The notes beneath the pieces were generated by a model that was not told where the DNA came from, did no database searches, and worked only from the letters and a program-made list of their open reading frames with translations. Of a stretch of 64,000 bases of DNA, positions 1-64,000 are shown one piece after another. A program made the translations under genes and the position numbers. The stretch spans positions 33,778,121 to 33,842,120 of the forward strand of contig NC_088711.1 in the NCBI RefSeq assembly GCF_963576615.1, in the 5' to 3' direction. How positions within the stretch are numbered: the stretch's first letter is position 1; each line of letters starts with the position of its first letter. Source of the DNA: Watersipora subatra. Lineage: Eukaryota; Bryozoa; Gymnolaemata; Cheilostomatida; Watersiporidae.

Positions 1-675
1 AAAATGATGTTAACAAAACATCTGCCATAATTGTTGTACAATTGTATGGATAAACGTCCTAATGATAATCTAATAATGACTGACACTGATTAAACTTAGG
101 ACACTAGTGATTGTGTCTATGCAAAGCCTAAACACTAGCATATGCCATGTGGAACACTGTCAATATTTTAGGTTTGCATCACAAAAACACTTTTAACGAA
201 AATGCACACAAAATGCTTAATTGTGATCCATGTGACAAATGTTGAAAAATATTTTTCAAAATAACACAAAATCGTCTTGCTTAGGTTAGTTTGCAAGTGA
301 ATGCAATATACAGTTCCTTTGTAAATTTCTAGATTTTATACCATAACAACTCAAACGTTTAACCAGCAATGAAACAACTAAGCAAGTAAACCAGCCACTG
401 TTAAATCCAATGTCACAAAATATTCGCTCATAAGAATGTTAGGTACTATTTAGAGTTGCAGGATCTGGTTTGTAACTTACAACCAACAATTCGCCATTAT
501 CTGACATGGTAAAATCTCACATCACAAATTCTCAATATACCCAACTTGACCTATACTTGAATGTGATACTACTAAATCTATATGGGAACACACAACCTAA
601 GAAGCATCTGAAATACTAACAAGAATGAAAACAATTTACACGAACTATTAAGATAGTCAGTTTTCAGACAGCTAC
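1..675 (-). other. CYHR1 intron 1, start only
   Basis: AT-rich sequence downstream of the CYHR1 exon 1 donor. I see no further coding exon, no array and no recognisable element in it. Confidence 0.5.
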
Positions 676-921
676 CTGGAATACTGCCACAGTTGGAAGG
701 TCTAAGCACACTGTACAACATAAGATTCCATTTAATCTTTCTTCCAGGCACACACTGCTGGCCACAGGCTCTTGAATTTTGCTTTTCTTTGGACAAGGTT
801 CACAACTTTCATTTTGGTTTTCATCTTCTGTAGTGAGTAGTTCGTTGCTGCCACTTCCTGCTATATCACTCGAAGAGGTTGATGTTGACAAACCAAGGTC
901 AGCCATCATTCGATCAGCCAA
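676..921 (-). CDS. CYHR1: CYHR1/ZTRAF1 first coding exon (RING-type zinc finger protein), partial gene
   Basis: Encodes residues 1-82 of a cysteine/histidine-rich RING plus TRAF-type zinc-finger protein. ATG is at 921-919. The exon ends after CAG at 676 and is followed by GTAGCT, a splice donor in phase 0. The diagnostic stretch LEERLNGILCCTVCLDLP (residues 59-76) closely matches the start of the RING finger in vertebrate CYHR1 (ZTRAF1); the first RING cysteines are C69 and C72. The preceding ~58 residues are acidic and Ser-rich with a basic PKKSK patch, poorly conserved as in relatives. The remaining RING and TRAF-type fingers must lie beyond base 1. Function in the family is not well defined (putative ubiquitin-ligase-like zinc finger). 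The identification rests on the C-terminal 24 residues and recall of the family; start and donor are clear. Confidence 0.85.
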
Positions 922-1210
922 AGATTATATTCGGTCTACACTTCGTAATTCGCGTGGGAGACTCTTCGCTAACGACACTACTACCAGCTACTAACCTGAA
1001 AAACGAGTGCGCATTACTTGTCTGCGTCGAGTTTGTTTACTACGTCACAAACTGACCAATAGCTGGCTCGCAATAAATAGGGTCCGCCCACTGCAAGGCT
1101 TATTTCCAAACGTAAACAATTTCGTTCGGCTTAGATCAGCTGATCGCGCTGGGAAATCTAGTGCAATGGGCTATTGGGAAGCCGGATGCCTAACAAGCCA
1201 GCTCAGCTAG
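922..1210 (-). promoter_or_regulatory. Putative CYHR1 promoter and 5' UTR
   Basis: More GC-rich than its surroundings and directly upstream of the CYHR1 ATG. It holds a CRE-like TACGTCAC at 1041-1048, a CCAAT box at 1056-1060, a GC box-like CCGCCC at 1084-1089 and a second inverted CCAAT (ATTGG) near 1171-1177. Motif spacing is compatible with a TATA-less housekeeping promoter. Inference only; no transcription start is visible. Confidence 0.45.
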
Positions 1211-1882
1211 ATCAATTATTTTAGATAAACCATTGCTCGCACCACAGTTTAAAACTGCTGTAATTTAGCAAACAACCTAAAAGCTTCATCATGTTAATGC
1301 AAGAAAAGCAGATTAACACTTAAATTACACTTCTGTTATAGATTTTGTAACAAATGCTATAAGGTGATGCGTTGCTAAATCTTATTTGAAATTTCATGGC
1401 TTTGACTTTGAAAAAGTCAATAACTTAAACAATAGTTACCATAGCTACAAATGGGTCACTTTAAATATGTCCATATTTCTTCTGGCACAGATATCACATA
1501 GTAAGGCTTCATACGGGTTCAGCTCTAATAGATTACTGCTCCACTATTATGTCGGCCAATAAAACAGAGCGCCGTGAATTTAATCACTTTATTCATCCAA
1601 AGTAATTTGTAATTGCACTGGTAACCAAATCTCTCACTTCCTAACCAAGCCATTAAAAAAGTTTAGCGCAAAATACCAATTTTCAAGATACATCTATAAT
1701 CTGATCGACCGAGCCTAAAAGCACTTCCAAGACCTGCTGCTGTCTCCCTGCACTAATGTATATATAATTTGTGACAGCGCGTAGCTAAGAAAATAAGCAA
1801 TGTCTACATTCCAATGAGCGACACTCATAGATATATATACAGTATATAGTTTATATATCTATGGTGACACTGAATCTACAAA

Positions 1883-2057
1883 CCGATAGCACAGAGCGAT
1901 AGCACTAACCGATAGCACAAACCGATAGCACAAACCGATAGCACTAACCGATAGCACAAGCCGATAGCACAAACCGATAGCACTAACCGATAGCACTAAC
2001 CGATAGCACTAACCGATAGCACAAACCGATAGCACTAACCGATAGCACTAACCGATA
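1883..2057. repeat. 13-bp minisatellite, about 13-14 copies
   Basis: Unit ACCGATAGCACTA/ACCGATAGCACAA, head to tail, with a T/A polymorphism at the penultimate position and one GAGCG variant near the start. Not CRISPR: there are no unique spacers. Confidence 0.93.
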
Positions 2058-2162
2058 ATCAAATGGCATCTAAGCACTATGAATAACAAAGAAAATGATC
2101 TGTTCAAGAAACCGATGACAATAATAAAACCGACCAAATGGAACTTGGCAAATCTAATTGTA

Positions 2163-2168
2163 TTTATT
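2163..2168 (-). terminator. Candidate COPS5 polyadenylation signal
   Basis: TTTATT on the plus strand reads AATAAA on the minus strand, about 365 bp downstream of the COPS5 stop codon. Other signals may be used. Confidence 0.35.
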
Positions 2169-2533
2169 TTAGAGAACATATAGCAGAGTATTGTATTTAC
2201 AAGTTTGTCAGAGGCTTTAGGAATATGGAAGCTTTCAACAAGAGTAACCACTCAGAGTTTTACATTCATAGTAGCTACACTGCAACCGCTGGTCAACATC
2301 ATTGTCCAAACATGGCTCGACTTGAGGTTTACACCAGCTGGTCACTATACTATGCTGATAACAAAAGCGGGCAAGCTTTCTTCTCCGATTATAAGAATGA
2401 CCGCATTGACTGCATTCACTAGCTGCATTCACTAGCGTCAGTACTAGCTAGTAGAGTAATTAATTACTAGCTCGTACTACTAGTGCACAGCTCAGAGTTG
2501 GGTGAAAAAAGCGACTAGCTGTCATCCAGGACT

Positions 2534-2675
2534 TCAGTTGCTGACTGTAGCTAGATCGGTTGTACCGGCAGCTTCCTCCGCTGCTGTCGTGCTGACTACA
2601 GTAACATGATTGAATATCTTGTCTTTGAGTACTTGACTCATCAGCCCGTGTACAGCTTCTATCGTAATCTTAGAT
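2534..2675 (-). CDS. COPS5: COPS5 coding exon 9 with stop
   Basis: Residues 302-348, [20 protein letters not shown] then FNHV, matching the final CSN5 helix (human [20 protein letters not shown]). It is followed by a lineage-specific tail [20 protein letters not shown] ending in N and TGA (2536-2534). Acceptor ATTTTTTAG. It lies 8.4 kb from exon 8. Confidence 0.95.
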
Positions 2676-5600
2676 CTAAAAAATCAATATTAACAAAAAC
2701 ATGTTAGCACGAACCTTACAAGTTACCTTTTTATGAAAAGTTTGTGCATTAAAATTGTCAAAGAAGCTTTTGCAAACTTGTAGATTCTAATGACCAGCCT
2801 TGCTATAGCATGCAAATATTCGGTAAGTTTATCATGCATTTAGAAAATGGGGAAATATAACGGCAACAGCCTAAGTGTTGGCCTAAAAATTGCAGAGCCA
2901 CCTTGTAACAGGCCAAACATGTAGAAATGACAAATGCAAGTGTCCCACAAGAAAGAACCCACCAGTACTTCTGCTCACTAAGAATTAACAAATCACCATA
3001 ACCAAGTTGATCTCTACACAGAACAGTCTTCATCTTATCATTCGAGAGATTGTCTTATTAGTAGGGATATTCTAGAGGCCAAAGACTACACAGTAGTGTG
3101 ATGTTCTCATTGGTCAACCCATTTTACAGTAATTTCTCACTTTTCACGGTCATTCGGGACCGGCGCTTCCCGTGATAAGTGAAAACCCGTGAAATAAAAA
3201 CTAATAAAGTAAAGTTTTCATTAATTGGCATGATAGACAATCTCAAGAGTGGGAATTTGAGAAACCTGATGAAGGGTGTCACAAGCGAACTGCTGCGACT
3301 GCTACTACAACGATGCTCATGGAGGGATCTCGCTATACCAGAGTATGAGAGAGATTCTTATATTTTATGCATTTTATTTTCTTTATCTTTTGTTCATTTT
3401 CGGTAATTTTTTTAATAAATAAATTTTTTTAATGAATACTTTTAATCCCGTGAAGTGCTGAAGTCTTGAAAGGTTAACCATAGAGTAGGGAGGAATTACT
3501 GTATTTGGAAGTATTACACCCACTATATAGTTTATATAGTTGGTGTAATAGCTGGTTTATAGCTCCAATCTAAAGCATGCGAGCAATGTCCTCGATATAT
3601 CAGTATTCAATAGATCTTGGTATCACTGACATTCTTCAGTAAGTGAGACAGTGTCATATAACCACTCGCAAGAGCATTTGGTAGAACAAATGTCAATTGA
3701 AATAATAAAACCTCGGTATATCCTTAGTAGCGCAGAGATTCCTTGCTCAGAATGCCAAAAATGTGCCAGGTCGACTAACAAATGAAAAGTTCTCACACAA
3801 ACAAGTCAATCAATAGTTGGGCAACATGCTACCAAAAGATTGCATCAGCGTTGCATAGCTAGGACTGACAGGATATAAAGGCAGGCAAATCACCCAGCTG
3901 CAACGTGCCGGGAGCTGAACGTCCATCTGTAAAGCCGAATGCGATGCCTCAACCTGCCTCAACTTGCCTCACCAGCGTTTCATGTCAACTGTTAAGTCCA
4001 ATGAAATAATGCAAAAGGAACCTGCCTCAAATACAAAGCTGTATGTATATGAGTAAGGAGGCAGTCAGCAACTCATAGCAAATAGAGATGACTGAACATC
4101 GGAGATGACCCGTGGCACACATAACATGCAGCAGAGATGCACCTAGTGTCCCTGCCTAACATGGCAAGACATTTACATTTAGGCTCTCCTAGGGCCTGCT
4201 TATGGGAATTCTGCTAACTCAAATATTTGCTCAATAACTATAGGAGGGAGTGGGAGCACTGAGAATCGAGCGCCATTGGGAATAGCCAGCGATCAAACCT
4301 TGGAAAGTCTCGGAGCGTTACCCCAGCTGTTCTATATTTACCAAGCACTGCAGCAGCTGAAGGAAAATGCATGAGCGTCTGACAATGGCGTGTGCCTGAC
4401 TATAATTGGCTGCCAGTGAAGCCTGTGCATACTATGAAATATGATCACAGTATATGATACTAACACAAAAAACTCATCTCTCTAAGAGATATCAGATAGA
4501 AGGCAGCAAATACATCGCTTGCATAACGTAGTGAGTGAATAACTTACTCAGCAATACGGAGGGCAGCCGATGCATTGACTTATCATGCCAAAGAAAAGCT
4601 TTAGACTTTAGATTGGATGTTAATAAACTATCCACTGGAGGTTATTAACACGGCAAAGGCCAACACCCATTCAGTCTTCTCTACAGGTTATAACACAAGA
4701 CAATGTCACAAGTCCCAGTTTAGCGGATGAGCAGACAAGCTTTGAGAAAAAAATGGCCACCTACTGTTCCAGCATACATCAGTTACAGAAAAAGCTCACG
4801 ACACCTGCTAAATACTGAACAAAGAATTTCAGTTTTTTCTTGCACCGGTACAACTAACTAAACGACCTTGATGACACTCTAAATGACCTCAATAGGTTTT
4901 TAGCCGATTACTTGCTAGTACGCAGTCTAAACAGCAGTCTAAACATTCTACGCAGCCAGCGTTGCTCGGTAATGTGAATTAGTGCCAGCAGCATTCCTTC
5001 ATGAAGCCAACAACGATTTCATCAGCTCCAGCTTGGTTAGAAATCAATTTATTGCGATTAAAAGAGCTCCTTGATTTAGTGAAAGAATTCTGAAACAGCG
5101 AATAAAGAGGGAATGTAAATAGCGGCAGCAAGTACTATTTAATGTACATTCCTGGGCTGGCTCCCCTTGAAATCTATACATATTGTAAACCAATAATACT
5201 TAGGTGAGGTTTAACCTAAGTGATAATCTCACCTGTCAAGGCTGTCAGCGTGCACACAAGCTGACATTTAATCCAACAATTAATAAACAAACGTCTCACT
5301 AGCTTACCAAATGCTCAGCAAAAGCCTTTTTATTTTAACAGGTATAGATAACAGTTTGGTACACAAGGCGAGAACGTACCTTCAAACATCACCGCTTTTT
5401 CAATTCTAAAATACCAATTTGAGAATTATCTTTTCATTTTAACATCATTAGAAAAGAACAGACAACTCATTAATTTGTGGTTTATTACTTTTTAATCTTC
5501 GAATCTTATTATTCTACGATGTTCTGAGTTCACATGAATACTGGGCCAACCTGAAATTCTAATAATCTTATGGTTTGAACATTTCCTATGGTTTGAGCCA

Positions 5601-8600
5601 TTTCCTTTTCTCTAATAGTGAAAGTTTTCATTTTGAGATTTTGTCGATATCTTTTCATAATCATCAAAAACCGAAAGAGTGGCAAGTGGGTAAAAAAATG
5701 ATACTGATAATCACTGGTGATCAAATGAACCCAAGCTGGTTGGGACAGGGCAAAGTCTTTTCTCATTGGTTATTGCAACAACATGATCCCTGAAAACCGA
5801 TTATGAGTAATTTAAAATTCGGCTGTTGGTTTAGAAAGCTTCTTATTGGTTGATAATCAGAATAGTTCTGAACAATTGGCTGATACTCAGAATAATTCTG
5901 AACGATTGGCTGATAAAGTTTTTCAGTGAAACTGAGCTAATCGTTGATACCATTGTCACGGCAGACGGAGCAATTCATTTTAATAAAATTCGTATCTTTG
6001 GTTCAAGGATACCCAAAATGGCTTTGACTTACAAGAAAGGAAAGAAATGCAGCCATTCATAGAGTGGCGAAGTTGATACACCCATGCGGCAGATTTCTCT
6101 TACGCATTAAGATAAGAAATATCAGTTTATCACCTTTGAATATCTTAATTTCCCCTTTACCTATTTGTTAGTGCCAATTTACAAAGCATGTCGGACTTGT
6201 CAAAGAAGTTATCAACAATGCAAACTAATAATTTCCTAGATGATGTGTCCGATATAGCCATTAGACAATATGTCTGATATAACCATTAGACAATGCGTCT
6301 GATATATCCATTAGACAATGTGTCTGATATAACCACTAGACAATGTGTCTGATATATTCATTAGACAATGTGTCTGATATATCCATTAGACAAGGTGTCT
6401 GATATATTCATTAGACAAGATGTCTGATATAACCATTAGACAATATGTCTGATATAACCAATAGACAATGTGTCCGATATAACCATTAGACAATGTGTCT
6501 GATATATTCATTAGACAATGTGTCTGATATAACCATTAGACAATGTGTCTGATATATCCATTAGACAATGTGTCTGATATATCCATTAGACAAGGTGTCT
6601 GATATATTCATTAGACAAGATGTCTGATATAACCATTAGACAATATGTCTAATATAACCAATAGACAATGTGTCCGATATAACCATTAGACAATGTGTCT
6701 GATATATTCATTAGACAATGTGTCTGATATAACCATTAGACAATGTGTCTGATATATCCATTAGACAATGTGTCTGATATATCCATTAGACAAGGTGTCT
6801 GATATATTCATTAGACAAGATGTCTGATATAACCATTAGACAATATGTCTAATATAACCATTAGACAATGTGTCCGATATAACCATTAGACAATGTGTCT
6901 GATATATTCATTAGACAATGTGTCTGATATAACCATTAGACAATGTGTCTGATATAACCATTAGACAATGTGTCTGATATAACCATTAGACAATGTGTCT
7001 GATATAACCATTAGACAATGTGTCTGATATATCCATTGGACAATCCATCAGCAATGTTTCAATCAGCAAAAATACAATTGTAACAATATTTGGTAGAATA
7101 GAAAGTCTACAGCTATTTGACATGATAAGGTAAGTTTAACAAATGCACGCATCTATAAATATAAGAAGTTGGGTCTTTTTTCTAAAACTACGCAAAAATG
7201 CAATGGATACTTTAAAAAATTGTAAATATTTTCACCTTTCTCGTTACAAACTCTAAAATTAAAAAGTTACCTACCTTTGCCAAGGTCATTCAGCTGACTT
7301 TAGCATTTAACAATCTTAATAAAAGGGAAAGCGGTTTAAATCTGATCTGTTTGCATGGAATGAACTTCTGATTTAGATAGATCGTGTATACAAGCTTCCT
7401 TAGCAATGACCTTGGGTAGCTTCCTCAACAATGACCTCTGATGGCTTCCTAACAATGACCTTCGAAAGCTTCCTTAGTAATGACCTTAAATAGCTTCCTT
7501 AGCAACAACTGCTGATAGCTTCTTTAGCAATAACCTTTGCTAGCTTCCTTAGTAATCACCTTTGATAGCTTCATCAGCTACGACCATTGCTAGTCATAGC
7601 TATTACAGCAAACATCTACACTAGCATAGTGGCTGATTAAAAACAGTGTTGTGATAACCTTCGATGTTTTCAACTAGACTGTTAGTGAATTTTCATTGTC
7701 GGTTCCCGACAGACAGCCATATTACTGTAATGCACGTATCACACACCTAGGTGCGCATGTTGTAACATAGTTTTTTACCTTTCAGCAATTGTAATATGAA
7801 AGTTTTGCCCATTTTTAAAAACTTCAGAAAAATATGGTGAGCATAAAAGTGTGTGGGTCAGCAGCAAAAGTGTTAAAAAAGCTAAAATATTAGCTTCCTC
7901 TAAATGGTGTGTAAACATCTTAGTACCGACTACCATATCTACCGGTCTAACTGATTATGTCAATTGAACTAAGTAGAATAAGGTCTTTGTATCGGCACAG
8001 TTCCGTCGCTACCACACCGGAAACTAGTTACTAAGTAAAATATATGGCGAATTAAAGTGCCCCGAGTTTGCAACCTGACTTATATTTACAAACTCGAGTT
8101 GGTAAAAATAAGGTGCAATATACTGGTATTACGGTAGCATAACCATAGAGCTGGTTATATTAACAATGGTAAACTGACAGGCACCCGTTAGCTAATAGAT
8201 ATTAAACTATGTATGTACTGTAAAACTTCAACATGTTCAACAACTCGAGTTGAGAACATGGAACACGGGCCACTATAAGGCTTCATAAAAATAAGCAAGT
8301 AGCGTCTTTGAAAAGAATATGTGGCGAAACCGATTGCATCCCTAAAAGTCATGTACATTGTACAGTCAACGTTATCAAGTCATTATTGGTATCAATTTGT
8401 AGAAAGAAATTAACTGGTTCCATTTGATTAGTTGATTCAAGAAATAAACAAATGGTCGAGCTATGCAAAAGTACCTGTGATACAGCTCTCATTACACTTC
8501 ATAAGTCCATCTATCAGACAAGATTCCAGCACAGGTGTCAATGGGGCTATGATGTATTCAATGTTCAGCAAATCATGTTTTGCATAATCTTACACAATAT

Positions 8601-11600
8601 TATTTTATTATATAGTTTTTACAAGCAAACAAATTTTCATCTTGACATAAAGATGTTATTAAAAATATCCATCCAAGCCGTGGCCACTCACATAGTTTCA
8701 GCTCATACAATAGGACAAATTCATCTACTGCAGCAAACTCAAACAAAGCGTCATGGCTTATGCAGCACACATTCAAGTCTCTCTTTCCCATTTATGGCAG
8801 TTTCCACACTGACAAAGCCGCTTCACTGGTGGGATCACATAAACATCCTGTAATAAATAAAACAAGTGCAATAAATATATATCATTCATAGGAATGTCAT
8901 TCTAACGCATATCTACTGAAAGCTTTTAAATTGGGAGTTAGATAGACTGCGAGTGTAATTTTAAAAATAAATATATTTTTAACAGAAGCATAAGTACGCC
9001 AAGCCAACGATTCGAAGCTTTGGTTCTAGAAGTTAAAGATGTGCATTGATCAATCGATTTTCCTCCTTTTCTACAAGTGAGAAGTGAACATCTAAAGTCT
9101 AATCATAAATCTAATTTACTAGGTAAAACTGTGAAAGAAAATTCAAAGCAAATATAGCTAGGCGAAACGATAAAAAATTATAAAATGATGATTGGTCATA
9201 GCAACAAGTTATAATTCTATTAATTAGTAAATGTATTCATGAGTACTAAAATTATTACCTTTAGTATATTCATCAATCTAAGCCATTGTATTGCTAGATG
9301 CTATGGATTAAAAAGAAGCCGTCAATAACTCACTGTGCATCCGTATCTCGCACACGCGCACAGGAAATTACATTATAGCCTCAAACAGGGAAATATAATC
9401 TGAATGTAATGATGATGATGATCTCTTATTGATTAAAAATAATACATGAACAAAAACAGAAAAATGCCCCTTTTTGAATGTAAAAACAACAGTATATCTA
9501 TAATAGGAGACTCAAAGTGAAAGATAAATTTACCTCCATTCTCCTATCTTCCTCTGTAGCATAACGCTGCTAACGCCTGTCAAAGCTAACTATAGGTGTC
9601 TGTCCCAAACATTAACCACCTGATGCTCAGAAAACTCAGAGTCACCTTTGCAGGAACTGGAAGCATTTTTACAATTCTGTTGTTCGTCAATAAAACGTGT
9701 CAATTGAGTAATTCATTACAGTAACGATGTTAATGAATTTAGCAAATATCGATGTTGATACGATCTAATAATAGAGTAAAAGCCCTAGCTATGAGATCAC
9801 AGACAACGCGTTTTACTAGTATTAATATTTATTACGACCTATATAAAAATTTTGTGCAGATGATTGGCTAATGAAGCGATCTTATATTTATCGCCCGTGG
9901 ACTCTTTTTAGATGTATCACTCGTTACATCATGAATGAAGCACCCACTGGAATGCGAGTTTTTTAAAAGAGGCCTCATTCAAATGCATATATCTCTGGAC
10001 AGGGTTAGTCTACAAAGACAAAAATGACATCAAATCGTAGCTGATGTTTTAGCCTTTTGTTGGTCTTAATTTCATTAAATCGACCTTTTCGACGCAACCA
10101 CATCTTTAATATCGATATGTTACCAAAAACAAACTTTGCTGCTGTAAGTATTCTGTGGCCAGCTGCCCTTTCACTAGCTGGTGTGTATGATATGCAAGGG
10201 TTTTTCATTTCAACTAATGATGTCAACTAATATCCAAATGAATCAAAACACTTTTTATCTATTAATCTCTTTAGAAGTCAAGAGATACTGAAGAACCAAA
10301 ACAACAGTGAAAGTATGCCAGGCCACCAGTGCATCAACAGTGAGAACATCAACAGTAAGAATACTGTCTCTACCTTCCTCATACAATAATGTAAGAAAGA
10401 TCATTCACCTGAATAAACATGGAGACACTTTTTAATGAAATGTGCAAGCACTGCCTGTCAAGTTAATCACAATAATATATAAACTATAGATGCTTGAAAG
10501 GTCAGCACCTTGAAAGAACAAGGACAGATTGCACCAGACTATCGAATACCGTTATACTTGAAATCTCCGCTGCATCATCAAAGCAGCGAACACAATGAGA
10601 TATCAAGAGCTCTTGTCGAGTGAAAAATTACAAAAAGGACGATAAGCCCAAAAAGGTCTACTAATGCCGCTCAACTTGATCGTATATAAATCAGCATCAA
10701 TAAAAGACTCCCTTGAAATTATTCTCAGTTTAGCATGGTTCAATTTGAGACGACTTCAAATAATGTAAAAATCTTTTGATAAAACAGAAACATTGACTGC
10801 CTTGGCAAGATTTGGCATGCTACGGTTCTGCAACATATGATCAGTGCTAGAAACCAACACAGCTACAAAACGATAAAGCAAAAAAACACTATCCAGAGCA
10901 TTAGGCGTAGTTAGGAGGTGACAACATTTAAACCAACCATGAGAATGCATTCTTGTCCTTTGAACTCGCATAAAACAATCTGGTATCATCGAATCACACT
11001 TGCTATAACTGTATCCCATGAGACTGGCCAGTGTGTACACCCCTAGTTTTAGCATTGCATGAGGAAATCGACTAACCCATCCTTGCAGGCTTTGGATAAT
11101 TTGTCCTCCTTATCAGCACTCCCACTGTCAATGGCATACCTTGATCTGTTCACCTGGCTTTCAGCTAACTCTAGCTTCTCAGACAAATCATTGATCTGCC
11201 CTGACATGTAAGCTGCATTCTAAAACCATGTTCTAAACTTCAGCATGCATATGTGTTCAAGCAGTATTCATACTAACTGTGAGGAGATTAGATGAACTGA
11301 GAGTGTTCAACCAGTATTCATACTCACTGTGAGGAGATTAGATGAACTGAGAGTATTCAACCAGTATTCATACTCACTGTGTGGAGATTAGATGAACTGG
11401 GAGTATTCAACCAGTATTCATACTCACTGTGAGGAGATTAGATGAACTGAGAGTATTCAACCAGTATTCATACTCACTGTGAGGAGATTATATGAACTGG
11501 GAGTATTCAACCAGTATTCATATTCACTGTGAGGAGATTAGATGAACTGAGAGTATTCAACCAGTATTCATACCTACTGTGTGAAGATTAGATGAACTGA

Positions 11601-14600
11601 GAGTATTCAACCAGTATTCATGCTCACTGTGAGGAGATTAGATGAACTGAGAGTATTCATACCTACTGTGTGAAGATTAGATGAACTGAGAGTATTCAAC
11701 CAGTATTCATACTCACTGTGAGGAGATTAGATGAACTGAGAGCATTCAATCAGTATTCATAATCACTGTGTGGCGATTAGATGAACTGGGAGTATTCAAC
11801 CAGTATTCATACTCACTGTGAGGAGATTAGATGAACTGAGAGTATTCAACCAGTATTCATACTCACTGTGAGGAGATTTGATGAACTGAGAGTGTTCACC
11901 CAGTACTTGTTCCATAAAGTATTCAGTATATGTCTGTCTAATTCTGACTTGAAGTATGACACTTCTAGTGAATAGTAGGCTTTGCAATGTACACCTGTTA
12001 CAAAAATGTCTAATTACTTGTTTTAATATATCCCATAAGTTACGATGTTTCAATGACAGCACTCTATATAGCTCATGGCATAAACTTAGCCAGATCACAG
12101 GTTGCATAACTAATATAATTATCAGTACATCACACACTGTGCAAGGCAATTGATATGACAGCAATTTGTACTAACCAAAGTCTTCTATTTTGTTGAGAGG
12201 AATTGTTTGGTACTCTGAAGGTTCCTCATCAGGCGGTTTATAACCCTACAACCAGTAACATAACCTGCATCCATATATTCACATTCTTGTTTTGCACGCA
12301 GGAAAGATCAAATAAATAGACACGAGGGTTTGCGGACACAGTAACTAGACAACTAACCTTGGGATATGTTCGGAAAGCTCCAATAGTAACCTTTCCTGCA
12401 GAAATGGTCCGTACTGGATCAATCTACAATCGATATTCTAACAATTCACTCTAAAACAACATCTGTTGACCAGTGTTGTCTTCTTACAGGTGCATGACAA
12501 GACAAGTTTTCTTTCAAATAATTACATTCGATTACTATGTTAAAAATCATGGAAAATAAAAGATTTGTCTCTCCACATACCTATGAGAGGACAACACCGA
12601 GCATTATCAAAGTATACACGCGGCATTATAATAATCATAATCAAATTGAACAGTTGCTAAACAGTAAAATCAATGACAAACCATTGACTGGCGATGACTC
12701 ACCACAATAGCAACAAAAGGCTCTTGATACTGTTGGTTAGTCATCTGTGTTGACACATCGATTCCCGAAAGCCAACACCCATAGCCTGGGTGACTGTGGT
12801 ACCAGCCTAGTACATTCTCCAAACGACCAACCTAAGCAGCAGAAAAGAATCACAGCCTATGTACTCGCTAATATTTAAATCGCTGCAATTCGGCATTAAC
12901 AATCTCAAACTAAAATTTTTACACTCTAACCAAAGCAGAGGGCCTTTCCTAATAAATGAGTTTTCTGATTTACGGACGTACTTGGTTGGCAGAATCCATA
13001 TAGGCTGTCATATACTCATAGGCTTGTTCATGGGCATTAACTCTCGTTTCAGTCCCTTCCACTGGCAAGGCAAAGCTATCCATTACTACCATAACATTTC
13101 CTACAATTATAGTTTATAGTGAACTTTAAGGGAATAGAAGAGCTGGCTGGTATACATCAGAGTCAAAGCTGTCTGAAATTAATAGATTATGAAGAACGAG
13201 GATAAAACGATATATTTGAAACAAGCCTGAATGGGCTGCAACTGCAAGTACAGCTTATTAATTAAACACCAAGTACATATATGTCAAAGATTGTTGCATG
13301 TTTTGAAACCTACCATCAACCTTCCCTACCATCAGGCCCATCACCTCTAGATTTCCACCAGACCGCGCGTGCATCACCATCTTCAGTAAAGCGAGGGCCG
13401 ACACTTTGATGTGTTTGAAATAATGCATGCTGCAAAATAAACACACACCAAATACATGTATAATGATTATTATCAAAATGTTGAGGCATGCTCAACAACA
13501 CTCAAATACCATTTGCTACTAAAACGAGTTTAGACCACACAAGATGAGCATGTTTGAGACAAACTTAAAATTTATGAATCAACAATAAAAGTCAAACAGC
13601 TAAATAAGCCAAAGAGCAATGTTACATGTAGATTCTCTTTGGTTATTGTAACTATAGCTTTGTATAATATACTACATTCTCGCTAGCAATGTTAGATTTT
13701 CTTAAGCTACATTTAGACAATGCTTGTATAATATACCACAATCTAGCTAGCGAGCATATATACAAACATACGCTTGTATAATATACCACAATCTAGCGAG
13801 CATATATACAAACATACGCTTGTATAATATACCACAATCTAGCGAGCATATATACAAACATACGCTTGTATAATATACCACAATCTAGCGAGCATATATA
13901 CAAACATACGCTTGTATAATATACCACAATCTAGCGAGCATATATACAAACATACGCTTGTATAATATACCACAATCTAGCGAGCATATATACAAACATA
14001 CGCTTGTATAATATACCACAATCTAGCGAGCATATATACAAACATACGCTTGTATAATATACCACAATCTAGCGAGCATATATACAAACATATGCTTGTA
14101 TAATATACCACAATCTAGCGAGCATATATACAAACATATGCTTGTATAATATACCACAATCTAGCGAGCATATATACAAACATATGCTTGTATAATATAC
14201 CACAATCTAGCGAGCATATATACAAACATATGCTTGTATAATATACCACAATCTAGCGAGCATATATACAAACATATGCTTGTATAATATACCACAATCT
14301 AGCGAGCATATATACAAACATATGCTTGTATAATATACCACAATCTAGCGAGCATATATACAAACATATGCTTGTATAATATACCACAATCTAGCGAGCA
14401 TATATACAAACATATGCTTGTATAATATACCACAATCTAGCGAGCATATATACAAACATATGCTTGTATAATATACCACAATCTAGCGAGCATATATACA
14501 AACATATGCTTGTATAATATACCACAATCTAGCGAGCATATATACAAACATATGCTTGTATAATATACCACAATCTAGCGAGCATATATACAAACATATG

Positions 14601-17600
14601 CTTGTATAATATACCACAATCTAGCGAGCATATATACAAACATATGCTTGTATAATATACCACAATCTAGCGAGCATATATACAAACATATGCTTGTATA
14701 ATATACCACAATCTAGCGAGCATATATACAAACATATGCTTGTATAATATACCACAATCTAGCGAGCATATATACAAACATACGCTTGTATAATATACCA
14801 CAATCTAGCGAGCATATATACAAACATACGCTTGTATAATATACCACAATCTAGCGAGCATATATACAAACATACGCTTGTATAATATACCACAATCTAG
14901 CGAGCATATATACAAACATACGCTTGTATAATATACCACAATCTAGCGAGCATATATACAAACATATGCTTGTATAATATACCACAATCTAGCGAGCATA
15001 TATACAAACATATGCTTGTATAATATACCACAATCTAGCGAGCATATATACAAACATATGCTTGTATAATATACCACAATCTAGCGAGCATATATACAAA
15101 CATATGCTTGTATAATATACCACAATCTAGCGAGCATATATACAAACATATGCTTGTATAATATACCACAATCTAGCGAGCATATATACAAACATATGCT
15201 TGTATAATATACCACAATCTAGCGAGCATATATACAAACATATGCTTGTATAATATACCACAATCTAGCGAGCATATATACAAACATATGCTTGTATAAT
15301 ATACCACAATCTAGCGAGCATATATACAAACATATGCTTGTATAATATACCACAATCTAGCGAGCATATAAAACTACATAGAAAAATACTCGTAAATAAA
15401 ACACTCATAGAAAAATACTCGTAAATAAAACACTCATAGAAAAATACTCGTAAATAAAACACTCATAGAAAAATACTCGTAAATAAAACACTCATAGAAA
15501 AATACTCGTAAATAAAACACTCATAGAAAAATACTCGTAAATAAAACACTCATAGAAAAATACTCGTAAATAAAACACTCATAGAAAAATACTCGTAAAT
15601 AAAACACTCATAGAAAAATACTCGTAAATAAAACACTCATAGAAAAATACTCGTAAATAAAACACTCATAGAAAAATACTCGTAAATAAAACACTCATAG
15701 AAAAATACTCGTAAATAAAATTAGATTAAGTCTAACAATTTTACATACTAATGAAGAAAATAGAATGCTGACTTACAGACATACGGAACAATGTCTATCT
15801 AAACAACTACCTTAGATCTACTGAGAACTCATACACAAACTATCAACAACTTTGATTGTGACTCTAAATTTATTAATTAGTAAATATTTTCCTAGATGCA
15901 GTTAAAAAAAAAGAATTGCTAGGCTAGAAATTCCCCTGTCATACAGCCCACGACCAAAGTGATATTGGAAAAAAGAAAGGGTACTGATGGTTGAGAAATG
16001 CAATATTAGCAGTCAAATGGCACTGCAGCGCAATAGGATAACTGCAATGGTAGCTGTAATGTACTGGTTGTGGGTGTTATTATATACAACAAAAAGCAAT
16101 AATGAAAGGAAAAGATTATGTTTATATTTTTCCCCCTTATTATATTATTATATATATATTATTATATTAGAAGTAAAATGCACTGATATTATTAGAATAA
16201 CCAATATTATTAATATAGCAATAGTAGAAAACCAATGCACAATTTTGTTTACATTTCAAAACGCCATAGCTAACAATATCAAGACGTTGTGATATTTATA
16301 TAGATTTTTAGAAAATCTATTTAACAAAACTATTTAGAAAAAATATTAACAGTAACATATTACCCATCATAGATGTTGTTAGTGTGACTATTACACTTCA
16401 ATAGTCATCCAAACTTTTAACTAAATATTGTAATAATCTCATAAGAATCGTTAGAAAAAAATATCATCGTCATTTCCTTTACTTTCACTGCTTTGGACAT
16501 CAGTTAGAATACCAAAGTATTAAAAAGTTTCCAAAATGTCAGTTACTTTGAAATCGGCAAAAATGAAACGATTTCTGTACTTCTACATTAATTACAGAAA
16601 CCTTCGGCAATTCGACAATGCTATAGACTGGTGAAATGTGCACGTTATTTTGTCGTGAAATGCGCACGGCTTAATGGTTCTATTCTCTGTCGCTCGGCGT
16701 TTCGTTTTCCTGTCTTAATTTTGATAAAAGTAAGGCTTGGCCAGATTTAATAACAATTTTCGGCCAAATTATTCTCTCTTTTTGTGTATAATCCGATCAG
16801 ATGGGTAAGTTTTAAGATACTGTCGACAATTTACAAAGACTTGGTAACATATTTAAATAGGCTTATATGTGTTTTGTATCGTTATTATACTTTAATGAAT
16901 CTAGAAAAACGATGGTTAAATTTGTTGATGAGATTTCGGTGCAAGGGTTTGCGACGTTGTTGATGAATAATTTTCGTAAGTTGTGTGCACATGCATTTAT
17001 CAAAAAGACTCTCAAACATTCGATCCGCTCATTTGGTCGCAGGATAAGTCTCCGTGTTTGTCATTTGTTTGTAGGTCATTTGCGTTTGCAGCTTTAGGAA
17101 TGAAAACTCCACTTTGCTGGGAAATTGAACTCTGAACCCCCAGATCTGAAGACAGGCATTCCATCCATTACACTACAAGTCCAACTGGCATTAGAATGGA
17201 ATAATTGTGAATATACTTATGCACCTGCCAATCTTCAACGCTGATTGGTTAAATAGCACGCTTCATGCTTCAGCTAGCACGCTTGAAAATCATGATTGCG
17301 TGAGAGATCATAATGCAATCTTTTTTCACAACGCTGGCGTCAAGGGTACGAACACGGGTCTTATTCTAGTTTAATTACTCAAATATTTTTGAGTGAAGAA
17401 ACTCGGCCAATTAAAAATAATATTTCTATGCAAAAAGCCTTTTTTATTACCTGTTAAATGCCGAGCACTTCGCAAATAAAACTATATAAAAGTAAAAAAC
17501 AATAGACGGTGACTGCATAATTTTGATGATTGTGGAAAAACTTCACCTAGTATACAAAATTAGTCGAGTGTAAATAAAGTTTGCCTCTAAATAATATGTC

Positions 17601-20600
17601 AAAAAATAGCTCCCACCAACTAAAATAGCAGTGAGCATACAAATGTGGCTGTTACAAAACTAATAGGAATGCAGAAAAAATGTTGTAGGAAAAATGAGTG
17701 AACCAAAACAAAGAAAACTCAATGCCACCCTATGTGGGATTGAGAAGTTCCAGTTCCCTGTTTTAAAAAAAATGAGCAAATTTATAAAGCATGAACGGCT
17801 CAAAAAGTACAACACCCCAGTGATTGTTATAGGACAGGCATAAAAGTGGAAATGAATCAGGTGACCTAAGATATAGGCTACACTTATTCATTTGGCGTTC
17901 GATAATGATGTTCCAAAATAGAATTTCATGAAGCAAAACAGTTCATGAGCTATGAAGTCATCCGCCCTTGCCATTTCCTGATGAGTGTTCAGAGAACTTG
18001 CATTTGCCATAGAGCAACTTGAGGTTGATAGCCCTTCCTACCACCAGCAGTGGCCATTTTGGAAATTAGACCCAAACTTAGTGAAATTGGACATACCTAA
18101 AGCGTGGTTAAATTTAATAGTTCGATTAAAAAATACATGCTTTATGGAGGCCGTATTAAGTTCATATTTGGAGTCCAGTGTGTCGAACATTAGACCCCCT
18201 TGTGTTGTAAGACTTATTAAGGATTAAAAATCTAGTTTAGTTAACTTTGAGTTCCCAGAAAAAATATTGTTTAGGGTAGAGATGTCCTATCTTCTCTTCA
18301 AGAGATCAGTGCGAGGACTGGCACTTTTGCATTTCCAATGAGATGTTATCATATTTTTAGAAGGTAGGGTAAGTCCCCCTAAAAGCTTTTTTATTAATTT
18401 TTTCCAGCTCGTCAATCAATGATTTATCAAACGGACTCCATATTTCAGAAGCGTACTTCATTAAAGGCAAGCAAAAACTAAAATAGGAAATTCTTTTGGC
18501 GGAACATGAGACATTCTTTAGAATTCCCATTAACATATATAGTGTGGCATTCACCGTTAGGATTTTAATTCTAATATGGTCATTGTATAATAGGGATTGA
18601 CACACTTTGACTCTTACGTATAAAAAGCTATCTGAATGTAATAGTGGATACCCTTCCAATGATAAGTTGTATGAGTAGTTATGGGTAGCACTGAAGTATG
18701 TGTGCATTTACCTACATATACTACAGATCAGTAACCAGTCTCTGACCCACTGTTCTATTCTATTTAATTAATATTGTAAAGTAATGCTATGGCACTGACA
18801 GACAATTGATCGATAAACAATTGCATCATTTGCATCATCAGTCTTATGTGGGTATTTTCACAGCTAATACACAATGGGTGGTCATTAATATACAACATAT
18901 GGAGCGAAGGTCCCCCACATAGAACCCTGTGGAACACCTAATGTCACCCGAGTGGGCAGGTAGTAACAGTCTTTCAAAAAAATTTGAAGCTTCTATTAAT
19001 AAGCCAGTGTTCCTTCCAGTTGACCAAATAGTCATTTAAACCATATCTTCATAACTTATATACCAATTTGCCATGAGGATGAATAGAAGGCTTTGCTAAA
19101 ATCGAGTTAAATAACGTCAACAAGTTCTGGAGTTCTTAAAATGTGTCAGGTCTGTCAGAGTGTGTATCAACCGTGACTCACAGCTATGATTTTTCTGGAA
19201 CCAACGCTGACACTCAGTCAGCAACTGATTATCGTCTATAAAAAAGGGTATTTCATGACCGATGATATGCTCCATAACTTCAGATGCAATACAAGTGTAG
19301 TAAAATTGCGCAAAAATTATAAAAAAGCTTTTCTACCGCTAAGGCGAAGGGACAACTCCCTATTAGATGTTGGTGGCCCTGAAAGGGCCGAGGATGGAAG
19401 CACGGGCAAAAACTGTACTAGTGAATTAATCTGGGCTTATGTTACTAACCACGTGATTCAAATTATGACATGGTTCATTGGCTAACGGAGAGTTAAGGAC
19501 TGGAATAAATACAGGCCAAAATGTGCCCACTAAAAAATGATAAGGCACTTGTTGCCCTGGACTTGCAAGCATAAAAATCACCAAAAGTAGAGAAGAAATG
19601 TTCATTTGAATGTTTGTTTGTTATTAACTGTTTTCTCTTATTACATACGGTAATGTGTTACAAAATGTAGCCAAATGTTTATGCTCCAAATTTAACTGTA
19701 AATACCGTTTGTTCAGTTAAAAAACTACTGTCATTTGGACCTACAAGTTTCAACTACTCATAACCATCAATCATATGTTGAGTTGCTTCTGCTCACTTAT
19801 ATAAACAGTTGGTTTTGCGTTCGAGAGTCACTCGAAATTTAGTTAGCATAGTGAGATATACTACGATATTATAACAAAGTAAAATGCTCAAGTATAACAC
19901 ATCTTCTTTAGTAATTTGGACCAATGGGTTGCATTGGTATATATGGTTTGTTGTCGGCTGTGATATAAAGTCTGAACTATCGACTCTTGATGAAATTGTG
20001 CTAGTATATATAGTCTGCTATCGGCTGTAGTACAGAGACTGTGTATTGTTGGCTCTTGCATGACTTCCGCTAGTTCATACATAGTCTGTTATCAGTTGTA
20101 ATATAATCTGAATTGGCAGCTCTTGCTGGAGTCGTGCCAGTATGTAAACGGTCTGCTATTAGATGTGATATAGGAAGTCTGTGTTATTGGCTTTTGCATG
20201 ATTTGTGTTAGTTTATACATAGTCTGCTAACAGCTGTAATATAAAGAGTATGTATTGTCAGTCCTTGTTGAAGTTTTGCCGGTATATGCACACAGTCTGT
20301 TATTGGCTGTAATATAGAGTCTGAATTGTCAGCTCTTGATGGAGTTGCGCCGGTATATACAGTCTGCTATCAGATGTAATATAGAGAGTCTGAACTAATG
20401 GCTCATAAGCTGGTTGTGCCAGAGTGTGTGGTTAATTAGCGGAGGCCTCCCGACAACTATAACCAAACAGCAGTTCATGCTTGGACTGGCACGGAGATTA
20501 CCCTGATTTACCTGCATCCGTACAGTCTCCAGCACCAGCAAAAGCTGTGAGTTGGGAAACATACATATTTTACTTTACCAGGAATATGGGTCTGTAATTC

Positions 20601-21287
20601 AAGGAATGCTTACGGTACTTCATTGAAAAATGGGTGCCACATTAGCTTGTCTCCAGTCTAATGGTATTTAACAAACGCAAAAACACCAAATTAGGAGATG
20701 ATACAAAGTATTGTGGTTTCAACAAAGTCGCAATGATCGGGTCGGGACTGAACCCTTTTTATGATCGAATTCCTGTAGAATTTCATAACTCCAGGACCTG
20801 ATATAGTAGTGCCAGTATGAGCATTATCATTAGCCAAGCAAATTAAAGCGTTAGAGATGGGGTTATTATCTGAGGTGATAACTGATTTAAAATTTTGAAC
20901 AAATGATCGGACTATGTGTACGTTTGTTGCACAGCTGAGAAACACCATTCGAAGTTCGAACACCATACAACATTCGAAGTAAATTTTTATACTAGGCCTA
21001 ACCACGAATTTTAGTTGCAGTGCATCAAACAATGAATTCAAAAAATTTTCAACCGTTTAAAATCCATTCATAGATATTTTTATTACGTGGTTGGTAATCA
21101 AATGGAACATGGGTACAACGTTTCAATCTTGGTATTCGGAAAATGATACATACTCTCTTTCCCATGGTTTAGCAGCTAATATGTCCTGTTGCTGCTTCTT
21201 ATCATATTTGTATATATCATCATAATTTGCCACACTATCCATGTTATTTTCAAGTTCCCATGTTTTCTTTGCTGTTTCAGTATCCAT
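2534..21287 (-). CDS. COPS5: COP9 signalosome subunit 5 (CSN5/JAB1), complete, nine coding exons
   Basis: Catalytic JAMM/MPN+ metalloprotease of the COP9 signalosome; it removes NEDD8 from cullins and so controls cullin-RING ubiquitin ligases (nucleus and cytosol). Coding exons: 21287-21154, 13429-13314, 13100-12982, 12831-12703, 12423-12358, 12245-12176, 11994-11867, 11219-11077, 2675-2534. All joins use GT-AG with matching phase and give 348 aa (human 334). The JAMM signature [14 protein letters not shown] lies at residues 135-148 (zinc ligands H135, H137, D148), with the upstream catalytic glutamate E73 in GGNLEVMG. The N-terminus [15 protein letters not shown] matches the family. The C-terminus carries about 15 residues beyond the usual end. 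Intron 1 (7.7 kb) and intron 8 (8.4 kb) are full of repeats. Head to head with COX11. Identity is certain; exon borders rest on splice consensus and homology, not on transcripts. Confidence 0.96.
3125..3503. mobile_element. Probable Tc1/mariner-pogo type MITE
   Basis: About 380 bp bounded by TA and inverted termini: left CAGTAATTTCTCACTTTTCA, right (reverse complement) CAGTAATTCCTCCCTACTCT. Only the first ~15 bp pair well. Flanking TA dinucleotides fit a TA target site. No transposase fragment seen. Confidence 0.5.
3514..3550. repeat. Inverted repeat (hairpin)
   Basis: 17-bp arms ATTACACCCACTATATA and TATATAGTTGGTGTAAT, one mismatch, 3-bp loop. Confidence 0.7.
6240..7041. repeat. 25-bp minisatellite with 200-bp higher-order period, about 32 copies
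   Basis: Unit close to ATTAGACAATGTGTCTGATA plus TAACC. Marker variants recur exactly 200 bp apart (CAAGGTGTCT at 6391, 6591 and 6791), so an eight-monomer block was itself amplified about three times. Each monomer contains the dyad AGACA-NNN-TGTCT. Lies in COPS5 intron 8. Confidence 0.95.
7393..7600. repeat. Degenerate ~29-bp tandem repeat, about 7 copies
   Basis: Copies of AGCTTCCTTAGCAATGACCT with diverged linkers. Old array. Confidence 0.75.
11077..11219 (-). CDS. COPS5: COPS5 coding exon 8
   Basis: Residues 255-302, starting [20 protein letters not shown], which matches the C-terminal helical segment of CSN5 (human NADYTTGQVFDLSEKLEQ). It contains [10 protein letters not shown] before donor GTTAGT. 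Acceptor GGTTTTAG. Confidence 0.95.
11250..11905 (-). repeat. 50-bp tandem array made from the COPS5 exon 7 end and its splice donor, 13 copies
   Basis: On the minus strand each unit carries TACTGGTTGAATACTCTCAG through CTCACA and then a GT donor, i.e. about 39 bp of exon coding [13 protein letters not shown] plus the first ~11 bp of intron. The copy nearest exon 7 (donor 11866) is the authentic one; twelve more follow in intron 7. Junctions lie near 11280, 11330, 11380, 11430, 11480, 11530, 11580, 11630, 11666, 11716, 11766, 11816 and 11866. Seven keep GTGAGT; the others read GTTAGT, GTGAAT, GTAGGT (twice), GTGAGC or GTGATT. One unit (11666) is 36 bp. Confidence 0.95.
11867..11994 (-). CDS. 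COPS5: COPS5 coding exon 7
   Basis: Residues 212-254, including [19 protein letters not shown] and [15 protein letters not shown]. Acceptor TAACAG, donor GTGAGT at 11866-11861. The last ~38 bp of this exon and the donor are the source of the tandem array at 11250-11905. Continuing past the donor gives VSMNTG and then a TGA. Confidence 0.96.
12176..12245 (-). CDS. COPS5: COPS5 coding exon 6
   Basis: Residues 189-212: [20 protein letters not shown] then EDFG, the conserved end of the MPN domain. Acceptor GGTTGTAG, donor GTTAGT. Confidence 0.96.
12358..12423 (-). CDS. COPS5: COPS5 coding exon 5
   Basis: Residues 167-188, [20 protein letters not shown] plus PK. Acceptor GATTGTAG, donor GTTAGT. 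Confidence 0.96.
12703..12831 (-). CDS. COPS5: COPS5 coding exon 4 (JAMM motif)
   Basis: Residues 124-166. Holds [20 protein letters not shown] with all zinc ligands present, so the enzyme should be catalytically competent. Acceptor TGCTTAG, donor GTGAGT. Confidence 0.97.
12982..13100 (-). CDS. COPS5: COPS5 coding exon 3
   Basis: Residues 84-123, with [18 protein letters not shown], part of the MPN beta-sheet and the insertion-1 region. Acceptor AATTGTAG, donor GTACGT. Confidence 0.96.
13314..13429 (-). CDS. COPS5: COPS5 coding exon 2
   Basis: Residues 45-84. Start of the MPN+ domain: [18 protein letters not shown] followed by [14 protein letters not shown], with catalytic E73. Acceptor TTTTGCAG, donor GTAGGT. 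Confidence 0.96.
13725..15370. repeat. 46-bp satellite, about 36 near-identical copies
   Basis: Unit starts GCTTGTATAATATACCACAA and continues through CTAGCGAGC to ATATATACAAACATAC. Copies differ almost only at one site (TACGC or TATGC before CTTG), and the variants occur in runs: a TACGC block, a TATGC block, TACGC again (~14775-14935), then TATGC. No unique spacers. Confidence 0.97.
15376..15720. repeat. 29-bp satellite, about 12 copies
   Basis: Unit AGAAAAATACTCGTAAATAA plus AACACTCAT, essentially identical copies, directly abutting the 46-bp array. The open frame on the minus strand across the join is a repeat artefact. Confidence 0.96.
15926..17095 (+). mobile_element. Dispersed repeat family R1, copy 1
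   Basis: Begins CTAGAAATTCCCCTGTCATA. Shares long similarity with the minus strand of 34130-35475 and with 63281-64000 (markers: CATACAGCCCACGACCAAAG; AAATGCACTGATATTATTAG; GATGAATAATTTTCGTAAGT). No transposase or reverse transcriptase recognised. Probably a non-autonomous transposable element. Confidence 0.7.
17112..17186 (-). repeat. tRNA-like segment (tRNA-derived SINE head)
   Basis: On the minus strand GGACTTGTAGTGTAATGGAT resembles a tRNA 5' half with A box, and GTTCAGAGTTCAATTTCC resembles a T-arm/B box. The arms do not pair as a full cloverleaf, so this is a tRNA relic rather than a gene. Confidence 0.45.
18357..19125 (-). pseudogene. Decayed non-LTR retrotransposon reverse transcriptase
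   Basis: The minus strand carries, in order and broken by stops and frameshifts, LDFSKAF (19118-19078, RT motif with catalytic Asp region), [10 protein letters not shown] (near 18941-18915), VVYINDHPL and a degenerate [11 protein letters not shown] (near 18844-18800) in place of FADD. Downstream is an open stretch ending [18 protein letters not shown] (18357-18707) typical of the RT thumb/C-terminal region. This order is that of Jockey/CR1-like LINEs. No endonuclease domain seen; clearly dead. Confidence 0.8.
19920..20450. repeat. Degenerate ~64-bp tandem repeat, about 8 copies
   Basis: Repeats built on TATATAGTCTGCTATCGGCT and GGCTCTTGCATGA segments, 70-85% similar by eye. Lies in COPS5 intron 1. 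Confidence 0.7.
21154..21287 (-). CDS. COPS5: COPS5 coding exon 1
   Basis: Residues 1-44 plus two bases; contains [18 protein letters not shown], a highly conserved CSN5 N-terminal segment. Donor GTATGT. An in-frame upstream ATG at 21341 would add 18 residues; the start at 21287 is preferred because [12 protein letters not shown] aligns with the family start. Confidence 0.94.
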
Positions 21288-21466
21288 TCTGCGTATTGGC
21301 GATAAATGGATTAACGGATATAGTTTGAATAAAGATGTCATACGAATCGCGATTGATGTGCATGGTCAAGGATAACTTTGTGATGCTACTAGAAAAATTT
21401 TGAATGATAGGGGGTCCTTACGACTTTTCACAAGCAAAGAAATAATCACCAGCTAAGTATGTGAAA
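21288..21466. promoter_or_regulatory. Putative COPS5/COX11 bidirectional promoter
   Basis: Only 179 bp separate the divergent start codons of COPS5 (minus, 21287) and COX11 (plus, 21467). No TATA box is evident at a sensible distance. The short spacing means the 5' UTRs and core promoters must overlap or be very short. Confidence 0.65.
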
Positions 21467-21553
21467 ATGATGATGAACCGGGCTAGTACGAAAATCATTG
21501 AAAGGATTGTAAGAAGTCTTCCTATTCGAAAGTCTAGTCGTGCTGTTTTTCAG
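21467..21553 (+). CDS. COX11: COX11 coding exon 1
   Basis: Residues 1-29. Starts with ATGATGATG and has [17 protein letters not shown], a basic amphipathic presequence. Donor GTAGTA is weak but the phase joins exactly to exon 2. Assignment rests on phase, position and targeting-signal character, since presequences are not conserved. Confidence 0.78.
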
Positions 21554-24500
21554 GTAGTATATTTTGGCTGATGATATATTGAATCAGGTTTTAGCATAAA
21601 TAACTTGAATTTAATTTTGAGCGTAAATTTTACTATTGAAGGCAACTCTTATAAGGGTACAGATAGTTAGGTGGCTGGATAGAAGTTAGAAGGTACAATT
21701 ATATTTAATTTAGGCATATTATATTTAATTTAGACATATTATCTTTAATTTAGTAAAATTACAGCTCCGTTACAGTAGGTTAGAAGCAGAAGGCTAAATA
21801 GATGTGGAGAATAATTAAGCTACGAAGGATCGTAGTTAGTAGAACATAAATGTCACAGCTAAATGTACAAAATGCGTGGAAAGGAGTGGCTCAACGTGCC
21901 GATAATTCTGGAACATAGAATTTGACCGGTTGGTCTGAGCGCTAAGCAAAGGTTTGTTGTTGTAAAATGTTTTTATAAGACTGCGCAGAGTTTAAAGTTT
22001 ATTTTCACTCATTTAGGGAAGGCTGTGTAGTGTATCTCACTTAATGATGGGAGGGATTGCCAAATAACGTGGTGATATCGGTTTAAGACGCAGAGTGAGC
22101 GACAACCCGCAAGAGGTGTCGTTTTGCAGTTAGTCTGAACAACCTGACCAGAAGATAATAAGCTACTAATAATAAGGCAAACACGTAGCTGTTTACATAA
22201 TTGAGACTTTTAGAGCATAATTAAAAATTCCTGCCTCTATTTGGCTTGATTTTTCTAATGTGCAGATTAGTTAGTCTCAAAGATGTGAAACAAGTGACCT
22301 TTTTGATCACATTAAAAAGGTAAAAAAATTATATAAGGCAGTTGATTATTTCAAAATAACAATACGTAAAAAATTCTCCAGTAATAAAACTATTCTCGTA
22401 TAAATTTTGTTACTTAGCTAGACCAGCTTATCAAGTAAAAGTTTATACTAGATGAAAATCGTGAGCATTAGATTTTTGTGTTTTTGTATATTTCCATTTC
22501 TTTTCTTTATGGATAGTCTAGTATCTGATTGTTGCACACCTGGTTCTCTTTTTTTACTCCTTTCAATGAAGCCATAAATGGCACATTGTTGTCAAGGAAA
22601 GGATTGCAACGTTATAAATCATCTGTTAGCCATTTATTCCTAGATAAGTTGACAAGTATCTGGCTAGATCTAAAAGTCAGTCCCTAATGTCTCAAGAAAG
22701 TCAACAAAAGTAAAGATTTTTTACACAACTATCACACACATCGATCAATATCTATCCCAAACTTTGGCTTCCAAACTGTATAGCCTATTGCAGAAAGTAA
22801 GCTAAAAGGTATAACAAACAGGTCATCAAACGAGAGATATGACGTATTATAACAAGTTGTTTTAGTTGGTTGCACAATATTTTTAAGCATGGATACAAAT
22901 ACATGTACTCTAAAAAAACTAAGTGTCATAAAAACTTCTCTAAACTTGCATCAAACAGTCTAACAACTTAGACGGAAGTCTGAGATTCACAAATACTGAG
23001 ATTAGTGGGTACATCAAGAAGGAACCAAAGCTAAGCTTAATCAGAAGGGTATACACTTTGATAATATGAATTGATGCACCATATGCTACAGAGACTGCAA
23101 ATCCTGCATGTTTCTTTAGTCACATGAATGTCATTTCTAGTGGCATAACGATATCAGTAATGATGCTGCTTGATGTTAACCCAATTAAACAATAGTATAG
23201 TCTGGACATGCTGACCAGTATTATCAATCAATCCTAAATTATTCTACGGATCTTTTTCAAACTCTGCTCGAAGTTGTAACCTTTTGTACAGTTGATTACT
23301 GAATACAATAAATAGATAATTTTTTTCTGGAATCTTTTTCAAGAGCCATTTGAATTTGCTAATTTTTGCTCCAAATCAATATGTAGGTGGATTCATCACA
23401 GTAAAATTTGAAAATCACAACTATTTGCTTGCAATACAAAGAATTGGTTTTTAGTTTGTGCTATCTCAATGTTGCTGCAATTTCCTACTAATTCAGCTTG
23501 TTTTTTTCTGTAATATTATGTCTTTTATACTTTGTCTTGAGTCTATTTTACCCATTTAGGTCAAAAAATATGCAGATATATAATGAAAGTTGTTAGCCAC
23601 TATTATTTAAATCTAGTTGGCCATTTTACGCAGCTATCAGTGCATGAATATCGATCTATGAGAAACGTTGCTGTATTTTTCAGGTTTCACAAACATATTT
23701 AACAAGATCCTCATGCGTTTATACCAATAGGCCTGCTTGCCTCAAGAGCTCAGCTTTAGCGCATCATAGTTGGTTAGTGAGCTCTGCAAGGAAGTATGCT
23801 ACGAGGGCTCGTCAACCGACTCATGGTAGAAGGAAAGGGAGTCACACGAGTACAGTGATGTATGTGGCAGCAATGGGAATCACTATGGCGGGCACCGCGT
23901 ATGCCGCCGTGCCTCTGTATCGCATGTTCTGCGCTGTAAGTCTTGTTAATTGTCAGACCAACTGGCTGAGCAGGTATATTTACATTATTAATATATTATA
24001 TTTACATTATTAATATATTATATTTACATTATTAATATATTATATTTACATTATTAATATATTATATTTACATTATTAATATATTATATTTACATTATTA
24101 ATATATTATATTTACATTATTAATATATTATATTTACATTATTAATATATTATATTTACATTATTAATATATTATATTTACATTATTAATATATTATATT
24201 TACATTATTAATATATTATATTTACATTATTAATATATTATATTTACATTATTAATATATTATATTTACATTATTAATATATTATATTTACATTATTAAT
24301 ATATTATATTTACATTATTAATATATTATATTTACATTATTAATATATTATATTTACATTATTAATATATTATATTTACATTATTAATATATTATATTTA
24401 CATTATTAATATATTATATTTACATTATTAATATATTATATTTACATTATTAATATATTATATTTACATTATTAATATATTATATTTACATTATTAATAT

Positions 24501-27500
24501 ATTATATTTACATTATTAATATATTATATTTACATTATTAATATATTATATTTACATTATTAATATATTATATTTACATTATTAATATATTATATTTACA
24601 TTATTAATATATTATATTTACATTATTAATATATTATATTTACATTATTAATATATTATATTTACATTATTAATATATTATATTTACATTATTAATATAT
24701 TATATTTACATTATTAATATATTATATTTACATTATTAATATATTATATTTACATTATTAATATATTATATTTACATTATTAATATATTATATTTACATT
24801 ATTAATATATTATATTTACATTATTAATATATTATATTTACATTATAAATATCATAGAACAGAAATAAAGATGAGCTCTAAATTTTTATCAGAAATGCAA
24901 TTTCAAGTTTTCAGCCAGCACACTCAGCATGCTTACTTTTAGTAAGTTTGAGCAGCTTAATGACATGTGAATGTATTTACATCTATCATCAAGCTATAAA
25001 CAAATTTACTTTTCTAAATAGGTCTATGCTAAATATATTTAAAGTTGTAAAATGTAAAAGTTCAATACGTACGAATATTTTTGGAGAATTCTTGGAAATT
25101 TCAATGTCCCTTTGAATTACACCACTTCAGATACAACACTAGAAACGGTGTAATTCCATGCGATGTTGGAATTTCCAAGAAGTTCCACAAAAAACATGGA
25201 CACGCATTGAACTTCTATATTTGATAGCTCAAAAGTACAATCGCCACTCGAGTCAATTTGATTGGAACCCGTAATATACACTATATTGTAAATAATTGTT
25301 CATTTCTAGTCATAGAACAGTAAACTGAGAGTTGTCTTCTCTTTCACCATTGTTAATATTGAAAAAAAGGAAACATACCTCTGTACATGTATTACTGATT
25401 TTTTGCTATTTGGCTAACTAAATGTATGTCTAAACCTATATTATAAAATTGTTTAATTTTAATATTTGTTCAACAATTGTTTCTGTTGATGACTTTCTAC
25501 CTGAAGTCATCATCAGAATCAACTAAATCTTTTATCAAAACAAACCGAGTTATTAAAATGACGCAAATTAAAATGACTACTGTCATTTTAATTTGCGTTA
25601 TTTGTGTTACACATTTAAGAATACTCTATGAGTTTTCAAGTACAACATTAATGGACAACTTCAAGGCAATTCATTATGCAAAGTAGTTGGTTGGTTTTAT
25701 TCTGGATGATTCACAGAGGTTTTAGCTAATAGCAACTATTGTTGGAAGTCAATAATATGATATAAAAGTATGCCAAAAGAATGTTATGAAAGTGTGTAAA
25801 TCTATTCATAAGTATCAGCTTTTGATTAGAGTTGATAAGTAAGTACATGTACATAAATACTGTATATCACACACTATATTTGACATGTAAGTACATGTAT
25901 ATAAATACTGTATATCACATACGATATTTGATATGTAAGTACATGTATAGAAATACTGTATATCACACACTATATTTGACATGTGAGTACATGTATATAA
26001 ATACGTTATATCACACACTATATTTGATAAGTAAGTACATGTATATAAATACTGTGTATCACTCATTATATTTGATAAGTAAGTACATGTATATAAATAC
26101 TGTATATCACATACGATATTTGATATGTAAGTACATGTATATAAATACGTTATATTACACACTATATTTGATATGTAAGTACATAAATATAAATACTGTA
26201 TATCACATACGATATTTGATATGTAAGTACATGTATAGAAATACTGTATATCACACACTATATTTGACATGTGAGTACATGTATATAAATACGTTATATC
26301 ACACACTATATTTGATAAGTAAGTACATGTATATAAATACTGTGTATCACTCATTATATTTGATAAGTAAGTACATGTATATAAATACTGTATATCACAT
26401 ACGATATTTGATATGTAAGTACATGTATATAAATACGTTATATTACACACTATATTTGATATGTAAGTACATAAATATAAATACTGTATATCACATACGA
26501 TATTTGATATGTAAGTACATGTATAGAAATACTGTATATCACACACTATATTTGACATGTGAGTACATGTATATAAATACGTTATATCACACACTATATT
26601 TGATAAGTAAGTACATGTATATAAATACTGTGTATCACTCATTATATTTGATAAGTAAGTACATGTATATAAATACTGTATACCACACACTATATTTGAT
26701 ATGTAAGTACATGTATATAAATACTGTATATCACTCACTATATTGGATAAGTAAGTACATGTATATAAATACTGCATATCACGCACTATATTTGATAAGT
26801 AAGTGCGTGTATATAAATACTGTATATCACGCACTATATTTGATAAGTAAGTACAAGTATATAAATACTGTATATCACACACTATATTTGATAAGTAAGT
26901 ACAAGTATATAAATACTGTATATCACACACTATATTTGATAAGTAAGTACAAGTATATAAATACTGTATATCACACACTATATTTGATAAGTAAGTACAA
27001 GTATATAAATACTGTATATCACACACTATACTTGATAAGTAAGTACAAGTATATAAATACTGTATATCACACACTATATTTGATAAGTAAGTACAAGTAT
27101 ATAAATACTGCATATCACGCACTATATTTGATAAGTAAGTACAAGTATATAAATACTGTATATCACACACTATATTTGATAAGTAAGTACAAGTATATAA
27201 ATACTGTATATCACACACTATATTTGATAAGTAAGTACAAGTATATAAATACTGTATATCACACACTATATTTGATAAGTAAGTACAAGTATATAAATAC
27301 TGTATATCACACACTATATTTGATAAGTAAGTACAAGTATATAAATACTGTATATCACACACTATATTTGATAAGTAAGTACAAGTATATAAATACTGTA
27401 TATCACACACTATATTGCAGATGTTCCTGTGTACATACAAATTGAGAAAATTTGTTTTGTATAACTTAGCCAGGGATATAGGCTTTGATCATGCTTGTTC

Positions 27501-29070
27501 ATAAGCTAGTCGCTATAAATTACTTAGCTTAAATGTGTGTAGTAGTAGACTGAGATCTTGGCTATAAATGATGAGTGGCATAAACCTTGTTAATCGTTGT
27601 CATTGTATGTACATGTACATTAAGAGTATTGATATGGTAGGAGTAATGCTAGTCTCTCTCTCCTCTTCCCTCTCTCCTCTTCTCTCTCTCTCCCTCTCTC
27701 TCCTCCCTCTCTCTCCTCCCTCTCTCTCCTCTCTCTCTCTTCTCTCTTATATATATATACATGTATATATATACGTGTATATATATATATAATGGGGATA
27801 ATCAAAGACACTTCACGACAAATAGAAAACATTAAAAAAGACCTCTGCAAGATATTCAAAAACCATGGACTGCGGATCACTATTGATGCAAACAGAAAGT
27901 CTGTGAACTACCTCGACATTACCCTGGATTTAAACAACGGCAATTACAAGCCTTTCAACAAGCCAAATAACTTGCCAATTTATGTGAGCTCAAAATCCAG
28001 CCACCCTAGAAACATCAAAAACCTACCAGGAGGTATAAACAGCAGGCTTTGCGCGCTCTCCTCTGACCACAATACATTCGAGTCATCGACCAAAATCTAC
28101 CAAACACCTTTAAAGAATAGTGAGTACAACCACAAACTCTAATATTTTCCTATAGCAACACCTCAAACTAAAAGGAAAAACTGAGCGCGTAACACTACTT
28201 GGTAAACCCCCCCCCCCCCCATTCAGCAAACATGTCGCAACCAACATCGGCAGACAATTCTTAAGAATCGTCAGAGAAGAATATCCTGAGAACCCATTGC
28301 ACACCATATTCAACAAGAACACTCTAAAAATCAGCTACAGCTGTATGAAAAACATAAAAAAACATCATCGACTCGCGCAACCTAAAACCCTTGAAGGGCG
28401 AAGAATCTACTAGGAAAGATTCACAGGCAAATGCTTGCAACTGTCGTGTAAAAACCAACTGCCCACTACAAGGGAAATGTTTGCAGTCTGCTATAATTTA
28501 CCAAGCCACTGTCACCTCCCCCGACGGTGAAGCTAACTACATTGGCTTAACATAAACTTCATTTAAAACGCGCTATAACAATCATGAAGGGTCATTTACA
28601 CAACGAAATAAAAGAACTGCCACTGAACTCAGCAAGCACATATGGCGGTTGAAGGATTCAAACACTAACTATTCCATTAACTGGAGAATACTGGAGCAGT
28701 CCATACCGCTGGCCAATGGCTCTAAAAACTGTCCCTGGTGTCTACAAGAAAAATTTTATATTATATACAGGCCACACCTTGGTTCATTGAACAAACACAC
28801 TGAACTCGTCAGCAACTGCAAACATGCTAACAAGTTTCTACTGTCCAATTTAAAAACCTAATGCTTCTATGAATCCATAATCTTCCAGCTATGAAGTTTT
28901 AGTAATTCTAATAGTTCTAGCTGTATATAAGTAACCAAAACTGGTGCTAACATTTTATCTGAAGATTGCTCTTGCCAAGCATGAAACTAATAGTAGTAAA
29001 GTGTTTTATCTAAAGTTATAGTCTGTTTTATTGATTTATACATGTATATGTATACATGTATATGTATACA

Positions 29071-29117
<47 letters not shown>

Positions 29118-32100
29118 GTATATATACTCATGCTACAGACAGTACTGTTTCAGCTATTGAGGCCTCATCAGTGCAGCTCAGAGCTTAGGCAAGGGACACA
29201 AATCCCATTACCTATGAGAGTTGACTTCCTGCCACGAAACAACTAAGTTGCCTCGCAGACTTTAAGAAAGGCAATGTGCTGGCACCAGAGTGCTCAAATC
29301 ACAAAAGTGATGAGCTTTGCACAAAGGCTAATAGTGCCGCACCTCTCACAGAGTGCTCAACCAAACTGAAGTGAGGGAGCATATACTCATGCTACAGACA
29401 GTTCTGTTTCGGCTATTGAAGCCTCATCCGTGCAGCTCAGAGCTTAGGCAAGGGACACAAATCCCATTACCCATGAGAGTTGACTTCCTGCCACAAAACA
29501 ACTAAGTTGCCTCGCAGACTTTAAGAAAGTCAATGTGCTGGCACCAGAGTGCTCAAATCACAATAGTGATGAGCTTTGCACAAAGGCTGTATATGTATAT
29601 ATATATATATAAATAAATAGATATATATATATGTATATATTTTAACATTCAATAAAAATATAGTGTCACCAAGTCATTGACTGTTCATTTTTTTAAAGAT
29701 ATTGTTGCCAGGTGACAACAGAGGCTAGGCAGACAGTGTGAAACTACTAATATTATGGTAGGATGTTGACAGACCAGCGCCGTCCCTTTTGTACCGAGTT
29801 GACATGTTTTGAAGGAGAGTACTGCAATTATCTACCAACATAACCTTGACTACTATTTAATTGTCAATTTGCTAGAAGGAAATTTTAAGGGTTATTCCAC
29901 AGGAGTTTTGTGAAAGCTTTAGATTTGAGCAATCAAAATGCATAATTTTTGTGGTTAGTGTGTTTTTTCAAATTTATTTATTTTGTATCATACAGCTACA
30001 ATCTGTTGCAAGTTTACTTTGCAATAAATTGGAGACAAATAACCTCTCATTGTGCTGCTGAAACTTTTTATAATTTGAATGACTTTAGGCAACAACATAT
30101 TTTTCCCTTTAACTATTCTATTCAAAGCTGCTGTGTTAAAAGCACTCTCGAAAGTTTTCTTTTATTTACATGCACAGGCAACTGGTTTAGGTGGCCAAAC
30201 TAAAGCATCCCATGACAACAGTGGCAAAATTGCTGACCTTGAAGTTGTCGATGATCGAGAACTTACTGTAAAATTCAATGCTGATGTTGCTTCCAGTATG
30301 CAATGGAACTTTCAACCACAGCAACATGAAATTAAGGTTGGTTGATAAGTTGTCTTCTTTATGCTTTCAAATATCTTATGGATATCTTTCTATGGTGGTG
30401 AAATAGATCCATAATAATAAACTGTAAAAAAATCATAACTGTTTTCAGGAGTTCCACTAAATGGCTAGTGATACGATTTAATACTATTGAAAGCCAATTT
30501 CTTTTATCAGCTTTCAGAATAGCTGGGTTCCTATGAAATAATTTACTACCACAACATAATACTTGTTAACCAGCGGCCTATACAATATTGTTCACTTATT
30601 AGAGCAGGATGCAAGTAGGTCACCTGACCCATTTTTCCTACTAATAAAAAGCCTCACTGTGTTGATCGTAAACTTTTTTGCGCTGCTCACATCACTATAA
30701 ATGTGACTGAAAAGGTGTACTGTAATATGTCGAAAAAATCTTAGAATTCATTTATTCTCTCAATATTACAATAGTGTTGGCAATAATGCCTTTTTATTTG
30801 AAATATGTGATTAGGTGAGATAAAACAACTAATTTCATTGTTTTAAGCCACTACTTATTCCTTGCCTGATGTTTACATTTGTTACTGTACCACAAATGAA
30901 TGATATAGATTCATCAATAGCCTGAAAGATCTGGTAGTCAGTTTTTATTCTGCAAAAAAAATGTTTCACCATTGTGACAAATGATAGAGAGGTATGGCAG
31001 AAGAATGTCTAGGATTGCTTTGATTTAGCAGAGAATAAATAGACAAATAAACTCTAACAGATTTATGCAGGAACAGCTAGTGAAGTTTTTTATTTCCCTC
31101 AGACAAATGGGCACAAAAACAAGTCAGAAGTAGACAAATCCAAAATAAACTGACTGAAAATAAAGTTTAGGTTCATATCCACAGTTCTTCAAACTAAAGC
31201 AATATAAAACAACAGAATGATCATATACATTCCCCTTTACTGCTAGTGTAATTAATGCTATACAAGTGTGTAAATCTATTAATAAATATCAGCTTGTGAT
31301 TAAAGTTGATGTGTAAGTGTATATATATACTGTATATCACATACCATATTGTAGGTGTACCTGTGTACATACAACTTGAGAAACTTTGCCTTTCATAAGT
31401 TATCATCGGGTATTACAGTAAGTTGCAGTAGTTGTTGGAATGGTTGAGACTCGTCAGTGATTTGATCTTTCATCAAGTAATAAGTTCTGTACTACTGCCT
31501 TGAGAGGTTTCATCAAGTAATAAGTTCTGTACTACTGCCTTGAGAGGTTTCATCAAGTAATAAGTTCTGTACTACTGCCTTGAGAGGTTTCATCAAGTAA
31601 TAAGTTCTGTACTACTGCCTTGAGAGGTTTCATCAAGTAATAAGTTTTGTACTACTGCCTTGAGAGGTTTCAATCAAGCAACAGTGTTCAGTGCAAGTTT
31701 CTCTTCAGTTATTTGTTAAATTTTTTATTTCATATCGTTCCTGTCTAGGTCTTACCAGGAGAGACAGCGTTAGCTTTCTACACAGCTAGAAATCCTACAG
31801 ATAAACCTATTATAGGAATTTCCACCTATAATGTGATACCTTTTGATGCTGCCCAGTATTTTAATAAAATACAGGTGAGTTGAAGCTGTCATGAAGAAGT
31901 TTCCAATAATTTTATACAAGAGTTTTGCAAAGCAAGCAAAATAAACTGTACCTTGAGCTTTATAGTGTAGTACTTTAACAACTCCTTATTTTCATGTTGA
32001 GTTTAAAAGGTTTATCCTCTATTCTTTGTTTACCGGTAAGAAAGTTTCTTTTTACTACCCATTGTCATGTTGTAAAAATGAAATAGGGTTATACACATTT

Positions 32101-32699
32101 CTGTTTAGCTTTTTAATAGGTAGTTTATCACCTAATGTATAGAGAATATAGAATTATATACCTTTATTTTCCTTCGATAGCACTCTTGACGAGTGACTTT
32201 TTCTTACCTATTAGCATTATGGAGAGTATTTATTCGTAAAAACTAATATGTGTGTGCGCGCGTGCGAGGATGTGTGTATGTGGTGAGTGTGTGTGCGCGC
32301 GTGTGTGTTAGCTAAGATAGGCATATAGTGTAGTTGGACCTTATTCTAAATTACTTGAGCCCTTTTTTAAGTTTCTCGATGTTTCTGTTGGTTGTAGGGC
32401 TAGTAAAACGCTCATTAGGCCGAGTTTCAACAACTGTATAACGAACTGTTATGCAGCGTTGTTGACATTGTAACCGTAGTAACAATGAACTTTTGTAGTG
32501 TTTCTGCTTTGAGGAGCAAATATTAAACCCTCATGAGCAAGTGGATATGCCAGTCTTTTTCTACATAGATCCCGAGTACACGCAGGATCCCAAGCTAGAA
32601 AAGATTAATGAAATAGTTTTATCTTACACATTCTTTGAAGCCAAAGATGGTATGAGTCTACCTCTGCCAGGCTTCCCCGTCAAGCCACACGGACAATGA
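21467..32699 (+). CDS. COX11: Cytochrome c oxidase assembly protein COX11, complete, five coding exons
   Basis: Copper chaperone of the inner mitochondrial membrane that delivers copper to the CuB site of COX1. Coding exons 21467-21553, 23684-23935, 30178-30336, 31749-31874 and 32499-32699; all junctions are phase 0 with GT-AG ends, giving 274 aa (human 276). Residues 1-~65 are basic and Ser/Arg-rich, as expected of a mitochondrial presequence. A single transmembrane segment spans about 87-105 ([20 protein letters not shown]), followed by the conserved LYRMFC. The intermembrane-space domain includes [51 protein letters not shown] and the copper-binding CFCFEEQ (C209, C211). Three in-frame ATGs open the ORF. 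Head to head with COPS5; intron 2 is 6.2 kb and repeat-filled. Confidence 0.96.
21554..23683 (+). other. COX11 intron 1
   Basis: AT-rich, 2.1 kb. I see no array, element or conserved exon in it. Confidence 0.5.
23684..23935 (+). CDS. COX11: COX11 coding exon 2 (transmembrane segment)
   Basis: Residues 30-113. Acceptor TATTTTTCAG, donor GTAAGT. The frame is open back to the acceptor but has no ATG within it, which is why an upstream exon is needed. Ends [12 protein letters not shown]. Confidence 0.93.
23975..24847. repeat. 22-bp AT satellite, about 40 nearly identical copies
   Basis: Unit TTTACATTATTAATATATTA plus TA, virtually without variation. Starts about 40 bp after the COX11 exon 2 donor. 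Confidence 0.97.
25088..25186. repeat. Small imperfect inverted repeat
   Basis: ATTCTTGGAAATTTCAA near 25088 and TTGGAATTTCCAAGAAG near 25167 are near-complementary, about 60 bp apart, with GGTGTAATT/AATTACACC inside. Perhaps a small foldback MITE. Confidence 0.45.
25557..25602. repeat. Near-perfect hairpin
   Basis: ACGCAAATTAAAATGAC (25561-25577) and its exact complement (25582-25598) around a TACT loop, extended outward by a G-T and three A-T pairs to about 21 bp. Confidence 0.85.
25832..27418. repeat. 48-bp satellite with 288-bp higher-order period, about 33 copies
   Basis: Unit near GTAAGTACATGTATATAAAT plus ACTGTATATCACACACTATATTTGATAA. In the left half the variant ACATGTATAG recurs at 25941, 26229 and 26517, exactly 288 bp (6 x 48) apart; the right half is a homogenised ACAAGTATAT subtype. 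Because 48 is divisible by 3, both strands stay open (541 and 537 codons); these are not genes. Flanks match the single-copy locus at 31263-31395. Confidence 0.96.
27650..27795. repeat. (CT)n and (TA)n/(TG)n microsatellites
   Basis: CT-rich tract 27650-27748 followed by TATATA/CATGTA alternation to 27793, directly before the Penelope-like fragment. Confidence 0.92.
27792..28864 (+). pseudogene. Penelope-like element remnant: RT C-terminus plus GIY-YIG endonuclease
   Basis: Truncated, frameshifted retroelement. The first frame (27792-28142) has [20 protein letters not shown] and [20 protein letters not shown], typical of PLE reverse transcriptase. A frameshift follows, near a C15 run (28207-28220), then [20 protein letters not shown] and [16 protein letters not shown]. 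The GIY-YIG domain follows: EANYIGLT, a stop, [40 protein letters not shown] and [12 protein letters not shown], ending with [10 protein letters not shown] and TAA at 28859-28861. The 5' part (RT fingers and palm) is missing. Dead copy in COX11 intron 2. Confidence 0.88.
29038..29121. repeat. AT-rich microsatellite
   Basis: ATGTATATGTATAC/TATATA repeats separating the Penelope remnant from the hammerhead repeat; a matching (TATA)n tract follows the repeat at 29588-29640. Confidence 0.9.
29132..29177 (-). ncRNA. Type I hammerhead ribozyme, copy 1
   Basis: Minus strand, 5' to 3': stem I GCUGCA (29177-29172); core CUGAUGA (29171-29165); stem II GGC...GCU (29164-29152) with a G-U closing pair at the core; GAAA (29151-29148); stem III ACAG-UA-CUGU (29148-29139), whose 2-nt loop is too small for a stable hairpin; cleavage base C (29138); stem I return UGUAGC (29137-29132), pairing with GCUGCA through one G-U. 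All catalytic-core bases are present. The tiny stem III suggests activity as a dimer, as known for retrozyme and PLE hammerheads. Confidence 0.85.
29391..29436 (-). ncRNA. Type I hammerhead ribozyme, copy 2 (core mutated)
   Basis: Same fold: stem I GCUGCA (29436-29431) with UGUAGC (29396-29391); stem II is a perfect GGC/GCC; GAAA 29410-29407; stem III ACAG-AA-CUGU; cleavage base C 29397. The core reads CGGAUGA instead of CUGAUGA (U4 to G), expected to damage catalysis. Confidence 0.82.
30178..30336 (+). CDS. COX11: COX11 coding exon 3
   Basis: Residues 114-166: [20 protein letters not shown] then [20 protein letters not shown]. Acceptor ATGCACAG, donor GTTGGT. Confidence 0.96.
31263..31395 (+). 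repeat. Unexpanded single-copy relative of the 48-bp satellite locus
   Basis: Left flank GTGTGTAAATCTATTAATAA, one monomer core CTGTATATCACATACCATAT, right flank CCTGTGTACATACAACTTGA. The same left and right flanks bracket the 33-copy array at 25790-27460, so both derive from one dispersed element. Confidence 0.85.
31468..31680. repeat. 40-bp minisatellite, 5 copies
   Basis: Unit TTTCATCAAGTAATAAGTTC plus TGTACTACTGCCTTGAGAGG, nearly perfect; ends 70 bp before COX11 exon 4. Confidence 0.95.
31749..31874 (+). CDS. COX11: COX11 coding exon 4
   Basis: Residues 167-208, [20 protein letters not shown] then [20 protein letters not shown]. Acceptor CTGTCTAG, donor GTGAGT. Confidence 0.97.
31875..32498 (+). 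other. COX11 intron 4
   Basis: Contains a (GT)n/(GC)n microsatellite at 32249-32310; otherwise unremarkable. Confidence 0.6.
32499..32699 (+). CDS. COX11: COX11 coding exon 5 with stop
   Basis: Residues 209-274, starting [20 protein letters not shown] (copper site CFC) and containing [12 protein letters not shown]; stop TGA 32697-32699. Acceptor TTTTGTAG. Confidence 0.97.
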   Translation, partial: CFCFEEQILNPHEQVDMPVFFYIDPEYTQDPKLEKINEIVLSYTFFEAKDGMSLPLPGFPVKPHGQ

Positions 32700-33108
32700 C
32701 ACCTTTTACAGGTGTTATATTCTTATAGGTAGGCTCTCATTTTGGTAGCAGCTCTGTAGACATGGTCAATCATGTCAAATACTTGTAGTAGTGAACAGGT
32801 TTCAATGTTGAACTCATATGACATGTTGTTATGCTGATTCGATATGACGTGTCAGATTTTAAATGTTGTAGTTTACCATTTTGTTGATTTGTTGGAAATT
32901 GGTTGTAAAAATTTTAAAAGTTCATGCCTGTAAAACCTGTATTTGTATAATTGATTTGTACTATCACTTTTATATTGTTTTGCAGTTCATTCAAGCATGT
33001 GATTTAAGAATTGTTTCCTCCTAAGTGCAGTTGAACCGCAACTCTTAATTTGCATACAGGAAGCGTTACATTAATACCTGTATTAATAGTAATTATTAGC
33101 GTCAATAT

Positions 33109-33156
33109 AATAAAATTGATCTCTTAGTCATGAGGAGGCTTGCCTGTGTAAATAAA
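33109..33156 (+). terminator. Candidate COX11 polyadenylation signals
   Basis: AATAAA at 33109-33114 and again at 33151-33156, 410-455 bp after the COX11 stop. Confidence 0.5.
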
Positions 33157-33264
33157 CGTAAAAAGGAATAAGTACTATATTTTCAGACTATCAAGAAGCA
33201 AATGTATCAATGATATTGATCTGTGTTGGTCAATCAGTTAGAATGATGAATGCGTGAAGTTACC

Positions 33265-33507
33265 AACACTGTACAGCATACATGGCAAGTCGTATTGAGT
33301 GTAGTACAGCATACATGGCAAGTCGTATTGAGTGTAGTACAGCATACATGGCAAGTCGTATTGCGTGTAGTACAGCATACATGGCAAGTCGTATTGCGTG
33401 TAGTACAGCATACATGGCAAGTCGTATTGAGTGTAGTACAGCATACATGGCAAGTCGTATTGAGTGTAGTACAGCATACATGGCAAGTCGTATTGAGTGT
33501 AGTACAA
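33265..33507. repeat. 33-bp minisatellite, 7 copies
   Basis: Unit TACAGCATACATGGCAAGTC plus GTATTGAGTGTAG. The length is a multiple of 3, so several frames on both strands stay open; no protein is implied. Confidence 0.95.
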
Positions 33508-34039
33508 TTCAAGTCAGAAGAGAACGTGCCAAGTGGGGGTGTTTCAAGTAGTTGTAAGCTCATTGCTTACATCAATACTAACCATCCATGTGCTGACACA
33601 AGTAGCGTGGCTGTGCTTGATATCCAATGAGACCAATTGGAATTATTATTTAGCTAGTTTGCATACTGGCTGCATTTTAATATTCTTTTTTGGTATGTCG
33701 TATACAATGTACACATAGAAGCGTAGTCTTTCTTTTTTCCTCACAAATGATATGTCTATTGCATTGTTTGTCACATCTATGTTAGGTTTATGAACAAGCA
33801 CTAAATATATATTAAAATTGGACACGCGTAATATATCTGTGTATTAGCCGTTTATATTGTGCATGTGATATGAATATTATGCTCATTTTACAGTCTAATA
33901 TAAACTCCAGGCGTACTTTATTCCTGCCGTATACAAGCTATACATGTGCATACTATACATGCTAGTACCCAGTCTAGCGTGCCATGAGATATTGTCAAGT
34001 GTGCCGATAACGTACAGAGAATAAGTATGTGAATAAGAA

Positions 34040-34118
34040 TGCTTGGCTCAAATGGTAGCATGCCTGGTAACAAAGCCTAATGATGCAGGTTCGAATCCTG
34101 TATGATGCAATCTTTTTT
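34040..34118 (+). repeat. tRNA-derived SINE head / pol III promoter relic
   Basis: GCTTGGCTCAAATGGTAGCA resembles an A box, and GCAGGTTCGAATCCTGT is a complete T arm with consensus B box, followed by TTTTTT. The acceptor ends do not pair, so it is not a functional tRNA gene. Confidence 0.6.
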
Positions 34119-34129
34119 CCCAACCTCCA

Positions 34130-35475
34130 ACCATCGCTTCGAACAGACAGACACTACTATGGTAGAGATTGTGTGTTTTATGCCAATCCTATGTAGCTCA
34201 TCTGAATATCCTAGATTTAAATATTGTGAAAAACTCAGATTAAATATTCTCATTACAATGAATCGATACCATTTTCCCACGACCAAACGAGCGGAGCAAA
34301 GTGTGGGAGTTTTTATGATAAATGCATGTGCACACAACTTACGAAAATTATTCATCAACAATGAAACGAAACCTCGTCAAGAAATTTCATCAACAAATTT
34401 AAGCATCGCTATGTTAAGTCCCTAAAGTATAATAACGATACAAAACACATTTAAACCTATTTAAATATGTTACCAAGTCTTTGTAAACCGTCGGTATTAT
34501 CTTAAAACTTACCCATCTGATCGGATTATACACAAATAGACAGATTAATTTTAACGAAAATCGCAACAAAACACTTGAAAAGCTTGGTTTAATAAAAGTT
34601 AAGACCGAAAATGGAAACACCGAGGGACAGATAATAAAACGATGAAGTCATTTCACGAAAAAGTCATTTCACGAAAGTCATTTCACGAAAAAATAACGTG
34701 CACTTTTCACCAGTCTATAGCATTGTCGAATTGCCGAATACAAAACATAATATTGTTTTGTATCGTTATTATACTTTAGGGACTTTACATAACGATGCTT
34801 AAATTTGTTGATGAAATTTCTTGACGAGGGTTCGTCTCATTGTTGATGAATAATTTTCGTAAGTTGTGTGCACATGCATTTATCATAAAAACTCCCACAC
34901 TTCGCTCCGCTCGTTTGGGCGTGGGATTATAAGTTTGGATGACTACAGAACAATGACTACGTAGTACAGACTTTCTAAAAATCTAACGCAGTGTAAGTAA
35001 AGCAAATGACGATGATATTTTTTCTAACGGTTCTAATGAGATTATTGCAATAATTAATTATAAGTTTGGATGACTACAGGACAATGACTACGTAGTACAG
35101 ATTTTCTAAAATCTATATAAATATCACAACTTCGTAATATTGTTAGCTATGCCGTTTTGAAATGTAAACAAAATTGTGCATTGGTTTTTTATTATTACTA
35201 TATAAATAATATTGGTTATTCTAATAATATCAGTGCATTTTACTTCTAATATTGGCCAATATTGCATTTCTTTTTTTGCAGGAGGAGAGATATAAACATA
35301 TAATCTTTTCCTTTCATTATTGCTATTTGTTGTATATAATAACACCCAGTACATTACAGCTACCATTGCAGTTATTCTATTTGACTGCTAATATTGCATT
35401 TCTCAACCATCAGTACCCTTTCTTTTTTCCAATATCACTTTGGTCGTGGGCTATATGACAGTGGAATTTCTAGTG
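34130..35475 (-). mobile_element. Dispersed repeat family R1, copy 2 (rearranged)
   Basis: Reverse-oriented relative of 15926-17095; its outer end at 35475 reads CTAGAAATTCCACTGTCATA on the minus strand. It contains an internal inverted duplication: 34284-34450 and 34750-34915 are near-complements (marker ATGCATGTGCACACAACTTA). Confidence 0.7.
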
Positions 35476-36183
35476 ACTATTATAATTTCTCTGAAGGGAG
35501 CTGAAGCGCCTTCATTTCCTGTCTCTCAATTTGCACAAACGTAATTCCGTTCAATGTACATGATGGACATCCAAAACAATTTCCTATCCACAGAAAAGAT
35601 TAGTACTTTAAATGTTGATTGCTCCATAAATTGAGGAGTTGCCTGTCTGACTACTAGTGACAAGATAATAAATGGTGGCAATTATTCTGCACTGATTATG
35701 TTAGCTTTTCATATTAAAAAATATAAGCTACAGATTAGACAAACGAATTAGATGTCTAATGAGAATGATATACGTTAACCTATATATGTTTACGCAAATA
35801 TGCTTATCGAGTCAAGATCAAATCACATAGGCACACCGTTGTATATTCATGTCTGCAACAAGAGTTCTCATCACTACGAATGGCAACATGTATGTACCAT
35901 AACGCAGACATTAATATTGTTAAAACTTCAGCAGCTAGTGATAAAACTTTGTTAGCGGATGCACCACAGTGTAATCCTCACAAGTGCAGACAGTTTAGCT
36001 GATACATGATGGTGATTACACTGGTACATAATAATTCTTGAAATATTATAACTGAGGAAAGGGAAGACGTTGTTGTTGCTCAATATTTAATTATGCGGGC
36101 ATATGGGTCTTTACTCGGAGTAATACTACAGTTTCAAGGTAGAAGGCTATCTGACCACAGACTGAGAAAAGTCTAAATTATAC

Positions 36184-36189
36184 TTTATT
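36184..36189 (-). terminator. Candidate fascin polyadenylation signal
   Basis: TTTATT on the plus strand (AATAAA on minus), about 540 bp after the fascin stop. Confidence 0.35.
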
Positions 36190-36725
36190 TTGTTACTATT
36201 TTATTAATATTACTGTACTAACAATTGAAGACAAAACTAATTATTTGATAATTATTATGCTAACGGTTAATGCAACAATAGGGAGATTAATATTGGCTGA
36301 TCAGAACTACTGATGCACCTGCATTCCCATTCTATGTCAAGCACACATTTGAAATGATTTACAGTAGCTAAAATTCTGTAACACAAGAATCTTCTAACTA
36401 GTATAAAGAAAGAGAGTAAGAAATTACATGCGTATAATAAGGCCTTGATAATCATAACCAATGTTTAAAGAAAGTAGATGCAGGTTGGAGTGTAGATAAT
36501 AAGTTTTGAACGCGAAGTGTGATAAATAAACTGAAGGCTTTGTTGTAAATTGTGCTATAACCTGTTAGCTTGCGTACGTAGTAAGTTCTGTAATTGCTGC
36601 TGATACAGCGCGAGTGATACAGCGCGAGTGAACGGGTGTAGTAAGAGGGTGATTGAGACAGAGTTGAGCAAGATGAGCCAGTATATGAAACAGTACTTAG
36701 CACCATTCCCATCAGCCCACTCCGT

Positions 36726-36755
36726 CTAGAACTCGTACTTGCTGTCATTCTTTAT
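36726..36755 (-). CDS. FSCN1: Fascin coding exon 7 (nine codons plus stop)
   Basis: Residues 486-494, IKNDSKYEF then TAG (36728-36726), aligning with the human end VDPASLWEY. Acceptor CATTTTCAG, phase 0 as required. Too short for ORF detection; found by searching for the expected C-terminus. Confidence 0.85.
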   Translation of the reverse strand: MKNDSKYEF

Positions 36756-39700
36756 CTGAAAATGGCGTCAATAAATAATGGATTTGGCATTTAAAGCATG
36801 TGTGCGAAAGCAGCTATTCAAGAAACACAAGGTATGTAGGTATGTGTTACTCTTCCATGAGAGCTGATCAGCATTTACTGCCATGATTGAAAGTGGATAT
36901 GCGTGGAGTAACAAGCGTGTGAGAACGAAACCTAGTCGAGTACAAGCACCCAATTTTTCAACAAATCTCACTAAATGCAGGTGCATTGCATTTTGTCTCC
37001 TACAACTGCCGCAATAACTACAAATACTGCACAAATGCACACCGCGCTGTACCTCATGATAAAGACAAGATGACTGAATAGATTTGTTTGTAGCATAAAA
37101 TTGGTGAAAGAAAAAACAGATGTTTATATTTTGAGAACTTTTAAAAACTAAAAATTTACGATTTTCACAATTGACTTTTAATTGGTTTGGTGGCTTCTAG
37201 ACAAAAATATCTCCTAGTAACAGCTCAGTGCAAAAACCCATAAAATTGGAAGCCATATTGGTCAACTTTAACCTTTGTGCTGATTGATAAGTATCAAGTG
37301 CCGTGTGATACTAGTAGTTCACTAGTGACTGTGATACTAGTAGTTCACTAGTCCACAGTTCTCTACTTACTCAATACCCGTAGTTTGTATTCATTATTGG
37401 TTTCTTACTCAATATTAAGGCGTCACCCCCAATGTTGACATGTTTTGCTGTAAAGTTTGAAAAGTTTACAATTTAACAGTGTGCTTCATGGTTTGCTGGC
37501 AAAGTGAGTGAGAAAGCACATTCACAACGATATAGGATGTCGATGTGGACCAGAGTTAAATGATCAGCTTGTTGAGGTAACAGACGACCCAAAAACAAAG
37601 CAGCCATGACAAAAGCATGTTAAAAACATGTTGTTGAATAGCATATGTTCCATCGAGCATAAACAATGACATTTAAAGAAGAGCTATTTGGGTACTTGGG
37701 GAAGTGGCTGGTGTACGAATCATAATCCCTACTAAAAACTGGCACAGCTTATCTGTTTCTATTCTAGGAATTGACAGAAACCAAATCTAAATATCAGAGT
37801 ATGCTTCACAATGCGTATAACAGGCCTTACAAGAGACAACAATAACACTGCAGTTGTAGCAGGCATTTATCAAAAAACAGACAAATATCTAAAAATACTG
37901 GACTAAGAAATTCATCAACTATTCACTACATACTTGAAACAAATATTGTGTTATATTGGTTTGGATAAACATTAATCAAAGTTTTGCTGTCACTTTTGCA
38001 TAACTCGACTACACAATACAAAATTTGTAGGCTCTTTTTGCAATATTGATGAGAATGAAAGAGAAGAAAGATTTTTTAATTTCACATTTCTTAGCAAATG
38101 TATATATGCATTTACTAAATATGTTCACCAAATTGTTTTTCAACTTTTCTAAGAAAATCTTTTAATCGTTTACTGATGCTACATAGACTAAATCAGTAAA
38201 ATACGGCTTCCTTTGCTAACAATGTTCGCTTAACCATTGTCAAAGCCTTTTAATGATTAGGAAGAAAGGACGATTCCTAAACATGTATTGTCTACATTCA
38301 GCTTAAATCTTATGTTAATCAATGCAGCCATAAATAGGAAAATGAAAGATAGAAGAATACCTCCGGTGCTGAGGCTGTGAGCACTCCATTATTCTCTCCT
38401 CTAAGGTAGTTTCCATCAGCAGTTTTGATGCCGATACGAGAGTTCCCTAGGAGTTCAAGCTGAAATCCAGTTGCCTCCCCTTGCTCTCCCACACACATGA
38501 CTTGCCCACCATCTGTAGTCCAGTATTTACCATTGGAACCTAGAATTTTAGGTTGTGTAAAACAACAGTAAAGACTAAGCGAGGTAGGATTTAGCGAGAA
38601 CATGATGTTCGATAGGCTATTGGCACAGCAGCAGAACACTCGGATTTCCTCCATGCAATGGACTGTTGACTCACTGCAGAAGTCAAGAGCAGTTGTTAAT
38701 AAGTTTTAATTTTCATCATATTGATAAGACAACATGTAATCATTTAAATCATCACATTTCAGCTTTGTAAAACTTTCATAGAAAACAAAAAACTTGATCT
38801 ATAAAAATGATGGCGAGATAGAGTTTTAAAGGTTTAGAAAGCAAAGACCAATCTATTGGTTTTGGCCATGTTAGGTAATGTCAGTCTCCCACTTGAATAA
38901 AAACTACTCCTGCTGAGCCCTACCTTCACGAATAGACTCTTTCCATTCTCGCAGGTCGTATGAACTCACCAATATGTTTTATTATATTACCATTGATCGA
39001 CTCTGTCACTATTACTAACTCATGTATCAGACTTCGCATAACAAATCAACTCCCACAGACTTCCTTTTATGAATATCTCTACACATCTTCTCACGCCCTT
39101 ATTTGGGCACAAGATTCATCAACATCTCTTTAAATTGTCTCGTCAATCATGAATGGTTTGTAAGTTAATACCACTCCCTCCATCTGAACTGAAGGTTGAT
39201 AATACTTCCTCCATCATTCGTCCTATTCACCAAGTTTAGACAAAAAGGTAGCAGGGACATTGCTGTAAACCTTAACAGTTCAGCTAATGTTGCTATAGTG
39301 ATTGTCGATCATCTCTCTCATATTGGCTCAAAATTCATTAGAAGAAGTCTTAACATCTTTGAAACATACCATTGTTATACTTCAGCTGTTATTCCTCTGT
39401 ACAAAAAGATTTGCTACCTAGCCATGTTTGCCAATATGACAAAAACATATTCAGCACTCAGGTGGATCCTGCCCATTTGGGGCCAACACTTCATTAACAG
39501 AGACATAAATGTATATCACCTTATTCACCAAAAATGATACCACCATATTTCCTCAATTTTGAAAGGTATGGATGGAACCAAAAGCAGGAGGACGTTCACT
39601 TGTGCCAAATTAGCATAACAAGTTAATGGACCACAGGCAAGGTTTTTTGTGAAAGTCAACTGACCATTAATGATTGTACAAAAAACTAAACAGATTATGT

Positions 39701-42700
39701 TAGTAGTTGGGTTGACCTTGACCCTAAATGAGAACAGCCAAATTACACAATGAAGGTTAAGGCAAACATCAAAAAAAGCGAATTCATCCATTGGGCAAAA
39801 TATTGCATTCACTCTAGTCTCAAATTGATAAATTAATGAATTCCGCTGGACCATCCCAAACTATCGAGACCATCGAGACTAAATGATAAGAATAAGGTCT
39901 CCAGGCTAAACTCACTTGAAACACACACTTAAACAATTACTCTAGTTACTTGGTAAACGTCAGCCACCGGGCTGACACCAGCGAGCTGTTCAGCTTATGC
40001 GAGAATAATAATGGCCTGAGCTTTGACAAGTTTACAAGCAAGTCTTGCCAACAATCGCATAGCCTTTTTTATTTGAGATCACGTTTGTATAAATGGGTTT
40101 CTAATAACTGAGAAATCATAAAAATGTGTCACTACTTTATAGCGATAGAAAAAAAGCCTAGAAAACAAGCCAAGGAGCAATGAGCCAATCTCTAATATTT
40201 GTGATAAGAGTTATTCTATCTCAATCACATTTGATCAGAGTAAGTGTCTCAAGCCAAATAAGATTTTCTTAAATGGGAGCTTAGGAGGATATTTGTTAGT
40301 CGGCATGCCAGAAAACACTTCATGGAACAATCTCAGTCCTAGATATATCTTCCAATGAGGAAGTGAACTGGTGTGATAATATAAATTATAGAAGAATGCT
40401 TAAAGATAAAACTCCTACTGCGACTGGCTCTTTCTCATCTGTCAAGATGAATTCACTAGCTTTCACCGTGAGTTAGCCTGGGCATGGCTCTCGTGGGTGA
40501 TTGGGAGAGAGAGCCTGGGACACATAGCGAAAAAAAGGTAAGATAACTTCTGCAAAACTAGCGACATATGTTACATATGACGCTCAGACTGATACTAATG
40601 GAAGCGTGTCGTTAGATTCGGATCTCACGATGTATTAGATGTGGCGCGTTTAAAAGCCTAGTGTCACGGTCACGTGACTTGATCTAGTAAAAAGCCCTGT
40701 ATTTTTGATAGACTGGGTGGTTACGTAACACCCCGTTTGATAATAAAACGATAAGAACCATAGGTTACTATTCTCTTGCGTTTTCACGTTAGCAGTTTCA
40801 TTTCCCATACTGATATAAAATGGAGCGATTCAAAAATTACTATCAAAGCTAGGCATTGTCACACTGAGACCAGAACAGTTTCAAGTTTTACAACAAATTA
40901 TCGCAGGTTTTGACCAATTTATAGTTCTTCCTACTGGCTTTGGAAAAGAGTATTTGCTTTCAGATGGCACCGTTATGCAGTGTTAGGTCCGAGTTGTTCA
41001 TAATAACTGTCGCGAGTAATCATAATACTCGTGAGTAAAATAAAACTGAGATTACTTTTTACTAGACAAACTTTTCTTTACTAGCAGCGTGCGATTCATT
41101 TTTGTTGTTCTATTGCTATTCGTTTGCTATGTTTGTATTGTTATTGTGAATTTTTTTATTCAATTGATTTAATTTTTTATTAAATCATATTAAAATATAA
41201 TGAATTGAACATATGAAATAATATAACTCTCGTGATTGATTTATTATGCAACCAACATTTCATACTAACCAGCGTTTGTTTGCTGCCAATTCAGATTAAC
41301 AATAATACATAATACTCGCGTAGATCATAAATAAGACCGTCACACGATACTCCTTCGGAAATAACGATGGTGATATTAGGGACTTCAGAAGGCGACTTTT
41401 AGAGTTGTCTTCCCCGCGTGTTGCTATGTGTCCCAGGCTCTCTCTCAATCCCCACGAGAGCCATGCCCAGGCTAACCGTGAGTCATACCTGAACTATAAT
41501 AGCTAGGAATAAAAACAAGAAGGCAACTCCGGTAAATGGATCAGAGAAGTGACCTATAATTAAGGAGTGAATAAATCGGAGACAAAAATAAATTATATTT
41601 GTTTATAAACATTTTTTCTAACGGCTCATCACTGTGGTGAACCAGAGCAGCAGCAGGTGATAAAAGTACTTCAGACTCATTTGAACTATTCTCTCGACAG
41701 CGTCACTCGAGATGAACTGGTTCACCACAGTTTACTAGCAAGACTTTGTGAATTAACTTCTCCAGTCGTTGCAACATTCATATTTGATAAGGTCATCTCT
41801 GATGTCAGACATGTGGCAGACCACAGCGACCATATAAGGTCAACACAAGGGAACTTGTCATCTCATTCGTGATGACACACAAGATAACAGTTAGAAACAT
41901 CTGCCCCTCCTTTTCATGTAAAACAAATTAGGTTAATTCAAACTCAATTCTGATAATACACAGACAACCTCTGTATCAATCACTGTGTCTCTTCTGACTG
42001 CGCCTAGAAAAATGCCTTTATCCTGGGTATTGAACAACATATGATGTATCTGTTTAATCGACACTACGGTACTTTCATCACCTGGTACTTTCCATCACCT
42101 GCCACTGCTCATCACTGCTCTGGTTCACCACAGTGATGAGCCTTTAGAAAGAATGTTTATAAACAAATATAATTTATTTTTGTCTCCGATTTATTCACTC
42201 CTTAATTACAGGTCACTTCTCTGAGCCATTTACCGGAGTTGCCTTCTTGTTTTTATTCTGAGCTATTTTGGTTCAGGTATGAGCCATTTGGAAAGCTATG
42301 CCTCTTATCTCTACAGTTTAATACAGAACAAGCGAAATGTTTCTAGTGCCAGTCTAGTTTTATCATAATGGATAGTAAACTGAGGAGACACAATCCTTTA
42401 GATAAATCATACTATAAATAATGTATTTGAGGAAACAGAGTCGGCACCTGTGCTGAAAGTTTAGGGCATTATTTACAGGTGTTCCAAAAGGGAAGATAAT
42501 TCTAACTTGTGAAAATAACGAGCATTTGTGAATTTGACTAGGTAGAAGTCACTCACGTCATCAGCATACAACCATCCTAAAATCTGGTATGTATACAGAT
42601 GCTAGCTAATGAGCAGGTTTGAACAAGAACAAAATGAACTCACCTTTAAAATTGTAGAGTCCATTGTGGGCTTGCTTTAGTTCAAAGGCATCGTAAGTTG

Positions 42701-45700
42701 GTCTGTTTGCCTCAATTTTGTTGTTCTTTAATCCAAGGAACCCAAATTCTCCTTTCAGAATCATAATTGGGCGATTCAAAATGGTCATCTATAAGCATAA
42801 AGTGTGTGAATGGAGGATATTAGACAGCCGCAAACATTGCAGTTGTTCCAATAAGGCAGTTGTACTTGTCAGCCATGTCTCCACCAGGATCATTAAGAGT
42901 ACATATGCTAGTAGACTGTTTTCACACACCTGGCTTGCATGAACTGTAATAGCCAATCAACTGAGGGTTGAGATAGGTGCTGGAGTTTCAAGGTTTACTT
43001 GCACCAAAATTCACATTACAGTTATTTAGTATCGAAAGATTGACCATGTCTTACTCTGTTGTATTGTAGGTGCAAAATATGTGGAAATGTGATTACAAGC
43101 TCTTAAAAGCTCAAAAATGAACAGTTAATTGCAGCCATCACAAAAATGCCGTAGATTAGAATCCTTTTCCAAAACGGCTCGAATGGGATGTAGATGAACA
43201 TGATGGCTTCTGTTTACACTTTCACGCGATCTCATTCGTCGAAATATTTTCACAAATATACTTCTCGCATTCAATAAAACCATGTCTAATGTTTTCATCT
43301 ATTTCATCATCATTGTAATGCTGTCATTTTGAGCACTGATATCTCAAAAATCACCGTAAAAATTCGTTTAACTTTTTAACCTTAACTCGAAGGAGTGCAT
43401 ATCATCCTCTGATAAACATGAGGAGCCTGTCGGTCACCTGTGATAGTCAGAAAATGCTACAGAAATTATTTGCACTGTTTGGTAGGAAGTATGGGTCACT
43501 TGATCAGATTACGACTAGACGATTAGACCAAGCCGAAACAAAACTGCAAAGTAGTGAGCATCTATATTTGATAAGGACTTTTCGGTAAAACCTAGCCTGT
43601 CTTGACAAGCTGTTGTTTTTGCGTAGTTGTTCCCCCGTCGAGCGGCGAGCAACAACGGCTTGTCACAAGACGTACTGCACCTGATGCATCAGCTGCACTT
43701 ATAGGGAGTTGTTCTCTTCCGTCTACGCGGCTTGGCCGCGATGTTATGTCGGTCGCTCCATTGGTAATCATAACGGATTTCACGCAAAAATTTATGTGAA
43801 AAATTAAGATGAGAACGTTTAACTGGCGACCCCTCTCTGCAGTAAACATTATTAGAATTTGAGAACTTAGGCAACAACAGCGACGAAACATGTCGTTATT
43901 TGTGCGCTCAGTCAGTTTTATTTCTATTTTTGTATCAGTCAGTTTTATTTGTTCTTATGGATTTTATTTTAAGTTTATTTTATTCTTAAGTTCTACTAAA
44001 GTTTATCACAAAAACTGGTCTTTGGTTAAACGTTGTAATCTTGTTTTTTTCTACATAAATTTTTGCGTGAAATCCGTTATGATTACTAATGGAGCGACCG
44101 ACATAACATCGCGGCCAAGCCGCGTAGACGGAAGAGAACAACTTCCTATAAGTGCAGCTGATGCATCAGGTGCAGTACGTCTTGTGACAAGCCGTTGTTG
44201 CTCGCCGCTCGACGGGGGGACAACTACGCAAAAACAACAGCTTGTCAAGACAGGCTAGGTAAAACGCCAAAGTGTTTGTCAGAAACTAGTGCTACGAGAC
44301 ATGTCATATTGAGCTTTTTATTGGCCTTTCATTTCACGCGATGACATCACGCGTCAAAACGATAACCAAATTGTTTGAGTACGTCAGAAAAATAAATTGG
44401 TTCCAACCTATGGCGTTTTCGTGATGGCGGCGATTACCTGTTCGTTTTTTAGCTTTTAAGAGCTTGTAATCACATTTCTAAATATTTTGCACCTACAACA
44501 TAGCAGAGTAAGACATGGTGAATCTTTTGATACCAAATAACCGTAATGTGAATTTTTTTGCGAGCCAACCTTGAATGGCCCAAGGTGAATGATGAGCCCG
44601 TCTAAGCAGCATTATAAATTGACCAAAATGAACCAGGTCTTAAGAGGTCTGTGTAGAGCTCCTGCATCTGGTGACACCTACCTTGAACTTCTCTTTATCA
44701 CCACAACTGTCACTGCTGCAGTTGAGAGCACCAGTCATCTTTATGGTGACATATTTGCCATTGGGAGCTTTGAGAGCGATGGTGCTGTTAGCCAACTGTT
44801 CTAGCTCGAATAAGCTAGCCTCAGCGCTACAATGTCAATCGTTTGCTGGTTAACACCTCGTGCCGTATGCATAGACACAATTGAATCTACATATGTATCG
44901 CTATATCACCAGCTTCCTGTTATCCGCTCCTGTTAGTGAGCCCAGCAAGCGCCATTCTCATACCATCAGCTTATGAATGCTTAGGAAGTAAGAAGCCAGG
45001 AATTTTCTAAATATCTGTCAATCAGTGAGAAATTGGGAGGCTAGAGGTTAGCAAGGAAAAACCAATATTTAACTTATTGCAAAAAGAAGTCGTCAATCAT
45101 TATGACATGGTGTGGGCAGATTATAGATAGATAATAACAAATACCTGTCCAATATCCCGTTTGATCAGATAAATAATTCGGCACACACTTATATTTTTCC
45201 TCATACATGGCCATTAGCCTTAGCTTCTACCCTCTCCCTTTACACTCGCTCGATTCCCTTCCCCATCTCCTTCTACTAGACTTTACTTTCCTACCCCATA
45301 AACCTATTAACCTAGTTACCCAATAAAACCTTTTTACACTTTTCACCTAACTTTCAGCCATCTGATAAGCTAACGACTCCTTCCTCATTTGGGATATAAA
45401 ATTTGACCGTGATATTCGGAGTATAAACATTTTAGATAGAAAATTGAAACATAGTGTAACCGAGAGTCTCACGCAAACATTAATAGACCTCTCTTTCTCT
45501 TCAAAGCTGACTGAGAAGATTAAGTTGTGTGAAATGGGTAAAGAGCGTGAGAATAGGACAGATTTTAGAGCAGCTAAAGAGAAGCTATAAGTAATCGCTT
45601 AACCTATGACAATTAAAACAATAATAATAATATAAATAAAAGTTTCTCTGAAGAAGAAAGAGTCACATTATTCAGAACTGTCATTGAAATGTGTAAAGAA

Positions 45701-48700
45701 TAAATGACAGAGGAAATCAACGATGGCAAGATTGACTAATAGAGAAACATTTCAAACAAGTTTTATGTGATAACATCTGTCTTAACTGTTTAGAGGAATA
45801 ACACTTTCCATTTAGAGAAAGAATAAGATAAAACTTTGGGCCACCTCAACAAGTCTATGAATGTATTAGAAGCCAAGCTAATAAGATGTGCTGCCATACA
45901 AACAGGAAGCTTGCTGGTGAGAAGGCAGAAAGTACAACAGTGTTACGGTGTTGGGTCAAGACTGAAGATACATACCCTGTGCCCTTGCTAGGGCCTCGGA
46001 CCATTGCCTCACTGAAATATTAGCACTAACATAAATATCAAAGCTAGTAAGCAATCCAACATTGCAGTTTCTTCATTATTGACACAGAGAACAAAAAGCA
46101 AATGTTTTTTGTGTCAGCTTAGCTTGGTTCTGAAAATCAAACAAACGATATGCAATTGACTATACTATTCCAACAACCCCAGCCGAAATGCCTTTGACAG
46201 AGCTTAGGCTAGCATGAAACTCTATCCAAATCTTAGAAGGTTATTATTTACTTCAAACAAAAATAGGAGGTTTTCATGTAGATTAATAGTGAGCCAGCGG
46301 CGGCAGCACCTGCCCGTCTAGCATTGATTACTAACCAAACCTAATTGTATCAGCATTTAATTGGTCGCTGATTCATTCAGCTCGCTGCCAGCCATAAACA
46401 TTTCAACAGCAACACACAGTCAGAGAAATGCTGAGTCATATACCTTGCAAAAGGTTAAATAGTACATATAGCCACTAGTACCTGCTAGCACCTGCTGTGA
46501 CTCATCTTCGTAATACTTAACAAAATCATGACCATGTTTCAGGGCCATTAAGGGTGTAAATAAAATCAGGTGAATGTTCCTGCAGAGAAAGCTTCCCAGA
46601 GGCAGACATTTCCTGTGTTTTGAGGAGCTTATCTGAATGAAGGTAAAAGGTTTGTCCTGTTACCTCTGACTACATGAACCGATGTTTGTAATCTAGTGTC
46701 AATGCTGCTAATAGCATTGACACTAGATTCAACGTGTTCATATTTTATCTCAAGTTTTTTGCATCACTTGCACCTCATTGGCTAATGCTAGTATCACCAG
46801 ACATACTTTTTGCTTTTTATGAAGTTACAATAAGACAGCTAGAGTGATAAATATTTTTGTACATATTGGAAATAAAGAAGAATAATTGGAACAGCAGTAA
46901 ACATAAAACCTTCCTGGCCAATATACAGCTACTGTACGTATAAAGTATCGGGTCTAGATGTATCAAGCGACGTTGTGCTGAGACATCCTGTGCAAGCCTT
47001 GGATAGAGAATGTCCGAGTAAAGTATTATATATTAAATTTTAGCTACTGAGCTTACGTATCAAAGTTTGTAAATACAAACGGACCAATCATATTTGCATC
47101 TATCACCTGCCCATGTGAGCATTAACCCTTGACCTCCAAGATCAGAAATTTACTCTTTCAATGCTGCAGACCACTTGCCATTCTTTACTTACAGCCAACC
47201 ATAAACTAATAATTTTCTATAAAGGTAAAATACCTATTGAGTCGCACAAAGCTGTCCCGTGTTTATGATGAGTGGTTAACCGAGCTTGAGTCAACGATAG
47301 AAATAAACTCTGGAAAGATGCATACCTTCCCTCTCCATTTGCTTGCACTCCTACTCCTTTCATGACCCAGTACTTCCCATTGGATGCAAGAAACTTCCAT
47401 TTTTTGCTAGAGCTGTCAAATTCGAGCTGAAATATATCTTTCTCACTCAACTCATCGTCATCCTGGTTTGAGCTGACATCAATTCCTGTAACGGTTACCA
47501 AAATACACAGAGTGGACCAACATTTTGACAGCCAGTCATGACAAGAGCGTAGCGAAACAATCCACGAGAGAGGTCATGAACTAACCTAAGAGAGAGGTCA
47601 TGAACTAAGCCATTAAAATGAGAAGTAGAAAGCCACAAACATCTGCTGTATAGATAGCAATACAATATATAAAAAATAACTCGTCGCTGAGGGGGTGTCT
47701 GTGTTGATAAAACTGAGCTGATATGTACGGCTGCAGCTCTCAAAGAAACATTAGATTTACATTGAGGCAGATTAACTTCTCTTTAGGGAAAACTCTAGGA
47801 ATACTCTTAACGTGAATGGCCCATTTAAATTCAATTAGTCACGATACCATGACAGGGCTTCTTTGTACGAGGTTAAGAACAGATATAAAGGGTATACACA
47901 CTGAGCACAAGAGATGTATACATGTACAAGGAATTTACATTAGAGCTGAATTATCTGCGACTATTGCTACACTATAATAATGGACCTCAGCAACAATTGC
48001 TGAGGTCCATTGGAATATCTATAAGGTGTTTGTTTGCTATACTAAGAAAATTATCACAGCTTTACGAAGTCACATATCCTTTGTCAGTGTTATGTTCTCT
48101 TTTAAATTCAGCTCGCAGAAAAATCTAAACTTCGATAAAAACAGGATTGGAAAGTAGAATGAATTATGAAACTTCCTTTTCAGAAGGGAATATAGAGTAA
48201 AAATAGCACACTCAGCCATGCCAGTCACTTCAAATGAGCAATAATGCACACATTCAGTTATTTTACATAGATCTAAAAATTTAGCCAATATTTTTGCTGG
48301 TGTCGACAACTCCAAGACTATTGGGTACAAAAGATTTGCTGATCTAACCTTGCATAATGGATACCCTCTTGCCATTGCTGCCTGTAAGTGTAACCTGTGG
48401 CTGACTATCTTTGATAAGAAAGAGTTCATCTTTGGTAACCTTGCTATTTCTCGCTTTTAATGTAGCTGTTGAGCCAATGTTAGTAAGGAATTTTCCATCG
48501 TTGGAGCGGAATGCTATTCCACCAGATTTAACCTGCAACGTGTAGAGGGCACCCTCAGATGACGCTTGAAGACTGCCATCCGGATGCAGGTACCTTCCAT
48601 CACACATCTGTATGGCGTACTTGTTCTCTATGTAGTCAAGCGTGATCATAGCCTGGCTACCCCATGGTATTAACTGGCAGCCATGCACTTCCTGGGGTTG

Positions 48701-51160
48701 TTCCTCGACAGACTTTGGTGTTTCCATGTGGCAGTATCTCTTCCTGTTTGTGTTGTAGAGGTTGACTTGCGGATGGATGGCCAATTGGATATGCCACCAT
48801 TCAGCGGTCTTGCTCTTGCAATGCATGTTGTCCTCTTCACCATACATATAGTAACTGAATGGGACGCTCTTGAATGCCCACTGTCCTTGGTCATTGTATT
48901 CGACTAAAAATCGTTGGCATTCTCCCCGCTCCTCGCTGTCACACGTCAGGTTACCATACTTGTCTGTGGCGAGGTATCGCTTTTGGCTAGATCGAATGTA
49001 TACCTCATCGGCACTTTGACCATGCTCTAAGACCCACACCTAAAAGGATTGAAACAAATGACAACGTTAAAGGTTACATAAAGGTTACCTAGTTTTATTT
49101 GTCGCCAGTTAATAGGCTTCTGTGAGACAATATTATATAGACTCTGACTCCTGGGTAAATGAGTGAACCATTTCACAACTTTAAATGACCCAGTATAGAT
49201 TTGTTGGCTGAGAACTGCGTTGACATTTATGAACACCCACATATGGAATCGCTTTTCCTTGGTACCTAGAAGTAATCTCACCAAGATACAATAAATTTAT
49301 ACTTTTGCCATTCACAATGACTAATGCATTGTGTTAGACAAACCAAGATGTAGCATAGCCTTGAGGAACTTAGGATTGTATACCTAGTTGGTGGAGATAT
49401 GAGCCATGATGGGCTCTGCCATAGGCAGCTAATTTCATATTAGTAGCAGCCAGCGAGACATCTAATCAGAGTAGGGCTAAACTAGAACAAGCATTAAATT
49501 AGTTGAGACGGCAGGGCAGAGCCCTTATTAGACACCAGAGCATTTCCAATGAGTAAAGTCAAATCAACTACTAGTCTGTCATGTTAGCAGCTCTGGTAAG
49601 TAGGTCATTCCTCGACCATCAATCAACCCAATTAATGCATCCACCGCAGCTGAATCACTCAGCCTCCATTGTTTTCTCATCCAGTCCCCTACTGGTGATA
49701 TTCCGGTGATTTGGTAATTTCATGACTTCTTGGCAAGTTTTATTTGTATATTGAATATTTCAGTCAAACCAAACCATCTTAGTAAAGCAGCTTGATTGGT
49801 AGCCGTAGGCAGTAAGAGAGAAGCCAGGATTACCTTTTAACATCAATAAATGTGATACATTTTTTTAGTAGTTAGGTCAGACTCGCCACATATTAAAAGA
49901 AATGTATTAGCTTGTAGTTCTAGGTCTTTGGTTGGGAGTCCGTGTGTCATAGTGACATCTTCCCTCAGTAATATTGGAACTTGCAGCTGCTCAAAATCTC
50001 TTATGCTTTATTCATGCCATCCCATGAATTATCACTTGTCAGCTCATTTTGATTTAGAACGAAGGTAAAATGAGAATCCTCCGGATTACCAAGATGATAC
50101 TAAAATTAATGGCCAACACACAAGGAGTTGAAAGCTAAGATTAAATGATGACCAGTGCGTACTTTCCCCGACCTGACCAACCTACATTCACTACCCTTTC
50201 AACATTGTTAGCATCTGCTCGCCTAGGCTAATGTCTCTATGGACAATAACTGTTCACTTAGATCAATAAAGTTACTTTATTAGATCAACTTGCTCATTGG
50301 CACACTATGCACTCACAGCAGATCCTAACTCAACAATCTTTGTTCCTCATAGACTATCACTTGATAATATATCCCCTCATAGCATCCACGTTTACGAATG
50401 GTTTTGTTAACTGGATCTGTGGTGGGCTGGCTATAAGTGATTGTCTTCTCACACCTAGCACCACCTTCAGTCTGTTGTTATGTTGAAATGAGAAAGAACC
50501 ATCCATCACTAATGTAACAAACTGACAAAATGAAGAGTTTGGAAAATTAGCAAAAGCGGATGAAGAAAGCCGGTTTAGCTTGCATTCCAAACTAAATAAA
50601 GCATGAAAAAATGGTAAGCTGTTGCATTCATATCTGTCATCGACCAATGTCTTTGCAGCAAAAGCAAATAGAACATCTATGATATGATATTAGAAATATG
50701 ATAACAAAGATAACTCAGCGTGTTTCAACCGCTATTACAGTAAATAGTGAGGATATTTTTGATCTGTAGGACATATCGTTGTTGTACAGTGATAAGATCA
50801 AATAAGACACAAAACCATCATCCAGAGTCAGAAGGATCCGTGATTCATTGAATATATTGCATATAGCAAGCAAGCACTGAAATCACACAATTTTGAATAA
50901 AAATGTGTGATTTAAAGTGAAGTATAAATTAGGACAAATTTTTGGGCGACTATTGTTTCATCAGATCCATGGCAAAGTTATTCTAAACTGTCTTAACTTT
51001 TTCATGGTATGTAAACAATTCTTACTTGTTTGGCTTTGAGCGCAGCTCCACTGGCATTGAGCTTAAATCCAAACTTTTCAGCAGTCAAGTACTTTCCTTT
51101 CTGATTAGCAAAGCCAAACTTCCATGAGAAAGCCTCCGGGTTGCTGCCGTTCGATGTCAT
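36726..51160 (-). CDS. FSCN1: Fascin (actin-bundling protein), complete, seven coding exons
   Basis: Bundles parallel actin filaments in filopodia and microspikes; cytoplasmic. Coding exons 51160-51026, 49039-48349, 47485-47326, 44826-44682, 42788-42644, 38539-38361 and 36755-36726, phases 0/1/2/0/1/0, total 494 aa (human fascin-1: 493). Four beta-trefoil domains at roughly 1-135, 136-260, 261-381 and 382-494. Diagnostic segments: KYLTAEKFGFKLNASG (residues 23-38), HPQVNLYNTNRKRYCH, KVTKDELFLIKDSQPQVTL, LKAPNGKYVTIK, LNRPIMILKGEFGFLG and NYLRGENNGVLTAS. Alanine occupies the position of human Ser39, the PKC site. Introns 4 and 5 carry nested transposons. Start ATG 51160 matches the family (MTSNGS versus MTANGT). 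Orthology to a particular vertebrate paralogue is not implied. Confidence 0.96.
36756..38360 (-). other. Fascin intron 6
   Basis: AT-rich, with a duplicated GTGATACTAGTAGTTCACTA block at 37306-37351. No exon or element recognised. Confidence 0.5.
38361..38539 (-). CDS. FSCN1: Fascin coding exon 6
   Basis: Residues 426-485, SNGKYWTTDGGQVMCVGEQG, FQLELLGNSRIGIKTADGNY and LRGENNGVLTASAPE. Acceptor ATTCTAG, donor GTATTC. Confidence 0.95.
40473..41475. mobile_element. 1.0-kb TIR DNA transposon nested in the foldback arm, 7-bp TSD
   Basis: About 56-bp inverted termini: TTAGCCTGGGCATGGCTCTC at 40473 and its complement ending at 41475, continuing to GAGAGAGCCTGGGACACATA. Direct repeats CCGTGAG at 40466-40472 and 41476-41482 are the target-site duplication. 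Carries a RecQ-like fragment (40820-40975). Confidence 0.85.
40820..40975 (+). pseudogene. RecQ-type helicase fragment (Q motif and Walker A)
   Basis: The plus strand reads LLSKLGIVTLRPEQFQVLQQ then IIAGFDQFIVLPTGFGKE, i.e. the LRPEQ Q motif and the PTGFGK[S] Walker A loop of RecQ-family helicases. The preceding MERFKN is one frame off, so a frameshift separates it. Stops follow within about 15 codons. About 50 aa of a >500-aa enzyme; Walker A has Glu where Ser/Thr normally follows GK. Confidence 0.72.
42644..42788 (-). CDS. FSCN1: Fascin coding exon 5
   Basis: Residues 378-426, MTILNRPIMILKGEFGFLGL then ANRPTYDAFELKQAHNGLYN. Acceptor CTTATAG, donor GTGAGT. Confidence 0.96.
42989..44573. mobile_element. 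TIR element family R2, copy A (interrupted)
   Basis: Inverted termini of ~140 bp: left AAGGTTTACTTGCACCAAAA ... CCATGTCTTACTCTGTTGTA; the right end is the complement, ending GCGAGCCAACCTTG. About 910 bp without the insertion at 43592-44258. Copy B is at 58583-59460. No transposase seen. Confidence 0.85.
43592..44258. mobile_element. Foldback MITE (667 bp, ~206-bp arms) nested in R2 copy A, 7-bp TSD
   Basis: Arms 43592-43797 and 44053-44258 are near-perfect complements starting CTAGCCTGTCTTGACAAGCT. TSD GTAAAAC at 43585-43591 and 44259-44265. R2 copy B has the unoccupied site TCGGTAAAACCCGAAGTGTT with a single GTAAAAC. Because the arms mirror each other, the same open frame appears on opposite strands; it is not a gene. 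Confidence 0.92.
44682..44826 (-). CDS. FSCN1: Fascin coding exon 4
   Basis: Residues 329-377, AEASLFELEQLANSTIALKA then PNGKYVTIK and CGDKEKFK. Acceptor ATTGTAG, donor GTAGGT. Two extra cysteines (NCSSDSC) are unlike vertebrate fascin. Confidence 0.95.
44827..47325 (-). other. Fascin intron 3
   Basis: Contains a perfect 17-bp hairpin at 46690-46729; no other recognisable element or exon. Confidence 0.55.
46690..46729. repeat. Perfect 17-bp inverted repeat, 6-bp loop
   Basis: AATCTAGTGTCAATGCT and its exact complement around GCTAAT. Confidence 0.92.
47326..47485 (-). CDS. FSCN1: Fascin coding exon 3
   Basis: Residues 276-329, including IDVSSNQDDDELSEKDIFQL and ASNGKYWVMKGVGVQANGEG. Acceptor CGTTACAG, donor GTATGC. 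Confidence 0.96.
47486..48348 (-). other. Fascin intron 2
   Basis: Contains a perfect 15-bp inverted repeat around CAA (47978-48010): AATGGACCTCAGCAA and complement. Otherwise unremarkable. Confidence 0.7.
48349..49039 (-). CDS. FSCN1: Fascin coding exon 2
   Basis: Residues 46-276, the rest of trefoil 1, all of 2 and the start of 3; begins VWVLEHGQSADEVYIRSSQK, ends RVSIMQ. Acceptor CCTTTTAG, donor GTTAGA. Confidence 0.97.
49040..51025 (-). other. Fascin intron 1
   Basis: No array or element recognised. An open frame at 50357-50647 (minus) has no known motif. Confidence 0.5.
51026..51160 (-). CDS. FSCN1: Fascin coding exon 1
   Basis: Residues 1-45, first trefoil. Donor GTAAGA. The open frame extends upstream to 51253 without a stop, but MTSNGSNPEAF matches the family start. 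Confidence 0.95.
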
Positions 51161-54100
51161 TTCGATATCGCGTGCACAGATCCAACGGGTGTTGCCTGTC
51201 AAGTGACTACCAGCGTTAGCGGACAAGCGTGTTACGCCTTCAGCAGATGACAAATTAGCAATGACTCATTTCACCCTTTTCTGATTGGTCCATCAACCGG
51301 CATAACCTAAGCCAATCAATAATCACAATGCTTGTACTACTTGAAAAGGATTTAGTACCGTAGCAGAGTAGCAAGCTATTGATAGCAAACACAAATCCCA
51401 GTCATTACTGTGGTCAAAACACAAATTTATATTGAAGTTGTTCCCACGCAAGTAAGTAATAATTTAACAACAAAAAGTTATTGAAATCTTAAAAATTTTG
51501 TTTCATGCTAAAATTTGAATATTGTAATACTTAAAGGATGTGAGAGGTATTTAAGTTAGCAGTATTTCTGGCTACAAACTTGGCAAATTATATTCTAGTA
51601 ACAAACGTTCTTTGCAAAGTGATGCTACAGTATCACCATTTTAAAACGATATTTTGATTATTACACAGGAAATGCTGTTGAGTCATTGCTGAGGTCCAAT
51701 CTTTGTCTGTAGACAGCTGTCTAGGGTATGCTTTAAACTATCGCTGCATGACAAGCAGGTCAATTGTGTAAAACGACAACAATAAACGACACATCTATGA
51801 CTGCACTCCTTTACATTACATTCATGGCTTCCAACGTTTGCTCTATGGGTTTGAATACCTTCGCTACACTAAAACTATTTTAAACAAGAAGTGCAAAGTA
51901 TTTTCAGTATAAGAAGTAATAAGTATAATTTAATCTAGAGATAAAGTAACAAATATCATTTTGTTAAAAACATAATAATTTGAAAACAATACAATTTTAA
52001 AATTTCCTGAGCAAGCAGATAATGAAAACATGAATTATGGAGACCAACTAGTTACTACCTCAGCGAATATCAGAGCCAATTGAGAGCATTTTTACATTTT
52101 ACCATTTTTCTACACACATGCCACCTTTGCCATCTGTAAGAGTGGCCAGTATTCTGGACCCAAAACTACTGCTTTAACAAATATTGCAGATATTGAACTA
52201 ATTAACATGCAGAATTACTGATGAGCATATGCAGAAAGTTTTCTTGTACCATCTCACATATCTATTGTTATAAAAGTATTGCATTTTAACTGTCAACAGA
52301 TGATTCTTGCAAAAAATTATGACTGATTTTCTTTTAGTTTATGACAACACAACTCCAAAACTAATGCATTTTCAGTTCTAGCACTAGATGAGTGATGATG
52401 AGCTAAATGACCTAGCAATAGTGTGACAAAAAACATGCAAGGAACTTTAAGAGACTAAAAGATAATATTTACTTTCTAGTCCTACTTTCCTAATGCGAAA
52501 TTTGCAGCCCCGGTTCCAACAACTCTTGTGTTGTTGATTAGGTTCGCTACACCAAGACTATCCATAGTTTGGTGCAATACTTGGTACCCAAGCTCGGCTA
52601 TCACAGTAATGGTAGTAAAGATTTGATCTCACAGCGTTGGCATGTCGAGCTCAACTTCAAATCACAGCATTGATGAAAAGCAGCTTCAGATATTCTTCAT
52701 TTTCCAAACTGTAATTTTCATGTAGAATCTAAATCTAAAAGGATGGCTATCATGTAAACTTGCACACAGGGTGTACTAAACTTAGTTTTTTAGTAAATTT
52801 GTTAGTGTAGACGAGAATGCATGCATACACATGTCGTTTCCTTCCAGGCTGCGGAAGCTCCGTGCAATGACCTCCTTACCCACTTTCGCAACATTGTGAT
52901 GGTTGGAGAAAGCATGCCACCATGTATTTTGAGCTAACGCTTCAAAGACTGATTTTTTCCACAACTAATGGTTGAACAGAGGTGAGAAGCTCATGGCTGT
53001 GGGGCTTGTACGATTGTTTCCGTAACAAATAACTTTAAAATAGGGTACTGAAGCTAATAGCCTAATATCACACATGAGCTGAGTTCAAGTTTAATTTACA
53101 TAGCAAAGAGCATATGACCAGTTGCAACCGAGGACCAGCCTTTTATGCTCACTCTTTTCTTGGCTTTTTCATTGGTATTTTTTCTCAGAAAGATGACTAA
53201 AAAGTCCTTTCAAAGGCAATAGCACAGTTATGAGTCAATAGCAACAATGCATGCATCAATGACGATGGTAGGTTGAAAATGAACTCCTTTGAACTATTTC
53301 CATAGTAGATCCCTCTCAACCATAGTTCCCATGTGATCATTGAACATGGCAGCTGTATAGTCACCATATTACATACATTTATGATGACACTGCCATAGTT
53401 ATTTCCCCAGATGCACATAAAGCTCCAACCAGAGCAAGAGCTGCATATATACAAAGAAATTGCTGCATCAAGCAGTTCCAACATGACTTCAAATTGACAT
53501 GGTTTCTTTCTTGAGAATTACAGCTTTAGTAAAATCCATTCAAGATCTTTTTTAAATAAAATAAACAATTTCTTTCTCAGTGCCATGTTTTGATCAAGTA
53601 AAAATAAAAGACGTGGTGGTTTTATTCAAAAGCTCCAAATCTACAGAGTTTTTAGTGATCTCTTGAAAACTCTCTAAAAGTTAACAGACCAATTTTAAGG
53701 TTCCTTAACATTAGCGACATATGAAGTGAGACAATATGAGTGAAATTAAAAAAAAACTAAACATAAATCACCAACTCCAAACATAACTAGAGCGCATTGT
53801 TTAACACTGAGCTCTGTTCTAACTCAAGTTTAAAGAGTGTTGAAGATGTTTTCAAACTGAGTTTAGGGCATTTCTAAAGAAAAATTGTTAAAACTTTACA
53901 TTTAATGGTGTTTACTGATTGTTAACTTATTTTGTTATTAAGATATTCACCGTTTCTTTAATTACGTAATAATATTTACATCGAGTGATTTTGAAGTTTC
54001 AAATTCCCTATGATACAAATCGCTATTGCAAATAGGATATAATATGCATCGACAACTGTACCTACAACATGTACCAACAATCTTTTATTGGTCTACTAGC

Positions 54101-56342
54101 TGTACTACCCGGCGTTGCCCGGGTAATTAAAACTCTTTGAAAAGAAAACTGATTTGTATTTAACATATAACAACATTTGCCATTCTAAATTTCAGACTGC
54201 ATATCATGAGAGAAGTGTTTTGAGTAGTTGAAATAATTTAAGAGAAAATAAAAACAACTGTAAAGGCTTTCAAACTTTGTCAAGCAGCTATAACTTTCAA
54301 ACTTCATATCATAAAGAAAATGTTTTGCGCAGGTCAAATAAATTAAAAAAAATAAAACGACTATAAAAGGGTTTAGATATGAACGTGAAATAATTAGCAA
54401 GTAATAGCTAAATTAAGTCAGTTTTGCTACGATTACAATAAAAGATGATTTGGTAATTATACAATTAATACGAACTGAGAAAACAAAATAAAAATCCTGA
54501 ATATGTTGAATTAATAATAACAATTCTTGCATATAAGTGTATGTATATAAAAAAGGTTACTATTCTACTAGAAGCTATCTATCAAAACTTTGAATACGAC
54601 AATACTGGTACCTCTCGATACCGTTACAAATGTAAAAATGAGATATCGTAGTGTCTTTGTCTAACCGAACGGACAGAAAATGTCGAGGCACTTCCTACGG
54701 AGATAATATAATTGTCGACGTGAGAAGTATTAGCCTCACAGATGACTCCAGATGTAGTAATTGAACCTTGAGAGACAAATATTTCTCAACAGGGAAATTG
54801 CAGTGAATGGAAGCAGTGTTAAAATAATTACCGTGTGCCTAGGGTCTACACTCTACAGTATATGATAACATATTGGTCAATATGCCGTTGTAGCTCAGTG
54901 GTAGAGCGCCGGGATAAAAACTTTGCAAATGCATTCATCGTGAGTCCAAATCCATCAGAGCGCAGACTTTCTATTCCAAAATTTTAATAGCTATTATAGC
55001 TGGAATGACACACATACCAACATTGAGAAATATGTATAGATGATGAAGCAATATGTAACAGCTAATGATTCAACTGATGCCAACAATCGTTTTACAAATA
55101 GGCATCTTCTATTTACAGTATCAATATGACTGTCTTAGTGTGATACTTACACATATTGTGGTGGCTACATTATCAGCAATCAGATACAAGCATTAGTCCA
55201 CAATTACCATTTCATAATAAATTGGAATGACAGAGCTGTAAGGTAGGTAAATTGAGAGTAACAAATAATTGATCTGATTGTAATCGTCTTACATTGATAC
55301 AATATAAAACAACTCCCAATGTGATTTCTTTGGAAGATTTATTGGAACAAGTTGCACTGCTCAGCGTTAATGCCCTTAGGTTTCTTAGATTAGTTCTGAA
55401 ATAACTTTACGCTAGTTTTTTCATATTGACTGTTTTTTAACATAAGGGTATGATAACATAATAAAATATTATTGTTCTTCAATCACATTGGCATTATTAG
55501 CTGTATACTAAAATTCTAACAACACAGAATGGTGGCAGCACTTTTGGTAGTACGTAATAGAATTTCATACCACAAGTATTCCTGCTTCCCTAGATTACAC
55601 AACTTTTAATGGGCACTAGACTATATCCCATAACGATTGCCTTAGATACCGGTAGCTCGTAACTAGTTGATGTGATGGGGTAACTACTAGGCTCACCATA
55701 CCCAACATCCATGATGAAGGACCCAACACAGATTTAATACCACGGAGGCTTAGGGTGCTATTTCATCTTAGCTGATGTTTAACCATGACAAGATAATTTG
55801 GTATGTTGTATTATGAATACTCTATTTTGTGTACCAATAAAATGTACCAAATTTTCTTTCCCTTGACAGGTCAGTCCTCAAAGCAATAAATAAGCGCTAC
55901 AGGCAGTATATATTACAATTTAATACGAAATTAGTTGCACAACATATAAAAGAAAGTCAGGGAGTGCAGTGCTGCTGTAATGCCATCTGGTAGAATAGGC
56001 ATCACAATACAACCGTTAGTATTTTTCAGGAACGCACAATTCAAGTGATCTTCAGTTTAGTTTGGGGGAGTTGGTCGACAAAAATAGATGCATTCTAGAC
56101 ATAGGAAACAGAGGCTAGAAAAGTCACACCAGTTATACAACTGGCAGCTCTTATCCAATCTGTACACTATAGATAAGAACATATAAGCAATTTAGTAAGA
56201 TAAATATATCACTGTGGCAGCCAGATATATAGCACACAGTGCAGGCTGCAAGAGAAATATTAGGGAACGTGCCCAGTTAAATCTGACTGAACACCCTAAT
56301 AGGCGACACAGTAGTTCAAGAACCTAAGCTACTGTATCATGT
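51161..56342. other. Intergenic region between fascin and the J-protein gene
   Basis: Fascin 5' UTR/promoter side and J-protein 3' UTR. Contains a GC-hairpin/tRNA-like repeat (54096-54970); the rest is AT-rich, without conserved exons or arrays. Confidence 0.5.
54096..54970 (+). mobile_element. Putative composite SINE-like repeat with tRNA-like end
   Basis: Starts with the GC hairpin ACCCGGCGTTGCCCGGGTA (54107-54125), unusual in this AT-rich tract, and ends with GTTGTAGCTCAGTGGTAGAG (54895-54914), a clear tRNA D-arm/A box. It is followed by a degenerate B box, GTGAGTCCAAATCC. Whether both ends belong to one element is uncertain. Confidence 0.4.
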
Positions 56343-56452
56343 TCAGCCATACACTTCTTCTAGTCTTTTGCAACTCCTCATTTCCATATGACCCGCCTCT
56401 TCATAAGCCTTGCCATCGTTCCGATAGCGAGCTTTCCATCGGAGTTGTTCTC
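56343..56452 (-). CDS. DNAJB12: J-protein last exon with stop
   Basis: [20 protein letters not shown] then [15 protein letters not shown] and TGA (56345-56343). Acceptor TTGCATAG. Matches the family end (ARYFGDTDMY...CSRLSEV). Confidence 0.93.
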
Positions 56453-59400
56453 CTATGCAATCAAGAGTCAATCAGATTTCAATAACGAGGTAACTACTCT
56501 AATACAACAGAATAGTCTCAAGTAGAGAACTGAAAATCCCAAGCCCAAAACATCCAGAAACAAGTAGAATCAGCCACATCTGGGTTACTTATATAAACTT
56601 ATTACTTATCAAAACTATATAAAAAAGGGTTATAAAAACTTGTTACTTTTATAACTCTACCCATATTAGCGCAATAACTTGTTGTAATACAGTAACAAAC
56701 TGCAAAATCTTTTTTTTACACATATTTTTAACTAAGACACCATTGCAAAAAACCTTTCCTTCACTTTTGAACACTTACTGTATATCCCCACATATAAGCC
56801 TATCTCGCATATAAGCGGACCCTATAAATTGTAACACGTCGTACATATCTATCAGAGTAGGTCGCAAAAACGCAGCCGCTTTTGTAAGCTTAGTACAAAA
56901 CATTTCTGAGGGGTGAGTAATTGCATAATTAGCTTATCGCCTCTCCATTTAATCAAAAGCAAACGATCATCTGTTTGTGTTGAGCCAATAGAAACATGTT
57001 TGCATCTCATGTTGATGTTAGGTTCGCTTTTCAAAAGCACATTTTTATAGCAATTTGTTCTTCGAGATGATCAGAAGCATTACAGCTATACAGGTTTCAC
57101 TAATTCTAGATTAATGGACTTCCGATGATTATATATTGGGTGATTATAGTAGTAGTGACAATGAGTATTTATTTTTAAAATATCTTAATTTATAATTTTC
57201 AAGCTACAATAGTAATAGTGGAAACTCGTCTAACTCGGTACACGCACAACTTACCACTATAGTATGGGGAGGACAAGTGTGTCCGAAATGATTCTGCAAG
57301 ACATTTGTGACCTTTTTACGGCATCAAATAATGTACAATTTTATGCTAATTAATTTGATGAAATGTTATGACCATTTATACATACCAATGCCAAATATTT
57401 GATTTACTGAATATTCGTTACTATGAAAATTTATTTGGTAGGAAAAGAGTTCATTATAGTGGTAATCATTATTGCTGTTTTACTTTTATTAAAAGTTCAG
57501 TTAATAAAGGTTCGAATTGTAGTTGTTAAAATTAATTAGCATGTCATGTCATTTGCTTTCAATCAGAGTTACATACATATAAGGCAGACCATAAGTTTTG
57601 CAAAAAATCTTTGCGTTCTAGAAGCGGCTTATATGCAGGGATATACGGCAAAAGTGTGTGCGCCGTTGTTATTGCCACAAACAATTTTTTTTGTTGAAAT
57701 TATCGTCTCAATGAATGGTCAACGGGAAGACAACTTGCTTATCGCTGATAAAATGTACAGATGAACAGACTAAACCATATTAGGCAGTGGAAACACTTGC
57801 ATTTTTCACTCACGAATGTATATGGAATAATGAAAAATACCATGTATGCAAAAACAAGGCTAGCTAGCTGAATGCACACTTATGGCCACTCTATGTAGGT
57901 AATTGTGTGGGTAAATGATTTCATGCGTAAGCAAAACCAAAGATGTACCTTTTCATAAGAACGTAACGAGACACAATGAATCAGCATAAACTATTTATGG
58001 TTTTCTGAGTACTAGCTGGAGAGGAATTATTGAGAATATCACCAAATATTTTGGGACTGCAGTATATTAAATTAGATTTCAGCTCATATGAATATAGTTG
58101 TTATAGTAATGCCAGAACGCAAACAAACCAATCATAGTTTATATTCATTATTTCTCTGTCCTTTTCACTTTACACGAGTACTTTTTCTATTTATTATGCA
58201 GTAATATAATTTTAACACGTATTCATTACAGGTTTTAACTGTTACATGTATTTATGTAATTTGTCTTCATGCGTGCCTCGTGTATGTCTTCCGGAATGAA
58301 TAAATTTCATAAGTAGTTTGCACTGTATAGTTGAAATGTAACACCAATCTGGAGTGAGTTCATTTTTGCTAGCATATAAGTCTTACACCAACATCTAATT
58401 TAACCTTCTACAAGATGATGGACCATAAAATCTTCAAACCAATCACTAAGAACGAGTCTTTTTTATAGAGACTGCAAATATTGGCACTCGCTATAAGTCT
58501 AATTATTTGGTGCCTTATTATATCAGTTTGTTATGAAAAGCCGCTGTATCAACCTTTATGAATAGCTCCAGAATAAACTTTATTAAAGGTTGACTTGCAA
58601 CAAAATTCACATTATAGTTATTTGATATAAAAAGATTCACCATGTCTTACTCTGTTGTGTTGTAGGTGCAAAATATATGGAAAGGTGATTACAAGCTCTT
58701 AAAAGCTCCAAAACGAACAAAAATCGCTGCCACACGAGACCGCCGTAGTTTGGATTCTCTTTCCAAAACGGCTCAAATGTGACGTAGTTGTGAGAGATGG
58801 TTTCTGTTTACACTTTCATGCAACCTTATTTGTCGAAATATTTTCACAAATATACTTCACGCATTCAATAAAACCATGTCTATTGTTCTTACGCGTCTGT
58901 TTTATCGTCATCGTAATGCTGTCACTTTTAGCAGTGATATCCTATAACTCACCGTAAAAATTCGTTTAATTTTTTAGCCTTGGCTTGACGGAGTACATAT
59001 CATTGTCTGATAATCATGACGAGCCTGTTGGTCACTTGTGATAATCGAAAAGTGCTGCAGAAATTATTTGCGAAGTATTGGGTCACATGATCAGATTACG
59101 ACTTGCCGATTAGACCAAACCGAAACAAAAATGTAAAGTAGCGAGCATCTATATTTGATACCGGGTCTTCGGTAAAACCCGAAGTGTTTGTCATAAACTA
59201 GTGCTACGATAAGTTTATATTGAGCTTTTTATTGGCCTTTCAATTCACGTGAGAACATATGTGATAAGATGATAACCAAATTTGGTGGCTACGTCATCGA
59301 AATAGATTCCAATCTACGGTGGCTTTTCGTTTTTGAGCTTTTAAGAGCTTGTAATCACATTTCCACATATGTGGCACCTACAACACATCAGAGTAAGACA

Positions 59401-62359
59401 TGGTGAATCTTTTAATACCAAATAACTGCAATGTGAATTTTATTGCAAGTCAACCTTTAAGCTTGTTTCGTCAACCAATCTTTCCTTGGTAATCAGCAGC
59501 AAACATACCGACTAGACTCTTTAATGTTTTAAGTGTATAAAAATATCTATTCATTTGGCCTTGAAAGGTGAACTATGTTGATTTCTTTGACACGCTTTAA
59601 AGGACTTTTGAAAGCATGATGAAGCAGCGATTTAACTGCTACTCCCTTGGTAAAACACGATGCCTCACCTAGCCGTGTTTGAGTTGACGCTCAGAGACAA
59701 TGGTTGGCACTGATTGGACACATTTAACAACTAACTCAGAATTGCTTAGAGCTAATAATTAATCAAAGTGAGAGCTAAACTAATGCTAGTAATTTACCCC
59801 GAGCCCTGCCTATCAGCGGACTAACTTACTCTGCATCTGTTCCTTATAGCACTCATTTCGAAGATTGTTGATATATATTTGCTCAATTTCTCTTTCTAGT
59901 TTTTGTAAAGACCTTCCGGAATATGCCTGGTTGAAGCCATCTTTTACGTAATAGTGAACATGAAGCCCCGCCGTTGACCGTTGATGGGGATAGTTTCTGA
60001 AAAAATATGTAGTATATTTCTACTTAATGAGACAAGAGAATGATTTCAAAGTTAGGCATATATTTTATGCCATTATTATAAAGTGATAAGTGGCATGGAC
60101 ATTAGCGTCATATCTACTATCGATCACATGTTACCTGTAAGCAAACCATCATGGTATGGCTGATTATTTTACGCCCGGTGTTTTCTACTCCCGCTAAATT
60201 AAAAAAGGATTTCAACGGAAAAGTTAGGAGTTCTTCAGCTCATACTTTCCAACCATAAAAACTTCAAGCTAAATTTGAAAAATTAAAAACGGAGCGAAAA
60301 CTTCTGGTACCAAGTAAGATCAACTATCAAAAACGATCAAAATATACAGCTAGATATTTCTTTCTAATGACTACACAATTAGCACAGGAATGTGGTGTAA
60401 GGTGCTACTGACACTTACGAGCTACTGTGAAACTTATAGACATCATCTCCTTGCAGAGCTATGCTCAGTAGTGATATAACTATCATCATGATGATTGGAG
60501 ATAGCTGAAAGAAGGCTGAAAGTACGCTCTGCAACACAAATATAGTCTTGGTCAGCACGGTCGACAGACATAAAAGCTACACCATTGAAAACACTTGTAC
60601 CCGCAACAAGAACTATTACAGAGCTGTCTGTGACACAACTGGGTGCTTTTAGTGGTGTGGTGGCGCTCAATTAGAGGTTTTACGATATGTTTTGCAAATT
60701 GATTTTCTTGTCACACAATTATTAGGCGTTGTAGGAACTAGCAGCTGCGTTGTGTCACCTTTGGCTCAAAACTTGCAAACCACTTTTTTATATGCATGTT
60801 CTTCGATGCATTAGGATGGCGTTAAACAAGGAACTAATATTAGCCTGAGACAGTTAGCAATTATTTCCATGGCATTGCTTTGAAAGTTCATCTACCATCG
60901 TAAATTTAAACCGTTTGTCATATGCGTAGGCTACTTCAAAGTAAAAAGGAACTATTATTAGCCTGGGACAGATATAAATTATTTCTATGGTATTGCTTTC
61001 AAAGTTTATCTACCAACAAAAATTTAAACTGTTTTTCATAGAGGTACATGTATTTCGAAGTATTAAGACCGTGTTAAACAAGGAACTACTATTAGCCTGA
61101 GACCGTTATTGATTACTTCTACGGTGTTGCTTTCAAAGTTTTAACAAAAAAAAGTGAAAAGCTTTGGAGCTGGACGAGATAATTGATTGTTATTCATGAT
61201 TAATACAATTTTGTGGGCATTTTTCTATTGATCACTTGATATTATGGGTTCATAAAGATCAACAATAGTCAAAGTGGCAGTCAAATGGAGGTGGCACTCA
61301 AATAGAGGGCGGCGCTCTATTTTTCAACCCGCCTCTCGCAGTAGTGGTCAAATACAGGTGGCGGTAAATTAGAGGTTTTACGGTAAGTTACAATAAGCAA
61401 GCCTCGCTTGAACTCAATAAGTGAGTGGCAACTGTGGAAACTATAAAGTCATGTAATCAAATAAAAGCAATGTCATCAAATAATGATGATGTCATCAAAT
61501 GATGGTCACATTACCAAACAAAAGCGACGTCATTAAATACTCACATCATTTCCTTGATGCTGCCGACGATGTGAAGTCTCCTGTTGAGATCGAGGTCTCA
61601 TCTGCCGGTGATCTAAATAGAGGATTGATGAATGAGTAAGGCTGACAACCATGTCTCTTCACCGAATACTAATTTGTACAACTAACTACTAATAGCCTAT
61701 CTATACAACCTGACTTGTTGCACAAACATTGTAGAGCCAAGTAAAGTGGAAAGGGGAGATAAATCAATGGGCAGGTGAATTGTGACTAGTGCTGCACGAT
61801 ATCTTTGCATGTACATTCGATTATTTGGTCTCAAAATATATCAAATATCGAAAAATATCGAACATTGGAGTTGTCTTCTCTCAATATGTAGTGTTAGATT
61901 TTAAAATGAACGATATAAGAGAATGATGGTTGAAAAACAGGAGTTGTCCCTCTTTACAATAAGGAGAATAGACGACTCCATTTTGCAAAATAAAATCGGC
62001 CGATATTTCGATAAAATATCGGCTTCGATATTCATATCGACTTAAAAACTGGCCAAATATAAAACCATCCACTGAAATATATCGTCACATCGAATTATAT
62101 CGTGTTATCGTGCAGCACTAATTGTGACAAATTAATGAAATATTTATATTCATCTGGCACATCTACTCACATGAAGTAAATGCATTTCCTCCAAAAAACA
62201 TGTTAAAAAGCTCCTCAGGAGACACTTCGGCCTCAAACTCATGAGAATAGCCTCGAAATCCATTTCTTCTTCTCGGTTGCCGCACTTCCTGTTCTCCGTA
62301 GAGGTCATACTGTCTCCTCTTACTCGGGTCACTGAGGATCGCATAAGCATTGCCGATAT
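56343..62359 (-). CDS. DNAJB12: DNAJB12/DNAJB14-type ER membrane J-protein, 3' five coding exons (5'-partial)
   Basis: Tail-anchored Hsp40 that recruits cytosolic Hsp70 to the ER membrane for membrane-protein quality control. Coding exons in the window: 62359-62171, 61612-61545, 60528-60419, 59996-59830 and 56452-56343; all GT-AG, phases consistent, about 213 aa. Order: end of J domain ([20 protein letters not shown]), Gly/Phe linker ([15 protein letters not shown]), Arg/Gln-rich stretch, transmembrane helix ([20 protein letters not shown]), then the DUF1977 C-terminal domain ([20 protein letters not shown] ... [11 protein letters not shown] ... CKRLEEVYG). The HPD motif and N-terminus must lie beyond 64000. 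Vertebrates have two paralogues; which is closer cannot be told here. Confidence 0.93.
56776..57650. mobile_element. Probable TIR element/MITE
   Basis: Left TACTGTATATCCCCACATAT + AAGCC and right (complement) TTGCCGTATATCCCTGCATA + TAAGCC, about 25 bp at 80% identity, 875 bp apart. No transposase recognised. Confidence 0.55.
58583..59460. mobile_element. TIR element family R2, copy B (uninterrupted)
   Basis: Flanked by TTAA on both sides, with inverted termini AGGTTGACTTGCAACAAAAT / its complement, continuing ~140 bp through CCATGTCTTACTCTGTTGTG. TTAA suggests a piggyBac-like target, but copy A lacks clear TTAA flanks. Site TCGGTAAAACCCGAAGTGTT is the empty counterpart of the insertion in copy A. 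Confidence 0.85.
59830..59996 (-). CDS. DNAJB12: J-protein exon: DUF1977 domain, first part
   Basis: [20 protein letters not shown] then [20 protein letters not shown] and [15 protein letters not shown]. Acceptor TTTTTTCAG, donor GTAAGT. Confidence 0.95.
59997..60418 (-). other. J-protein intron
   Basis: Short intron between the transmembrane exon and the DUF1977 exon. Nothing recognised. Confidence 0.6.
60419..60528 (-). CDS. DNAJB12: J-protein exon: transmembrane segment
   Basis: [20 protein letters not shown] then [16 protein letters not shown]; aligns with the vertebrate VFVQLMPILILILVSALSQ anchor. Acceptor TGTGTTGCAG, donor GTAAGT. Phases (0 in, 2 out) match both flanking exons. Confidence 0.9.
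60529..61544 (-). other. J-protein intron with degenerate repeats
   Basis: Three diverged copies of a ~120-130 bp unit (marker AAGGAACTA...TTAGCCTGAGAC) at 60820-61150. Also a duplicated motif AATTAGAGGTTTTACG (60670-60685 and 61368-61383) beside CGCTCTATTTTTCAACCCGC. Confidence 0.6.
61545..61612 (-). CDS. DNAJB12: J-protein exon: Arg/Gln-rich linker
   Basis: [20 protein letters not shown] then GND; corresponds to the variable RYTYQQRQDRRDNQ-like linker of vertebrate DNAJB12. Acceptor CTATTTAG, donor GTGAGT; phase fits both neighbours. Confidence 0.82.
61787..62120. mobile_element. hAT-type MITE with 8-bp target-site duplication
   Basis: 334 bp; termini TAGTGCTGCACGATA / TATCGTGCAGCACTA (subterminal differences), TSD ATTGTGAC at 61779-61786 and 62121-62128. 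Interior rich in ATATCGA inverted motifs. Sits 50 bp from the donor of the J-domain exon. Confidence 0.92.
62171..62359 (-). CDS. DNAJB12: J-protein exon: end of J domain and G/F linker
   Basis: [20 protein letters not shown] then [20 protein letters not shown]. Acceptor CTTGCAG, donor GTGAGT. Starts with two bases finishing a split codon. Confidence 0.95.
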
Positions 62360-62481
62360 CTGCAAGATAACAACAACGTAAATTCAACTGTTACAGCCAG
62401 AACATCTTACATATTCGACTGCTAGTCATGTAATTGGTTGAACTCTTCATTCCTTTCGTAATTCACACTCCACAAAGCCTC

Positions 62482-62690
62482 TGTTGAGTGTGTGTAATGG
62501 CCGCCTTTGTTGAGAGTGTGTAATGGCCGCCTTTGTTGAGAGTGTGTAATGGCCGCCTTTGTTGAGAGTGTGTAATGGCCGCCTCTGTTGAGAGTGTGTA
62601 ATGGCCGCCTCTGTTGAGAGTGTGTAATGGCCGCCTCTGTTGAGAGTGTGTAATGGCCGCCTTTGTTGAGAGTGTGTAATGGCAACAGCA
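62482..62690. repeat. 26-bp minisatellite, about 8 copies
   Basis: Unit GGCCGCCTTTGTTGAGAGTG plus TGTAAT, with a T/C variant (CCTTTG or CCTCTG). GC-richer than surroundings; about 120 bp upstream of the J-domain exon acceptor. Confidence 0.95.
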
Positions 62691-63280
62691 ACTTGGTTCA
62701 GGCTTAAACACCGCCATCTTATTCACCCATCTTATTCACCCTTCAAGCGATACCAGGCTTAACAAACTTAACAGTGTTTACGATGTTAAATTTAATACCC
62801 ATTGGTGCTGTTTGCAAAAAAGTGCTATGACTTCCCGAATGCTTAGATGAGTGACTGACATATTCATACCCTTTGAATAATCCCACAGAGTAGCGATACG
62901 AGGAGCAGAATGCATCAGGTGCAATCTTGTCAGAATCAGGATGTGATGAATGTTGATTTCATGACTGACAGCATGTTGTATTTTAATTTTGTACCAACAT
63001 CTAGTAACACAATCTATGAGAGGCGATGCGGTTGCCTACGCAAGTCTACTCCTCAAGCATTTAGGTAAAGACGCAGAACGGCAGTCAAACTATGAAAATC
63101 TTTTTTTTGGGCTGCCTAAACCAGCGCCATAAAAAACAAAATCTGTTTTTCGTGTCGAAATGACAACTTGTAAAGAGAGAAATGCCGTATTGGTAAAATC
63201 TACACACACAACAACCCGATGGTTAACATCTCACCAACTCTTACAATATTATTAATACTGTCCCACCATTCATAGTATAC
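62691..63280. other. Unassigned J-protein intron sequence
   Basis: Probably intronic for the J-protein gene, whose preceding exon was not found. Nothing recognised. Confidence 0.45.
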
Positions 63281-64000
63281 TAGAAATTCCACTGTCATAC
63301 AGCCCACGACCAAAGTGATAATGGAAAAAAGAAAGGGTACTGTTGGTTGTTGAAAAAGTAGTTCTCAGCAGGAATTGACAGAGTATAGTGTAAATGAGAC
63401 TTGTTTGAAATAGAAATGTTCTAGAAATAGCTTGAAAAGCTTGGTTTAATACAATAATAAATCACACCTAATCACACAAACCATCACACCTAATCTACTA
63501 CTATCTCAAACCTGTTTTACAACGATAAAAAAATATTAATTTAAGCTGTAGGCCTAACCTACTGTAATGTATGTATTTTACCAACAACGATAAGGAAATA
63601 TGTTTATTATAACTCAGAAATGCAAAAGTAGAAGTAAAATGGCAAGCTACTGGGTACTATACACAGTTTGAAAGTTGGTTGCATTGAATGTAGAATGGTT
63701 TTGATAGCGATTTTTAACAGAAAGCAAGTATTAGCCAGCCAATATTAGTAAGCCAATATTAGAAGTAAAATGCACTGACATTATTAGAATAACCAATATT
63801 ATCAATTTAGTAATAGTATAAAACCAATGCAAAATTTTGTTTACATTTCAAAACGTCATAGCTAACAATATCAAGAAGTGATATTTATAGATTTTTAGAA
63901 AATCTATTTAAAAAAGTGTTTGGTCATGACAAACAGCAATAATGAAAGGAAAAGATTATACATGTATGTTTATATCTCTCCCACTGCAATAGGAGAAATG
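63281..64000 (+). mobile_element. Dispersed repeat family R1, copy 3 (runs off the window)
   Basis: Starts CTAGAAATTCCACTGTCATA and keeps CATACAGCCCACGACCAAAG and AAAACCAATGCAAAATTTTG; truncated and rearranged relative to copies 1 and 2. Confidence 0.7.

What the first reader, a model, noticed from the sequence alone, without database searches (positions are those of the whole stretch)
29122..29589. Tandem hammerhead ribozymes: a retrozyme in COX11 intron 2
The minus strand folds into two type I hammerheads 259 nt apart. Copy 1 has the complete core CUGAUGA...GAAA, a 6-bp stem I, and cleavage after GUC. Stem III is a palindromic ACAG/CUGU with a 2-nt loop, which would favour dimeric action. 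Known retrozymes and Penelope pLTRs share this plan. The unit is non-coding and would yield a 259-nt circular RNA. Copy 2 has an inactivating U4 to G change and copy 1 a G-U pair closing stem II, so the locus looks recently active but decaying.
Basis: partly seen in the sequence, partly recalled or inferred. Interest (0 to 1): 0.85.

Follow-up and report, generated by a model that had tools for sequence, protein, structure and literature searches.

The report
Ribozyme circle riding a Penelope retrotransposon
A short non-coding repeat that cuts itself with a hammerhead ribozyme has spread through this genome, and its copies carry the same small RNA hairpin, start point and AT-repeat landing sites as the local Penelope-type retrotransposons, which suggests that those enzymes copy it from RNA circles.

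Summary
The minus strand at 29122-29588 carries 1.8 units of a 259-nt repeat, each with a type I hammerhead, in a COX11 intron. It is one of over a thousand copies (1341 terminal-junction places, 969 exact ribozymes) and best read as a metazoan non-LTR retrozyme, a known kind. What goes further is how it probably moves. (1) 42 of 45 examined segments end at one point of the unit, 16 nt past the ribozyme cut, inside UAUAU, usually next to (TA)n, with variable 5' ends. (2) Units within an insertion are often identical (43 of 70 pairs) while loci differ (mean 2.5%), as if one RNA circle was reverse transcribed round and round. (3) Penelope-like elements of this genome, one directly beside this copy, share the (TA)n target, fixed 3' ends, head-to-head twins and an upstream hammerhead. 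(4) Past the start point both carry a bulged hairpin, GCUC-stem-UU-GAGC-ACUCU, with covarying inner stems across eight types. I conclude that retrozymes are probably circular, SINE-like passengers of Penelope elements. This copy is decayed: one ribozyme has lost U4. Circular RNA and the enzyme-hairpin contact are inferred, not shown.

The parts
29122..29588 (-). Retrozyme copy, 1.8 units of 259 nt: complete 3' unit 29122-29380 and 5'-truncated unit 29381-29588; 3' end on the minus strand is at 29122
   Evidence: 46.5% GC, longest sense open frame 30 codons on the tripled unit
29132..29177 (-). Hammerhead 1 (3' unit): intact core, G-U at base of stem II; predicted cut between 29138 and 29137
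29391..29436 (-). Hammerhead 2 (5' unit): core CGGAUGA, U4 lost, predicted inactive
29122..29127 (-). 3' junction / inferred reverse-transcription start, GUAUAU running into (TA)n, 16 nt past the ribozyme cut
   Evidence: 42 of 45 examined segments end at this point of the unit; 1341 junction places in the genome
29349..29380 (-). Bulged hairpin A, GCUC-stem-UU-GAGC-ACUCUG, directly past the start site in the circular unit
29286..29315 (-). Bulged hairpin B of the 3' unit, GCUC-AUCAC(UUUU)GUGAU-UU-GAGC-ACUCUG
29545..29574 (-). Bulged hairpin B of the 5' unit
27795..29036 (+). 5'-truncated Penelope-like element (PLE1): remains of RT C-terminus and endonuclease, stops inside; short 3' end without tail, tail-to-tail with the retrozyme across a (TA)n stretch
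   Evidence: other copies show FDIVEFYPS and LYRDD
28949..29005 (+). Hammerhead of PLE1: stem I AACAUUUUAU/GUAAAGUGUU, CUGAAGA, GAAA, stem III ACU/AGU
   Evidence: read by eye; my strict descriptor misses it (no plus-strand hit), as a U-U lies at the base of stem II
29037..29121 (.). (TA)n-type microsatellite between the two elements, shared target
29589..29640 (.). (TA)n microsatellite on the 5' side of the retrozyme

Best explanation
The locus is one decayed insertion of a young, high-copy metazoan non-LTR retrozyme. Most likely cycle: arrays are transcribed, the type I hammerhead cuts the RNA into 259-nt monomers, which are closed into circles (inferred). A Penelope-like reverse transcriptase/endonuclease made elsewhere recognises the bulged hairpin just past the start site, which the circle shares with Penelope 3' tails (shared element shown; binding inferred). 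It nicks a (TA)n microsatellite, the TA primer anneals to UAUAU at the foot of the hairpin, and cDNA is made round the circle one or more times, giving a fixed 3' end, a variable 5' end and arrays of identical units (junctions and identity shown; order of steps inferred). Retrozymes would thus be circular SINE-like parasites of Penelope elements.
For: Fixed 3' end: 42 of 45 segments at unit position 252-259; 31 of 45 have a 3' flank of at least 80% TA/AT steps, against 2.9% of random 40-mers in the fetched loci and 0.03% in the window. 1341 terminal-junction places, reversed control 0. One-circle template: 43 of 70 within-insertion unit pairs identical, mean 0.78%, against 2.5% between loci (3755 pairs). 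Penelope copies: same (TA)n target, fixed 3' ends, head-to-head twins. Shared 12-mer, twice in the unit. Hairpin: eight types, 28 flush inner pairs, only the true pairing of 40320 permutations reaches this; in PLE-B the outer pair itself is compensated (ACUC/GAGU). Shuffles with the same bulged shape and GAG: 0 of 5000 for each of three Penelope families not found by the pattern, 1 of 5000 for the retrozyme (hairpin B). Circular fold of the majority unit gives the outer stem of hairpin A at P 0.73 and of B at 0.98-0.99. Published: a Penelope protein starts reverse transcription internally, downstream of its hammerhead, after cutting AT-rich DNA (PMC11167929).
Against: The covariance model built on PLE1 tails does not find the retrozyme significantly (best window hit is hairpin B, E 1.6). 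The shared 12-mer alone is only moderately unlikely (15 of 5000 tail shuffles and 29 of 5000 unit shuffles reach the score; 28 of 12656 overlapping window 59-mers too). F2, F3 and F4 were found with the bracket pattern, so only their inner stems count; F2-F5 are not tied to a protein, and no hammerhead was seen in F4. As best linear structure the bulged shape appears in only 8 of 17 PLE1 tail copies and 6 of 9 representatives; many PLE1 tails prefer GAGC pairing with a GCUC behind it. Penelope twins mostly have one tailed and one tailless arm (10 of 12 PLE1, 8 of 8 F2 pairs), whereas 3 of 4 retrozyme twins end alike on both arms. Only 46 of 128 variant events are shared by all units of a locus. 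Bulged shapes without the GAG demand arise in 157 of 5000 retrozyme shuffles. No RNA data; organism unnamed; Pfam and PDB give no relevant hit for the Penelope proteins.
Confidence: 0.8

Rival explanations
1. A retrozyme mobilised by another reverse transcriptase (a LINE with AT-rich targets); the hairpin likeness to Penelope tails is coincidence or an old capture.
For: LINEs also give fixed 3' ends and 5' truncation (recalled); the PLE1 covariance model does not recognise the retrozyme.
Against: Sequence, bulge, position next to the start site and covariation agree in eight types; same (TA)n target and head-to-head twins.
Confidence: 0.1
2. The template is a linear multimeric transcript of an existing array, not a circle; identical units come from young tandem arrays.
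For: A linear multimer read from an internal start would also give more than one unit with this 3' end; arrays exist in the genome.
Against: Up to 5.4 units in one insertion are identical while loci differ from one another; a long uncut transcript would have to escape ribozymes that are intact in 969 places.
Confidence: 0.15
3. Ordinary satellite DNA spread by unequal crossing-over or extrachromosomal circles, with relic hammerheads.
For: Tandem repeats, homogeneous arrays.
Against: Over a thousand dispersed short copies sharing one 3' end beside (TA)n with variable 5' ends.
Confidence: 0.03

Closest known systems
Metazoan non-LTR retrozymes (Cervera and de la Pena 2020, PMC7229834)
   Same: Type I hammerhead, non-coding unit within 170-400 nt, dimers to multimers, dispersed; Penelope elements with hammerheads in the same genome; a palindromic stem III/loop recalls the dimer-acting amphibian motifs.
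   Different: Here single-template arrays, the fixed 3' junction in (TA)n and a hairpin shared with Penelope tails are shown by sequence; circular RNA was shown there, not here.
Penelope-like elements with pLTR, tail and hammerhead (PMC11167929, PMC3846280)
   Same: Hammerhead upstream of an internal start, optional tail, head-to-head twins, AT-rich targets, mobilisation of foreign sequence in trans.
   Different: The retrozyme has no reading frame, carries two hairpins and uses one start site in 42 of 45 segments. The Anolis template printed in PMC11167929 does not contain GAGCACUCU (read by eye).
SINE-LINE pairs with shared 3' ends (recalled)
   Same: Short non-coding passenger imitates the recognition end of an autonomous partner.
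   Different: The passenger template would be a circle, so insertions can exceed one unit.

Membership tests
Metazoan non-LTR retrozyme | Type I hammerhead in each unit | tested here: met
   not recognised by Rfam models
Metazoan non-LTR retrozyme | Short tandem units, about 170-400 bp, dimers to multimers, dispersed | tested here: met
   259 bp, up to 5.4 units in the examined loci
Metazoan non-LTR retrozyme | Non-coding, low G+C | tested here: met
   46.5% GC, longest sense open frame 30 codons on a tripled unit; the paper gives both <45% (figure) and <50% (text), and only the second is met
Metazoan non-LTR retrozyme | Target-site duplications, when present | tested here: inconclusive
   copies lie in (TA)n, where duplications cannot be told from the repeat
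Metazoan non-LTR retrozyme | Expressed as linear and circular monomers | not testable with these tools
   no RNA data
Plant LTR retrozyme | Type III hammerheads in LTRs, PBS and PPT, 600-800 nt | tested here: not met
   type I topology and 259-nt unit; PBS and PPT were not searched
Penelope-like element (neighbour PLE1 and families B and C) | RT with FD..EFYPS and YRDD, followed by a GIY-YIG endonuclease in one frame | tested here: inconclusive
   motifs visible in PLE1 copies and in PLE-B but their meaning is recalled; PLE-C known only by 55% identity over 98 aa; no relevant Pfam or PDB hit
Penelope-like element | Optional tail on one of two head-to-head arms, AT-rich target, hammerhead | tested here: met
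   10 of 12 PLE1 pairs and 8 of 8 F2 pairs are tail/no-tail; hammerheads read by eye in PLE1, B, C, F2, F3, F5, none in F4; of three PLE sequences given to the strict descriptor only PLE-C passes

The most novel reading that the evidence does not exclude
A bulged hairpin at the reverse-transcription start is the recognition code of these Penelope elements, kept by covariation across families; ribozyme-made RNA circles have adopted it, so retrozymes are circular SINEs inserted by target-primed rolling-circle reverse transcription. The hairpin variant even tells which helper: the retrozyme carries the PLE1/PLE-C type (GCUC/GAGC, ACUCU), not the PLE-B type (ACUC/GAGU).
Probability: 0.65. Interest if true: 0.8.

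Novelty: new member of a known kind. Interest (0 to 1): 0.66.

Why it matters
Which enzyme moves animal retrozymes is open: the two 2020 papers name Penelope elements only as a strong or likely candidate, from co-occurrence and shared hammerheads. Here sequence gives a testable partner, a start nucleotide, a target and a recognition hairpin in one genome. It would tie genome-encoded RNA circles to a specific reverse transcriptase, explain why the repeats are tandem and homogeneous, and give Penelope biochemistry a short natural template.

Tried and rejected
Rfam, gathering and E up to 10: no hammerhead; family search in the genome: two sub-threshold matches, and sub-threshold matches also rang in 11 of 14 control genomes, so worthless as evidence. 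Covariance model of PLE1 tails: not significant on the retrozyme. Pfam, PDB and plasmid searches for the Penelope proteins: nothing relevant; NCBIfam for one Penelope piece: nothing. The first bracket pattern with fixed spacing found nothing in the window (the spacing chosen, 13, is none of those that occur there). Plain satellite, LINE helper and linear template were weighed as rivals. Target-site duplications could not be read. A shared hairpin or a shown Penelope helper did not come up (open-licence PMC full text; mostly listings). The 2014 and 2017 Penelope-hammerhead papers and a 2021 Penelope paper are not held, so a known hairpin there cannot be excluded. Papers seen: PMC7229834 parts 1-4 of 6; PMC11167929 parts 1-3 of 4; PMC7761336, PMC3846280 and PMC8490949 passages only; all others as search listings. 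One search (Penelope with YRDD) found no paper to support the motif reading.

Full report
What is there. On the minus strand at 29122-29588 lie 1.8 units of a 259-bp repeat. Each unit holds a type I hammerhead: stem I GCUGCA/UGUAGC, core CUGAUGA and GAAA, stem II GGC/GCC in the common form, stem III ACAG-UA-CUGU, cut after GUC. Copy 1 has a G-U at the base of stem II, copy 2 reads CGGAUGA. The two window units differ at 8 of 208 shared positions and from the majority unit at 6 (of 259) and 5 (of 208) positions. The descriptor scan, written after seeing the site, finds one hit in the window and none in 60 shuffles. Rfam finds none. The element lies antisense in a COX11 intron.

How common. One DNA search scored 40 of 1514 candidates and returned 96 matches. 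The terminal-junction pattern occurs 1341 times with up to 3 mismatches (reversed control 0), the internal-junction pattern 738 times (control 0), so many insertions are shorter than one unit. The intact 46-nt ribozyme occurs exactly 969 times (control 0).

How copies end. I examined 45 segments in the loci held, dropping L009 and L053 as duplicates of L001 and L052. The loci were chosen by similarity to the window copy or to its Penelope neighbour, and 5 of the about 40 clusters, long arrays among them, were not fetched, so array lengths are biased. 42 of 45 end at unit position 252-259...GUAGCAUGAGUAUAU, 16 nt past the ribozyme cut; 31 of 45 run into a 3' flank made at least 80% of TA/AT steps, and 20 of 45 have such a 5' flank; 5' ends start at many positions. 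A linear monomer cut at both ends could not give this; the template must be a circle or an uncut multimer.

One template per insertion. Of 70 unit pairs within insertions 43 are identical (mean 0.78%, median 0, including one poorly aligned old pair in L030, and L053 not dropped here); 3755 pairs between loci differ by 2.5% on average, 74 of them not at all. Nine variants occur in at least 3 loci. Counting only loci with two or more units at the site, all units agree in 6 of 6 (position 8), 4 of 4 (27), 1 of 1 (49), 9 of 10 (168), 2 of 3 (126), but only 2 of 6 (145), 1 of 3 (146) and 0 of 3 (153), sites of C-to-T or G-to-A change; for position 43 the printed counts leave 0 or 1 of 2. Over all 128 variant events 46 are shared by all units, the rest are private to some. 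This fits repeated passes round one RNA circle followed by private decay, though gene conversion is not excluded.

The neighbour. At 27795-29036, plus strand, lies a 5'-truncated element whose other copies show FDIVEFYPS and LYRDD and a C-terminal part with IIYQA...YIGL; I take it as Penelope-like from these motifs (recalled). No relevant Pfam or PDB match supports it. Its copies also end at fixed points followed by TA-rich repeats, either ...TTTTATTGATT or, 59 nt further...TTTTACTTATG, and often stand in head-to-head pairs. One arm has the 59-nt tail and the other not in 10 of 12 pairs: seven read in fetched sequence (L010, L011, L012/L016, L018, L023/L026, L028, and L014/L015 whose matched parts lie 1.6 kb apart), and three judged from the positions (C4:27.54, C5:42.90, C6:4.78 Mb; no tail within 3 mismatches on one arm). 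The exceptions, with a tail on both arms, are C5:43.97 and C5:44.46 Mb. A similar rule is described for Penelope: an optional tail on one of the inverted repeats (PMC3846280, passages), two adjacent start sites in vitro (PMC11167929), and AT-rich targets. A retrozyme piece lies in 5 of the 30 fetched PLE1 loci L009-L038 (L009 which is the window, L018, L024, L030, L035); some of these loci overlap. Chance would give about 0.15 at 1341 per 784 Mb with 3 kb of flank per locus; old pieces not in the 1341 make this a little low. A shared liking for (TA)n explains it; L095 shows another retrozyme piece just behind a different Penelope tail.

The shared hairpin. The PLE1 tail and the unit share TTGAGCACTCTG, twice in the unit; alone this is moderately unlikely (15 and 29 of 5000 shuffles). 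Written as RNA, each place is a hairpin with a two-base bulge: GCUC-inner stem-loop-inner stem-UU-GAGC-ACUCU. Pattern searches with free inner sequence gave 428, 19 and 11 places (reversed controls 0, 0 and 1; only the first 100 of the 428 were listed). Some are retrozymes, PLE1 or chance; others led to families F2, F3 and F4. PLE-C (L095) and PLE-B (L094, L098) were reached through the protein search, not the pattern, and F5 lay in L094. F2-F5 are not tied to a protein: I call them Penelope-type from the hammerhead, tail rule and hairpin, and F4 shows only the hairpin in the 301 bases held. Inner stems: PLE1 UGAU/AUCA, PLE-C UGUUU/AAACA, F4 UAUU/AAUA, F2 CAU/AUG, F5 CAA/UUG, retrozyme A CC/GG then AC(UUCG)GU, retrozyme B AUCAC/GUGAU, PLE-B CACUAA/UUAGUG; F3 is like PLE1 and was left out of the permutation. 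Counting at most four per type there are 28 flush pairs; only the true pairing of 40320 permutations reaches this. PLE-B also changes the outer stem in a matched way (ACUC/GAGU) and has UA for UU. Shuffle controls with the same bulged shape and at least four inner pairs: PLE-B 47, PLE-C 53, PLE1 2 and retrozyme 157 of 5000; with GAG 0, 0, 0 and 1 of 5000 (hairpin A has only two flush pairs and does not meet this shape test). The first start site lies roughly 0 to 12 nt before the outer stem in the retrozyme, PLE1, F2 and PLE-B (read); for PLE-C it was not determined.

Against. The covariance model is not significant. Linear folds put the bulged shape first in 8 of 17 PLE1 tails and in 6 of 9 representatives, although the circular fold of the majority unit gives both retrozyme hairpins. 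Retrozyme twins do not follow the tail rule: L002, L039 and L042 end alike on both arms, and in L046 the second arm ends at position 217, not in TA. 3 of 45 segments end elsewhere.

Conclusion. Shown: a high-copy, young, type I hammerhead repeat with one main 3' junction, homogeneous arrays, and a hairpin and target shared with Penelope-type elements. Inferred: RNA circles, recognition of the hairpin by the Penelope protein, rolling reverse transcription. Published work on animal retrozymes proposes Penelope elements as candidate helpers from co-existence; I saw no report of a shared recognition hairpin in the searches named under Tried and rejected, within their limits.

Noticed in passing
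G000 C2:46.35-53.85 Mb (listing, first 100 of 428 places): Family F3 hairpins (GCTCTGATTTATCATTGAGC...) are dense here: the 13 listed from 46.35 to 48.97 Mb are all on the minus strand, the 27 or so listed from 50.0 to 53.85 Mb all on the plus strand, a strand switch that looks like a mirrored array, perhaps around a centromere.
   Followed up: no
L084-L091: Family F2 twins: in 8 of 8 loci where both arms were matched (of 14 fetched), one arm ends before the hairpin and the other about 28 nt after ACUCUG, which points to two start sites used on the two target strands.
   Followed up: partly
window 13720-15370, 15377-15720, 23975-24852, 25832-27416: Long minisatellites (46 bp x 35.8 at 99% matches, 29 bp x 11.9 at 100%, 22 bp x 39.9 at 99%, 48 bp x 33 at 92%); the last two lie in the same COX11 intron.
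   Followed up: no
L072, L073 and C8:16602705-16604543: Retrozyme copies spaced 258 nt, with a base missing in the loop region of hairpin B: a separate subfamily.
   Followed up: no
L098: Penelope family B has many long open frames (several of 709 codons, one of 821 that includes a masked stretch), often in head-to-head pairs, so a possibly working helper may exist in this genome.
   Followed up: partly
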